From an uncultured Clostridia bacterium (lineage in GTDB: Bacteria; Bacillota; Clostridia; TANB77; CAG-508), in contig CALXUC010000011.1 of assembly GCA_944391575.1 (NCBI GenBank), forward strand, positions 1 through 45,984: DNA of 45,984 nt. Direction: 5' to 3'. A program made the position numbers and the translations under genes. The notes under the pieces are model-generated. The model had not been told where the DNA came from and made no database searches. It worked only from the letters and a program-made list of their open reading frames with translations. Position 1 is the first letter of the stretch. The number at the start of each line of letters is the position of its first letter. Shown piece by piece: positions 1 to 45,984 of this stretch.

Positions 1-9
1 TTTTCGATA

Positions 10-111
10 GGACATTTTTACTAAAAATTCACTTTTAATTTTCATGATTTATACTAGGACATTTTTACTAAAAATTCCAAGTCATAAATGGGACATTTTC
101 ACTAAAAATTC
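10..111. repeat. Three copies of a 20-21 bp direct repeat
   Basis: The unit GGACATTTTTACTAAAAATT begins at 10, 57 and 91; the third copy differs by one base (TTTC for TTTT). Spacings are 47 and 34 bp. Multiple short direct repeats of this style, beginning GGGACATTTT, resemble the repeated terminal sequences of IS21-family elements, so this may be one end of an element lying to the left of the window. No IstA or IstB gene is visible here to confirm that. The last copy overlaps the stop codon of the HipA-like pseudogene. Confidence 0.55.
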
Positions 112-962
112 ACATATATATTTCTAATATTCGCTTTTTTCTTTCTAAAATATACACTCTTATTAGTTTTTTCATATCTTCACTTATTATTTCATTATCA
201 AATTCATTTAATATTTTACATATGTTTTGTTCATTAATATTATCTTTTATTTTTTCAATATAATTAATTGTCATATCATAAGCATGTTCTTTTAATTTTT
301 GTAATAATTCAAAATGCCTAATAGGTCTTTGATTTTCCCAACCTATTGCTGATTTAGATTTTGTATTAACTAAAGCTTCAAATTTCATTTTATCTTTAAA
401 AAATATTTCCAAATTATTATTATCTTCATATGAACACAATGAAGAACCATTATCATATAATGGACTCAATTTATAATTAAAAGATATATCTAACATCTCT
501 TTCTGAGTTTTATATATAGTTCCTTTTGCTATAATTGCTATATTACTATGGTGCCTATCACTATTTCCAATTAAAATATCAAAAATTATAATTTTATATA
601 GTTCATTAATGTTTATTATTCCATTCAAACTTTTCTGTAGCATTTGGACAGAATACTTTAAATTAGAATACGAATCTTCCAATTTATCCTTAATATAATA
701 TGGATAATTATTTTGAATAAAGGCTAAAAATTCTATTAAGTTTGATGACGAATCTTCAAGTATATTATAACTCATTGAGCCAATTCTTCCGTTTATATGT
801 ACCAATATCAACTTTAGCACATTCTACGTCTATTAACTTTCCAATTTCTGTAGCAAGTTTCTCAGCCCAATATTCTCCCGTAATTTTTCCATCTTTTTTC
901 ACCTTTGGAAATTTAAATAATCCTTTTTTATTTGTCTTCGGATTAATAAGCCATATTTTTTC
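110..962 (-). pseudogene. HipA-like kinase, frameshifted and N-terminally degraded
   Basis: HipA-family proteins are serine/threonine kinases, often the toxin of HipBA-type modules. The C-terminal 236 codons (110-820) carry the kinase catalytic signature IGNSDRHHSNI followed by SPLYDNGSSLC, the HipA_C metal-binding motifs. The upstream part of the protein (KIWLINPKTNKKGLFKFPKV ... CAKVDIGTY) is in another frame between about 795 and 962. The two frames join at an A run (792-794 on the plus strand), where one extra A breaks GTY/NGRIGSMSYNIL. An in-frame TAA at 963-965 cuts off anything further upstream, and no start codon with a ribosome site is visible. I see no HipB-like antitoxin beside it. 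Reading it as a dead gene is an inference; the frameshift alone could be a sequencing error, but the extra stop argues for decay. Confidence 0.7.
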
Positions 963-1213
963 TTAAATATCAATATTTATTTTATCTTTATTCTTAATTA
1001 CCCATTTTCTTTCTTAATAAAATTTTTCGTTTGTTTTGTAAGCATTTTTATAAAATTTTATGAATAAATTATATAATATTAAATAAGATTTGGCAAGTAT
1101 GCAAAAAAATAATATGTAAGATATTTTCTTACTCCCCAACACTTTTTTCCTGAACGATTTTTTATACATTATACAATATATTATCATATCTAAAAAATAA
1201 ATTGCAAAAAAAC

Positions 1214-2230
1214 AACCTTTCTGTTAAAATATGACATACATACCCATTTCTCATGTTATTGATAAATATATTCTTAAAAACCAAAATGTTTATATTTCTT
1301 TTGACCATATGTTTTGCAAATCTTCTTTTACTGTTTTCCTTCTTTCTTTAAGAATTGGTAAACAAGGAATACCTTTATTTTTCAGATGTTTTCTCGGTAA
1401 TAACTCACCCGAAGCATTCTCGCTTTCCTTAATTAAAGAAGGGATTTCTTATGTCCATAATTTATTTATACATAAAGACTGTAAATTAATTTTTCTTGCT
1501 GATAGATGGTTTAATTTCCGCGAAATTATGGAACATATCAATTCTCTTGGTGATACTTACTGTATTAGAACTAAAACTAATATTCGTATTGAAATTGATA
1601 ATTATAAAGATGCTGATTTAATAGAAAATATTTCTGATATAGAACCTTTTTACAGTAAATCTATATGCTTTGAAAGCGTTCGTATTACTGAATTTAAATA
1701 TCCTACTAAACTTGTTATTAGTAAAACAAAAAATCATAAAGAGCTTTTTTATATCCTTACTAATGGTAATACGCAAAATGCTATAAAACACTATGGATAC
1801 AGGTTTGGCTCTATTGGGTTTATTTTTAAAAATTGTAAATCTAATGGTTTCTATCTTGAAGATTCCAAAGTTCGTAATCTTACTGCTTTTACTACCTTAT
1901 TTACACTTGCTTGTACTGCTATACTTTGGCTTACTTCTATTGGTAGCATTTATTCTCATCGCAAAACTTCTGTGCCAAATTACTTGAAAATACGTAATTC
2001 TAAGAAAAAAGGTATTAAGAATAGAGATAGAATTATTTCTTTATTTAATACTGGACTTATTATTTTTAACATTCTTGTTGACTCACATCATAATTTTCCT
2101 CTTTGGATGACATTTGTTATAACTGATGTTTAGTTTTTCTATCTTCAATATTATGTAAAGTTATTTTCATAGAATAGCTTATTTATGTTTGTCTTTTTGT
2201 ATAATTCGTAATTCGTATTACTGAAAGGTT
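1214..2230 (+). mobile_element. Decayed IS4-type insertion sequence
   Basis: A single transposase gene is bracketed by weak inverted ends: AACCTTTCTGTTAA at 1214 and the complement of ACTGAAAGGTT ending at 2230, about 10 of 14 bases matching. The element would be about 1.02 kb, short for IS4-family members, and the reading frame starts almost at the left end. This suggests an internal deletion that removed the N-terminal DNA-binding part. No convincing target duplication is visible. The boundaries are therefore tentative. Confidence 0.45.
1231..2133 (+). CDS. IS4-family DDE transposase, probably truncated and inactive
   Basis: DDE transposases cut and join DNA ends to move their insertion sequence. 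The 300-residue product has the IS4-like pattern: a first acidic motif YISFDHMF, a second FLADRWF, and a C-terminal YGYRFGSIGFIFKNCKSNGF that corresponds to the Y-R-E-K block of the family. In that block the expected catalytic Glu aligns with Gly (codon GGG, one base from GAG), so the enzyme is likely dead. Family members are usually around 400 residues, so the N-terminus appears missing. There is no good ribosome site before the ATG. Family assignment is by motif only. Confidence 0.6.
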   Translation: MTYIPISHVIDKYILKNQNVYISFDHMFCKSSFTVFLLSLRIGKQGIPLFFRCFLGNNSPEAFSLSLIKEGISYVHNLFIHKDCKLIFLADRWFNFREIMEHINSLGDTYCIRTKTNIRIEIDNYKDADLIENISDIEPFYSKSICFESVRITEFKYPTKLVISKTKNHKELFYILTNGNTQNAIKHYGYRFGSIGFIFKNCKSNGFYLEDSKVRNLTAFTTLFTLACTAILWLTSIGSIYSHRKTSVPNYLKIRNSKKKGIKNRDRIISLFNTGLIIFNILVDSHHNFPLWMTFVITDV

Positions 2231-2234
2231 ACAT

Positions 2235-2281
2235 AAAAAGTATCGAAACCGATTATTAAGTCGGCAAAATCGATACTTTTT
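2235..2281. terminator. Strong hairpin downstream of the transposase
   Basis: AAAAAGTATCG pairs with CGATACTTTTT, and inside it CCGA pairs with TCGG. The stem is flanked by A and T runs, so it can act as an intrinsic terminator in both directions. It lies just outside the proposed IS right end and between convergent genes, the transposase (+) and the prepilin-like gene (-). Confidence 0.6.
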
Positions 2282-2391
2282 ATCAACTACTGGTATATAT
2301 TTTCGCTTCTAAATCCCTTGGTACTCTAAGGGAATATCAAAAGTGTCGGGTTGTAAGCTGGAGGCGCTCTATGCGACTTTTCACTGTCTTA

Positions 2392-3360
2392 CTATTTCGT
2401 CAATGTCCATGGACTTCCCTCGCTTCCATTTCCTGCTGTTGATGTGTTTATTTTGACTCCAGACTCTAGAATTATAACAGGGGCGAGGGCGCGCCTGTCG
2501 CTACCCCCATACTCGATGCCGCTGGAATACACGCTGAACAAGCGGTCGCTGCCGAGAGTGCCAGAGCTACGCACATTGCGCACGTAGAAGTCCGAATTGC
2601 TCGAACGAGCATTCACACGGCGAGACGCCAGCCAACTATAATCTGCCATTTTTTTACCGTCTGCTGTATTACTAAATGATTGTACTGCAGCTAAGTCGCT
2701 TTTATGATGGGTTTGTTCCAAATAAGCTCTTGTTCCACTTGGTATGCTTCCTCCTGAATAGAATTTTACATAGCTTGTACTTATTGTTGCATAGCTACTT
2801 GGATTACTTGGGTCACTTCCTAAATGTCTTGTACTATATCCATATGTTCCTTCTCCATATGGTATTGATGCGTTATTTAGTAATTGTATTGCTTGTGCAT
2901 ATTGTGTTTTTGCAGTTGATACTGTGCTTGAACCTAATGTGAATCTTGGTCCATTATAACATACTATTTCCATATGTCCATTATTATCAAAATCTAATAT
3001 TCTCCACTTATCGTATGTTTCTCCTTCATCAATAACATCATTACCATTACTATCTACTTGTACGCTGTAATTTACAAAATCGCCTACTATTGCTACTTCT
3101 TCTGGATCTACGCCTTCACTAACATTATTTCCTGTTAAATACTTATCTATTTCATTCATTAATGTTTGAATTTGATCAGCTTCTTCTCTTGAAGCATTTT
3201 CATACGTTTCTGCTGCTTGTCTTGTTTTACTAAATAATCCATCTCCTGTTACAGAACCTATTGCTACTGCTGCTAATATCAACATTATTACTACTGTAAT
3301 AATTAAAGCCACTAAAGTTATACCATTTTCCTTTTTGTACTTATTTTTTTCTTTTAACAT
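2392..3360 (-). CDS. Prepilin-like surface protein with a C-terminal DGR-type variable domain
   Basis: The N-terminus is a type IV prepilin-like leader: basic residues, then KENGITLVALIITVVIMLI, giving a G/I cleavage site and one hydrophobic helix. A short helical stretch (residues about 35-70) and a mid domain follow. The last ~80 residues hold WLASRRVNARSSNSDFYVR...RALAPVIILES, which looks like the C-type-lectin-like variable domain of targets diversified by retroelements. The DNA of that domain is sharply GC-rich: 60% GC over 2521-2580, in a gene that is otherwise AT-rich. A strong ribosome site (AGGGAGG) precedes the ATG. The protein is probably displayed on the cell surface and binds a variable ligand, but this is inference. 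No reverse transcriptase or accessory protein is in the window. An alternative is simple acquisition of a foreign GC-rich exon-like segment. Confidence 0.75.
   Translation of the reverse strand: MLKEKNKYKKENGITLVALIITVVIMLILAAVAIGSVTGDGLFSKTRQAAETYENASREEADQIQTLMNEIDKYLTGNNVSEGVDPEEVAIVGDFVNYSVQVDSNGNDVIDEGETYDKWRILDFDNNGHMEIVCYNGPRFTLGSSTVSTAKTQYAQAIQLLNNASIPYGEGTYGYSTRHLGSDPSNPSSYATISTSYVKFYSGGSIPSGTRAYLEQTHHKSDLAAVQSFSNTADGKKMADYSWLASRRVNARSSNSDFYVRNVRSSGTLGSDRLFSVYSSGIEYGGSDRRALAPVIILESGVKINTSTAGNGSEGSPWTLTK
2467..2637 (-). other. Candidate DGR variable region (VR)
   Basis: This is residues ~242-298 of the prepilin-like protein. GC content jumps at its 5' edge and many codons end in C or G (AGC, CGC, GAC, TTC), unlike the neighbouring codon use. 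This is the expected look of a VR copied from a GC-rich template repeat whose adenines are randomised. The invariant-looking end (ALAPVIILES) sits near the C-terminus, as in known VRs. No template repeat is recognisable in this window. Confidence 0.6.
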
Positions 3361-3553
3361 TAATTTTTCCTCCCTTTTATCTTTACTTTTATTATACCTC
3401 TTATTTTCTTTTTTGAGAACAAGCTGTTATGCGAGTTTTTATTTCGCTTATTTTTTCTCAAAGTCCTTGATACTATTAAGTTTAGAAGCTATATTTTATA
3501 GAATTTTTTTATTTTACTATGTATTATTTATTATTTTAAGTATAGCCAAACAA

Positions 3554-3644
3554 AGATAGACCTATACTATTTTTAATTAAATACATAACACAAGAAATGT
3601 TTCCTGCATTCTTGCTTAGATTTAATTTCAGTATAGTTCTATCT
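3554..3644. repeat. ~91-bp imperfect palindrome
   Basis: AGATAGACCTATACT (3554-3568) pairs with AGTATAGTTCTATCT (3630-3644) with one mismatch. Inner segments ATTAAAT/ATTTAAT and CAAGAAATG/CATTCTTG pair too. It lies in the 519-bp gap between the prepilin-like gene and htpG, where I see no gene. It could be a small hairpin mobile element or a bidirectional terminator. It does not share the loop of the main MITE family. Confidence 0.55.
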
Positions 3645-3698
3645 CTAATTTTATTATTATTCAATTTTTCTTTTTTATTTTCTAAATGACAATATATG

Positions 3699-3721
3699 AT
3701 ATATATATATATATATATATA
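3699..3721. repeat. (AT)n dinucleotide run
   Basis: About eleven uninterrupted AT dinucleotides lie in the gap downstream of htpG. Such tracts can slip during replication; no function is visible. Confidence 0.9.
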
Positions 3722-3879
3722 CAGCCATGCGGGTTTCAGCGTTTTTTTCTAATTTTTTTATTTTATTTTCTTCTTTTAATTTTAATGTTTCTACCATTTT
3801 TTATTTTCTCCTTCTGCATTACTCTTCCTTATCTTACCATACTTTTTTATTTTATGCAAGACTAATTTTTATTTTATTT

Positions 3880-5784
3880 TTATTTTGCCATAATCTCACA
3901 AACCAAATTACTTATTTCTGTCGGATTTTCTACTGATAGGCCTTCAATAAGTCTTGCTTGTGAATAAAGCACTTTTGTATATTTCTTCAAAGTTTCTTTA
4001 TCGTTATTATATAAATCTTTTAATTTTTTTGCAATTTCATGATTTTCATTTATTTCTAATATTGTTTGTGCTTTTAATGCTCCATTATTTGGCATTTGAT
4101 TTATTACTTTTTGCATTTCTATTGATAGTGCTCCTTCTGTTGTTAAACATACTGGATGATTTTTAAGTCTATGTGTAAATCTTATGTCTTGTACTTCTCC
4201 TGCTATTGCTTCTTTCATTAATGCAAACATATCTTTATTTTCTTCGTTTAATTTTTTTAATTGCTCTTTTTCCTCTTCACTATCTAGGTTTACATTTTCA
4301 GCAGATGCGTTTTGGAATTTTTTACCTTCATATTCCATTAAAACTTGTAATACGAATTCATCTACGTTTTCTGTTAAGTATAATATTTCGTATCCTTTAT
4401 CTTTTATTAACTCTACTTGTGGTAATAAGTCTATCTTGTCCACACTTTCTCCACAAGCATAATAAATATTTTCTTGTCCTTCTTTCATTCTTAAAACATA
4501 TTCTTTTAAAGTTACTAGCTTTTGCTCTGTTGATGAATAAAACATTAATAACTCTTTTAATTTATCTTTATTCATACCATAATTATCATAAGCTCCGAAT
4601 TTTAATTGTGTTCCATATGCTTTAAAGAATTTATCATACTTTTCTCTATCGTTCATAAGCATTTTTTCTAATTCAGATTTTATTTTGTTTTCTATATTTT
4701 TAGCTATTGCTCTTAATTGTCTATCTTGTTGTAACATTTCTCTCGAAATATTTAAAGATACATCTGGACTATCTACTAAACCTTTTACAAATCCAAAATA
4801 ATCTGGCAATAATTCTTCACATTTTTCCATTATTAATACACCATTAGAATATAGTTGTAATCCTTTTTGATATTCTTTAGTATAGTAATCAAATGGAACG
4901 TGTGATGGTATATATAACAATGCATTATAACTAAATTGACCTTCTACTGATACGTGTATTACTTTTAAAGGATCTTCATAGTCGTAAAATTTCTCTTTGT
5001 AAAAATTATTATATTCTTCTTCTTTTACTGTGCTCTTATTTTTCTTCCAAATTGGAATCATACTATTTATAGTTTCTATTTCTTTTACTGTTTCATATTC
5101 TTTTTTTGCTTCTTTTCCTTCTTCTGCTTTTACTTCTTTTTCTTTAGTATGTTCTACTTCCATTTTTATTGGGTATCTTATATAATCTGAATATTTTCTT
5201 ATAAGTTCTTGGATTTTATAGCTATCTAAAAATGTGCTATAATTTTCTTCTTCGCTATCTTCTTTAATATGTAATGTTATAACTGTACCATTTTCTTTTT
5301 TATCTGATTCTTCTATAGTATAGCCTTCTTCTCCTTTTGATGTCCAAGTATATGCTTTTTCGCTATCTACAGATTTACTTTCTACTTTTACTAAGTCGCT
5401 TACCATAAATGCTGAATAAAAACCTACACCGAATTGTCCTATTATATCTACATCTTTTTGCTCTTTATTCTCTTCCTTAAATAGCAAAGAACCGCTTCTA
5501 GCTATAGTTCCTAAATTATTCTCTAATTCTTCTTCTGTCATTCCGCAACCATTATCTGTAATCTTTAATAATCTTTTTTCTTTGTCTATATCTACTCTTA
5601 TTTCTAAATCTGCTCTATTAACTTTTATATTTTTATCTGTTAAAGAACGATAATATAACTTATCTATTGCATCACTTGCATTTGATATAAGTTCTCTTAA
5701 AAATATCTCCTTATTTGTATAAATTGAATTAATCATTAAATTAAGTAATCTTTTAGATTCTGCTTTAAATTGCTTTGTTTCCAT
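3880..5784 (-). CDS. htpG: Chaperone HtpG (Hsp90)
   Basis: ATP-dependent cytosolic chaperone of the Hsp90 family, acting as a homodimer on stress-damaged or late-folding proteins. All GHKL ATPase motifs of the N-terminal domain are present: [15 protein letters not shown] with the catalytic Glu, DNGCGMT, and [12 protein letters not shown] Lys/Glu-rich charged linker (about residues 210-245) follows, then the middle domain with [12 protein letters not shown] and a C-terminal dimerisation region. At 634 residues it is full length for bacterial HtpG. The ATG is preceded by TAGGAGAGTGAG. It is monocistronic, with the yqeK terminator upstream. No CIRCE or other heat-shock operator is evident. Confidence 0.97.
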
Positions 5785-5829
5785 ACTCTCACTCTCCTAT
5801 TTTTTTACAACAATATTATTATATAACTA

Positions 5830-5864
5830 AAAATTAGCAGTGTCAATAGTAGACTGCTAATTTT
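5830..5864 (-). terminator. Intrinsic terminator after yqeK
   Basis: A perfect 12-bp stem (AAAATTAGCAGT with ACTGCTAATTTT) and an 11-nt loop are followed on the minus strand by T-rich sequence. It sits 10 bp past the yqeK stop codon and before htpG. Confidence 0.85.
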
Positions 5865-5874
5865 CAAAAATATT

Positions 5875-6438
5875 TTATTCTCTCTCCATTATCAATTTAT
5901 TATATAATTCCACGCTATCTGAATGAATAAGCTTTTCTTTATCTAAACTTTTTTTAATTCCTCTTGATAATAAATAAATCATTCCTTCATTTAAGCTTAT
6001 TTTTGCTTTTTCTCTTGCTTCTTCTACTCCATCATATTCTCTAGTATCTTCTATCTTATCTGCTAAATATATAATTTTTGCCATATTATCCATATTTATA
6101 TTTCCAGTTGTATGATATTTTATGGCATTTTGCATTTGTTCATTAAAATTATATTTTTTCTTGCATATGTCTGCTCCTACTTTACCATGTAATAATTTAG
6201 TATTTATTTTTTCTACTTCATCTATTTTTATATTATTATCTTCTACGTATTTTAAATACTCTTCATCTGTCATTTCTTTTGCTATATCGTGTGCTATTCC
6301 TATTAATTTTGCTATTTCAGGATTTTCTCCATATTCTATTGCCAATTCTTCCGCTTTTTTTGCTACCATTTCTGAATGATTAAATCTATATTCTGATAAT
6401 ATACTTTTTACATCTTCTTTTATTTTTTCATAATTCAC
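5875..6438 (-). CDS. yqeK: YqeK-type HD hydrolase (Ap4A hydrolase)
   Basis: HD-domain phosphohydrolase of the YqeK family, which cleaves diadenosine tetraphosphate symmetrically to ADP and so removes a stress nucleotide. The metal-binding pattern is present in order: H of NHSEM, GIAHDIAKE (the HD pair), LLHGKVGA, and the distal IKYHTTG and YLADKIE blocks. The length of 187 residues is normal. The likely start is GTG at 6436-6438, since no ATG lies near the AGAGG ribosome site. In many Firmicutes yqeK sits beside nadD and rsfS; here it stands alone between htpG and an ATPase pseudogene, with its own terminator. Confidence 0.9.
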   Translation of the reverse strand: MNYEKIKEDVKSILSEYRFNHSEMVAKKAEELAIEYGENPEIAKLIGIAHDIAKEMTDEEYLKYVEDNNIKIDEVEKINTKLLHGKVGADICKKKYNFNEQMQNAIKYHTTGNINMDNMAKIIYLADKIEDTREYDGVEEAREKAKISLNEGMIYLLSRGIKKSLDKEKLIHSDSVELYNKLIMERE

Positions 6439-6459
6439 GTGTATTCAACCTCTTTCTTT

Positions 6460-7762
6460 TTATTTTATGCAAAATGTTGCGTATAAAGGAACTGATTTTA
6501 TATTATTACTAAATCCAAAATTTTTTGTAGAAATTCTTATTGCGTATTTAGGCATATATCTTTTCATATATATATTCAAACTTTGACTTCCCACATTATC
6601 ATTTGCTTTTACTTCAATCGGTATTATACCATCATAATTATATAATATGAAATCAACTTCCGCCTGATTTCCAGATTCCCAGTATATTAATGGAATGTTG
6701 TTTGCTACTAACTGTGTAGCCACATAATTTTCAGCGATTATTCCTTTGTATTGTAAGAGTTTATCTAATATTATATCATTATATTTTACTTGTAACATAT
6801 TTAATAAAATTCCAACATCACTTAAATATAATTTAAAATAATCCTCTATGATAAATCCTAATGGCGGAATTTCAGGCTTTTTTAACACAGAACATTTATG
6901 TACCATTGTGCTTGAAAGCAACCAATCTAAAGCTGTTTCGTAATCTCTTTTTCGTGCACTCGATGATATTTTTCCGATATTGAAATTTATTACTCATATT
7001 TCCTAATTGTGAAGGAATTGATTTATATATAGCTTCTATTTTACTTGCTTCAAATTTATTTTTTACATATTTATTCATATCACTTAAATATGACTGATAA
7101 ATATCTTTTATAATAGTTGCATCGAATTTGAGAATATCTTTTTCATTATCGAGTAAATTTTTTACAGCTTCTGGCATCCCACCTACACATAGATATAATC
7201 TATATAAGTTTAATGCCTTTTCATGTAGAACTTGATCCATTGGAGTATTATTTTGATAACACTTTTTTATTTCCTCTACAAATGCTTTACTTCCACTTGC
7301 AATTAAAAATTCTTCAAAGTCCATTGGATACATATTTAACATTTTTACTTTTCCTACTGGAAAAGAAGAACGCATTCTTTTTAATTTTACACCTAACAAG
7401 CTTCCTGCACATATTATTTTAAAAGGTTCCTTACTCTCATTAAAATATTTTAATGAACTTATTATTTCTTCACTTTCTTGTATTTCATCAAAAAATATTA
7501 TAGTATTTTCTAAATCTATATCTTTATCCAAATATATTTTCATTCTATTAAATTTTTCAGCTGTGCTAATTTCTTCTTTAAATATTTTAACAATTTCAGG
7601 TTGTTCAAACAGATTTATATATACATATTTTTCAAATTCCTTTTGACAGAATTCTTCTATTATATATGTTTTGCCTATTTGCCTTGCACCTATTACCATT
7701 AATGGTTTTTGAATATTTGTATTTTTCCAGTTCAATAATTCACGGTATATCTTTCTTTCCAT
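6460..7762 (-). pseudogene. AAA_14/DUF4143-type ATPase, frameshifted
   Basis: A homologue of the intact 431-residue ATPase at 14793-16088. The N-terminal frame (6896-7762) has Walker A GARQIGKTY, Walker B IIFFDEIQESEE and the AGSLLGVKL motif. The C-terminal DUF4143 part, ending VEVKANDNVGSQSLN in its PD-(D/E)XK-like core (EVDFILYN...PIEVKAN), continues in another frame (6460-6921). The frames join at a five-A run (plus-strand T's 6969-6973), where one extra A turns QYRKISSSARKRDYETALDW out of frame. The function of this large family is not established; the members are predicted ATPases with a nuclease-like C-terminus. Programmed slippage at A5 or a sequencing error are alternatives to true inactivation. 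Confidence 0.8.
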
Positions 7763-7780
7763 ATGTTCACCTCTATTGGT

Positions 7781-7809
7781 ATTATATAATATATTAATGA
7801 ATATGTCAA
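7781..7809 (-). promoter_or_regulatory. Consensus sigma-A promoter of the frameshifted ATPase
   Basis: On the minus strand TTGACA and TATAAT, both perfect consensus, are separated by exactly 17 bp, about 20 bp before the AGAGGTG ribosome site of the ATPase. The 33-bp repeats begin directly upstream of the -35 box. Confidence 0.8.
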
Positions 7810-7814
7810 TCGAG

Positions 7815-7920
7815 TTTCACGTTTTTAGCACCTATTTTAATAAAAACTTTCACGTTTTTTATACCTAGTTTTATAACAGCTTTCACGTTTTTGGCACCTG
7901 CTTTAATAGAAAGTTTCACA
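7815..7920. repeat. 33-bp direct repeats upstream of the ATPase promoter
   Basis: TTTCACG(T)n begins at 7815, 7848, 7881 and, degenerate, at 7914: an exact 33-bp period, about three helical turns. Each unit holds TTTCACGTTTTT followed by a (G)CACCT-like block and TTTAATA. The array abuts the -35 box of the ATPase. It could be an operator array or an RNA-coding repeat array. The last unit runs into a MITE. Confidence 0.75.
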
Positions 7921-8045
7921 TTACAATTCAGATAGTATTTTATAAAGCCTTGATATATAGCTATTTTTAGTCAAAACATAGCTAGGGCGCCACAATCCGG
8001 GTCTTGACTTGCAAATAGCTATATATCAAGGTTTTACAGAAGTTA
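7921..8045. mobile_element. MITE family 1, copy 1 (right end degenerate)
   Basis: Left end TTACAATTCAG. The inner hairpin spans 7949-8031 with arms CCTTGATATATAGCTAT and its complement around the loop motif CAATCCGGGTCTTG (reverse orientation). The right terminal repeat is no longer recognisable, and copy 2 is inserted immediately beyond. This is the older element of a nested pair. Confidence 0.7.
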
Positions 8046-8053
8046 TATGTTTT

Positions 8054-8208
8054 GTTACAATTCACAGCTTTTTTATAAACCATATTATAGTACTTATATA
8101 TTAATATTTTGCAATCAAAGACCCGGATTGTTAAGCCCTAGCTATGTTTTTGATAAAAAATATTAATATATAAGTACTAATGATATTTATTTAGCTTTGA
8201 ATTGTAAC
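8054..8208. mobile_element. MITE family 1, copy 2, with perfect 8-bp target duplication
   Basis: Terminal inverted repeats GTTACAATTCA (8054) and TGAATTGTAAC (ending 8208) enclose an inner hairpin (8088-8179) with AT-rich arms TAGTACTTATATATTAATAT of the second arm type. The loop carries AAGACCCGGATTG and CTAGCTATG. Both sides are flanked by TATGTTTT (8046-8053 and 8209-8216), an exact 8-bp duplication. This makes it a genuine transposed unit of 155 bp without coding capacity. Confidence 0.85.
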
Positions 8209-8314
8209 TATGTTTTACTACCTAAACTATAATTTTTACAAAATAAATTTGAAAAAGTAAACATATAATGGTATAATATATAGGTGTTTTTTTTGAGAGG
8301 AGGATTTAATTAAA

Positions 8315-9310
8315 ATGATAATATCCATTTTATTAATAATAGTAGGTTTTATTCTTTTAATCAAAGGAGCTGATTTTCTAGTTCTTGGCGCTAGTGGAGT
8401 TGCAAAAAAGCTTAGAATTTCTGAAATGGTAATTGGTTTAACTATTGTAGCAATGGGTACTTCTATGCCAGAGTTAATGGTTAGTTTAACTTCTGCCATT
8501 GAAGGATATGCTGATATTTCTCTAGGAAATATTGTAGGTAGTAATTTAGTAAATGTGCTATTTATATTAGGTTTATGTGCAATTATAAAAAATCTTGCTA
8601 TTTCAAAAGAATCTAGAAAAGTAGATATTCCCATTTCTTTACTAGTTACAATTTTACTATTCTTCTTCTGCTTAAATGGAGGAACTGAGAAGATTATTAC
8701 AAGAACAGAAGGTATTATTTTATTAGTAATTTTTGTTATTTATTTAGGATATTTACTCATAAATGCTAGAAAAATAGAGAAAGATGAAGGTAAAGCTAAA
8801 GTAGAAGAAAAGAAAGAGCTTAAAACAAAGGAAAATACTGAGAAAAATAATAAAACTTTTATTTTAAATTGTGTAAAAATTATAGTAGGTATAATTGCTC
8901 TTAAATTTGGTGCCGATTTTGTAGTAGACAACGCAGTTATTATTGCAGAAACAATTGGTATTAGTGAAAAAATTATTGGTGTAACAATTATTGCTATAGG
9001 TACTAGTCTACCAGAATTAGTGGCTTCTGTTACAGCTGTTTTGAGAAATGAAAATGATTTAGCTGTAGGAAATATTGTTGGTTCTAATATTTTTAATATT
9101 TTATTAATATTAGGCGTTTCAAGCACAATATCTCCAATAAATTATTCATTATCATATAATTTTGATATGATATTATTAATAGCTATAACTATTTTATTAG
9201 CAATATTCCCATTTATAGGCAAAGAAAAATATTCTTTAGAAAGGTCAGAAGGAATTATATTTTGTTTAATTTATTTAGCTTACATATTGATGTTAATTTT
9301 TGTAGTTTAA
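8315..9310 (+). CDS. Calcium/sodium antiporter, YrbG/CaCA family
   Basis: Integral membrane cation/Ca2+ exchanger. The 331-residue protein shows the duplicated alpha-repeats of the CaCA superfamily: VAMGTSMPELMVSLTSA with GNIVGSNLVNVLF near the N-terminus, and IAIGTSLPELVASVTAV with GNIVGSNIFNILL in the second half. The acidic residues in GTS(M/L)PEL bind cations. The halves are joined by a Lys/Glu-rich cytoplasmic loop (residues ~150-180), giving about ten membrane helices. The AGGAGG ribosome site fixes the ATG. It stands alone between MITE copies. The ion specificity is inferred from the family. Confidence 0.92.
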   Translation: MIISILLIIVGFILLIKGADFLVLGASGVAKKLRISEMVIGLTIVAMGTSMPELMVSLTSAIEGYADISLGNIVGSNLVNVLFILGLCAIIKNLAISKESRKVDIPISLLVTILLFFFCLNGGTEKIITRTEGIILLVIFVIYLGYLLINARKIEKDEGKAKVEEKKELKTKENTEKNNKTFILNCVKIIVGIIALKFGADFVVDNAVIIAETIGISEKIIGVTIIAIGTSLPELVASVTAVLRNENDLAVGNIVGSNIFNILLILGVSSTISPINYSLSYNFDMILLIAITILLAIFPFIGKEKYSLERSEGIIFCLIYLAYILMLIFVV

Positions 9311-9318
9311 CACGATGG

Positions 9319-9451
9319 TAATAATTAAGCATATATTTAGCTTGATATATAGCTATTTGCGAGTCAAGACCCGGATTGTTATACCCTAGCTATGTTTTGA
9401 CTAAAAATAGCTATATATCAAGCTTTGTAGCATATATATTCTAAATTATTA
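9319..9451. mobile_element. MITE family 1, copy 3
   Basis: The core hairpin at 9339-9424 has arms AGCTTGATATATAGCTATTT and its complement, with the loop AAGACCCGGATTG...CTAGCTATG. Outer pairing TAATAATT/AATTATTA extends it to 133 bp. The GTTACAATTCA ends are not present, so this copy is either diverged or a different end type. It separates the antiporter from nth. Confidence 0.75.
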
Positions 9452-9466
9452 AGTATGAGGTAATAT

Positions 9467-10108
9467 ATGAAAAAAGAAATTGAAATAATAGAAATACTAA
9501 AAAAACTTTATCCAGATGCAAAATGCAGTTTAGATTTTAAAACACCTTTTCAAATGATGGTTGCAGTAGTTTTATCTGCTCAATGTACTGATGCTAGAGT
9601 AAATCAAGTTACACCTAGTATTTTTGCAAAATATCCAGAGCCTAAAGATTTTGCAGATATGGATATTAAGCTTTTAGAAAGCCTTATTCACTCTTGCGGA
9701 TTTTATAAGAATAAAGCTAAAAATATAAAAGCGGCTAGTGAAATAATTGTGAATAAGTATAACGGTATTTTACCAAATACAATGGAAGAACTTATGGAGC
9801 TTCCTGGTGTTGGTAGAAAGTCTGCCAATGTTATTATGTTAGAAGCTTTTAATAATCCACAAGGAATTGCTGTTGATACTCACGCTAAAAGAATTTCAAA
9901 TAGATTAGGATTATCTGATAAAAGTGATCCTTTGCAAATTGAGCAAGATTTATTAAAGATATATCCTAAAAAATATTATTACGATGTAAATCATTTATTA
10001 GTATGGCACGGTAGAAATTTGTGTAAAGCTCAAAAACCTGATTGTAGTAATTGTCCACTAAAAAAATATTGTAAATATTATAAAGAGAATAACGGAGGTA
10101 AATTTTGA
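9467..10108 (+). CDS. nth: Endonuclease III
   Basis: DNA glycosylase/AP lyase that removes oxidised pyrimidines in base excision repair. The helix-hairpin-helix LPGVGRKSANV contains the catalytic Lys, and the catalytic Asp lies in AVDTHAKRISNRLGL. A [4Fe-4S] cluster motif C-x6-C-x2-C-x5-C ends the protein (CKAQKPDCSNCPLKKYC). At 213 residues it is full length. GAGGTAATAT precedes the ATG. The stop overlaps the TTG start of the downstream secreted nuclease by four bases, so the two are translationally coupled. Confidence 0.96.
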   Translation: MKKEIEIIEILKKLYPDAKCSLDFKTPFQMMVAVVLSAQCTDARVNQVTPSIFAKYPEPKDFADMDIKLLESLIHSCGFYKNKAKNIKAASEIIVNKYNGILPNTMEELMELPGVGRKSANVIMLEAFNNPQGIAVDTHAKRISNRLGLSDKSDPLQIEQDLLKIYPKKYYYDVNHLLVWHGRNLCKAQKPDCSNCPLKKYCKYYKENNGGKF

Positions 10109-10791
10109 AAAAATCAACAAAAATTAAAAGATTAAAATTTTCAGTAATTATTTTAGCAATACTTATTATATTAATAGGAATATTAAGTGCGGTTTTATCC
10201 ACAAATGGTTCAGGAATTGTGGATAACTTAAAAAATTTGACTGCTGATGTTGCTTCTAGCATTATAAATGATAACACATTAAATCTTTCTGATGATGTTA
10301 AAAATACTCTTAATAGTTATATTAATCCTAGTGAAGATTCTAATTCTACATCTGGTAATACGACTTCTAGCGATAACTCTAACATATCATCAGAATTATA
10401 TAAAGTTGTAAGAGTTGTTGATGGAGATACGCTTATTATAGATTATAACGGAACTGAAGAAAGAGTACGTTTAATTGGCGTTGATACTCCTGAAAGTGTT
10501 CATCCTGATGAGGAGAAGAATACTGAATTTGGTACTACTGCTTCAAATTTTTCTAAAGAGTTATTAACAGATAAATATGTAAAAATTGAATTAGATGTAC
10601 AAGAACGAGATCAATACGGAAGGATACTTGCTTATGTTTATTTAGATGATGTTATGGTTAATAAGATTTTATTAGAAGAAGGTTATGCTAAAGTTGCTAC
10701 TTATCCACCTAATGTAAAATATGTGGATGATTTTACTGCTATTCAAGAAGAAGCAAGGAATAATAAAAAAGGATTATGGGGATTAGAATAA
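10105..10791 (+). CDS. Membrane-anchored or secreted thermonuclease-like (SNase) protein
   Basis: Staphylococcal-nuclease fold protein that hydrolyses nucleic acids outside the membrane. A TTG start follows AACGGAGGTA and overlaps the nth stop. An N-terminal hydrophobic helix (residues ~9-30) is followed by a Ser/Asn/Thr-rich spacer and the SNase domain from YKVVRVVDGDTLII to the C-terminus. The family's active-site pieces are visible: VRLIGVDTPE, the Glu-rich DVQERDQYGRILAYVY, and KKGLWGL near the end. At 228 residues it is a normal single-domain form. It shares transcription with nth and ends in its own terminator. Confidence 0.92.
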   Translation: MKKSTKIKRLKFSVIILAILIILIGILSAVLSTNGSGIVDNLKNLTADVASSIINDNTLNLSDDVKNTLNSYINPSEDSNSTSGNTTSSDNSNISSELYKVVRVVDGDTLIIDYNGTEERVRLIGVDTPESVHPDEEKNTEFGTTASNFSKELLTDKYVKIELDVQERDQYGRILAYVYLDDVMVNKILLEEGYAKVATYPPNVKYVDDFTAIQEEARNNKKGLWGLE

Positions 10792-10810
10792 ACTAACCCC
10801 CATATTTTTA
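10775..10810. terminator. Bidirectional terminator between nuclease and superoxide reductase genes
   Basis: TATGGGG (10775) pairs with CCCCATA (ending 10804), followed by TTTTTATTT on the plus strand and by CCTTTTTTATT on the minus strand. The stem includes the end of the nuclease coding sequence. It serves two convergent genes. Confidence 0.85.
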
Positions 10811-10811
10811 T

Positions 10812-11183
10812 TTACATTTCTTTTTTCCATAGTCCATGTTTATTACAATATGCATATATTGTAGCATTTGGAATATTTTTAAATCTTACTTCTGCTGGTC
10901 CTTCTGGATATAAATATACAAATTCTTCTTTGTTATCTGTTACTTGTGCAATCCATTCTATATAATGTTCTTTTTCCATTGGATGTGCCACTTTTACAAA
11001 TATTTCATCTTCTACTTTTTCCACTTGTGGTACATGTTTTTCAGCAGATGCATCTACAGAGTTTGGAATTAATTTTTCCATTTCTTCTCCACAACATTTT
11101 ATTCCACAGTCTTCGCAATCTGTAATTACTTTTACCATTGCTCCACAAGTTTTGCATCTTTTTATAATTAATTCTCTTTTCAA
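10812..11183 (-). CDS. Desulfoferrodoxin / superoxide reductase
   Basis: Iron protein that reduces superoxide to peroxide without making oxygen; characteristic of anaerobes. The N-terminal desulforedoxin-like domain has CKTCG and a later CC pair (KCCGEEM). The catalytic SOR domain has the four His and one Cys ligand set: EKHVP, HPMEKEHYI, and YCNKHGLWK at the end. Length is 123 residues, as for the two-centre class. A TTG start at 11181-11183 fits the GAGGAG ribosome site. It is directly downstream of the flavin reductase-rubredoxin gene (15-bp gap), which likely supplies its electrons. Confidence 0.95.
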   Translation of the reverse strand: MKRELIIKRCKTCGAMVKVITDCEDCGIKCCGEEMEKLIPNSVDASAEKHVPQVEKVEDEIFVKVAHPMEKEHYIEWIAQVTDNKEEFVYLYPEGPAEVRFKNIPNATIYAYCNKHGLWKKEM

Positions 11184-11198
11184 ATAAATTCACTCCTC

Positions 11199-11861
11199 TT
11201 ATTTAACTTCTTCAAAATTTTCTTTACCTACTCCACATAATGGGCATACCCAATCATCTGGTAAATCTTCAAATTTTACGCCTTCTGCTTCTTCATCATA
11301 AACGTATCCACATATTGTGCATTGATATTTTTTCATCTTCTTTTCACCTCCACTTACTTTTTCTTCTATATATGTTGGTGCATTTTTAGGTGCTTTTCCT
11401 TTTATAACTTCATGATAATAACTATATGACATTGGTTTTAAGTTACTTTCTTTTTTAGTATTTACAACTCTTGCTAAAAATATTTCATGAGTTTCTGCAT
11501 CTATTATATTTAATACTTCACATATTAAATACCCACACATATTTTCTTTTAATACAGGAAGATTGTCTATTTCTTCATATTTAAAATTTTCAAATTTATT
11601 AATATCTTTTGAAGAATAAAATCCAAATTTTCCTATAACATCATTTTTGCATTCTTCTGATAATATAGATATTGCAAATTTTTTACTTTCTTTTATTATA
11701 TTATTTGTAAAATTATTTTTATTTATACTTACACTTATTATCGGATTTTCAGATGTTATTTGCGTTACAGTGTTTACTATACATCCTGCCATTTTTCCGT
11801 TATATTTTGTTGTAACAACATACATTCCGTACGTTATATCTCTAAATACATTTAAATCCAT
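11199..11861 (-). CDS. hrb: Flavin reductase-rubredoxin fusion (high-molecular-weight rubredoxin)
   Basis: Residues 1-~160 form a flavin reductase-like FMN-binding domain ([13 protein letters not shown]..., then [11 protein letters not shown]). Residues ~175-220 are a complete rubredoxin with CTICGYVYD and [11 protein letters not shown] binding one iron. Such Hrb proteins move electrons from NADH to flavodiiron proteins or oxygen-defence enzymes in clostridia. It lies directly upstream of the superoxide reductase gene. A strong internal Shine-Dalgarno (GGAGGTG) lies 8-9 bases before the Met that begins the rubredoxin domain ([10 protein letters not shown]), so a free rubredoxin may also be made. 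That is an inference from the sequence. Confidence 0.92.
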
Positions 11862-11880
11862 TTTTCTTTCCTTTCATAAA

Positions 11881-11977
11881 AAAGACCATAATAGAGCATT
11901 AGTTTTATAATTAAAATAGTTATTAATTCTATATACAAAATTATACTTACGATTAATATTTTAATGCTCTTTATGGT
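11881..11977. repeat. Inverted repeat between rubrerythrin and hrb
   Basis: ACCATAATAGAGCATTA (from 11885) pairs with TAATGCTCTTTATGGT (11962-11977) with one bulged base, enclosing ~60 bp of AT-rich sequence. It could terminate the rubrerythrin transcript or be a remnant of a small palindromic element. No T-run follows directly. Confidence 0.5.
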
Positions 11978-11988
11978 ACTTATTTTTA

Positions 11989-12531
11989 TTAATAATTTTC
12001 AGCTTTTATTTCAAAGAAAGATTTTGCATGTTTACATACTGGGCATATTTCTGGAGCTTTTTTACCAATTACTATATGTCCACAGTTTCTACATTTCCAA
12101 ATTACATCTCCATCTCTGCTAAATACTAAATCGCCTTCTACGTTTTCTAATAATTTTTTATATCTTTCTTCATGTTCTTTTTCTATTTTAGCTACCATTT
12201 CAAATAATGCTGCTATTTCATTAAATCCTTCTTCTTTAGCTTCTTTAGCCATTCTGTCATACATATCTGTCCATTCGTAGTTTTCACCTTCTGCTGCTGT
12301 TTTTAAGTTTTCTGCTGTTGTTGGGATTTCTCCTCCATGTAATAATTTATACCATAATTTTGCATGTTCCTTTTCGTTATCAGCTGTCTCTTGGAATATA
12401 GCTGCTATTTGCTCATATCCATCTTTTTTTGCTTTACTTGCAAAATATGTATATTTATTTCTTGCTTGTGATTCTCCAGCAAATGCCTCCCATAAATTTT
12501 TCTCTGTTTTTGAACCTTTTAATTCTTTCAT
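11989..12531 (-). CDS. rbr: Rubrerythrin
   Basis: Non-haem diiron peroxidase that detoxifies hydrogen peroxide in anaerobes, using rubredoxin as electron donor. The N-terminal four-helix bundle has the ligand motifs [26 protein letters not shown] and [13 protein letters not shown]. The C-terminal rubredoxin-like domain has CRNCGHI and [11 protein letters not shown]. At 180 residues it is a standard length. AGGAGGTTTATA precedes the ATG. Together with Hrb and superoxide reductase downstream on the same strand it forms a complete superoxide-to-water pathway. Confidence 0.97.
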
Positions 12532-12726
12532 TATAAACCTCCTATATTTTTTGTTATATTTAATTTTTGATTTGTTTTATCTTTTGAGTTCTTCTATATA
12601 TTATCATAAAAATTTTTTTAAATCAAGTGTTTTTTTGTGAATTTTTCTTGACAATTTCTAAATTACGTGATATTATTCTATCATTAAGAAGTATTACTAT
12701 ACTTCAGATAAAAATTATTTGTTGCA

Positions 12727-12755
12727 AGTATGTGTAACCCATCATTACACATACT
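12727..12755. terminator. Terminator downstream of the ABC transporter operon
   Basis: A perfect 11-bp stem AGTATGTGTAA / TTACACATACT with a 7-nt loop lies 12 bp past the permease stop codon. The plus-strand side is followed by ATTTTTATT; the minus-strand side lacks a clean T-run. It is the only candidate terminator for the operon. Confidence 0.7.
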
Positions 12756-12766
12756 ATTTTTATTAC

Positions 12767-13558
12767 TTAATCCACGTTTACGCCTTTTTCAAACTGTTTT
12801 TTACCGATAAAATAATAAACAATTACATATATTAAATATAGAATATTTGCACCGTACATTAAAGATTTTATCACATCTATAGGTACTATATCGACCGTAT
12901 TTAATAAATTCATAATATTTGGATTAAATAAAGCAAATAATGCGACTAATATTACACTTACTACTTGTGTAACCATATACATTGCAAATGCATAAACTAT
13001 AGATTTAACAATTTTATTATCATTTGATTTATGTCCTATTATAATGCCTACAACTCCTACCATTAATATAAATACCATTTCTAAAAAGAATACAAAAAGT
13101 ATACTTATTAAAAGTCCTATTACGCTACTGTTATAAGTTGTTGCTGCTATTTCTAACATACTTTTTAAAAATTCTATATTTTCTTGTGAGTAATAGCATA
13201 TTGCTAAACATATTGCACTTACTAATACTGTAGTAAACATTGTTATTATTGCTGCTAAAAATTTTGATAAATATATTTTACTTTTTTCTATAGGCAATGT
13301 ATGTGTTAGATAAGATTCATCTTTATACATATTTCTTACAACTCTTGCCCATACTCTCATTAGATTATTTATCATAGCACTTATTAACATTGCTATAACT
13401 ATTCCATAACATACTTTAGAAATTATCCCAAATAATAGTGAATTTTCTATTAATGATAATCCTCTACCTATTAATGCAAATATTAAAGATAATGCATAAA
13501 AAACTATTACTGCTTTATATATCCATTTTAAATCATATTTTAATAATTTACTTAACAT
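12767..13558 (-). CDS. ABC transporter permease, ABC-2-like
   Basis: Six-helix membrane protein of 263 residues, mostly hydrophobic with few motifs. The segment ESYLTHTLPIEKSKIYLSKF is the cytosolic coupling-type stretch seen in ABC-2 permeases of the YtrC/D kind. It overlaps the ATPase gene upstream by 7 bases and is the last gene of a three-gene operon (GntR regulator, ATPase, permease). That arrangement is typical of small-molecule or antimicrobial-peptide exporters that respond to cell-wall stress. The substrate cannot be read from the sequence. Confidence 0.8.
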   Translation of the reverse strand: MLSKLLKYDLKWIYKAVIVFYALSLIFALIGRGLSLIENSLLFGIISKVCYGIVIAMLISAMINNLMRVWARVVRNMYKDESYLTHTLPIEKSKIYLSKFLAAIITMFTTVLVSAICLAICYYSQENIEFLKSMLEIAATTYNSSVIGLLISILFVFFLEMVFILMVGVVGIIIGHKSNDNKIVKSIVYAFAMYMVTQVVSVILVALFALFNPNIMNLLNTVDIVPIDVIKSLMYGANILYLIYVIVYYFIGKKQFEKGVNVD

Positions 13559-14247
13559 TTGAATCTCCTCCTAAATATTTCATCTATAGAAGCTTTTTCT
13601 TTATTTCTTAATTCGTCTGTTGAAGATACTAAACTTATTTTCCCTTTATCTATAAATATTACTTCGTCTAATATTTTTTCGATATCTGCAATTAAGTGCG
13701 TTGATATTATAACGCTTGCTCCTTCATTGAAATTAGAAAGTATTGTATCTAATATATAATCTCTCGTTGCTGGATCTACTCCTCCTAAAGGTTCGTCTAA
13801 TATATATAATTCTGCTTTTCTACTCATTACAAGTATTAATTGAACTTTTTCTTTCATACCTTTAGACATTTTTGATAGTTTTAAATTAATATCTAAGTCT
13901 AAGTCCTTTAATAATTCTTTTGCTTTTTCTGTATCGAAATTATCGTAAAATTCTGAAAAATATTTAAAAGTTTCTTTTACTGTCATACTTTTATCTAAAT
14001 ATGTTCTTTCTGGTAAATATGAAATAATTTTTTTAGAATTTACTCCTGGCTTTTCACCATTAATTAGTACTTCTCCATAACTAGGTACTAATAAATCGTT
14101 AATTAATTTAATTAATGTTGTTTTTCCACTACCATTTTTTCCTAATAGCCCGATTATTTTTCCTCTAGGTATAGTTAAATTTACATTTTGTAATGCAATT
14201 TTTCCATCATACATTTTAGAAAGTTGTTTACATTCTAATAATTCCAT
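13552..14247 (-). CDS. ABC transporter ATP-binding protein
   Basis: Cytosolic ATPase subunit of the transporter, 231 residues. Walker A is GLLGKNGSGKTTLIK, the signature is represented by LSKMSKGMKEKV, and Walker B is AELYILDEPLGGVDP, followed by the switch His in ISTHLIADIE. The divergent signature (MSKGM for LSGGQ) is common in YtrB/BcrA-type exporters. Its start overlaps the stop of the GntR regulator by one base and its end overlaps the permease start, so all three are translationally coupled. Confidence 0.93.
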   Translation of the reverse strand: MELLECKQLSKMYDGKIALQNVNLTIPRGKIIGLLGKNGSGKTTLIKLINDLLVPSYGEVLINGEKPGVNSKKIISYLPERTYLDKSMTVKETFKYFSEFYDNFDTEKAKELLKDLDLDINLKLSKMSKGMKEKVQLILVMSRKAELYILDEPLGGVDPATRDYILDTILSNFNEGASVIISTHLIADIEKILDEVIFIDKGKISLVSSTDELRNKEKASIDEIFRRRFKC

Positions 14248-14612
14248 TAAATCTCTCCTCCTATCTCTTGCAAGTATTTTATAGCTTCCTTTTTACTTAT
14301 TCCTAAATTTTCCATGTCTGATAAATATTTATTTACTTTTTCTACTGCTAATTCTTTTTTTATTTTGTTTATTAATTCCTGATTTTTAGTTACATATTTA
14401 CCATTTGTTCTTTCTGTATATATTAATCCTTCATTTTCTAATTCTGCTAATGCTTTTTGCATTGTATTAGGATTAACTTGTATTTGTAACGCAAATTCTC
14501 TTACTGATAATAATCTTTCTCCTGGTTGCAACTTTCCAGAAACAATATATAGTTTTAGATATTCTACTAATTGTAGATATATAGGCCTATCATTATCAAA
14601 AACTAATTCCAT
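14247..14612 (-). CDS. GntR-family regulator, YtrA type
   Basis: A short (121 residue) GntR regulator with a winged helix and only a small C-terminal helix, as in the YtrA subfamily. The recognition region is REFALQIQVNPNTMQKALAE followed by the wing NEGLIYTERTNGKYV. First gene of the operon, so it probably represses its own promoter and the transporter until ligand or stress relieves it. The ~175-bp upstream region contains CAAGTAATACAATAAAG on the minus strand, resembling part of an operator, but no clear full palindrome is seen. Confidence 0.9.
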   Translation of the reverse strand: MELVFDNDRPIYLQLVEYLKLYIVSGKLQPGERLLSVREFALQIQVNPNTMQKALAELENEGLIYTERTNGKYVTKNQELINKIKKELAVEKVNKYLSDMENLGISKKEAIKYLQEIGGEI

Positions 14613-14697
14613 AATTTCTTCCTTTCTTTATTGTATTACTTGCATAATACAATAATACATCATTTTTTATAAATTGTCAATAGGTTTTTAAAAAAAA

Positions 14698-14721
14698 GTG
14701 CGTACTTTAAAAAGTATGCAC
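14698..14721 (-). terminator. Terminator after the intact DUF4143 ATPase
   Basis: GTGCGTACTTT / AAAGTATGCAC (one G-T pair) with a 2-nt loop is followed on the minus strand by eight T's. It lies ~70 bp past the ATPase stop and in front of the GntR operon promoter. Confidence 0.8.
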
Positions 14722-14792
14722 ATTCTATTTTTAATTTTATATTCACACATCATTTTTTGAGTTAAACAAAAATCTTCTTCATTTTAAAATTT

Positions 14793-16088
14793 CTATATTA
14801 AATACGCTGCATACAATGGTATAGATTTTATTTTGTTTTCATACCCAAAGTTTTTAAGAGATAATCTAATCGCATAACTAGGGTTGTAATTCTTTATATA
14901 AGAATTTAAACTTTTAGATTGCACATTATCATTTGCTTTTACTTCTACAGGTATGATTCCGTCTTGATTATATAATATAAAATCTATCTCTGCTTCACTT
15001 TTAGATTTCCAATAATATATGGATTTTCCATTAGTAACGAAGGTCTGCGCTACATAATTTTCTGCTATAGCTCCTTTAAATAGAAAATCTTTATTTAAAA
15101 TTATATCAGAAAACTCAATTTCACACATACTTATTAGTAATCCAACATCACTTAAATACATTTTAAAAGTATCATCATCAATATATGCTTTTAAAGGAAT
15201 TTGAATTGTTGTTACTAAAGGGCATTTATACAATAAATTACTTGATATTAACCAATCTAATGCTGTCTTAAAATCTCTTTTACAGGCATATTCTCCAATT
15301 AATTTATAATTAAATTTTTTATTATCTTTAGCTAATTGTGCTGGCATTTTATTATATATACTAGATATTTTTATTGCTTCAGACTTATTTAATGTATATT
15401 TACTCATATCTGCTAAATAATTTTCTAATATAATTTTTAATATCTCTTTATCGAATTTTACTAAATTCATTTCATTTTCTATAAAATTTAAAACAGCACT
15501 TGGCATTCCACCTATACATATATATTTTCTATATAAATCGATTAATAACTCGTGTATAGGAGTTGATATTGGCTCTAAATTATTATAACATCTTCTAATT
15601 TCTAATACTAAATCTTTTCTATTTATTGCTAGTAAAAATTCTTCAAAGTCCATCGGATACATATATATTATTTTTACTTTCCCTACTGGAAAAGATGAAC
15701 CGAATCTATTTAATTTCACTCCTAATAAACTGCCTGCTGTTACAATTTTATAGTTCTTTTCTGATTCACAAAAATATTTTAATGACGTAATTGCTTCTTC
15801 TGATTCTTGAATTTCGTCTAAAAATATAATTGTTTCTTCTGTTATAACTTTGTTTATTAATAATTCTATTTGTGAAATAATCTTCTCGGGATCTATTGTG
15901 CTTTTAAATATATCTACAACTTCTTTATTTTTTTCTAAATTTATATATACATAATCCTTAAAATACTGCATACAAAAATTTTCTATTATATATGTCTTTC
16001 CAATTTGTCTCGCTCCTATAATCATTAATGGTGTTTTTGCATTATTTTCTTTCCACTCTATTAATTTTTTCATTATTTTTCTTTCCAT
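14793..16088 (-). CDS. AAA_14/DUF4143-type ATPase, intact
   Basis: Full-length (431 residues) paralogue of the frameshifted gene at 6460-7762. Residues ~20-150 form the AAA domain: Walker A GARQIGKTY, Walker B IIFLDEIQESEE, sensor-like TAGSLLGVKLNRF. A winged-helix-like middle region follows, then the C-terminal DUF4143 with a PD-(D/E)XK-like core (EIDFILYNQDGIIPVEVKAN). The cellular role of these abundant proteins is not established; the fold suggests ATP-dependent action on DNA or protein partners. Its only ribosome-site candidate (AAAGG) is far from the ATG, so translation may be weak. It is preceded by 32-bp direct repeats, as its paralogue is by 33-bp repeats. Confidence 0.9.
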   Translation of the reverse strand: MERKIMKKLIEWKENNAKTPLMIIGARQIGKTYIIENFCMQYFKDYVYINLEKNKEVVDIFKSTIDPEKIISQIELLINKVITEETIIFLDEIQESEEAITSLKYFCESEKNYKIVTAGSLLGVKLNRFGSSFPVGKVKIIYMYPMDFEEFLLAINRKDLVLEIRRCYNNLEPISTPIHELLIDLYRKYICIGGMPSAVLNFIENEMNLVKFDKEILKIILENYLADMSKYTLNKSEAIKISSIYNKMPAQLAKDNKKFNYKLIGEYACKRDFKTALDWLISSNLLYKCPLVTTIQIPLKAYIDDDTFKMYLSDVGLLISMCEIEFSDIILNKDFLFKGAIAENYVAQTFVTNGKSIYYWKSKSEAEIDFILYNQDGIIPVEVKANDNVQSKSLNSYIKNYNPSYAIRLSLKNFGYENKIKSIPLYAAYLI

Positions 16089-16139
16089 AACTTAAGACCG
16101 TATTTAACCTTTCTTATAATATTATAACATATTTTTTGA

Positions 16140-16232
16140 AAAAAATCATAAAAAATTGAAATTTTTTAAAAAAGTCGTGCGAAAAAATTGAATTTTTTCA
16201 AAAAAGTGGTGCGAAAAAATTGAATTTTTGCA
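16140..16232. repeat. 32-bp direct repeats upstream of the intact ATPase
   Basis: The block AAAATTGAATTTTT recurs with TTG at 16156, 16188 and 16220, exactly 32 bp apart. The two right-hand units also share GTSGTGCGAAAAAATTGAA. They sit 50-150 bp before the ATPase start. The arrangement parallels the 33-bp array before the paralogue, though sequence similarity between the two arrays is limited to T-runs next to GCAC. Confidence 0.7.
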
Positions 16233-16241
16233 AGTATAACT

Positions 16242-17162
16242 TTAAGTAATATTCTCAAAGTTCATACCTTGCCACAAATTTCTTCCCACCATTCTTTTTT
16301 CAAATTCATTTACTATCCACATTTTATGCACATTCCATTTAGGAGCAATTAATATATTTTTAGGAGCATCTCCTGTTAATCTATGTATCACAAATTTAGG
16401 ATTTAAATGTGTTATTATATCTAATAAAGTTTCTATATAATCATCTACATCTAAAGCTTTGTAAGTACCATTTTTATACATATCTGCTAAAACAGTATTT
16501 TCTACAACATACACACAATGTATTTTTACTCCTTGTAATTTATGTTTATTTAAGAAATCTACTGTATTTATTACATCTTCTTTACTTTCATTTGGTAAGC
16601 CTACCATAATATGTGCTACTACATCTATATTATATTTATTTAATATCCTTACCGCTTCTGTAAATTGCTCACTAGTATACCCTCTATTTATAATTTTACC
16701 AATTTCATTATTACTAGTTTGTAATCCTAATTCTACACATACATAGTATTTATCTGCATATGAACTTATTAATCCTGCCACATCTTCATTTATGCAATCT
16801 GGTCTTGTGCCTATAGCTATACCTACTATTCTATCATCTATTAAAGCAGAGTCATATTTCTTTTTTAAGTTTTCTATAGTATCGTATGTATTAGTAAAAT
16901 TTTGAAAATACACTATAAACTTATTAGCTCTTTTAGCTTTATAAGAGTTAAAATAATCTTCTACTTGTCCAGTTATACTTTTACTATTATTTATTAATTC
17001 ACCTGAACCTTTTTCGCTACAGTAAATACAACCACCATAACCACAAGTACCATCTCTATTTGGACAAGTAAATCCACCATCTATACATATTTTTAATGTA
17101 CGTTCGCCAAATTTTTCTTTTAAATACTTATTCAAATGGGTATATCCTTCTTCAATATTCAT
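16242..17162 (-). CDS. TIGR01212/YhcC-family radical SAM protein
   Basis: Radical SAM enzyme of the YhcC/TIGR01212 family. The iron-sulfur region near residue 25 is CPNRDGTCGYGGCIYCSEKG, where the cluster cysteines are embedded in the family-specific pattern. The downstream motifs GTRPDCINEDV, ELGLQTSN and VAHIMVGLPNE are typical of the barrel. The substrate of the family is not firmly known; it is related to the Elp3/oxygen-independent radical SAM branch. I start at ATG 17162 because AAGGTGG lies 8 bases before it; an upstream GTG at 17174 would overlap that ribosome site. About 306 residues, normal. Confidence 0.9.
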   Translation of the reverse strand: MNIEEGYTHLNKYLKEKFGERTLKICIDGGFTCPNRDGTCGYGGCIYCSEKGSGELINNSKSITGQVEDYFNSYKAKRANKFIVYFQNFTNTYDTIENLKKKYDSALIDDRIVGIAIGTRPDCINEDVAGLISSYADKYYVCVELGLQTSNNEIGKIINRGYTSEQFTEAVRILNKYNIDVVAHIMVGLPNESKEDVINTVDFLNKHKLQGVKIHCVYVVENTVLADMYKNGTYKALDVDDYIETLLDIITHLNPKFVIHRLTGDAPKNILIAPKWNVHKMWIVNEFEKRMVGRNLWQGMNFENIT

Positions 17163-17196
17163 AAATTTATCCACCTTATATTTAATTGATTTTATT

Positions 17197-17400
17197 AAAT
17201 CACTAGAAAATACTGGTCTAAAATAAAAATCGAATGTGCAGTAAAAATATATTAGAAATTCTTAAGCTAAATTATGGAAATAGTTCACGTCGAGCCTAAG
17301 CGAGGACTAAGTGAAAGGGTGCCATAATTAAGCTTTAGAATTTCTATATATTTTTACAAGCCGAGATTTACTATTTTAGGCTGGTATTTTCTAGTGATTT
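17197..17400. mobile_element. 204-bp near-perfect palindrome (second MITE-like family)
   Basis: AAATCACTAGAAAATAC at 17197 pairs with its complement ending at 17400, and pairing continues inward through TCTAAAATA, GTAAAAATATAT, AGAAATTCT, AAGCT and AATTATGG. At the tip, TTCAC/GTGAA and CCT/AGG pair. Excluding the outer base, the element is flanked by TA on both sides, the target signature of Tc1/IS630-type transposition. It has no coding capacity. Its sequence is unrelated to family 1. Confidence 0.75.
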
Positions 17401-17415
17401 ACCTTATTATTAAAA

Positions 17416-18042
17416 CTAGAATATCATCTTAACAATTATATTATTATTATACATCATTCCACCAACAAATGAGTTGTTTAATTCTTTAAAGAAAGTTGAT
17501 TCATTGAACATTGGAGATACTAATAACAATATTGCTAATACACCATAAGTTATTACAAAACCTTTTAATAATCCAAAGATTATTCCACCGATTTTGTTAA
17601 ATTGATTTAAGATTGGTAATTTAGCTATTAAATCAGCTATTACTCTTACAAATACTAATGCTATTCTAGCAACTATATATAATGCTATAAATACTATTCC
17701 TTTTATACAAAGTTCAGATATTTCTGTTGCAACTACTTCTAAAGTCTTTCCTTTTGCTTCATCTATTTGCTCATTTATATATGTAGTTATAAAGTTAGAT
17801 TCGCCATCTTCTGTTGTTTCTTCAGAATTAAAGTTACTTATTATGGCACTTTTAATATTATAGTCAAATTCTGTATTATTTATTACGAATGAAGATACTG
17901 GTACAAATAATATAAATGCTATTATTAAAGCTGCGAAAAATGAAACTATCGAAAATGCTAGTCCTACCAGACCTTTTTTATACCCTCTATACAAACAAAA
18001 TAATATAATTGCTATAATTACTATATCAATAATTATACTCAT
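17416..18042 (-). CDS. cvpA: CvpA-family membrane protein
   Basis: A 208-residue membrane protein with four predicted helices and the CvpA start pattern: DIVIIAIILFCLYRGYKKGL, then a second helix. The C-terminal half has RVIADLIAKLPILNQFNKIG and a last helix GLLKGFVITYGVLAILLL. CvpA-like proteins are linked to envelope stress tolerance and colicin V export in enterobacteria; in clostridia the role is unknown. GGGGGG lies 8 bases before the ATG. It is the last gene of a three-gene minus-strand operon with the DUF5711-like and YkvI-like proteins. Confidence 0.85.
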   Translation of the reverse strand: MSIIIDIVIIAIILFCLYRGYKKGLVGLAFSIVSFFAALIIAFILFVPVSSFVINNTEFDYNIKSAIISNFNSEETTEDGESNFITTYINEQIDEAKGKTLEVVATEISELCIKGIVFIALYIVARIALVFVRVIADLIAKLPILNQFNKIGGIIFGLLKGFVITYGVLAILLLVSPMFNESTFFKELNNSFVGGMMYNNNIIVKMIF

Positions 18043-18058
18043 TTAAAAATCCCCCCTT

Positions 18059-19255
18059 TTATATTTTTATTATTTTTATTTCATCACTATATTCAATAGC
18101 TACTAAAGCATTCGCTATCAATACATTTTTTATATCTTGCCTAGATACATATTTTTTTATTAGCCAACCTGATGATGCACTTATTATTTCTACATCTGTT
18201 CCATAATTTACAGCTATAGTATTATCTTTTACATACAATTCTTTTGGCATATCTTCTAATTTATATTCTAAAGTTTTATTTTGTTCTATATCATATATTT
18301 TAAGAATATAATTTGTATTTAAAAACCCTCCACTTTGCCTTTCTATGCTAACAACCTTATTAGCAGATTCGATATCTACAAATGTCACATCTGAAGATAT
18401 TTCTAAAAAATTTTCTGTATTTTCACTCGGAAGCGAAATAACATTATCATACATAGCCACTAATTTTCCATTATCAGTATATTTTAAATTTAATATCATA
18501 TTATTTGAATTGGCATTATATGTTGCAGAGAATGCTTCTTGTGGATTCGTTTTTGCACTCTCTATAGAAACTATTTTTATTGATGTTTCTATCATTGTTC
18601 CTGAAGAATTTAATTCTGCTATTGCCATGTATTTATTGTCGTTTGATATTTCTAAATCTATACAATATGTAGTTGGTAAGTTTGTTCTAAATAATTCTTC
18701 TCCATTTGGATTATACAAAACTATTACTGTTTTATATCCAGTCGTTGACATCACAACTCCTACATATCCATTTTTATTTACATATACTTGAGAAATAGTT
18801 CCATCTAAATCCTTCTGCCATGCAATATTTTTTTCATTTATTAAATATACTTTATTACCGTTTTTTTCTGCTACAACTAAATATTTATTATTATCATTAT
18901 ATATAGGAGTAGCTATATTTATTTCTAGTTCATTTTCTTTATTTCCGTCTTGGTTATAATATTTTAAAAGATTTTTTTCTAAAACAACTAAATTTCTATC
19001 ACAAGTCCACGTGTATCGCAAAGTATCTTTTTCTAAAGGAATACTTTTAACATCTGCACTTTCTACTTCTTTTCTTAAAACTGTATAATCCCAAAAATTC
19101 CTAAAGTCTTCATTTTTACTATACATAACTAATAAAGATATTGATAATATTGCAATTATAATAATAAGTATAAATGAAATTATTCTTTTTTTATTTACTT
19201 TTTTTACTTGTAAGTCAGAATCTTTAGATTTAAAATAAAATAAATTATTTTTCAT
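18059..19255 (-). CDS. DUF5711-like membrane-anchored beta-propeller protein
   Basis: A 398-residue protein with a basic cytoplasmic N-terminus, one transmembrane helix (residues ~24-45, IISFILIIIIAILSISLLVM) and a long extracytoplasmic part of short beta-rich repeats such as NKYLVVAEKNGNKVYLI and KYMAIAELNSSG. These suggest a WD40/PQQ-like propeller. The pattern matches the DUF5711 family of Clostridia, function unknown. The stop is 16 bp before the cvpA start, so they are cotranscribed. A scaffold or sensor role at the envelope is only a guess. Confidence 0.75.
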   Translation of the reverse strand: MKNNLFYFKSKDSDLQVKKVNKKRIISFILIIIIAILSISLLVMYSKNEDFRNFWDYTVLRKEVESADVKSIPLEKDTLRYTWTCDRNLVVLEKNLLKYYNQDGNKENELEINIATPIYNDNNKYLVVAEKNGNKVYLINEKNIAWQKDLDGTISQVYVNKNGYVGVVMSTTGYKTVIVLYNPNGEELFRTNLPTTYCIDLEISNDNKYMAIAELNSSGTMIETSIKIVSIESAKTNPQEAFSATYNANSNNMILNLKYTDNGKLVAMYDNVISLPSENTENFLEISSDVTFVDIESANKVVSIERQSGGFLNTNYILKIYDIEQNKTLEYKLEDMPKELYVKDNTIAVNYGTDVEIISASSGWLIKKYVSRQDIKNVLIANALVAIEYSDEIKIIKI

Positions 19256-19308
19256 ATATTAAAATTTACATCTCTCCTATTTTGTTATAATTTACATATA
19301 TATTTATA

Positions 19309-20331
19309 TCAATTTTTTCTAAAATTTGCAAGTATTATTAATAAAATTTGTATAAAACCTAATATGCCTAAAAATGTATACGTTACTCTCATTGTACTAG
19401 CAAAGCTTAAATTAACAATTAAAAAACTAAAAAGGCACATTATGATTAAATTTCTTCTATATTTGTTTTTAGTTCTAGAAATATTATTTAAAAAGCTATA
19501 TCCTACACAGATAATAGAAGTGAATATAGCAAGTAATATTAAAATCACACCTAATATAACGCTTTCATTATTTATAAAATTAGAAATATAAATTATTGGT
19601 ATTTCTATATTACTTACATCAAAATAATTTAATAAAAGTAATATTAAAATACTTGATATTACAATAATTATAAAAATACTTATACAAATAATTTTTATTT
19701 CTTTTTTTGTAATTTTTTCATCTTTTATGCTTACTAATAGTGGAAGTAACATTATAAAATTATATGAAGCATATATAATTGCATCTATTATGAAGGTATT
19801 ACTATAATCTATTGATAAAGTAATTTCACTACTACTAAATTTCATTATCCCAGATATTGATATATATACCATTGATATTATTAATATTGGTACTAAGAAT
19901 ACATTTACTTTTATAACGTTTTTAACATTTCCTATTAAAACAACATATACTAATACACTTATAATTAACATACTTATATATTTAGAAACTCCATACTGTT
20001 GCCACAGTAAGTTTATAAATCCTAATTCCATTATGTAAAAAGTGAATAATAGAAAAATAGTTATGATATTTTCATTTAGATAAGATAAAAATTTATTTTT
20101 CCCAAATAATTTACTTACATATTCGTCATAGCTTTTTATATTATAATTTTTTATATAATTTAATACTATATACAATACAAATGAGATTATTAAACTTGAT
20201 ATTACAATTCCTATTATTCCATATATCTTATATTTTCCAAAGAAAAGGTATATTTCTTGACCTGTTGCAAATCCTGCACCTATTAGAGAACCTAAAATTA
20301 TAGATATTATTTTAATTATTCTATTTATAAT
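19309..20331 (-). CDS. YkvI-like membrane transporter with a non-standard start codon
   Basis: The predicted product has about ten membrane helices. The first helix includes SLIGAGFATGQEI, the N-terminal signature of YkvI-like proteins in the APC/LeuT-like transporter superfamily; the substrate is unknown. The usual start codons give only a truncated form from TTG at 20175 that loses this conserved helix. The frame continues upstream to a strong AGGAGGT at 20336-20342, and the only codons at correct distance are ATT (20329-20331) or ATA (20326-20328). An in-frame stop lies just beyond and no ATG, GTG or TTG intervenes. I therefore place the start at ATT, about 340 residues. A sequence error is the alternative. 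Confidence 0.8.
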   Translation of the reverse strand: MINRIIKIISIILGSLIGAGFATGQEIYLFFGKYKIYGIIGIVISSLIISFVLYIVLNYIKNYNIKSYDEYVSKLFGKNKFLSYLNENIITIFLLFTFYIMELGFINLLWQQYGVSKYISMLIISVLVYVVLIGNVKNVIKVNVFLVPILIISMVYISISGIMKFSSSEITLSIDYSNTFIIDAIIYASYNFIMLLPLLVSIKDEKITKKEIKIICISIFIIIVISSILILLLLNYFDVSNIEIPIIYISNFINNESVILGVILILLAIFTSIICVGYSFLNNISRTKNKYRRNLIIMCLFSFLIVNLSFASTMRVTYTFLGILGFIQILLIILANFRKN

Positions 20332-20428
20332 ATTACCTCCTATCCTATTTTAAATTATGTTTAAGTTCTAGAAAAAATACCTCTATCATAAACTTTAGTA
20401 ACATATATTTATTTTAGAAGGGATTAAA

Positions 20429-21025
20429 ATGGATTTTATAACGCCTTTTTTTATAGCATTTATATTTGTATTTTTATCAGAATTAGGTGATAAGACACAA
20501 CTTTTAATTTTATCTTTTTCTACTAAGCTTAAAACTTTTACGATACTTATAGGGATTGCTTTAGGCTCACTTTTTAGTCACGGTCTTGCTATACTTTTTG
20601 GGAGTACTTTAGGGAGCATAAATAATTCTAATTTTGAACACATAATACAATTAATTACTTTTTTATCTTTTATTTTAATGGGAATTTATATTCTTTTTTT
20701 TCAAAAAAATAAAGATGATGATAATAAAAATTCTTTAAAACTTATTTCTAATTTAAAAATAAATTACGTTTTTATTATTGCTCTTTCTATTGCTATTGGA
20801 GAATTAGGAGATAAAACGTTTTTAGCATCTATTGGTTTAGGTGTAAATTATCCTGATTTTAAAATAAGCTTGATTTTAGGCGCAATTTTAGGTATGATTA
20901 TAAGTGATTGCATTGCTATTTTCCTTGGAAAATTATTAAGCAAAAAGCTTAATACTAATGCTATAAATAAATTATCTGGTATTTTATTCTTACTTTTTGG
21001 AATTATAGGGCTAATATTCTTGTAA
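20429..21025 (+). CDS. GDT1/TMEM165-family (UPF0016) cation transporter
   Basis: A 198-residue membrane protein with two repeats, each carrying the family motif E-x-G-D-K-T: SELGDKTQLLILSFST near the N-terminus and GELGDKTFLASIGLG in the second half. Family members transport Mn2+ or Ca2+ and generally export manganese in bacteria; direction here is inferred. Six helices are expected. GAAGGGATTAAA precedes the ATG. It is divergent from the YkvI operon, and murA follows 55 bp downstream on the same strand. Confidence 0.9.
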   Translation: MDFITPFFIAFIFVFLSELGDKTQLLILSFSTKLKTFTILIGIALGSLFSHGLAILFGSTLGSINNSNFEHIIQLITFLSFILMGIYILFFQKNKDDDNKNSLKLISNLKINYVFIIALSIAIGELGDKTFLASIGLGVNYPDFKISLILGAILGMIISDCIAIFLGKLLSKKLNTNAINKLSGILFLLFGIIGLIFL

Positions 21026-21080
21026 AAATAATAAATTTATGTTATCATATTAAAGTAAATTTTTTACTGGGGGAATTATT

Positions 21081-22340
21081 TTGGAAAAATTAATTATTAA
21101 TGGAAATAAAAGATTATGTGGTGAAGTTACAATTAGTGGAGCTAAAAATGCCGCTGTAGCTATTTTACCGGCAGCATTACTTATAGATGGAGAATGCACT
21201 ATTGAAAATGTGCCACATATTAGTGATATAAATATGTATATTGAGATTTTAAGATCTCTAGGAGCTAAAATTAATTGGATAGATACAAATACTTTGACTA
21301 TAGATTCTAGAAATATTGAATATTCAGATTCAACTATCGAACTTACTAGAAAATTTAGAGCTTCATATTATTTAATTGGCGCTTTACTTAGTAGATTAGG
21401 TAGTGCACACGTTGGACTTCCTGGTGGCTGTAATTTAGGAGATAGACCTATAGATCAGCATATTAAAGGTTTTGAAGCTTTAGGTGCAGAAGTTGTTGTT
21501 AAAGATGGAAATATTTATGCAAAAAGCAAAAAACTTATTGGTACAAATGTTTATATGGATATTGTATCTGTAGGTGCTACTATAAATGTTATGCTTTCAG
21601 CAGTACTAGCTAATGGAACTACTACTATTGAAAATGCTGCAAAAGAGCCTCATATTGTAGATGTTGCAAACTTTTTAAATACTATGGGTGCTAATATTAA
21701 AGGTGCTGGTACTGATATTATAAAAATTAAGGGTGTAAAAAAATTGCATGGAGATACTACTTATTCTGTTGTACCTGACCAAATAGAAGCGGGAACTTTT
21801 ATGTTAGCTGCTATGGCAACTAAAGGCGATATTACTATAAAAAATTGTATATCTAAACATTTAGAGTCTGTTTCTGCTAAAATTATAGAAATGGGCGGTA
21901 TTATAGAGGATTATAATGATTCTGTTAGAGTTATATGTAATAAACGTCCTAAAAAAGCTAATATAAAAACTTTACCTTATCCCGGATTTCCAACAGATTT
22001 ACAACCTCAAATAGGTGTAGTTTTAAGTCTTGCTGAAGGTACAAGTATAGTAAATGAAAGTATTTGGGATTCCCGTTTCCAATATACATATGAATTAAAT
22101 AAAATGGGAGCAAATATTACTCCACAAGGGAAAACTGCAATATTCGAAGGTGTGGAAAAACTTTCTGCAGCACCTATTGCAGCTACAGATTTAAGAGCAG
22201 GTGCGGCGCTTTTAATAGCTGCTTGCGCAGCAGAAGGAACTAGCGAACTTTCTAATCTACAACATATAGATAGAGGTTATGAAAATATTGAAGAAAAATT
22301 TAGAAATCTTGGAGCTGATATAAGGAGAGTAACTATTTAA
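21081..22340 (+). CDS. murA: UDP-N-acetylglucosamine 1-carboxyvinyltransferase
   Basis: Catalyses the first committed step of peptidoglycan synthesis, transferring enolpyruvate from PEP to UDP-GlcNAc in the cytosol. Lys22 (ISGAKNAAVAILPA), Cys117 in LPGGCNLGDRPID (the catalytic and fosfomycin-target Cys), FPTDLQPQ and the late DLRAGAALLIAA are all present. Length of 419 residues is standard. TTG start preceded by TGGGGGA. The loop reads GGCNLG where many enzymes have GGCAIG, a minor variation. Firmicutes often have two murA genes; only one is in the window. Confidence 0.96.
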   Translation: MEKLIINGNKRLCGEVTISGAKNAAVAILPAALLIDGECTIENVPHISDINMYIEILRSLGAKINWIDTNTLTIDSRNIEYSDSTIELTRKFRASYYLIGALLSRLGSAHVGLPGGCNLGDRPIDQHIKGFEALGAEVVVKDGNIYAKSKKLIGTNVYMDIVSVGATINVMLSAVLANGTTTIENAAKEPHIVDVANFLNTMGANIKGAGTDIIKIKGVKKLHGDTTYSVVPDQIEAGTFMLAAMATKGDITIKNCISKHLESVSAKIIEMGGIIEDYNDSVRVICNKRPKKANIKTLPYPGFPTDLQPQIGVVLSLAEGTSIVNESIWDSRFQYTYELNKMGANITPQGKTAIFEGVEKLSAAPIAATDLRAGAALLIAACAAEGTSELSNLQHIDRGYENIEEKFRNLGADIRRVTI

Positions 22341-22351
22341 TAATATGTTAA

Positions 22352-22440
22352 TGTACTTATATATTAATATTTTGCAATCAAAGACCCGGATTGTTAACCC
22401 CAGCTATGTTTTTGATAAAAAATATTAATATATGAGTACA
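22352..22440. mobile_element. MITE family 1, copy 4 (AT-rich arm type)
   Basis: Arms TGTACTTATATATTAATAT and its near complement (one mismatch) enclose AAGACCCGGATTG and CAGCTATG. Arms are of the same type as copy 2. Weaker outer pairing (ATAATA/TATTAT) continues on both sides. It lies between murA and the WalJ-like gene. Confidence 0.8.
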
Positions 22441-22488
22441 ATAGTATTATAAAGTAATATTATAAATAATTAAAGAAGGAATAAAATT

Positions 22489-23265
22489 ATGTTAAAATTT
22501 TGTAGTTTATATAGTGGAAGTTCTGGTAATTCACTATATGTAGAAAATAACGATACGAAAATACTTGTTGATGCAGGGACAAGCGGGAAAAAAATTATTG
22601 AGGCTTTAAACTCATTAAATGTTGATATTTCAGAAATAAATGGTATTCTTGTAACACATGAACATTCTGACCATACTTTAGGTTTACCTGTTTTATCAAA
22701 AAAATATAATATACCAGTATATGCTAATGAAAAGACTTGGAGTGTATTACCTACTGATAAAATTAAGAATCAAAAAGTATTTAATACAAATGAACCGTTT
22801 TTAATTGGAGATTTAAAAATAGAGCCATTTCCTATACCTCATGATGCTATTGCTCCTTGTGGCTTTAATATATATTCGTCTAATCAAAAAATAAGTATAG
22901 CAACTGATATTGGACATGTTACTCCAACTATTGTTGAAAATTTAAAAAACAGTTCATTCTTATTATTAGAAGCTAATTACGAACCTAAAATATTACAAGC
23001 TTCTCCATATCCTTATTATTTAAAAAGGAGAATTGCTGGTAATAATGGTCACTTATCTAACGAAACTGCAGGAAAATTAATTACAGAGCTTTCTAATTAT
23101 GGCTTAAAACACGTTATGCTAGGTCATTTAAGCAAGGAAAATAATTTTCCAGAGCTTGCATACCAAACTGTATTAAATGAATTAACCGCTAAAAATATTT
23201 CTTTAGATAATTTAGAAGTTTCTGTAGCTAGTAGAAATGAACCTAGTTCAGTTATTAATATTTAA
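22489..23265 (+). CDS. WalJ/YycJ-like MBL-fold hydrolase
   Basis: Metallo-beta-lactamase-fold protein of 258 residues. The metal motif THEHSDHTLGLPVLS holds the HxHxDH signature. Further ligands are in IPHDA, the ATDIGH segment and MLGHLSKENN. The N-terminus CSLYSGSSGNSLYV is characteristic of the WalJ/YycJ group, linked to cell-wall and DNA-replication coordination beside walRK in Bacillus and thought to act on nucleic acid ends. Here it is not near walRK. AGAAGGA precedes the ATG. Confidence 0.9.
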   Translation: MLKFCSLYSGSSGNSLYVENNDTKILVDAGTSGKKIIEALNSLNVDISEINGILVTHEHSDHTLGLPVLSKKYNIPVYANEKTWSVLPTDKIKNQKVFNTNEPFLIGDLKIEPFPIPHDAIAPCGFNIYSSNQKISIATDIGHVTPTIVENLKNSSFLLLEANYEPKILQASPYPYYLKRRIAGNNGHLSNETAGKLITELSNYGLKHVMLGHLSKENNFPELAYQTVLNELTAKNISLDNLEVSVASRNEPSSVINI

Positions 23266-23277
23266 ATAAAGGGGGGC

Positions 23278-23343
23278 TTGTAGAGGGTATATTACTAAAA
23301 ACAAAGCAAAAAAACAAATACTTTCTATTTAGTCCCTCTACAA
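23278..23343 (+). terminator. Long hairpin after the WalJ-like gene
   Basis: TTGTAGAGGG pairs perfectly with CCCTCTACAA, and inner ACTAAA/TTTAGT pair as well. It begins 12 bp past the stop codon, so it may end the transcript, but no T-run follows directly. A small mobile palindrome is the alternative. Confidence 0.55.
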
Positions 23344-23364
23344 ATTTAAAAACTTTTGGATTTT

Positions 23365-23447
23365 TTACCTAGATACTAGGCTAAAAGATCGTAAAATTTT
23401 GATTAAAAATAGCTATCACAAAGTTTTAAATAAATTATACTAGGTAA
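23365..23447. repeat. Palindromic element holding a MITE family 1 remnant
   Basis: TTACCTAG (23365) and CTAGGTAA (23440-23447) form inverted ends. Inside, TTTTGATTAAAAATAGCTAT (23397-23416) matches the right-hand loop and arm of the MITE family, but the left arm and the CCCGG loop are missing. I read this as a degraded or recombined copy. Confidence 0.5.
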
Positions 23448-23511
23448 TAACAATTTTTATATTTTACAAGCTCTATAATATCACGAAAATAGCTTAAAGT
23501 CAACAAAAATC

Positions 23512-23542
23512 GTGTGTCAAAAATCTACATAATTTGACACAC
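23512..23542 (-). terminator. Terminator overlapping the end of spmB
   Basis: A 10-bp stem GTGTGTCAAA / TTTGACACAC spans the spmB stop codon (23525-23527) and is followed on the minus strand by GATTTTTG. It terminates the spmA-spmB transcript. Confidence 0.7.
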
Positions 23543-24051
23543 AAGGCTTGCTACAACCATTCCAACAAAATCTCCACATAAAGCTGCTACTAATACATAC
23601 CTTATTTTCTTTATTTTAACTGCCGCCGTATAAATTGCTATAGTATAAAAAGTTGTCTCTGTAGAGCCCATAATAGTTGATATAATATGTCCGCAACATA
23701 CTATCTACTCCATATTGATTAAGCATATCAACTGCTATTGCCATCGCTGCACTCCCGAGATATTGGCCTTAACATCATAAGTGGTAATATTTCACTAGGG
23801 AGATGCAAAATATTAGATATTGGCAATATTATTTTTACAATAAAATCAAGTATTCCCGAACTTCTAAGCATACTTACGGCCATAAATAATCCTAACAATG
23901 TTGGAAAAATACTAATTACAATTTTGGCACCATCTTTTGCACCAGCCATAAATAAATCATAAACTTTTTTCTTCTCTTTAATTCCATATATAACAATTAA
24001 TAATATAATACCCGGTATAGCAAAAGTTGATAAAGTTTGAACTATTTGCAT
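23525..24051 (-). pseudogene. spmB: Spore maturation protein B, two frameshifts
   Basis: SpmB with SpmA is a membrane protein needed for spore core dehydration. The first 90 or so codons read normally (FAIPGIILLIVIYGIKEKKK ... LPSEILPLMMLRPIS). One extra base near 23756-23759 shifts the frame before GSAAMAIAVDMLNQYGVDS. A second extra base near 23693-23699 shifts it again before CGHIISTIMGSTETTFYTIA. The third segment then runs in a clean frame to KKIRYVLVAALCGDFVGMVV and a TAG at 23525. All three segments are well conserved, so loss is recent, or the two bases are assembly errors. It begins 7 bp after spmA. Confidence 0.85.
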
Positions 24052-24058
24052 AATTTCC

Positions 24059-24634
24059 CTACCATTTCTTACTTAATATTTTGCTTAATATTACTACAGT
24101 ACTAAATGCTGCTATTGTAGCAATCCATACAGGAATTATAATCGATGTTGGGTTTGTAGAATTTAATGATGTTCTTACTGCTATTACTGTTGTTGGTATA
24201 ATCTCTAATGAAGCTGTATTTATAACTATTAACATTGCCATAGAATTAGAGAGCCTATCCTTTTCTACATTCTTCTCTTGCATAGTTTCCATAGCTTTTA
24301 AACCTAGAGGTGTAGCAGCATTTCCTAATCCTAATATGTTAGCTACCATATTCATAGAAATTTCTTTATACTCTTTATCCTCCTTTTTTATATCTGGAAA
24401 TATAATTCTCATAATGGGAGATAAAAGTTTAGTTAATTTTTCTATAAGAGATGTATTGGTAGCTATTTCCATAATACCATTCCACAAACAGAGAGTTCCA
24501 AAAAAAGTTAACATTAAATTAACTGTACTCTCTGCCGACTCAAAAATAGATGCATTAACTTCATCTACTCTTCCAACACAAAATGCATATATAATTGATA
24601 CTATTATAAATATTGGCCATATTATATTTAACAA
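24059..24634 (-). CDS. spmA: Spore maturation protein A
   Basis: Integral membrane protein of 191 residues required, with SpmB, for normal spore core water content and heat resistance. The family motif MNMVANILGLGNAATPLGLK is intact, and the N-terminus MLNIIWPIFIIVSIIYAF is typical. The nucleoside-transporter gate-like fold is known for the family. First gene of the spmA-spmB operon; the partner is frameshifted, so the pair may be non-functional here. GAGGAG lies upstream of the ATG. Expression in the mother cell is expected from the family, but I did not find a clear sigma-E promoter. Confidence 0.95.
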   Translation of the reverse strand: MLNIIWPIFIIVSIIYAFCVGRVDEVNASIFESAESTVNLMLTFFGTLCLWNGIMEIATNTSLIEKLTKLLSPIMRIIFPDIKKEDKEYKEISMNMVANILGLGNAATPLGLKAMETMQEKNVEKDRLSNSMAMLIVINTASLEIIPTTVIAVRTSLNSTNPTSIIIPVWIATIAAFSTVVILSKILSKKW

Positions 24635-24714
24635 TTAAAAACTCCTCAATTAAAAATATTATATATTAAAATATTATTCTAATTTCAAATGTTTTAGAAC
24701 ATATGTTACGATTC

Positions 24715-24843
24715 AATAAAAAATTGATATATAGCTATTTTTAGTCAAAACATAGCTAGGGTGCCACAATCCGGGTCTTGACTTGCAAATAGCTATATAT
24801 CAATTTTTCGCAAAAGTTCTATATTCTCTTACTGAATTGTAAC
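24715..24843. mobile_element. MITE family 1, copy 5, with 8-bp target duplication
   Basis: Ends GTTACGATTCAATA (24715) and TTACTGAATTGTAAC (ending 24843) enclose the TTGATATATAGCTATTT hairpin with loop CAATCCGGGTCTTG (reverse orientation). The flanks are GAACATAT (24707-24714) and GAACATAG (24844-24851), 7 of 8 identical. Total length is 129 bp. It lies between spmA and the divergent transglutaminase-like gene. Confidence 0.85.
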
Positions 24844-24931
24844 GAACATAGGAAAATGCTTTAAAATATATTGAAAAATTTTATAAATAAATGTATAATT
24901 ATAAATAAGCTAATACTTACGAGAAAGGTAG

Positions 24932-26308
24932 ATGATAAAGATGGAAAGTAAATATACTGGAAGCAGTAAAGAACTTGAAGAAGCTAAATCTAAAGGAATA
25001 ACTGGAAAAGCTAAAAAATTTATTGCTTCTGCTTTAATGGCAGGTAGCTTAATGGCTGTTGGAACTCCAACGTATGCATATAATGATTATACTCAAGAAG
25101 AATTAAGTCATCATTACGAAAAAGTCGAAGAAGTAAAAAATATGTATGATAGTACTTATAATAAGACTTTTGAGGCTCTAAACAAAGCATATGAGAACAA
25201 AGAAATATCTAAAACAGAATATGAACTAGCTCTTGGTGGTCTTGAAAAAGTTAAATCAACAGGAGTAAATCAAGTTAATGAATTGAAAAATAAATTTACT
25301 AACATAAAAGATAAAAATTTAATATATATGAAAACTTTAGAACCAAAAGAAGGAGATACAAAAACAAGAGTAACCTTAAATCTTAATGATATTACAAGTT
25401 TAAATAAGGAACAAATAGAAGCTCTAGAAAAAAAATACCATATTGATTCTATCTCTTTAAATAGATATTACGAGTTAGATAGAGGTTCTAAGGCTGAAAG
25501 ACAATTTACATATTCACCTGAAACTTATAAAAAAATGCTTAATGTTATGGACGAAAAATTTGGTGATTTAAAAAATAACAAAAATTTAACAGATTTGGAA
25601 AAAGTGACTATAGTTTTAAAACGTATGGAAAATATTAAGTATGATTTGGAAGCTCTAGAAATTCCTGATTTAGGAAATCCTAAAGCAAATACATCTAGAA
25701 ACATGGAAGATCCTCTTTTTAATAATACTGCAATATGTGCCGGATACACCGATTTATTTAAAAACACAATGTCATATTTAGGTATAGAATCTAAAGAAAT
25801 TCGAGGATACGTAAATACTATGTATAATCCTAATACATACATAGGGCAACCTAATCATGCATGGAACCAAGTTAAAATTGATGATAAGTGGTATAATTTA
25901 GATATTACTCAAATGGCACAAAATAAGGACATTCTAGATCCTAATAAAAAACATCCATATTTATTTACTAGTGATAGTGAGTTAAATGCTCAACGAAGTA
26001 ATAAAAAACAACACATTATAACCTCTTTATTCTCTCCTAGAGAAACATATACTCCTATTTTAGGTTCACATGAGGAAGCAAAAGAAAGTTTATCAGAAAA
26101 AGAAATAGATGTGGCATTAAATAAAGCTATTGAATATGAAAAAAATTTAGAGAATTCTAAAAATAGAAATTCTTCTCAAAGAAACTTTAGAACAGAGCTT
26201 TCTAACAATGGTAAATATTCTAATTTACTACCAAACAAAGACTCACAAAATAGTAGAACAGAAGATATATCTTTAAATCGTGAAAATGATGATTTAGATA
26301 GGAGTTAA
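24932..26308 (+). CDS. Secreted transglutaminase-like protein
   Basis: A 458-residue protein with an unusually long pre-signal segment (~28 residues), then a hydrophobic signal stretch ending TPTYAY. A coiled-coil-like charged region (residues ~55-120) follows. The transglutaminase-like core has Cys269 (AICAGYTDLF), His309 (NHAWNQVKID) and Asp324 (WYNLDIT), a complete catalytic triad. The C-terminus (after ~400) is Asn/Ser-rich and probably disordered. Such proteins act as cysteine peptidases or crosslinkers at the cell surface; the substrate is unknown. The AGAAAGG site fits ATG 24932. Its promoter region carries the MITE. A terminator follows directly. Confidence 0.82.
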   Translation: MIKMESKYTGSSKELEEAKSKGITGKAKKFIASALMAGSLMAVGTPTYAYNDYTQEELSHHYEKVEEVKNMYDSTYNKTFEALNKAYENKEISKTEYELALGGLEKVKSTGVNQVNELKNKFTNIKDKNLIYMKTLEPKEGDTKTRVTLNLNDITSLNKEQIEALEKKYHIDSISLNRYYELDRGSKAERQFTYSPETYKKMLNVMDEKFGDLKNNKNLTDLEKVTIVLKRMENIKYDLEALEIPDLGNPKANTSRNMEDPLFNNTAICAGYTDLFKNTMSYLGIESKEIRGYVNTMYNPNTYIGQPNHAWNQVKIDDKWYNLDITQMAQNKDILDPNKKHPYLFTSDSELNAQRSNKKQHIITSLFSPRETYTPILGSHEEAKESLSEKEIDVALNKAIEYEKNLENSKNRNSSQRNFRTELSNNGKYSNLLPNKDSQNSRTEDISLNRENDDLDRS

Positions 26309-26336
26309 AAAAAGTCAAAAAAACTTGACTTTTTTT
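26307..26336 (+). terminator. Intrinsic terminator after the transglutaminase-like gene
   Basis: AAAAAAAGTCAA / TTGACTTTTTTT form a perfect 12-bp stem with a 6-nt loop and a T-run starting within the stem. The stop codon immediately precedes it. Confidence 0.9.
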
Positions 26337-26367
26337 CTTTTTTACACTATAATATATTTGTTTTTAT

Positions 26368-26444
<77 letters not shown>

Positions 26445-26522
26445 AAACAATTCCATGTGATAATAATTTTAAATATATAAATGAATATGAGGATAAAAAT
26501 AATAAGAAGGAGTGTGAAAAAA

Positions 26523-26795
26523 ATGAGCGAAAGCCAAAAACAAAGCATAATCAATATAAATGAGATTTTACCAAAACTTAGTGAAAGCGAAATGAATGTA
26601 GCTATTGCTTTTTTTGATAATCTACTAAATATGAAAGTATTAGCACTTGTTCCAGATGCAATAATAGAAAATATGGATACAACGGAAAAATTAATGTTAA
26701 TTGAATATTATTCAAAAAGTGAAGCTGAAAGAAAAAAAGATGAAGAAGAATCAATTCCACTTGATGAAATCTTAAAAGAAGAGGGGTTAAATTAA
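26523..26795 (+). CDS. RelB-like antitoxin of a type II toxin-antitoxin pair
   Basis: A 90-residue acidic protein (MSESQKQSIININEILPKLS...) whose stop codon overlaps the start of a RelE-like toxin by one base. That overlap, the size and the charge are typical of antitoxins that bind the toxin through a C-terminal tail and repress the operon through the N-terminus. The start at 26523 is set by AAGGAGTG ten bases upstream; an in-frame ATG further upstream lacks a site. Sequence similarity to a named antitoxin family is not obvious to me, so the call rests mainly on position. Confidence 0.75.
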   Translation: MSESQKQSIININEILPKLSESEMNVAIAFFDNLLNMKVLALVPDAIIENMDTTEKLMLIEYYSKSEAERKKDEEESIPLDEILKEEGLN

Positions 26796-27049
26796 TGGAA
26801 TACACAATAAAAATAGAAAAGAAACCTAAAAAATTCATTGATAAACAAGATAAAGGAACACGAGTAAGAATATATGAAGCAATTAAAAACTTGCCATTGG
26901 GAGATGTAAAAAGAATGCAATCAAAACAAGAATTATATAGATTAAGAGTAGGCGAGTTTCGTTTTATCTTTAAAATTTTACACAATGAAATAATTATAAA
27001 TGTAATTGATGCAGATAATAGAGGAGATATATATAAAAAATATAAATAA
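26795..27049 (+). CDS. RelE/ParE-family toxin
   Basis: An 84-residue basic protein of the RelE superfamily. It has the family layout: KIEKKPKKFIDKQDKGTRVR, then the central IKNLPLGDVKRM, the strand ELYRLRVGEFRFIFKI, and the end IINVIDADNRGDIYKKY. These proteins usually cleave mRNA in the ribosome A site, or poison gyrase in the ParE branch; RLRVGEFRFIF fits the RelE branch. It is coupled to the antitoxin by a TAATG overlap and ends in its own terminator. Confidence 0.9.
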   Translation: MEYTIKIEKKPKKFIDKQDKGTRVRIYEAIKNLPLGDVKRMQSKQELYRLRVGEFRFIFKILHNEIIINVIDADNRGDIYKKYK

Positions 27050-27053
27050 TAGG

Positions 27054-27081
27054 AGGATGCCCTAATAAGAGCATCCTTTTT
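27054..27081 (+). terminator. Terminator of the toxin-antitoxin operon
   Basis: AGGATGC / GCATCCT with a 10-nt loop, followed by TTTTTAG on the plus strand, starts 5 bp past the toxin stop codon. Confidence 0.85.
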
Positions 27082-27084
27082 AGA

Positions 27085-27235
27085 GTTTTAGTTTCCTACG
27101 TGAATAATCTTTCCTGGTCTTGCAAAGACCATTCTAAAGGTACCGTTCTCCAACTTTGAGTTCTGAAGGAAGAATTTTTCCTTCCGGAAGATTTCTTCCA
27201 GATCGTCTAAAAGTCCGTTGCGATGAGCTTTTTTA
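27085..27235. other. Structured, GC-richer intergenic segment of unknown nature
   Basis: About 150 bp at roughly 39% GC stands out from its surroundings. It contains three local hairpins: TGGTCTTGCAAAGACCA, GAAGGAAGAATTTTTCCTTC and GGAAGATTTCTTCC. A possible closing stem is TTTTAG (27085) with CTAAAA, and the plus strand ends in GAGCTTTTTT. This suits a non-coding RNA on the plus strand. The minus strand also has an open frame of 45 codons without a start (LLDDLEEIFRKEKFF ... FRMVFARPGKIIHVGN), so a gene relic is the alternative. I recognise neither. Confidence 0.4.
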
Positions 27236-27258
27236 TACTTTTTTCAAATTTTATAGAT

Positions 27259-28032
27259 TCACTTTATTTTTTCAAACATTCTCAAAGTATTTTCATAAGT
27301 TATTTTAGCTAATTCCTCCAATGAAATTTGTTTTAAATCAGCTATTTTTTGTGCAGTAAGCTTCATATTGATAGAGTTATTTCTCGTTCCTCTTAAAGGT
27401 TCTGGACTTAAATATGGCGCATCTGTTTCTATTTGTAATCTATCTAAAGGAATTAAATCTATACATTCTTTTACATTTTTAGAGTTTTTAAAAGTTACTG
27501 GTCCTGCAAATGATATATTAAATCCTAGACTCAGAGCGTCTTTTATTAATTCCATATTTAATTGGCAACAATGAAATACTCCCCTTTTATTTGGTAATAT
27601 TTTATTTTTTAATATATCTATTGTATCGATATATGCATCTCTACAATGTATTACTATTGGTAGATTTACTTTATTTGCTAATTCTATTTGCTTTATAAAA
27701 GCATATTTTTGTTCTTCCTTTTTATCTTTTGTATAATGATAATCTAAACCTATTTCTCCTATTGCAACTACTTTTTTATGGGTAGATAAATTTTCAATTT
27801 CTAATATATCTTTATCTATATTCTCTATATCTTGCGGGTGTATTCCTGCTGTTGCATAAATAAAATCATATTTTTCTGCTATTTTTATTGCTTCTTTACT
27901 CGTTTCTACATTACTACCTGCTACTATTATTTTAGTAATACCGTCTTTGTACATCTTTTCTATTAATTCATCTCTATCATTATCGAATTGTTCATCATTA
28001 TAATGTGCATGTGAATCAAAAAATTCTATCAT
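27259..28032 (-). CDS. tatD: TatD-family metal-dependent DNase
   Basis: Cytosolic TIM-barrel hydrolase of 257 residues. The metal ligands are visible in DSHAHYNDEQFD (HxH), IGEIGLDYHY (Glu), IVIHCRDAY (His), GVFHCCQ (His) and ETDAPYLSPEPLRGTRN (Asp), which is the family signature. TatD proteins are 3'-5' exonucleases linked to DNA repair and DNA clearance. AGGAGGAAAAG precedes the ATG. It is cotranscribed with the upstream TVP38-family gene (15-bp gap). Confidence 0.95.
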   Translation of the reverse strand: MIEFFDSHAHYNDEQFDNDRDELIEKMYKDGITKIIVAGSNVETSKEAIKIAEKYDFIYATAGIHPQDIENIDKDILEIENLSTHKKVVAIGEIGLDYHYTKDKKEEQKYAFIKQIELANKVNLPIVIHCRDAYIDTIDILKNKILPNKRGVFHCCQLNMELIKDALSLGFNISFAGPVTFKNSKNVKECIDLIPLDRLQIETDAPYLSPEPLRGTRNNSINMKLTAQKIADLKQISLEELAKITYENTLRMFEKIK

Positions 28033-28047
28033 ATTTGTCTTTTCCTC

Positions 28048-28755
28048 CTATTTTATATCATCTACCACTTTCATAAGATTCTTATCTTTTTTATTAATAA
28101 AATATATAAATATAGCTGTAATTCCGAAAGTTACTACGTATGCACCTATACTAAATAATAAATTGCCATCAACTAAATTACTTCCAGCGATTGTTGAAGA
28201 TATTATAGATGGAATTCTAGCTATAATAGATATAAACACAAATCTATATATATTTATTGGTAGAAGAACTGCTATGTATGTTATTATATCTTTTGGCGTT
28301 CCCGGTATAAAATATAATAAAAATATTATTATTTCTATTTTCTTTTCATTCTTAAAAAATTTACTATTTTCTATTTTTTCTATTCTTTCTTTTTTTACAA
28401 ATAAATATATAAATCTTTTCCCTAATACTTTTACTAAAAATATTATTAATAATGTGCTAATAAAAGTTCCTAATAAAATTATTAACAAACCTTTAATTGG
28501 CCCAAAGCACATTCCACCTAGGATTTCTACAGGTTCTCCTGGCAATATAGGAAGTAATATTTGAGCGCACATTAATCCTATTAATAAAAAGACACCTTTT
28601 ATTCCTAATGAATCTATTGTTACTTTAAAATTTTCTCGCCCTTCTGCTGTTAATAATTCCTTAAATAATGGGAAAAGTTGCATTGTAAAATATACAAAAA
28701 ATGTTACAACAACTAATATTATAAGTATTTTTAAAAATAATTCTTTTTTATTCAT
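28048..28755 (-). CDS. TVP38/TMEM64-family membrane protein
   Basis: A 235-residue membrane protein of the DedA/VTT superfamily. The conserved core is PILPGEPVEILGGMCFGPIKG with the second motif YFIPGTPKDIITY. The latter holds the Pro-Gly residues of the re-entrant loops. Related proteins act as lipid scramblases or in membrane homeostasis; the exact role here is not known. It probably has six membrane segments. It lies 15 bp upstream of tatD on the same strand. Confidence 0.88.
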   Translation of the reverse strand: MNKKELFLKILIILVVVTFFVYFTMQLFPLFKELLTAEGRENFKVTIDSLGIKGVFLLIGLMCAQILLPILPGEPVEILGGMCFGPIKGLLIILLGTFISTLLIIFLVKVLGKRFIYLFVKKERIEKIENSKFFKNEKKIEIIIFLLYFIPGTPKDIITYIAVLLPINIYRFVFISIIARIPSIISSTIAGSNLVDGNLLFSIGAYVVTFGITAIFIYFINKKDKNLMKVVDDIK

Positions 28756-28786
28756 AATCCATTTTATTCTCCTATAACAAGTTAAA

Positions 28787-28821
28787 AAGGAACGTTACTA
28801 TTAGATAGTAATTGTTCCCTT
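28787..28821 (-). terminator. Terminator after the M23 peptidase gene
   Basis: Imperfect stem AAGGAACgTTACTAT / ATAGTAAttGTTCCCTT with a 3-nt loop, 17 bp past the stop codon of the minus-strand peptidase gene. Confidence 0.75.
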
Positions 28822-28837
28822 ATATTATTTTATATTA

Positions 28838-29803
28838 TTAAAATACATAATTTTGTGGATTTTGGCAACTACCTTGAACTCTTACTTCAAAATGCAAATG
28901 TGATCCCGTTGAATTTCCTGTTGACCCCATTGCTGCAATCGTTTCACCTGCCGATACATTTTGCCCTGCCGTTACATATAACTGGCTACAATGTGCGTAA
29001 TATGTTTCTATTCCGTTTCCATGATTTATTACAATATACTTTCCGTATCCACTAGTTGTAGTTCCTGAAAAAGTAACTGTTCCACTAGCTGCTGCTTTTA
29101 TAGCAGTTCCTGTTGAATTTGCTATATCTAAACCTGTATGGAAAGATGTTCTTCTATATCCAAATCTTGATGTTATAACTCCATTTGTAGGCTCTAATAA
29201 TGCCATTCCTAATTGAACTACATTACCTGTATTATTTACAGTTTTAGTATATGCAGAATATGAATATGATGAAGTTGTACTTTTGATTACAACTGGTTTA
29301 GCTTCATATAAATCTTCAACTACTTGTGCTGTATCTGAAAAATCAGCTAATGCTAATTCATATTTTTTTACAACACCTAATTTATCTATATTATTGCTTT
29401 CTTTTTCTTTTAAATCTGAAATAACTTTTTGTGCATCATCATAAGTAGCAAATGAAGCTTTTTCTTCACCATTTAAAGTAACTGTATAGTATTCATAATA
29501 TGGTGTTCCTTCTGATATTACTTTTTCAAATATCTCATCATCATTAGCTACAATATTATTTTTTAATAAACACATCTCATATTGAGGTAACTCATCAATT
29601 TGTACGAATGCTACGTTATCCCCTTGTCCATTTTCGATATAATCATTTATTTTAGCCTGTAAGGCCGCTTTATTTTCACTATACCCTAAGAACTCTCCAT
29701 TTAGCGTTACACTATATATCGGTCTATATATATATATAAATGCGCAACCTATTAATAATAATCCTATAATCGCTAATATTAAAAATCTTATAGAGGTCCT
29801 CAT
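28838..29803 (-). CDS. M23-family (LytM) metallopeptidase, membrane-anchored
   Basis: A 321-residue envelope protein. One N-terminal transmembrane helix (residues ~6-26), then a region of two short repeats (YSVTLNGEFLGYSENKAAL and YYTVTLNGEEKASFATYDD) that resembles the N-terminal module of SpoIIQ/DipM-type peptidases. The C-terminal M23 domain has all zinc and catalytic motifs: FHTGLDIA, ETYYAHCS and GSHLHFEVR. It should cut peptidoglycan crosslinks. The ATG has no near ribosome site; AGGAGTGG lies ~45 bases upstream. Role in sporulation or wall turnover is plausible but unproven. Confidence 0.88.
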   Translation of the reverse strand: MRTSIRFLILAIIGLLLIGCAFIYIYRPIYSVTLNGEFLGYSENKAALQAKINDYIENGQGDNVAFVQIDELPQYEMCLLKNNIVANDDEIFEKVISEGTPYYEYYTVTLNGEEKASFATYDDAQKVISDLKEKESNNIDKLGVVKKYELALADFSDTAQVVEDLYEAKPVVIKSTTSSYSYSAYTKTVNNTGNVVQLGMALLEPTNGVITSRFGYRRTSFHTGLDIANSTGTAIKAAASGTVTFSGTTTSGYGKYIVINHGNGIETYYAHCSQLYVTAGQNVSAGETIAAMGSTGNSTGSHLHFEVRVQGSCQNPQNYVF

Positions 29804-30063
29804 TTTTATAATTATATTTTTACCAATATTTATTATAACCCACTCCTTTTAAAAAACATCTACTATATTTTACAATAATTTATATTTTTTTTCAAATCAA
29901 ATTTTTTAGAAAAATTATGAATATTATTCCTTATTATTCCTTTTTTCTTGTATTTTTATACATTTTTCTTTATTATACTAAATTTTCCTTTATTTCTATT
30001 TTTTTGAATAGTATTTTTAAATTTGTCTATACTATAATCAGATTAAAAGAAAGGAATGATTTT

Positions 30064-30252
30064 ATGGCAGGATTAAACCAAATGGAATTACAACATTTAC
30101 GTCATTTAATTGGTGCACAAGATACTTCATATCAAAAATTTAATTCATATGCACAAGCTTGTAATGACCCACAAATAAAACAATTATTTATGAAGTCTGC
30201 ACAAGATGCATTAAACACTAAACAAACTCTTATGTCATTTTTAAATTGTTAA
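30064..30252 (+). CDS. CotF-like spore coat protein, N-terminal half-type
   Basis: A 62-residue protein (MAGLNQMELQHLRHLIGAQD...) resembling the N-terminal helices of CotF-family coat proteins, with a single C-terminal Cys. AGAAAGGA precedes the ATG. The second CotF-like protein begins 13 bp downstream; the two together match the usual length of one CotF. In several clostridia CotF occurs as such tandem small genes. Expected to be made in the mother cell and placed in the inner coat. Confidence 0.8.
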   Translation: MAGLNQMELQHLRHLIGAQDTSYQKFNSYAQACNDPQIKQLFMKSAQDALNTKQTLMSFLNC

Positions 30253-30265
30253 AAGGAGGATATTT

Positions 30266-30511
30266 ATGGACGAGAAATTTATGATGAATGATACTTTAGC
30301 TGATTCAAAAAGTGCTTTAACAGCTTATCAAACAGCTATTTCTGAAAGCGCTAATATCGAACTTAGACAAACTTACCAACAACTTCGTAATTCTTGTGAA
30401 AGTTTCCAATACGAAGTTTTTAAAATTGCTAATGCAAAAGGTTATTATAAACCTGCTCAAGCTGCAACTCAAGAAGAAATTACTACTGTAAAAAATGAAT
30501 TAAATAGCTAA
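30266..30511 (+). CDS. CotF-like spore coat protein, C-terminal half-type
   Basis: An 81-residue helical protein with the Coat_F-like core ADSKSALTAYQTAISESANI followed by RNSCESFQYEVFKIANAKGY and the tail YYKPAQAATQEEI. A strong AAAGGAGG site precedes the ATG. It is cotranscribed with the 62-residue partner and ends in a strong terminator. The pair is probably one functional unit assembled from two chains. Confidence 0.85.
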   Translation: MDEKFMMNDTLADSKSALTAYQTAISESANIELRQTYQQLRNSCESFQYEVFKIANAKGYYKPAQAATQEEITTVKNELNS

Positions 30512-30513
30512 TA

Positions 30514-30552
30514 AAAAAACCTAAATTATTTTTTTAATAATTTAGGTTTTTT
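30514..30552. terminator. Terminator after the coat protein genes
   Basis: A perfect 17-bp stem AAAAAACCTAAATTATT / AATAATTTAGGTTTTTT with a 5-nt loop. It serves the coat genes and, being symmetric, can also serve the convergent minus-strand gene that ends at 30562. Confidence 0.9.
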
Positions 30553-30561
30553 ATTTATTTT

Positions 30562-31722
30562 CTAATTAATTAAAAAAATAATATTTAAAATTAAAGAAAT
30601 TAATAAAATAAATAAAATTATTTTTCCTAATTTTTTATATTTTTTTAATATTTTAAATTCATAATTTTCTTTATATATTTTTTCTATTTTTTCTGATTTT
30701 TTATTTAAATTAAATATTTTGTTTAATTTATTATTTATTTTTATTCCAATATTATCTTCTGTAAATTCGTTATTTATTATTTCATTATAAATATTTTTAT
30801 AATTTTCTAATGATTTTAATTTTATATTATTTTTTTCAATATTTTCTAATAATTCTTTTTTATATAAATTTAAAATTAAATTATATAAATATTTATTTTC
30901 ATAATCATATGGCATTTTTGTATAATTTGATAATTCTAAATTATTTGTTAATAAATTCATGCTTTCACTTGTAAAGCCTATTTTTATAAATTTCCAATTA
31001 TTTATTCTTAAAATTGCATTTTCTTCATCTTCAAAAGTTATATCATAATTACTTGGATATACATTTACATATTTTAAAAAATCATTTTCTAATCTGTCTA
31101 CTTCATTATTCCAATTTTCTGAATCTACACATGTATATGAATATGTAAAAAATCTTTTATTTTCAATTTTATACATAATAATTTCTTCTAATTTTTTTAT
31201 TAATTCAAAATTATTTTTTAATAAATTATTTTCTATATTTATTTTTTCATAAGATTTTAATTTAGAAAATTCAGAATTAATATCTTTCATTTTATAATTA
31301 AAATTTAAAATATTATTTAAATTTAATTTTTCATTTAATAATTCTGTTTTTATTATTAAAAAACAAATACCTGTACTAAAACATATTAATTCTATTTTTG
31401 ATATTTCATAAATTAAATTATTTTCTAAATTATTTTTTTCTTTATTTTTATTTTTTATTTTATATTCAAAAATATTACATTTATTATTTAATATTTTTTC
31501 ATTATTATTATTTTTTTTATTTATATAAAATGTATTAAAATAATCTTTTTTTATATTATTTTTAAAAAAATCATAAATTTCTAAATCTTTTTCTTTTTCA
31601 AATATTTTTAATTTATAATTTTTATTATTTAATAATTTACATATATATTCTTTATATTCTATATTTTTTAAAAAATATGAATATATAAAATATGAATAAT
31701 GATAATTAACTTTTGTTTCCAT
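30562..31722 (-). CDS. Unknown Asn/Lys-rich protein with a C-terminal membrane anchor
   Basis: A 386-residue protein I do not recognise. It is very rich in Asn, Lys and Ile, with a mixed alpha/beta N-terminal region, a central segment with CVDSENWNNEVDRLENDFLK, a helical stretch (~285-360), and one hydrophobic helix at the extreme C-terminus (GKIILFILLISLILNIIFLI). The tail-anchored, helix-then-TM plan is vaguely CorA-like, but CorA needs two helices and a GMN motif, both absent. AGGAG precedes the ATG. It lies 37 bp downstream of the WG-repeat gene and may be cotranscribed with it. Confidence 0.7.
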   Translation of the reverse strand: METKVNYHYSYFIYSYFLKNIEYKEYICKLLNNKNYKLKIFEKEKDLEIYDFFKNNIKKDYFNTFYINKKNNNNEKILNNKCNIFEYKIKNKNKEKNNLENNLIYEISKIELICFSTGICFLIIKTELLNEKLNLNNILNFNYKMKDINSEFSKLKSYEKINIENNLLKNNFELIKKLEEIIMYKIENKRFFTYSYTCVDSENWNNEVDRLENDFLKYVNVYPSNYDITFEDEENAILRINNWKFIKIGFTSESMNLLTNNLELSNYTKMPYDYENKYLYNLILNLYKKELLENIEKNNIKLKSLENYKNIYNEIINNEFTEDNIGIKINNKLNKIFNLNKKSEKIEKIYKENYEFKILKKYKKLGKIILFILLISLILNIIFLIN

Positions 31723-31759
31723 ATGTGCTCCTTTTGTTTTTTCTTTTATTTTGTGTTTT

Positions 31760-33283
31760 TTACATATCTGTATAATAATTCATGTTTAAATCTTTTCCTA
31801 AATAATATTTACCAATAAAATCAATCACTAAATTATCTTCTAATTCATATGTAGGTTCTACTATTAGTCTTCCCATTCTATCTATTACGCCCCATAAATT
31901 ATTTAATTTTACTGCAGAATATCCATATTCATTTTGTTCTTTTGCATCGTCATATATATAATCTACAACAACATTGTTGTTCCTATCTATATAACCATAT
32001 TTTCCATCTTTTTTACTTAAATATAATGTTTTTCCTGATAATATTTCGTTATTATTTTTTTCTTCAAATCTAAAATTATAATATTTATAATCATCGCCTA
32101 TTCTAACTCTTATATAGCCATCTTCTGTATTAACATCTGTTATTATTCCTGCTAATTTATAGTTAAATTCAGAATCGTATACTTCTGTTTCATAATTTTC
32201 ATTTTCAGCTTCTATAAAATTAGCATCCCTTCTATATGATATTGATAAATATTTAAAATCTATTTTATTATTTCCACTTAAATCAATAATCCCTACTTTT
32301 CCATCTCTACTTGCGATATAATTATTACCAAAAGTATATTCTAAATAATCATAATCTGTTTCAAATAATCTATTTCCGCTCTTATCTAATACATTATATG
32401 TATCACCATTTTTCACTAATATATTTTCATTATTTATAGAAATTACTTCTTCAAATCCTTGATCTAAAATTACATTATTTTCATCATCAATTATTTTTAA
32501 TGTATCTCCATCCCTTACTACATATAAATCATTATTTGCCACTCTTTCAACTCCATCATACTGTGGCTCTATTATTAATCTATTATTACTATTAATTATT
32601 CCATATCTATCTTCATCGTTTACTACAATATATCCCATTTTATTTTCAGTACCTAATGGATATATATTCTTATATATTGGTTCTACTATAATTGTTCCTA
32701 ATCCGTTACATATCCCTACTTTGCCGTCTTTTTGTATTAGTAGAGCATCACTTACTGTTTTTAATGTTTCTATTCTTTCATATTCACATCTTAATAATTC
32801 TTTTCCTTCGTAATTAATAATGCCATAATATCCTTCTTTTTGAACTTTTAAAATATTTTTTTCATACCATATATTATTATTTGAATCATAATTATCTAAT
32901 AATTCTATTTTATCGTAATTAGTAAAAATTTCTTGATTATTTTTATTTAAAACTTTTACTTTATATGTATCATTTTCTAAATTCATATCATATGTGCAAA
33001 TAAATATATCTCTTGTATTATCTGGAACTACTATCATTTCAGAATATATTGAATTAATAACAAAATTACCATTGCTATCAATTACACCCCATTTTCCTTC
33101 TGTATATACTGGAAAATATCCTAAAACGGCATCATTAGCGCCAGAGCCCATATTATCAGTTGATAATATTTTTTGAAAAGATATTATACACATAATTAAT
33201 ACTATTATAGCAATTATAAATCCAATTACTTTTTTTATATTTATTTTACTAGTACCATCTTCGTATCTTTTACCTTGTCCCAT
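31760..33283 (-). CDS. WG-repeat protein, membrane-anchored
   Basis: A 507-residue protein with an N-terminal transmembrane helix (residues ~17-38) and a large extracytoplasmic domain of repeated WG/KWG motifs, such as EGKWGVIDSNGNFV, DGKVGICNGLGTIIVEP, DRYGIINSNNRLIIEPQY, DGKYGYIDRNNNVVVDY and NLWGVIDRMGRLIVEP. About eight copies are visible. WG repeats form beta-rich surface modules of unknown binding function. GGAGG precedes the ATG. It follows spoIIE by 68 bp on the same strand. Confidence 0.88.
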   Translation of the reverse strand: MGQGKRYEDGTSKINIKKVIGFIIAIIVLIMCIISFQKILSTDNMGSGANDAVLGYFPVYTEGKWGVIDSNGNFVINSIYSEMIVVPDNTRDIFICTYDMNLENDTYKVKVLNKNNQEIFTNYDKIELLDNYDSNNNIWYEKNILKVQKEGYYGIINYEGKELLRCEYERIETLKTVSDALLIQKDGKVGICNGLGTIIVEPIYKNIYPLGTENKMGYIVVNDEDRYGIINSNNRLIIEPQYDGVERVANNDLYVVRDGDTLKIIDDENNVILDQGFEEVISINNENILVKNGDTYNVLDKSGNRLFETDYDYLEYTFGNNYIASRDGKVGIIDLSGNNKIDFKYLSISYRRDANFIEAENENYETEVYDSEFNYKLAGIITDVNTEDGYIRVRIGDDYKYYNFRFEEKNNNEILSGKTLYLSKKDGKYGYIDRNNNVVVDYIYDDAKEQNEYGYSAVKLNNLWGVIDRMGRLIVEPTYELEDNLVIDFIGKYYLGKDLNMNYYTDM

Positions 33284-33351
33284 ATAGCCTCCATTTTAAA
33301 ATTTAATATCTATAATATATCATAATTCTTATGTTTCTTCAATAATTTTTA

Positions 33352-35769
33352 CTATTTTTTCACAATTCTTAAAACTATTACCGTCATATCATCTTTTGCA
33401 ATCCCCATAGAATTATCTTTTGCCTCAGATATTAAAATATCAGCTATTTTTTGAACATTTGTTGTTTCCATACTTTCTAAAGCTTTTTTCAACCAATTAT
33501 TTTCATTTATATCTTCTATTTTAGAATCTAATAATCCATCTGAACACATTATTATTATATCATTTTCTTTTAAGTCTTTTTCGTATACAACAAAATCTAT
33601 ATTTTCTAATATCCCTGCTGGTAGTCCTACAGAATTTATTTCTGAAACTTCTTTCCCACTTTTTATAAATGTAGGACAAGCAGCATTTTTTATACATTCT
33701 ATATTACCTGCAAATAAGTCTAAAATAGCAATATCTAATGTAGCAAATATTTCTTCATTATTATTAAGATTTATTGTTGAATTTATTAAGTTTATTGAGG
33801 CATCTTTATCAAAACCTTCTTCTAATAATTTTTCTAACATTTTTAATGCAAGTTCGCTTGATTTTTTAGCTTCTTTTCCAGAGCCCATACCATCACTTAT
33901 TGCAATTAAATATTTTCCGTCTTCTAATTTACTTTTTATATAACTATCTCCAGATATTTTATTATTATTTTTTGTTATTTTAGACATTCCCATTTGTAAC
34001 ATATATTTATCTTTAGTTGAATATTTTTGTAATATATTTTTTTTATCAATTTCTTTTGTTTTTTCATATTTTATTTCTTGCTTTAATGTATCTGATAATA
34101 TTTTTTCAATTAAAATTTTATTATCTACATCGCTATTTAATAAATATAAATAAATATTATATTTATTATTTTTTTCTTTTTTTATTTTTATATTTTTTAA
34201 TTTAATATTTCTCGTTTTTAATATTAATCTAATTTCTGTTTCTAAATCATCATATTTTTTATCAAATTTTTTATCTATATCTTCTGCTATTGTATTAATT
34301 ACTTTTGATACTCCATTTAATTCATTAGAAACATTTTTCCTACTTTGTATTATTTTTTGTTTCCAAATAAAATTCATTTTACTTATTTGGTATGTATAAT
34401 TTATAACTTTTAATATTACTTCCATATCATTTTTTAATTTTATATTTTCTTCAAATCCAATTATATAATTATTATTTTTTTCAAATATTTTTGCTAAATC
34501 ATATATGTTTAATTCATCTTTTTTACAAAGTTCTAAATAAATATCTTTTAATATATTATTTTTTGTATTTACTATATCTTCATATATTAAATTATCTTTA
34601 GCAGATTCTATATTTATTAAAACTTCATCCATAAATGCTTTTAAATTTTCTTTTTCTAATTTTTCATGAATTTCATCATTTTCTTCATCATTGTACGATT
34701 TAGCTATTTCATTTAATGTATTTGAAAAACTATTTAATTTATATATTGTATCTTTACTTTCTTCTAGTAAACGTTCTTTATTATATTGAAATAATTGCCT
34801 ATCTCCCATTATATCATTTAATTTTAATTCTATTTTTTTAGGCATTAAAATTAAACCTAAAGATGCTATAAATATTTCTCTTAAATGTATTATAGCTACT
34901 GTATTACCATTAGATACATATGTTAATATTATATTACCTAAAATAAATCCAATAATTACACCTATTTTTCCAAATTTAGATAATAATCCTGCTAATAATC
35001 CTGAAAAGGCATATACGGCTATTAATATAGGTTCTGAATTAAAAATTAATCCTATTGTTACACCTTCTACTACACCCAAAGTTGCTCCTACAAGCATACC
35101 GTTTTTCCAACCCATAACCATTATTATGAATATGCATAAAACGTTACATATAGATATTCCATATATATTAAAATCACCTAATGCTGATATTGCTATAGAT
35201 AATAAAAGGCTTGTCCCTATTAATTCTTCAATAGAAAAAACTTTTTTTACGCCATAATTTTTTATTACACCTATTGAATTAACAAAAATTTTATAAAAAA
35301 TATATACTGCACCTACATATAGAATAGATTGTAAAATGCTATATACAGTATTATCTATCACACACAATTTTAAAATTTGTATTATTATTACTGATATAAT
35401 TAAATACTTTGCTAATCTTATTTTTTCGTTTTCTTCTGTTCCTACAAATTTTTTAGGTTTAGCAACCATTATTGTTGATATAAAAATTATAGCAGTCATT
35501 ACATACATAATTGTACTAATTGTACCAAAGCTCAAATATGTACCTATAGCGCATAATAATACTAAAATCCCAACTGGTATATTTAAGCTACAAAAAGCTC
35601 CTAACATAGACACGGCAAAAGGATTTAATTCTCCATTAAATCCTACCATAGATATAAAAAATGATACGATATATAATATAATTAACTTTATATTTATATT
35701 TTTTAAAATAATATTATTATAAAAAATACTGCTATTATTAAAAATATTTTGCACAATATTCTTAACCAA
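33352..35769 (-). CDS. spoIIE: Stage II sporulation protein E
   Basis: Membrane-bound PP2C phosphatase that dephosphorylates SpoIIAA and so activates sigma-F in the forespore. The N-terminal ~330 residues contain about ten transmembrane segments. A helical regulatory region (about 340-570) and a C-terminal PP2C domain follow, with SGDSY, ISDGMGSGKEAKKSS and IIMCSDGLLDSK as metal-binding motifs. At 805 residues it is full length. The TTG start at 35767-35769 is set by AGGGGTG. Its presence shows that the organism encodes the sporulation pathway. Confidence 0.97.
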   Translation of the reverse strand: MVKNIVQNIFNNSSIFYNNIILKNINIKLIILYIVSFFISMVGFNGELNPFAVSMLGAFCSLNIPVGILVLLCAIGTYLSFGTISTIMYVMTAIIFISTIMVAKPKKFVGTEENEKIRLAKYLIISVIIIQILKLCVIDNTVYSILQSILYVGAVYIFYKIFVNSIGVIKNYGVKKVFSIEELIGTSLLLSIAISALGDFNIYGISICNVLCIFIIMVMGWKNGMLVGATLGVVEGVTIGLIFNSEPILIAVYAFSGLLAGLLSKFGKIGVIIGFILGNIILTYVSNGNTVAIIHLREIFIASLGLILMPKKIELKLNDIMGDRQLFQYNKERLLEESKDTIYKLNSFSNTLNEIAKSYNDEENDEIHEKLEKENLKAFMDEVLINIESAKDNLIYEDIVNTKNNILKDIYLELCKKDELNIYDLAKIFEKNNNYIIGFEENIKLKNDMEVILKVINYTYQISKMNFIWKQKIIQSRKNVSNELNGVSKVINTIAEDIDKKFDKKYDDLETEIRLILKTRNIKLKNIKIKKEKNNKYNIYLYLLNSDVDNKILIEKILSDTLKQEIKYEKTKEIDKKNILQKYSTKDKYMLQMGMSKITKNNNKISGDSYIKSKLEDGKYLIAISDGMGSGKEAKKSSELALKMLEKLLEEGFDKDASINLINSTINLNNNEEIFATLDIAILDLFAGNIECIKNAACPTFIKSGKEVSEINSVGLPAGILENIDFVVYEKDLKENDIIIMCSDGLLDSKIEDINENNWLKKALESMETTNVQKIADILISEAKDNSMGIAKDDMTVIVLRIVKK

Positions 35770-35963
35770 CTATGACACCCCTACTCTTTCTTAAATTTAT
35801 ATTCATCCTTATTTTAGTACATTTTAATTGAAAAACTTGTCACTTTACTGTATATTTAAGAAAAAGTTTTTTACAATTTATTATCTTTTTCCAAGTAATC
35901 CTTATTTATATTACATAACACGTATTATTTTATTATATTTTTACATATTTTTCAATAGTTTAT

Positions 35964-36731
35964 TTAAAAATTTTCCTTTAATCCTACTAAATACATTTTT
36001 AGATTAGATAAATCTGTTACAGAAATATTTCCATCATAATTAACATCTGCAGCTTCTGCTTGATAATCATCTAATGTGGTTATACCAACTATTCTCATTT
36101 TTAATCTTGATAAATCTACAACGCTCACTTTACCATCTGAATTCACATCACCTGATACTACTAATGTATATTCTGAATTATCACTTAATCTTAATCTCGT
36201 TCCAGAAAATACGTAATCTAAATCTCCCATTTCTTTATTTCCTAAATCATAAAATTGCATATTTGCATATGTTGATACATTATTTTTAAAGTCATTTATA
36301 CTTGTTTCTTCTGCAATTCTAGTTATATAATTAATTTCTTCATTTAAAGAATTTTCTTTTTTCAATATTAAATATTTGTCTGAAGTTATTGTGGATGTTC
36401 CTGAAACTCTTACAGTTACAGTAACAGAATATCCACCATCTGATGTTACACCTCTTACAGTTATAACTCCTGCTGAAATACCTTTAACTTCTCCATTTGA
36501 ATTAACTGTAGCAATTCCTGCATTACTACTTGTCCAAGTTATACCTTTATTTGTAGCATTATTAGGTAAAACAGTTGCTACTATTTTTTCAGTTTGTCCT
36601 ATTTCTATAGTTATAGTGTTTTTTTCAACTTGTATACCTGTTACAGGAACATTAGCTGCAAATATTGTTGTTGAAGTAATTAATAAAATTAATAAAATTA
36701 TAATACTAATACTTTTTTTCATATATATCAC
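35964..36731 (-). CDS. Secreted Big2-domain protein with a dockerin module
   Basis: A 255-residue secreted protein. Signal peptide of ~23 residues, a bacterial Ig-like Big2 domain (VPVTGIQVEKNTITIEIGQT ... WTSSNAGIATVNSNGEVKG), a linker domain (about 110-185), and a type I dockerin with two calcium-binding repeats: GDVNSDGKVSVVDLSRLKM and ADVNYDGNISVTDLSNLKM. Dockerins bind cohesins of scaffolds. No cohesin is present here, so the partner lies elsewhere. The Big2-linker-dockerin layout is common in clostridial surface proteins. A MITE lies just upstream. Confidence 0.88.
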   Translation of the reverse strand: MIYMKKSISIIILLILLITSTTIFAANVPVTGIQVEKNTITIEIGQTEKIVATVLPNNATNKGITWTSSNAGIATVNSNGEVKGISAGVITVRGVTSDGGYSVTVTVRVSGTSTITSDKYLILKKENSLNEEINYITRIAEETSINDFKNNVSTYANMQFYDLGNKEMGDLDYVFSGTRLRLSDNSEYTLVVSGDVNSDGKVSVVDLSRLKMRIVGITTLDDYQAEAADVNYDGNISVTDLSNLKMYLVGLKENF

Positions 36732-36799
36732 CTTTTAATATTATTTGTTATTATTTTACTACATTTATATCATATAATCAATACTAAAAATATAAAATT

Positions 36800-36940
36800 G
36801 TTACAATTCAGTAGGCATTTAAATAAAAGCTTGATATATAGCTATTTGCAAGTCAAGACCCGGATTGTGTCACCCTAGCTATGTTTTGACTAAAAATAGC
36901 TATATATCAAGTTTTTATAAAATTTTTACTGAACTGTAAC
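36800..36940. mobile_element. MITE family 1, copy 6, with perfect 8-bp target duplication
   Basis: Ends GTTACAATTCAGTA (36800) and TACTGAACTGTAAC (ending 36940). The hairpin has arms AGCTTGATATATAGCTATTT and its complement, with loop AAGACCCGGATTG...CTAGCTATG. The flanks ATAAAATT (36792-36799) and ATAAAATT (36941-36948) are an exact 8-bp duplication. Length is 141 bp. It lies between the divergent dockerin gene and a small-protein operon. Confidence 0.88.
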
Positions 36941-37017
36941 ATAAAATTGTAACATTTTATATTTTGTTTTAATATTATACCTTATAAAGCATATATTTAA
37001 ATATGGAGGGGTTTTTT

Positions 37018-37173
37018 TTGAGTAATAATAATATGGATATGAATCAATTATTATCTATGCTTTCTAAAATGGATAAAAAAGATTTACAAAAAGGAATTGA
37101 ACAAGCCAGCAAAATTTTAAATTCTAAAGATAAAAATGATATTATTAATAAATTTAAAAATAATAATAATTAG
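37018..37173 (+). CDS. Small Asn/Lys-rich protein, unknown
   Basis: A 51-residue protein (MSNNNMDMNQLLSMLSKMDK...) with one predicted helix and an Asn-rich tail. TTG start at 37018-37020, with GGAGGGG ~10 bases upstream. It is the first gene of a three-gene operon with short gaps or overlaps. I recognise no family. The operon lies in a spore-gene neighbourhood, but the sequence does not show a role. Confidence 0.7.
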   Translation: MSNNNMDMNQLLSMLSKMDKKDLQKGIEQASKILNSKDKNDIINKFKNNNN

Positions 37174-37184
37174 TGGAGGTAGTT

Positions 37185-37556
37185 ATGGAAGATATGTCTA
37201 ATTTAATATCTGAATTTTCTAAAATGATAGAAAAAAATGGTGTTCCTGATAATTTAAAAGATATTATAAATAATATTAATTCTGATAATAAAAATAATAC
37301 TTCTAATAACTCGAATAATGATGTATCTTCTTTTGATCTTAATAATATCGACATTCAAACATTTTTAAAATTAAAATCTGCATTAGATAAAATGAATTCA
37401 CAAAATAATCCTAATACACAATTATTGTTAGCTCTAAAACCGTATTTAAAAAATAGCAAAAAAGAAAAATTAGACCAGTATATAAAATTAATGAATATTT
37501 CTAGTATTATAGAAGTGTTGAACAATAATGAAGGTGATAAGAAAAATGGTTTATGA
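37185..37556 (+). CDS. Small helical protein with Asn-rich linker, unknown
   Basis: A 123-residue protein: an N-terminal helix (MEDMSNLISEFSKMIEKNG), an Asn/Ser-rich linker (residues ~33-52), and a helical C-terminal part (FLKLKSALDKMNSQN...). GTGGAGGT lies 5-8 bases before ATG 37185; an earlier GTG overlaps that ribosome site. Second gene of the small-protein operon. No family is recognised. The helix-Asn linker-helix plan recalls clostridial coat-associated small proteins, which is only a resemblance. Confidence 0.75.
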   Translation: MEDMSNLISEFSKMIEKNGVPDNLKDIINNINSDNKNNTSNNSNNDVSSFDLNNIDIQTFLKLKSALDKMNSQNNPNTQLLLALKPYLKNSKKEKLDQYIKLMNISSIIEVLNNNEGDKKNGL

Positions 37557-37899
37557 TTATCCCTACCACAGAAATAATTTTTATAATAATTTTTATAATA
37601 ACATAAAAAATACTAATGAGGATAATTTTAAAAATGATATAAATAGAGATAATTACGAAAATTTTAATATTAATAATTCTGAAAATAATTTAAATAAAAA
37701 AAATTTAGAAAATATTAAAGAAAATAAAATTAGTAAAAATAACGATAGATGTGTTGATGATGATAGTGTAATTAATATTTTAGGAATTAAATTAAGTTTT
37801 GATGATTTATTAATTTTAGGATTATTATATATTTTATATTCAGAAGGTAATAAAGATATAAGTTTATATATAGTGCTAATTCTTTTGTTAATGAGTTAG
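37546..37899 (+). CDS. Small protein with C-terminal membrane helix, unknown
   Basis: A 117-residue protein starting MVYDYPYHRNNFYNN, extremely Asn-rich in the first 70 residues, then a C-terminal hydrophobic region (LSFDDLLILGLLYILYSEG and a second short helix IVLILLLMS). This C-terminal pattern occurs in many small clostridial proteins of unknown function. AAGGTG is 7-9 bases before ATG 37546; an upstream ATG at 37528 has no site. It overlaps the preceding gene by 11 bases and ends in a hairpin. Third and last gene of the operon. Confidence 0.75.
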   Translation: MVYDYPYHRNNFYNNFYNNIKNTNEDNFKNDINRDNYENFNINNSENNLNKKNLENIKENKISKNNDRCVDDDSVINILGIKLSFDDLLILGLLYILYSEGNKDISLYIVLILLLMS

Positions 37900-37903
37900 C
37901 ACT
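37872..37903 (+). terminator. Hairpin at the end of the small-protein operon
   Basis: AGTGCTAA / TTAGCACT with a 16-nt loop overlaps the last codons and the TAG. No clear T-run follows, so the termination role is likely but unproven. Confidence 0.5.
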
Positions 37904-37919
37904 AAAATTCATATGCAAT

Positions 37920-38948
37920 TTATTTTTTATTATTTTCTTCTTCTTTTTTAACATAATTGTCTAAGTTTAATTCTTTTTTTAATTCTTCTTCTGTTGGTAA
38001 ATATAATTTATACTTTGAAGCAAAAATTTGATTATTATCTTCAGGCAAAGTGTATTTTACAATTTGGTCGCTTTTATCTGCACATAATACGATTCCTATT
38101 GGTGGATTATCACCTTCGTTCATCATTTCTCTTGTATAATAGTTTACATACATTTGCATTTGCCCTAAATCCTGATGAGTTAAATCTCCTAATTTTAAAT
38201 CTATTATTACGAAACACTTTAATATATAATTATAAAATATTAAATCAACAAAAAAATGCCTTCCGTCAAATGTTATTTTTTGTTGTCTTGCTACAAAAGA
38301 AAAACCTCTTCCTAATTCTAATAAAAATTTTTGTAAGTGATCTATGATTGCTTGTTCCAAATCTTTTTCATAAAAGCTAGTTTTCCCTTCTAATCCTAAA
38401 AATTCTAATACATACGGATCTCTTATAATATTTTTAGGCTCTATTTTTTCTGATATTCCTATTTCGTTTTTAATTGAATCTTTATCTTGACTTGCTAATA
38501 ATCTTTCATAGTAAAAAGAATTGATTTGTCTTTTTAATTGCCTTACACTCCAATTACTTTTTATACATTCATTAGCATAAAATTCTCTGGCTTTATTATC
38601 TTCTACTCTCATTAATAAATTATAATGTGACCAGCTCAATTCGCTAGACAGTGTCTGGCGAATTGGAAATGTACGATAAAATTGCCTCATATTTTTTAAA
38701 TTTGTAACTGTAAAACCTCTTCCAAATTCTTTTGTTAGATGTTCAGATAAATATTCTAATAACTTTTTCCCATATTCTGCTCTATCATTTTCTCCACATG
38801 CCTTGTGTATTTCTTGTCCTATTTCCCAATATGCTTGTACCATTGCTGAATTAACAGCAGAATATACCTTCGATTGTGCTATTAAAACGCTATTTCTAAT
38901 TACTTTATACGATTCTTCTGGTTTTTTTATTATTTCATTATTACTCAT
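37920..38948 (-). CDS. YhcG-family PD-(D/E)XK nuclease (DUF1016)
   Basis: A 342-residue protein of the YhcG/DUF1016 family. The N-terminal part has the typical VQAYWEIGQEIHKA and GRGFTVTNLKNMRQFYRTFP, then SWSHYNLLMRVED. The C-terminal nuclease fold has GRHFFVDLIFYN and CFVIIDLKLGDLTHQDLGQM, giving the D...D-x-K active site. Members are often found near restriction-modification or other defence loci, but the function is unproven. Here it is alone, at the end of the cell-shape cluster, where minD would be expected. AGGAGG lies close before the ATG. Confidence 0.93.
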   Translation of the reverse strand: MSNNEIIKKPEESYKVIRNSVLIAQSKVYSAVNSAMVQAYWEIGQEIHKACGENDRAEYGKKLLEYLSEHLTKEFGRGFTVTNLKNMRQFYRTFPIRQTLSSELSWSHYNLLMRVEDNKAREFYANECIKSNWSVRQLKRQINSFYYERLLASQDKDSIKNEIGISEKIEPKNIIRDPYVLEFLGLEGKTSFYEKDLEQAIIDHLQKFLLELGRGFSFVARQQKITFDGRHFFVDLIFYNYILKCFVIIDLKLGDLTHQDLGQMQMYVNYYTREMMNEGDNPPIGIVLCADKSDQIVKYTLPEDNNQIFASKYKLYLPTEEELKKELNLDNYVKKEEENNKK

Positions 38949-38992
38949 ACTTTTCCTCCTTCTAATTTTGTAACATAAATTATTATAATTTT

Positions 38993-39397
38993 TTAATAAC
39001 TTGTTAATACTATTTCATTATTCTCCACATGAGCATATGTTTTTAATTTATCATTACTCTCATTTTCTCCTTCATTTTCCCATAGTAAGTTAGCAATTCT
39101 TAGTTGTGGAGCTTCTATATTATCTGCTGCAATTATTGCTTTTTTATTTCCTTTTGCACCTGCGTGAGCTACACCTCTCAAGTCTCCTAAAACTACTATA
39201 TTTTCACCTGCTACTATTTCTGCTCCTGCATTAACATCTCCTATTACTACTATACTTCCTTCATACATAATTTTATTTCCTGATCTTATTGGACTAATTA
39301 TATATTTCGTTTTACTTTCTTCCACGTCCTCTTCAAATACTTCTTTTATTAAGTATAGTCCTAATTCTACTTCTTCTTTTTTTTCTTCCTCTTCCAT
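38993..39397 (-). CDS. minC: MinC C-terminal-domain protein (septum-site determining)
   Basis: A 134-residue protein dominated by the right-handed beta-helix C-terminal domain of MinC: GSIVVIGDVNAGAEIVAG, GENIVVLGDLRGVAHAGAKG, and the MinD-contact-like tail QLRIANLLWENEG. Normal MinC is ~200 residues or more and has an N-terminal FtsZ-inhibiting domain, which is absent here. I start at ATG 39397 because AGGTAGGAG is just before it. In this cluster minC usually precedes minD; no minD follows. It could act by binding MinD or FtsZ through the C-domain alone, or may be a remnant. Confidence 0.82.
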   Translation of the reverse strand: MEEEEKKEEVELGLYLIKEVFEEDVEESKTKYIISPIRSGNKIMYEGSIVVIGDVNAGAEIVAGENIVVLGDLRGVAHAGAKGNKKAIIAADNIEAPQLRIANLLWENEGENESNDKLKTYAHVENNEIVLTSY

Positions 39398-39442
39398 GAT
39401 ACTCCTACCTTTCATAATTAATATATATATAATTTTATCTAT

Positions 39443-39528
39443 AGCTTAATATATAGCTATTTTTAATCAAAACATAGCTAGGGCATAACAATCCGGGTCT
39501 TGATTTGCAAATAGCTATATATTAAGCT
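39443..39528. mobile_element. MITE family 1, copy 7
   Basis: Arms AGCTTAATATATAGCTAT and their complement enclose CAATCCGGGTCTTGA (reverse orientation) and CATAGCTAGGG. Here both arms carry a matching TTAAT/ATTAA in place of TTGAT/ATCAA, a paired change. It sits between mrdA and minC in a minus-strand operon. Confidence 0.8.
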
Positions 39529-39543
39529 TTTAAATATTATATT

Positions 39544-41583
39544 TTAATTATTATTTTCTATGTTTTTAACATTAAAACCAAAATATTCATCCATAATATC
39601 TCTAGCTATATGTGCTGCATAACTACCTTTACTTCCATTTTCTATCATCACTACTATTGCGATTTCTGGATTTTCGTATGGTGCAAAACTAGCAAACCAA
39701 CCATTTGTATAATTACCTGCTTCCGCTGAACCTGTTTTACCAGCTACATCAAATTCAAAATCATAAAATGCTCCATATGCTGTTCCATCGCCTTCTTCTG
39801 TAACTGAACGCATACCTTCTTTTACGATTCTTAAACTATTTTCACTAATTTTCAATTCTTCTGTATTTGTATTTTCATATCCAAAATCACTTTTTATTTT
39901 ATTTAATATTTCATCTCTATTAAGTTCTTCTCCTACTGAATTTGTTATACTTTTTATTATAGTTGGGTTTACTACATTTCCTCCATTAGCTATCATACTA
40001 ATATACTTTGCCATTTGTATAGGAGAAAAACTATTTTGGCCTTGTCCTATTACTGCAGATAAAGTATTTCCTAATTTCCATTCTTCTCCTGTTTTTTCTA
40101 AATTTTCTCTAGTTGCTAATGTTCCTTCATTTTCATTAGACAATTCAATTCCCGTTTTACTGCCTAAACCAAAATATTTAGCGTATTCTTCTATAGGCTC
40201 TATTCCTAATCTATAACCGACTTCGTAGAAGAAACAATTACAAGAATATTTTAATGCTTGTTTTACATTTATAGTGCCATGATTACCACCTGTTTCAGAA
40301 TATATCCAACATACAGGCCTATGAGCATATTGCGAAACTCCTGTAGTTCTTATAGTTTCATTTTCAGTTATTACTCCTCTTTCTAAACCTGCTATTGCAG
40401 AAACCATTTTAAAAATTGAACCCGGAGCATAAGCGCCTTGAACTGCTCTATTAAATGTAGATTCATTAGTCTGATACTCATTCCACTTTTCAGTACTTAT
40501 TCCATCTATAAATAATTGTGGCTCATAATCTGGATAACTTGCTAATGCAATTACTTCGCCAGTATTTACATTCATAACTACAACTGCACCAGACTTTGCA
40601 TCTATTTCTTTTCCAAAACCACCATTTCTCATTTTTTCTATATTACTTTTTAAGGAATCCTCAGCTACTTTTTGAATATTAGAATCTATAGTAAGTGCTA
40701 TATTATTACCTGCCACAGCTTCTTTTTCTATATATTCCTCAGTAATACCACCATCTACGTCCATATCTATTTGTTTTACACCATCTGTTCCTCTTAAATA
40801 TTCTTCAAAAGCTAATTCAATTCCAGCTCTACCTATATATGAATTCATATCGTATATATCATCATTATCTTTCAATTCATCACTTCTAATTTGCCCTAAA
40901 TACCCAATAATATGAGAAGCTAAAGTACCATTAGAATATTCTCTAATAGGCTCTGTTACTATATTTATACCATAAAAATCATCATTTTTCTCTTTTATTT
41001 CTAAAACACTATTTTTGCTAATATCTTTCGCTATTATTAATGGATTTGTAGAACTATATCCTACTTTTTCTATTTCATACCTTACTGCTATTATTTTTCT
41101 GACTTCACTTAATTCTGTATTTTTTATTTCATATTTTTCTTTATAATAATTTAAAACATCTTCATTAGAATAATTTTCTTCTATTTTATTATCTTCTTTC
41201 CATTCTAAAAATGCTTCATCAGAAGAAAATTCATTTCTTACTGGATCTATTAATATAGGAAAATTATCTATATATTTATCTCCATTTTTTTCTAAAATAT
41301 TTAATAATCCTAATACAGAATTATTTAATTCATCTATAGAAATATTACTTCTATACATTTTTAGAGTATATCCCATTTTAGTACCTGCCAATAATACTCC
41401 ATTAGCATCTGTTATAGAGCCTCTTGCTGCTTTTATTGTATCTATTCTTGTTAACCTAGTATTAGAATATTCTCTATATTCCTCACCTTTTACTATTTGC
41501 AAAGTAAAAAGTTGGATAAATAAAATTGCACCTATTATAATTACTAATATTTTAATTATATTATATCTTATTTTATTATCCAT
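39544..41583 (-). CDS. mrdA: Penicillin-binding protein 2
   Basis: Class B transpeptidase of the elongasome, acting outside the membrane with MreBCD and RodA to crosslink lateral wall. The 679-residue protein has an N-terminal transmembrane helix (~8-28), a dimerisation/pedestal region (to ~300), and the transpeptidase domain. Active-site motifs are APGSIFKMVSAI (SxxK), KYSCNCFF (SxN-type) and DVAGKTGSAEAG (KTG). The ATG is preceded by AGAAAGAGAG. It is the fourth gene of the mreB-C-D-mrdA run, with a MITE between it and mreD. Confidence 0.96.
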   Translation of the reverse strand: MDNKIRYNIIKILVIIIGAILFIQLFTLQIVKGEEYREYSNTRLTRIDTIKAARGSITDANGVLLAGTKMGYTLKMYRSNISIDELNNSVLGLLNILEKNGDKYIDNFPILIDPVRNEFSSDEAFLEWKEDNKIEENYSNEDVLNYYKEKYEIKNTELSEVRKIIAVRYEIEKVGYSSTNPLIIAKDISKNSVLEIKEKNDDFYGINIVTEPIREYSNGTLASHIIGYLGQIRSDELKDNDDIYDMNSYIGRAGIELAFEEYLRGTDGVKQIDMDVDGGITEEYIEKEAVAGNNIALTIDSNIQKVAEDSLKSNIEKMRNGGFGKEIDAKSGAVVVMNVNTGEVIALASYPDYEPQLFIDGISTEKWNEYQTNESTFNRAVQGAYAPGSIFKMVSAIAGLERGVITENETIRTTGVSQYAHRPVCWIYSETGGNHGTINVKQALKYSCNCFFYEVGYRLGIEPIEEYAKYFGLGSKTGIELSNENEGTLATRENLEKTGEEWKLGNTLSAVIGQGQNSFSPIQMAKYISMIANGGNVVNPTIIKSITNSVGEELNRDEILNKIKSDFGYENTNTEELKISENSLRIVKEGMRSVTEEGDGTAYGAFYDFEFDVAGKTGSAEAGNYTNGWFASFAPYENPEIAIVVMIENGSKGSYAAHIARDIMDEYFGFNVKNIENNN

Positions 41584-41626
41584 TTTTCACTCTCTTTCTT
41601 TTTTAATAATTATTGCTAAAAATAAT

Positions 41627-41715
41627 AATCTTGATATATAGCTATTGTGAAACTCAAGACCCGGATTGTGTCACCCTAGCTATGTTTTGATTAAAAATAG
41701 CTATATATCAAGATT
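41627..41715. mobile_element. MITE family 1, copy 8, inside the mreD-mrdA intergenic gap
   Basis: Arms AATCTTGATATATAGCTAT and their complement enclose AAGACCCGGATTG and CCTAGCTATG. It fills most of the 150-bp gap between two cotranscribed genes on the minus strand. Read in the transcript it forms a very stable hairpin that could attenuate or process the message. No clear target duplication is seen. Confidence 0.82.
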
Positions 41716-41733
41716 AATAAAATAACTATAAAA

Positions 41734-42258
41734 TTATAAATATCTAATTAATTTATTATTATTTTCTTTATTTTTTCCTAATAATATTTTCCATAATGGA
41801 TAAATAATTATAAATAATAAAATATTATAAATTGCTTCTATTAATGTAATAAATAAAAATGAATTTATTTCTAAATTTATATTTAATAAAAAAATACTTA
41901 ATAAATATTTAATTATTTCAATAATTATTGTACTAAAAAATATAATTAAAATATTTGTTAATTTATTTTCACTAAATAATATTTCTGACATTGATGATGT
42001 AACAAATCCTAACGCTCCAAATATTAACATATTTATTCCTATTCGACTACCTATTAATAAATCTAAAAAAAATCCAATTATTAATCCCATCACACAAGAA
42101 AATATTTTATTATATTTTATTCCTATAGAAAAAATTAATATAATAAATAAATTAGGTTTTACATCAAATATTGTAAAAGTATTAAAAATATTTATTTGCA
42201 AAAAATATATTAAAATAAATATTAAAAAAATAATTATTATATCTTTTATTTTTTTCAT
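41734..42258 (-). CDS. mreD: Rod shape-determining protein MreD
   Basis: Small integral membrane protein of the elongasome, 174 residues with about five helices. The conserved PNLFIILIFSIGIKYNK in the first half and LIIGFFLDLLIGSRIGIN are typical of MreD. It links MreC to the Rod complex. Its gene follows mreC by 28 bp and precedes mrdA. The extreme AT content shows as many Ile/Asn/Lys codons. Confidence 0.92.
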   Translation of the reverse strand: MKKIKDIIIIFLIFILIYFLQINIFNTFTIFDVKPNLFIILIFSIGIKYNKIFSCVMGLIIGFFLDLLIGSRIGINMLIFGALGFVTSSMSEILFSENKLTNILIIFFSTIIIEIIKYLLSIFLLNINLEINSFLFITLIEAIYNILLFIIIYPLWKILLGKNKENNNKLIRYL

Positions 42259-42286
42259 TTTTTTACATCCTTTTTATTAATAATAA

Positions 42287-43105
42287 TTATTTATTTTTAA
42301 TTACCATTAAATAATTTAAATTTGTAAAATCTACACTTGTTTTTATAATAACATATCTATCTGTAATATTTTTAGTATCTATAATTTCTTCTACAGTTCC
42401 AATTTTAAGTCCTTTAGGATAAATTCCTCCTAATCCATTTGTTTCTACCAAATCTCCAACTACTACAGTTTGTTCAGGTTCTATAAATACTCCTTTTAAA
42501 TTTTCTCTATTATTTAATAATCCATTACATACAATACTATTATTTATATCATTTATACTTGCACTTATAAAACAAGATGTATCTACTAATGTTTTTACTT
42601 TAGCTGTATTATCTGTTACAGATGTAACATAACCTACAACGCCATCTTCGTTAACAACAGCCATATCTTCTTCTACGCCATCATTTTTTCCTACATTTAT
42701 TATAATATTATAATTATAATTAAATACATCTTCATTTATAATATAAGCAGGTATTAATTCATAATCATTATATTCTTCTGCTAAATTTAAATAATTTTTA
42801 TAATTATTATTTTCTGCTTCTAAAACATTAATTTTATTTATTTTTTCTTTTAACTCTTCGTTTTCTTCTTTTAATCTTTGATTTTCATTTTTTATTTCAT
42901 CTAATTCTACAAAAAAATCACTATTATTTTCTATTTTATTTTTTAATAATGTTAATCCATTTTGTATTGGAACAATTATTTTTGAAAGTGCATTTTGTAT
43001 TATATAAAATTTTCCATCTTTTACATTTGAAAAAATAATTAATGAAATTAAAATTATTATAGTAATAATTACACCAATAATTCCAATTTTATTTTTTTTA
43101 TTCAC
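42287..43105 (-). CDS. mreC: Rod shape-determining protein MreC
   Basis: Membrane-anchored periplasmic-side scaffold, 272 residues. N-terminal helix (~8-27), a coiled coil (FVELDEIKNENQRLKEENEE...), and the two beta-barrel domains with VGKNDGVEEDMAVVNEDGVV and LVDTSCFISASINDIN, ending with GLGGIYPKGLKIGTVEEI. Binds PBP2 and organises lateral wall synthesis. Downstream of mreB by 27 bp on the same strand. Confidence 0.95.
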   Translation of the reverse strand: MNKKNKIGIIGVIITIIILISLIIFSNVKDGKFYIIQNALSKIIVPIQNGLTLLKNKIENNSDFFVELDEIKNENQRLKEENEELKEKINKINVLEAENNNYKNYLNLAEEYNDYELIPAYIINEDVFNYNYNIIINVGKNDGVEEDMAVVNEDGVVGYVTSVTDNTAKVKTLVDTSCFISASINDINNSIVCNGLLNNRENLKGVFIEPEQTVVVGDLVETNGLGGIYPKGLKIGTVEEIIDTKNITDRYVIIKTSVDFTNLNYLMVIKNK

Positions 43106-43132
43106 TATTTATACACCCTTTCAACATAAGGT

Positions 43133-44158
43133 TTATTTCTTTTTATTTAATAATACTGTTTTTAAAGTATCAAAATTTTCAAATGTTTTTCCTGTACCTT
43201 TTACTACACATTCTATTGCATTTTCTGCAACATATACTGGCATTTCTGTTTTGTAGCTAATTAATTTATCTAAATTTCTAATTAAAGCTCCTCCACCTGC
43301 TAAGTATATTCCTTTTTCTCCTAAATCTGCTGCTATTTCTGGTGGTGTTTTTTCCAAAGTTACTTTTATACAATCTACTATTTTATATAAACATTCTTGT
43401 ATTGCTCTATTAACTTGTCTAGAACTTATATTTAAATTTATTGGTAATCCTGTTTTTAATTCTCTTCCACATACTAAATACGTTTCTTCTGTATCATTTG
43501 ATATTGCATTTGCTATTTCCATTTTTAATTTTTCTGCTGTATTTTTCCCAATTATTACATTTAATTCTTTTTTAATATAATTTATTATTGCATTATCTAA
43601 AGCATCTCCTGCTACTTTTATTGAATTGCTAACAACTACGCCACCTAATGAAATAACTGCGACTTCTGTTGTTCCTGCTCCAATATCTACAATAATACTT
43701 CCAGTAGGCTCAGATACTTGTAAATTAGCACCAATAGCAGAAGCCATAGGTTCTTCTATTAAATAAACTTCTTTAGCTCCTGCTTCTATTAATGCTTCTT
43801 CTACAGCTCTTTCTTCTACTTCTGTAATTCCTGATGGTATTCCTACTATTACTTTTGGATTTTTTATTAAATATTTTTTACATATTTTTTGAAATATTTT
43901 TTTAATCAACATTTCTGTAGCAATATAATCAGCTATAACTCCATCTTGAACTGGACATATTACATCTATTTCTTTAGGATTTTTACCTAACATTTCTTTA
44001 GCTTCTCTACCTATTGCAATTACCTCTTTAGTAGAATTATTTACTGCTATAACTGTAGGTTCATTAAATACTATTCCTTTATCTTTTAATATAACTAATA
44101 TACTACTCGTACCTAAATCTATACCTACCTGACTGTTATTAAAATTAAATATTCCCAA
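43133..44158 (-). CDS. mreB: Rod shape-determining protein MreB
   Basis: Actin-like cytoskeletal ATPase that guides lateral peptidoglycan synthesis. The ATP-site motifs are present: VGIDLGTSSILV (phosphate 1), IVDIGAGTTEVAVISLGGVV (phosphate 2) and YLAGGGALIRNLD (adenosine). I place the start at TTG 44158 (MGIFNFNNSQVGIDLG), eight bases after AAAGGTGG; the GTG at 44170 would overlap that site. About 341 residues, normal. It begins the mreBCD-mrdA-minC run, with radC directly upstream. Confidence 0.96.
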   Translation of the reverse strand: MGIFNFNNSQVGIDLGTSSILVILKDKGIVFNEPTVIAVNNSTKEVIAIGREAKEMLGKNPKEIDVICPVQDGVIADYIATEMLIKKIFQKICKKYLIKNPKVIVGIPSGITEVEERAVEEALIEAGAKEVYLIEEPMASAIGANLQVSEPTGSIIVDIGAGTTEVAVISLGGVVVSNSIKVAGDALDNAIINYIKKELNVIIGKNTAEKLKMEIANAISNDTEETYLVCGRELKTGLPINLNISSRQVNRAIQECLYKIVDCIKVTLEKTPPEIAADLGEKGIYLAGGGALIRNLDKLISYKTEMPVYVAENAIECVVKGTGKTFENFDTLKTVLLNKKK

Positions 44159-44182
44159 AATACATACCACCTTTTTTAATTT

Positions 44183-44872
44183 TTAAATATTTATAATACT
44201 TTTATACTTTCCATCACCAATAATTATATGGTCTAATAATTCTATTCCTAATATATTAGCAGCTTCTTTAATTCTTCTAGTTACCTCAATATCTGCTTTA
44301 CTAGGAGTTGGATCACCACTTGGATGATTATGTAATAATATAATTTTTGGAGCTTCACTTTTTACAGCTTCCATTAATACATCTTTAGGCTCTACTACGG
44401 CAAAGCTTGTACCTCCATAAGATATATCTTTTATTCTTATTATATTATTTTTTGAATTTAATATTAATAATTTTACTTTTTCTCTTTTTTCATATCTCAT
44501 TTCTTCCATTAATAAGTTAGCAGCATCGCTAGACGATTTTATAATGTTTATTTCGTTTACTGGTACAGACATTCTTTTTGTTAATTCACACACTGCTTTT
44601 AGTTGTATTGCTTTTACTTTGCCTATACCTTTTATTTTCATAAATTCTTCTACAGTTACATCTAATAAATCTCTTAATCCGTTTTCTTTTGAAACACTCT
44701 CATTATTTTTTATAGATAATACTTTTTGTGCTAAAGTAACTACATTTTCATCTTTATTTCCTGTTTTTATTATTATTCCCAATAATTCCGCATTTGATAA
44801 CTTTTCTGCACCATATAGTAATAATTTTTCATAAGGTCGTTCCAAATCCGGTAATTCTTTTAATTTAATCAT
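44183..44872 (-). CDS. radC: RadC family (JAB domain) protein
   Basis: A 229-residue RadC homologue. The N-terminal helix-hairpin-helix region has VEEFMKIKGIGKVKAIQLKA, and the C-terminal JAB/MPN domain has the full metal motif LLHNHPSGDPTPSKADIEVT (JAMM). Despite the name, a repair role is doubtful; the biochemical function is unknown. The start at ATG 44872 (MIKLKELPDLERP) matches the family and follows AGAGGA. The radC-mreB order is conserved in Firmicutes. Confidence 0.95.
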   Translation of the reverse strand: MIKLKELPDLERPYEKLLLYGAEKLSNAELLGIIIKTGNKDENVVTLAQKVLSIKNNESVSKENGLRDLLDVTVEEFMKIKGIGKVKAIQLKAVCELTKRMSVPVNEINIIKSSSDAANLLMEEMRYEKREKVKLLILNSKNNIIRIKDISYGGTSFAVVEPKDVLMEAVKSEAPKIILLHNHPSGDPTPSKADIEVTRRIKEAANILGIELLDHIIIGDGKYKSIINI

Positions 44873-44940
44873 ATTCCTCTTTCTGTCCCGTAATGCATAT
44901 ATTATATATGTTATGTTAATTTTTTTCAAGTCTTTTTTGC

Positions 44941-44978
44941 AAAAAAATAATATAAAGTCTATAGATACTTTATACTAT
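44941..44978. repeat. 38-bp direct repeat, left copy, flanking the type III toxin locus
   Basis: AAAAAAATAATATAAAGTCT followed by ATAGATACTTTATACTAT matches the right copy at 45800-45837 with two mismatches. It contains the hairpin ATAAAGT/ACTTTAT with a T-run on the minus strand, so it terminates toxN transcription. It may also be one side of an insertion duplication. Confidence 0.8.
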
Positions 44979-44987
44979 TTTTACCTT

Positions 44988-45524
44988 TTAAATTTTATCT
45001 CTTATATACTCTAAACATTTTTGTTCAAGTAATTTAAAATTCAAAGTGTTTTTAACATACGCAATATCTTCTTCATTTTCTTTCTGCTTATATAGGACAT
45101 TTGCATTTCTTATAATCATTTTAGTGTTTTTTCTTATAAATCTTAATTCTGATAATATTAAATTTTTATAATTAACATCTTTTTCATCTTGCACAAAATA
45201 TGGTGTTATTTCTGTAATTGGTACTGGTATCATATTACTAATCCTTAATGTACCATATAATTTATGTTTATTATTATTTTTTTCTGCAATTCTTATAATA
45301 GGTACTATAGATTTCCTGATTTGTTTTTTATCCATATCATAATAATCTGTATTTTTAGGAGATGAGAATGGTATGTAATAATTAAAACTGTTTATATTTA
45401 ATACTATTCCTAAATATTTTTTTGTATGTACTCTAATTTCTTGTTTATTATCATAAACTCTATCATCAAATTTTCTTAAATATTCTATATATTTATCCGA
45501 CACACTATATAAATTTAATTGCAT
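44988..45524 (-). CDS. Type III toxin, ToxN/AbiQ family endoribonuclease
   Basis: A 178-residue protein matching ToxN/AbiQ: the start QLNLYSVSDKYIEYLRKFDD, a central KKYLGIVLNINSFNYYIPFS, then SSPK, the MIPVPITEI block, and the conserved SELRFIRKN near residue 130. ToxN cuts RNA and is inhibited by its own repeated RNA; such systems cause abortive infection against phages. I start at the second ATG (45524) because GGAGG lies 5-6 bases before it, whereas the first ATG at 45536 overlaps the site. Upstream are antitoxin repeats, a terminator and a promoter in the canonical order. Confidence 0.88.
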   Translation of the reverse strand: MQLNLYSVSDKYIEYLRKFDDRVYDNKQEIRVHTKKYLGIVLNINSFNYYIPFSSPKNTDYYDMDKKQIRKSIVPIIRIAEKNNNKHKLYGTLRISNMIPVPITEITPYFVQDEKDVNYKNLILSELRFIRKNTKMIIRNANVLYKQKENEEDIAYVKNTLNFKLLEQKCLEYIRDKI

Positions 45525-45549
45525 TAATTCCTCCATATAATATAAATAA

Positions 45550-45575
45550 GGTAGTTAAACTTTCATTTAACTACC
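45550..45575 (-). terminator. Terminator between antitoxin RNA repeats and toxN
   Basis: A perfect 10-bp stem GGTAGTTAAA / TTTAACTACC with a 6-nt loop, followed on the minus strand by TTATTTATA. In ToxIN-type loci such a leaky terminator keeps the antitoxin RNA in excess of the toxin message. Confidence 0.85.
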
Positions 45576-45583
45576 AACTGATT

Positions 45584-45695
45584 TTAAACTTCTCACTTTT
45601 TGGTAGAGATACACCTGATTTATAAACTTCTCACTTAACGGTAGTGAAACACCAGACTTATAAACTTCTCTTTTTAGGTAGAGATACACCTGATT
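45584..45695 (-). ncRNA. Type III antitoxin RNA: three tandem repeats of 37, 38 and 37 nt
   Basis: Read on the minus strand, the units begin AATCAGGTGTATCTCTACC (45695), AGTCTGGTGTTTCACTACC (45658) and AATCAGGTGTATCTCTACC (45620). Each continues to a GAGAAGTTTA-like end. A partial fourth unit runs into the terminator. The unit length matches antitoxin repeats of ToxI/AntiQ, where each repeat is cut by the toxin into one pseudoknot that blocks it. GGTG...(C)TACC within each unit can pair, as expected. Position, number and spacing all fit; folding was not computed. Confidence 0.85.
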
Positions 45696-45732
45696 TTGTT
45701 TGCATTAAATTTATGCTATTATTATTATATTG

Positions 45733-45762
45733 ATTATACACTAATTTTATACTTAAAGTCAA
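45733..45762 (-). promoter_or_regulatory. Promoter of the type III toxin-antitoxin locus
   Basis: On the minus strand TTGACT (45757-45762), 18-bp spacer and TATAAT (45733-45738), the -10 perfect and the -35 one base off consensus. Transcription would start near 45726, about 30 nt before the first repeat. Confidence 0.75.
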
Positions 45763-45799
45763 GGACAATATAAATTTTTACAAAAAAGTTACAATGTCT

Positions 45800-45837
45800 A
45801 AAAAAATAATATAAAGTCTCTAAATACTTTATACTAT
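45800..45837. repeat. 38-bp direct repeat, right copy
   Basis: AAAAAAATAATATAAAGTCT followed by CTAAATACTTTATACTAT, two mismatches from the copy at 44941. On the minus strand it directly follows the tRNA-Ser-like sequence and forms its terminator (ATAAAGT/ACTTTAT hairpin, then seven T's). Confidence 0.8.
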
Positions 45838-45844
45838 CTTTTAT

Positions 45845-45928
45845 TGGCGGAGTAGAGAGGGTTCGAACCTCCGCGCCCCTTTCGAGACCTAATTGTTTAG
45901 CAAACTCGCACAAACTCCTCTCTATCCC
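45845..45928 (-). tRNA. Damaged tRNA-Ser(GCT)-like gene
   Basis: The 3' half is convincing: loop TTGCTAA with anticodon GCT, variable arm GTCTCGAAAGGGGC, T-arm GGAGGTTCGAACCCTCT, and CTACTCCGCCA with encoded CCA. The 5' half is not: the acceptor GGGATAG pairs with CTACTCC with a mismatch and a wobble, the anticodon 5' stem fails to pair (GCGAGT versus ACAATT), and the 5' part is about seven bases short for tRNA-Ser with no recognisable D-arm. It looks like a tRNA broken near the anticodon loop, a typical integrase crossover. A functional but odd tRNA cannot be excluded. Confidence 0.5.
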
Positions 45929-45984
45929 ACTAATTTCAAGTATATCAAGTAACAATTACAAAAAAACCGCTTATTACCCGTTTA

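Follow-up and report, generated by a model that had tools for sequence, protein, structure and literature searches.

In this study, we analysed a window of 45,984 nucleotides (the whole stretch of DNA, from an uncultured Clostridia bacterium) that carries the gene of a 322-aa prepilin-like protein with a GC-rich 3′ block. The window is the complete contig C11 of an 84-contig genome assembly (1.84 Mb, 99.63% complete), and nothing is assembled to the left of its start. An initial annotation had proposed this block, placed at 2467-2637, as the variable region (VR) of a diversity-generating retroelement (DGR) lying elsewhere in the genome or beyond the left edge. The locus contains the following features:

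2392..3360, minus strand: gene of the 322-aa prepilin-like protein, the probable DGR target (open reading frame; homologues are targets of DGR cassettes in related genomes)
3259..3336, minus strand: prepilin-type N-terminal methylation motif and hydrophobic helix, residues 9-34 (PF07963, 19.8 bits, cut-off 21.2; motif kept in homologues)
2473..2634, minus strand: VR, 60.5% GC, hypervariable at NNY codons
2395..2472, minus strand: constant C-terminal tail 3′ of the VR, near-identical across copies (alignment of copies)
2358..2377, minus strand: left arm and loop of a hairpin present after the VR in the majority of sister copies; the right arm is missing here
2232..2357, strand not given: segment replacing the right arm of the hairpin, whose sole other genomic copy lies beside the frameshifted target on contig C81

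The target gene carries the VR close to its 3′ end, and the VR boundaries agree with the annotated block to within a few bases. The GC content of the VR compares with 32% in the remaining open reading frame and 25% in the window, consistent with the GC-rich block in an AT-rich gene that had been described. As to the prepilin leader, the motif is conserved in homologues, and the match of the N-terminus to PF07963 (E=5.5e-4) falls slightly below the family cut-off. Pfam and PDB sequence searches with the C-terminal half of the target matched no named domain, and two AlphaFold2 models of the variable domain, in which a C-type-lectin fold would be expected for a DGR target, were of low confidence (pLDDT 44.5 and 31.7), too poor for a fold search. 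Neither a reverse transcriptase (RT) nor a template repeat (TR) is present in the window, as had been stated. Elsewhere in the window we noted a 37-base repeat in three copies (GGACATTTTTACTAAAAATTC core) at the left contig end (7-124), a truncated HipA-C-like protein (110-820, minus strand; PF07804, 32.2 bits), and an AAA_14 ATPase gene (6460-7762, minus strand) that is seemingly split, perhaps by a frameshift, into the overlapping reading frames 6896-7762 and 6460-6921.

Nine further sites in the genome carry the VR block, with 77-97% identity and conserved flanks, a recurrence that, judged from the sequences, is not chance. The last 340 bases of the gene are found again twice each on contigs C82, C14 and C21 and once each on C36 and C81; on C47 only a 111-base 3′ end is present, and contig C10 terminates within the upstream part of one further target. 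Several of these copies sit at contig ends, so the assembly breaks inside these repeats. The target proteins range from the short type seen in the window up to fn3-bearing proteins of more than 900 aa, and eight of the nine complete VRs are open, the one on C81 being frameshifted.

Within the VR, an in-frame alignment of eight complete copies showed invariant blocks, between which the variation lies in paired columns, each pair preceding a C or T. Three or more bases occur in 40 columns, 37 of them at codon positions 1 or 2, and the pairwise difference per site is 0.70 at the hypervariable columns versus 0.11 elsewhere. Mutagenesis of AAC and AAT codons leaves just such NNY-codon variation. 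When a template was inferred from the seven other copies and compared with the window VR, 28/48 inferred adenines were changed versus 4/110 other sites (p=3.3e-14), a test that is partly circular for position, as variable columns were called adenine, while the left-out copy itself was unused; repeated across all eight copies, it gave p of 1e-8 or less each time. An independent test came from the real template of a sister genus (genome G011), located between avd and the RT, in which adenine occupies 35 of the 40 hypervariable columns (35/48 vs 5/104; p=2.2e-18); conversely, 44 of the 48 inferred adenines align to adenines there. The adenine-biased mismatches sought on the strength of the initial annotation were found, and the aligned copies show adenine-confined hypervariation even without the family's own template. 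From this pattern, the window gene is very probably the target of a DGR, as the initial annotation had proposed, and at least eight sister genes of the same gut bacterium appear to have been likewise rewritten.

A second DGR cassette in the same genome argues in the same direction. On contig C49 it comprises, in order, a target, a 145-aa MutS-I protein (MSL), a 114-aa Avd and a template. This template differs from its VR at 16 of 78 sites, all of them template adenines (16/29 A, 0/49 others), and is not the template from which the window family was written. The Avd (C49:8282-8620) matches the family Avd with E=1.4e-42 as well as PF22296 and the PHROG 'Avd protein of DGR' (E=2.7e-18). MSL is identified here by Pfam MutS_I; the main survey of DGRs reportedly names it as an accessory of these systems. 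Both genes are intact, and genome searches for either match C49 only. No RT follows the C49 template; a tRNA-like sequence, recognised by reading, stands there instead. DGR-like RT sequence is confined to one remnant in the genome, which lies downstream of a target on C14 and has lost an internal stretch and its second half. The one RVT_1 match of the genome, on C1, was rejected as a DGR RT on inspection, being LtrA-like, followed by a maturase-like reading frame and group-II-intron-like.

The genome-wide search for a template repeat matching the window VR returned only sister VRs, and that for a DGR RT only the deleted C14 remnant. Neither the window family's own template nor an intact DGR RT was present in the 84 contigs searched, which leaves their absence from the genome not proven. 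An intact cassette may be unassembled, since contigs break inside target repeats. Neither phage records searched with the inferred template nor GTDB genomes and IMG/VR searched with an exact pattern of the VR gave a match.

Complete systems are found in related genomes. Target, MSL, Avd, TR and RT are all present in G011, G014, G045, G173, G176 and others, with TR/VR mismatches at template adenines in 25/28, 21/21, 27/29, 25/26 and 21/21 cases, respectively; the RT of G011 is frameshifted, and the intact cassettes carry the RT motifs IGNMTSQ and YIRYQDDF/VRYQDDF. The high GC content of the VR is explained by these relatives, as their templates are GC-rich between their adenines. A strong DGR-RT match occurs in 38 of 195 family genomes (17 of 39 genera), and the target domain of the window in 16 of the 195. 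Three of these 16 (G118, G110 and G078) gave no DGR RT match even at 1e-5, G118 being assembled in about 20 contigs; orphaned sets of targets may be a recurring feature of this family. Scanning of the wider collection used an RT alignment, the distant-target alignment being too variable for this purpose. At 68 RT loci from named genomes, almost all of them of uncultured Clostridia, Avd lies nearby in 57, MSL in 60 and a prepilin-type reading frame in 35; the TR/VR pair counts of this survey include spurious pairs, and hence no pooled rate is given. On these sequence matches we take the RT lineage to be bacterial rather than phage, because the RT query against viral sequences matched only three distant viral contigs.

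Directly 3′ of the template on C49 (L042:8090-8160, minus strand), and at most of the relatives' DGR loci, there is a conserved element of 71 bases. Its outer stem reads UUCUAUA/UAUAGAA, and its inner stem covaries. In the inner stem, to which the covariation figures refer (the outer stems hardly vary), 99.8% of cells are paired, 24 cells have both sides changed versus 5.1 in shuffles, which ignore relatedness, and the covariation score is 0.238 as compared with 0.070 or less when partners are slid. A covariance model of the element matches the majority of survey loci, some of them outside the set from which the model was built, and a single place in the window's genome, on C49. An Rfam scan of the C49 stretch bearing the element matched no family. 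At one relative's locus (L132) there are three copies (372-441, 932-1001 and 3328-3397), perhaps reflecting several templates in one cassette. In phage BPP-1 the spacer is needed for cDNA priming. By position the element resembles this spacer, and it is a possible RT recognition or priming RNA. We tentatively propose, with slightly less than even confidence, that a Clostridia DGR clade with a MutS-I-like partner diversifies dispersed pilin-like tips in trans, and that the covarying template-RNA domain 3′ of the template serves RT recognition or priming.

Inverted repeats of the type AGAGCGCC-loop-GGTGCTCT stand directly after the stop codon at seven loci (C82b, C14b, C21a, C14a, C21b, C47 and C49). 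Extended stems fold in five of the six such loci with the window's VR type and in C49, while C47 forms the inner stem only; the hairpin of C36 is of a different type. In the window copy this hairpin or cruciform 3′ of the VR is incomplete, its right arm being lost, and it is lost at C81 too. An insertion sequence as the breaker of the hairpin was unsupported, as the replacing segment has one other copy and the adjoining reading frame has no Pfam match. Retrohoming in BPP-1 is efficient only when the 3′ hairpin is present, and a low residual activity is left without it (PMC3240598). The window gene was diversified, but with the right arm lost it may no longer be a good DGR substrate and may be frozen.

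The explanation that best fits these observations as a whole is that a DGR of this gut Clostridia genome has many dispersed targets, the window gene being a remote one; we hold this reading with high confidence. Against it stand the lack of the family template and of an intact DGR RT in an assembly rated 99.63% complete, the incomplete hairpin of the window copy, the partial circularity of the leave-one-out template, and models and sequence searches that did not establish a C-type-lectin fold. Pilin antigenic variation through gene conversion among paralogues, needing no retroelement, would account for the many paralogues and their near-identical flanks, both expected if copies exchange sequence. 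Conversion shuffles existing blocks, however; it would not generate columns with as many as four bases and confine them to NNY codons, and the variable columns would not match the adenines of another genus's template, and TR/VR pairs are present in this very genome, all of which makes it a very improbable account. We give marginally less credence still to the idea of an ordinary adhesin domain that was duplicated, owes its high GC content to horizontal transfer and was diversified by point mutation with positive selection. The sharp GC step within the gene and the predominance of amino acid changes among paralogue differences would fit such an origin, but selection on point mutations would not leave the 110 other sites almost untouched while 28 of 48 inferred adenines change, and the GC level is already explained by the relatives' templates.

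A closer contender, itself a sub-case of the favoured reading, shares the DGR origin and holds that the system is dead in this lineage, the RT having been lost and the repertoire frozen, subject to ordinary mutation and recombination only. The deletions in the C14 RT remnant, the C49 cassette without an RT, the hairpins lost in the window copy and at C81, the frameshifted C81 VR, and the other target-bearing relatives without an RT match (G118 with its few contigs included) all speak for decay. On the other hand, eight of nine complete VRs remain open, Avd and MSL on C49 are intact, and several contigs end in target repeats, at which assembly would lose a cassette. We see the two sides as evenly balanced; decay of the system and omission of an intact cassette from the assembly are about equally probable.

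If the window gene is indeed a remote DGR target, a template rich in AAY codons (TGGATGGCGTCTCGCAATGTGAATGCTAATTCG..., as reconstructed) would have been copied by a DGR RT misreading template adenines, and the corresponding 3′ portion of the gene would have been exchanged for the mutated cDNA. This would randomise residues close to the C-terminus of the pilin-like protein while leaving the frame constant. The family's template and RT would once have been in the genome, or would still lie in an unassembled stretch. The protein may be displayed on a pilus-like fibre and bind variable ligands, and the window copy is presumably now rewritten rarely or never.

Mutation systems of this kind are already known, and remote as well as orphaned targets have a precedent in Treponema denticola, in which several target genes lie distant from the core cassette and some isolates carry remnant targets with no complete DGR (PMC4891356). 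Our genome shares both traits. It differs in the prepilin-type N-termini of the targets, in having at least nine targets with one VR type, and in the MutS-I-like protein that the relatives' cassettes carry besides Avd. With the Bordetella phage BPP-1 system (mtd, avd, brt; PMC3240598) it has in common Avd, adenine-specific mismatches, a GC-rich hairpin 3′ of the VR and, in the relatives, a template upstream of the RT. In contrast to BPP-1, it resides in a bacterial chromosome, has many targets in trans and a pilin-like target, and its RT is missing from the assembly; moreover, the loops of its hairpins are unlike the GRNA loop seen in phage DGRs. A global survey described cellular targets that combine N-terminal membrane segments with a VR at the C-terminus and are enriched among Firmicutes and in the gut (PMC8144416), a description that suits our targets except that they lie away from the RT. 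That survey could not detect RT-distant targets, and pili are absent from its main text (PMC8144416).

In conclusion, an uncultured gut bacterium carries what is probably a large dispersed set of DGR targets, at least nine of one VR type and one of a second type. Surveys requiring an RT adjoining the target would miss such dispersed targets, and the conserved RNA element could serve as a marker for templates distant from RTs. The missing RT makes it a testable question whether repertoires outlive their mutator. Should the displayed product be pilin-like tips, gut Clostridia would gain a means of fast variation in adhesion or phage reception.
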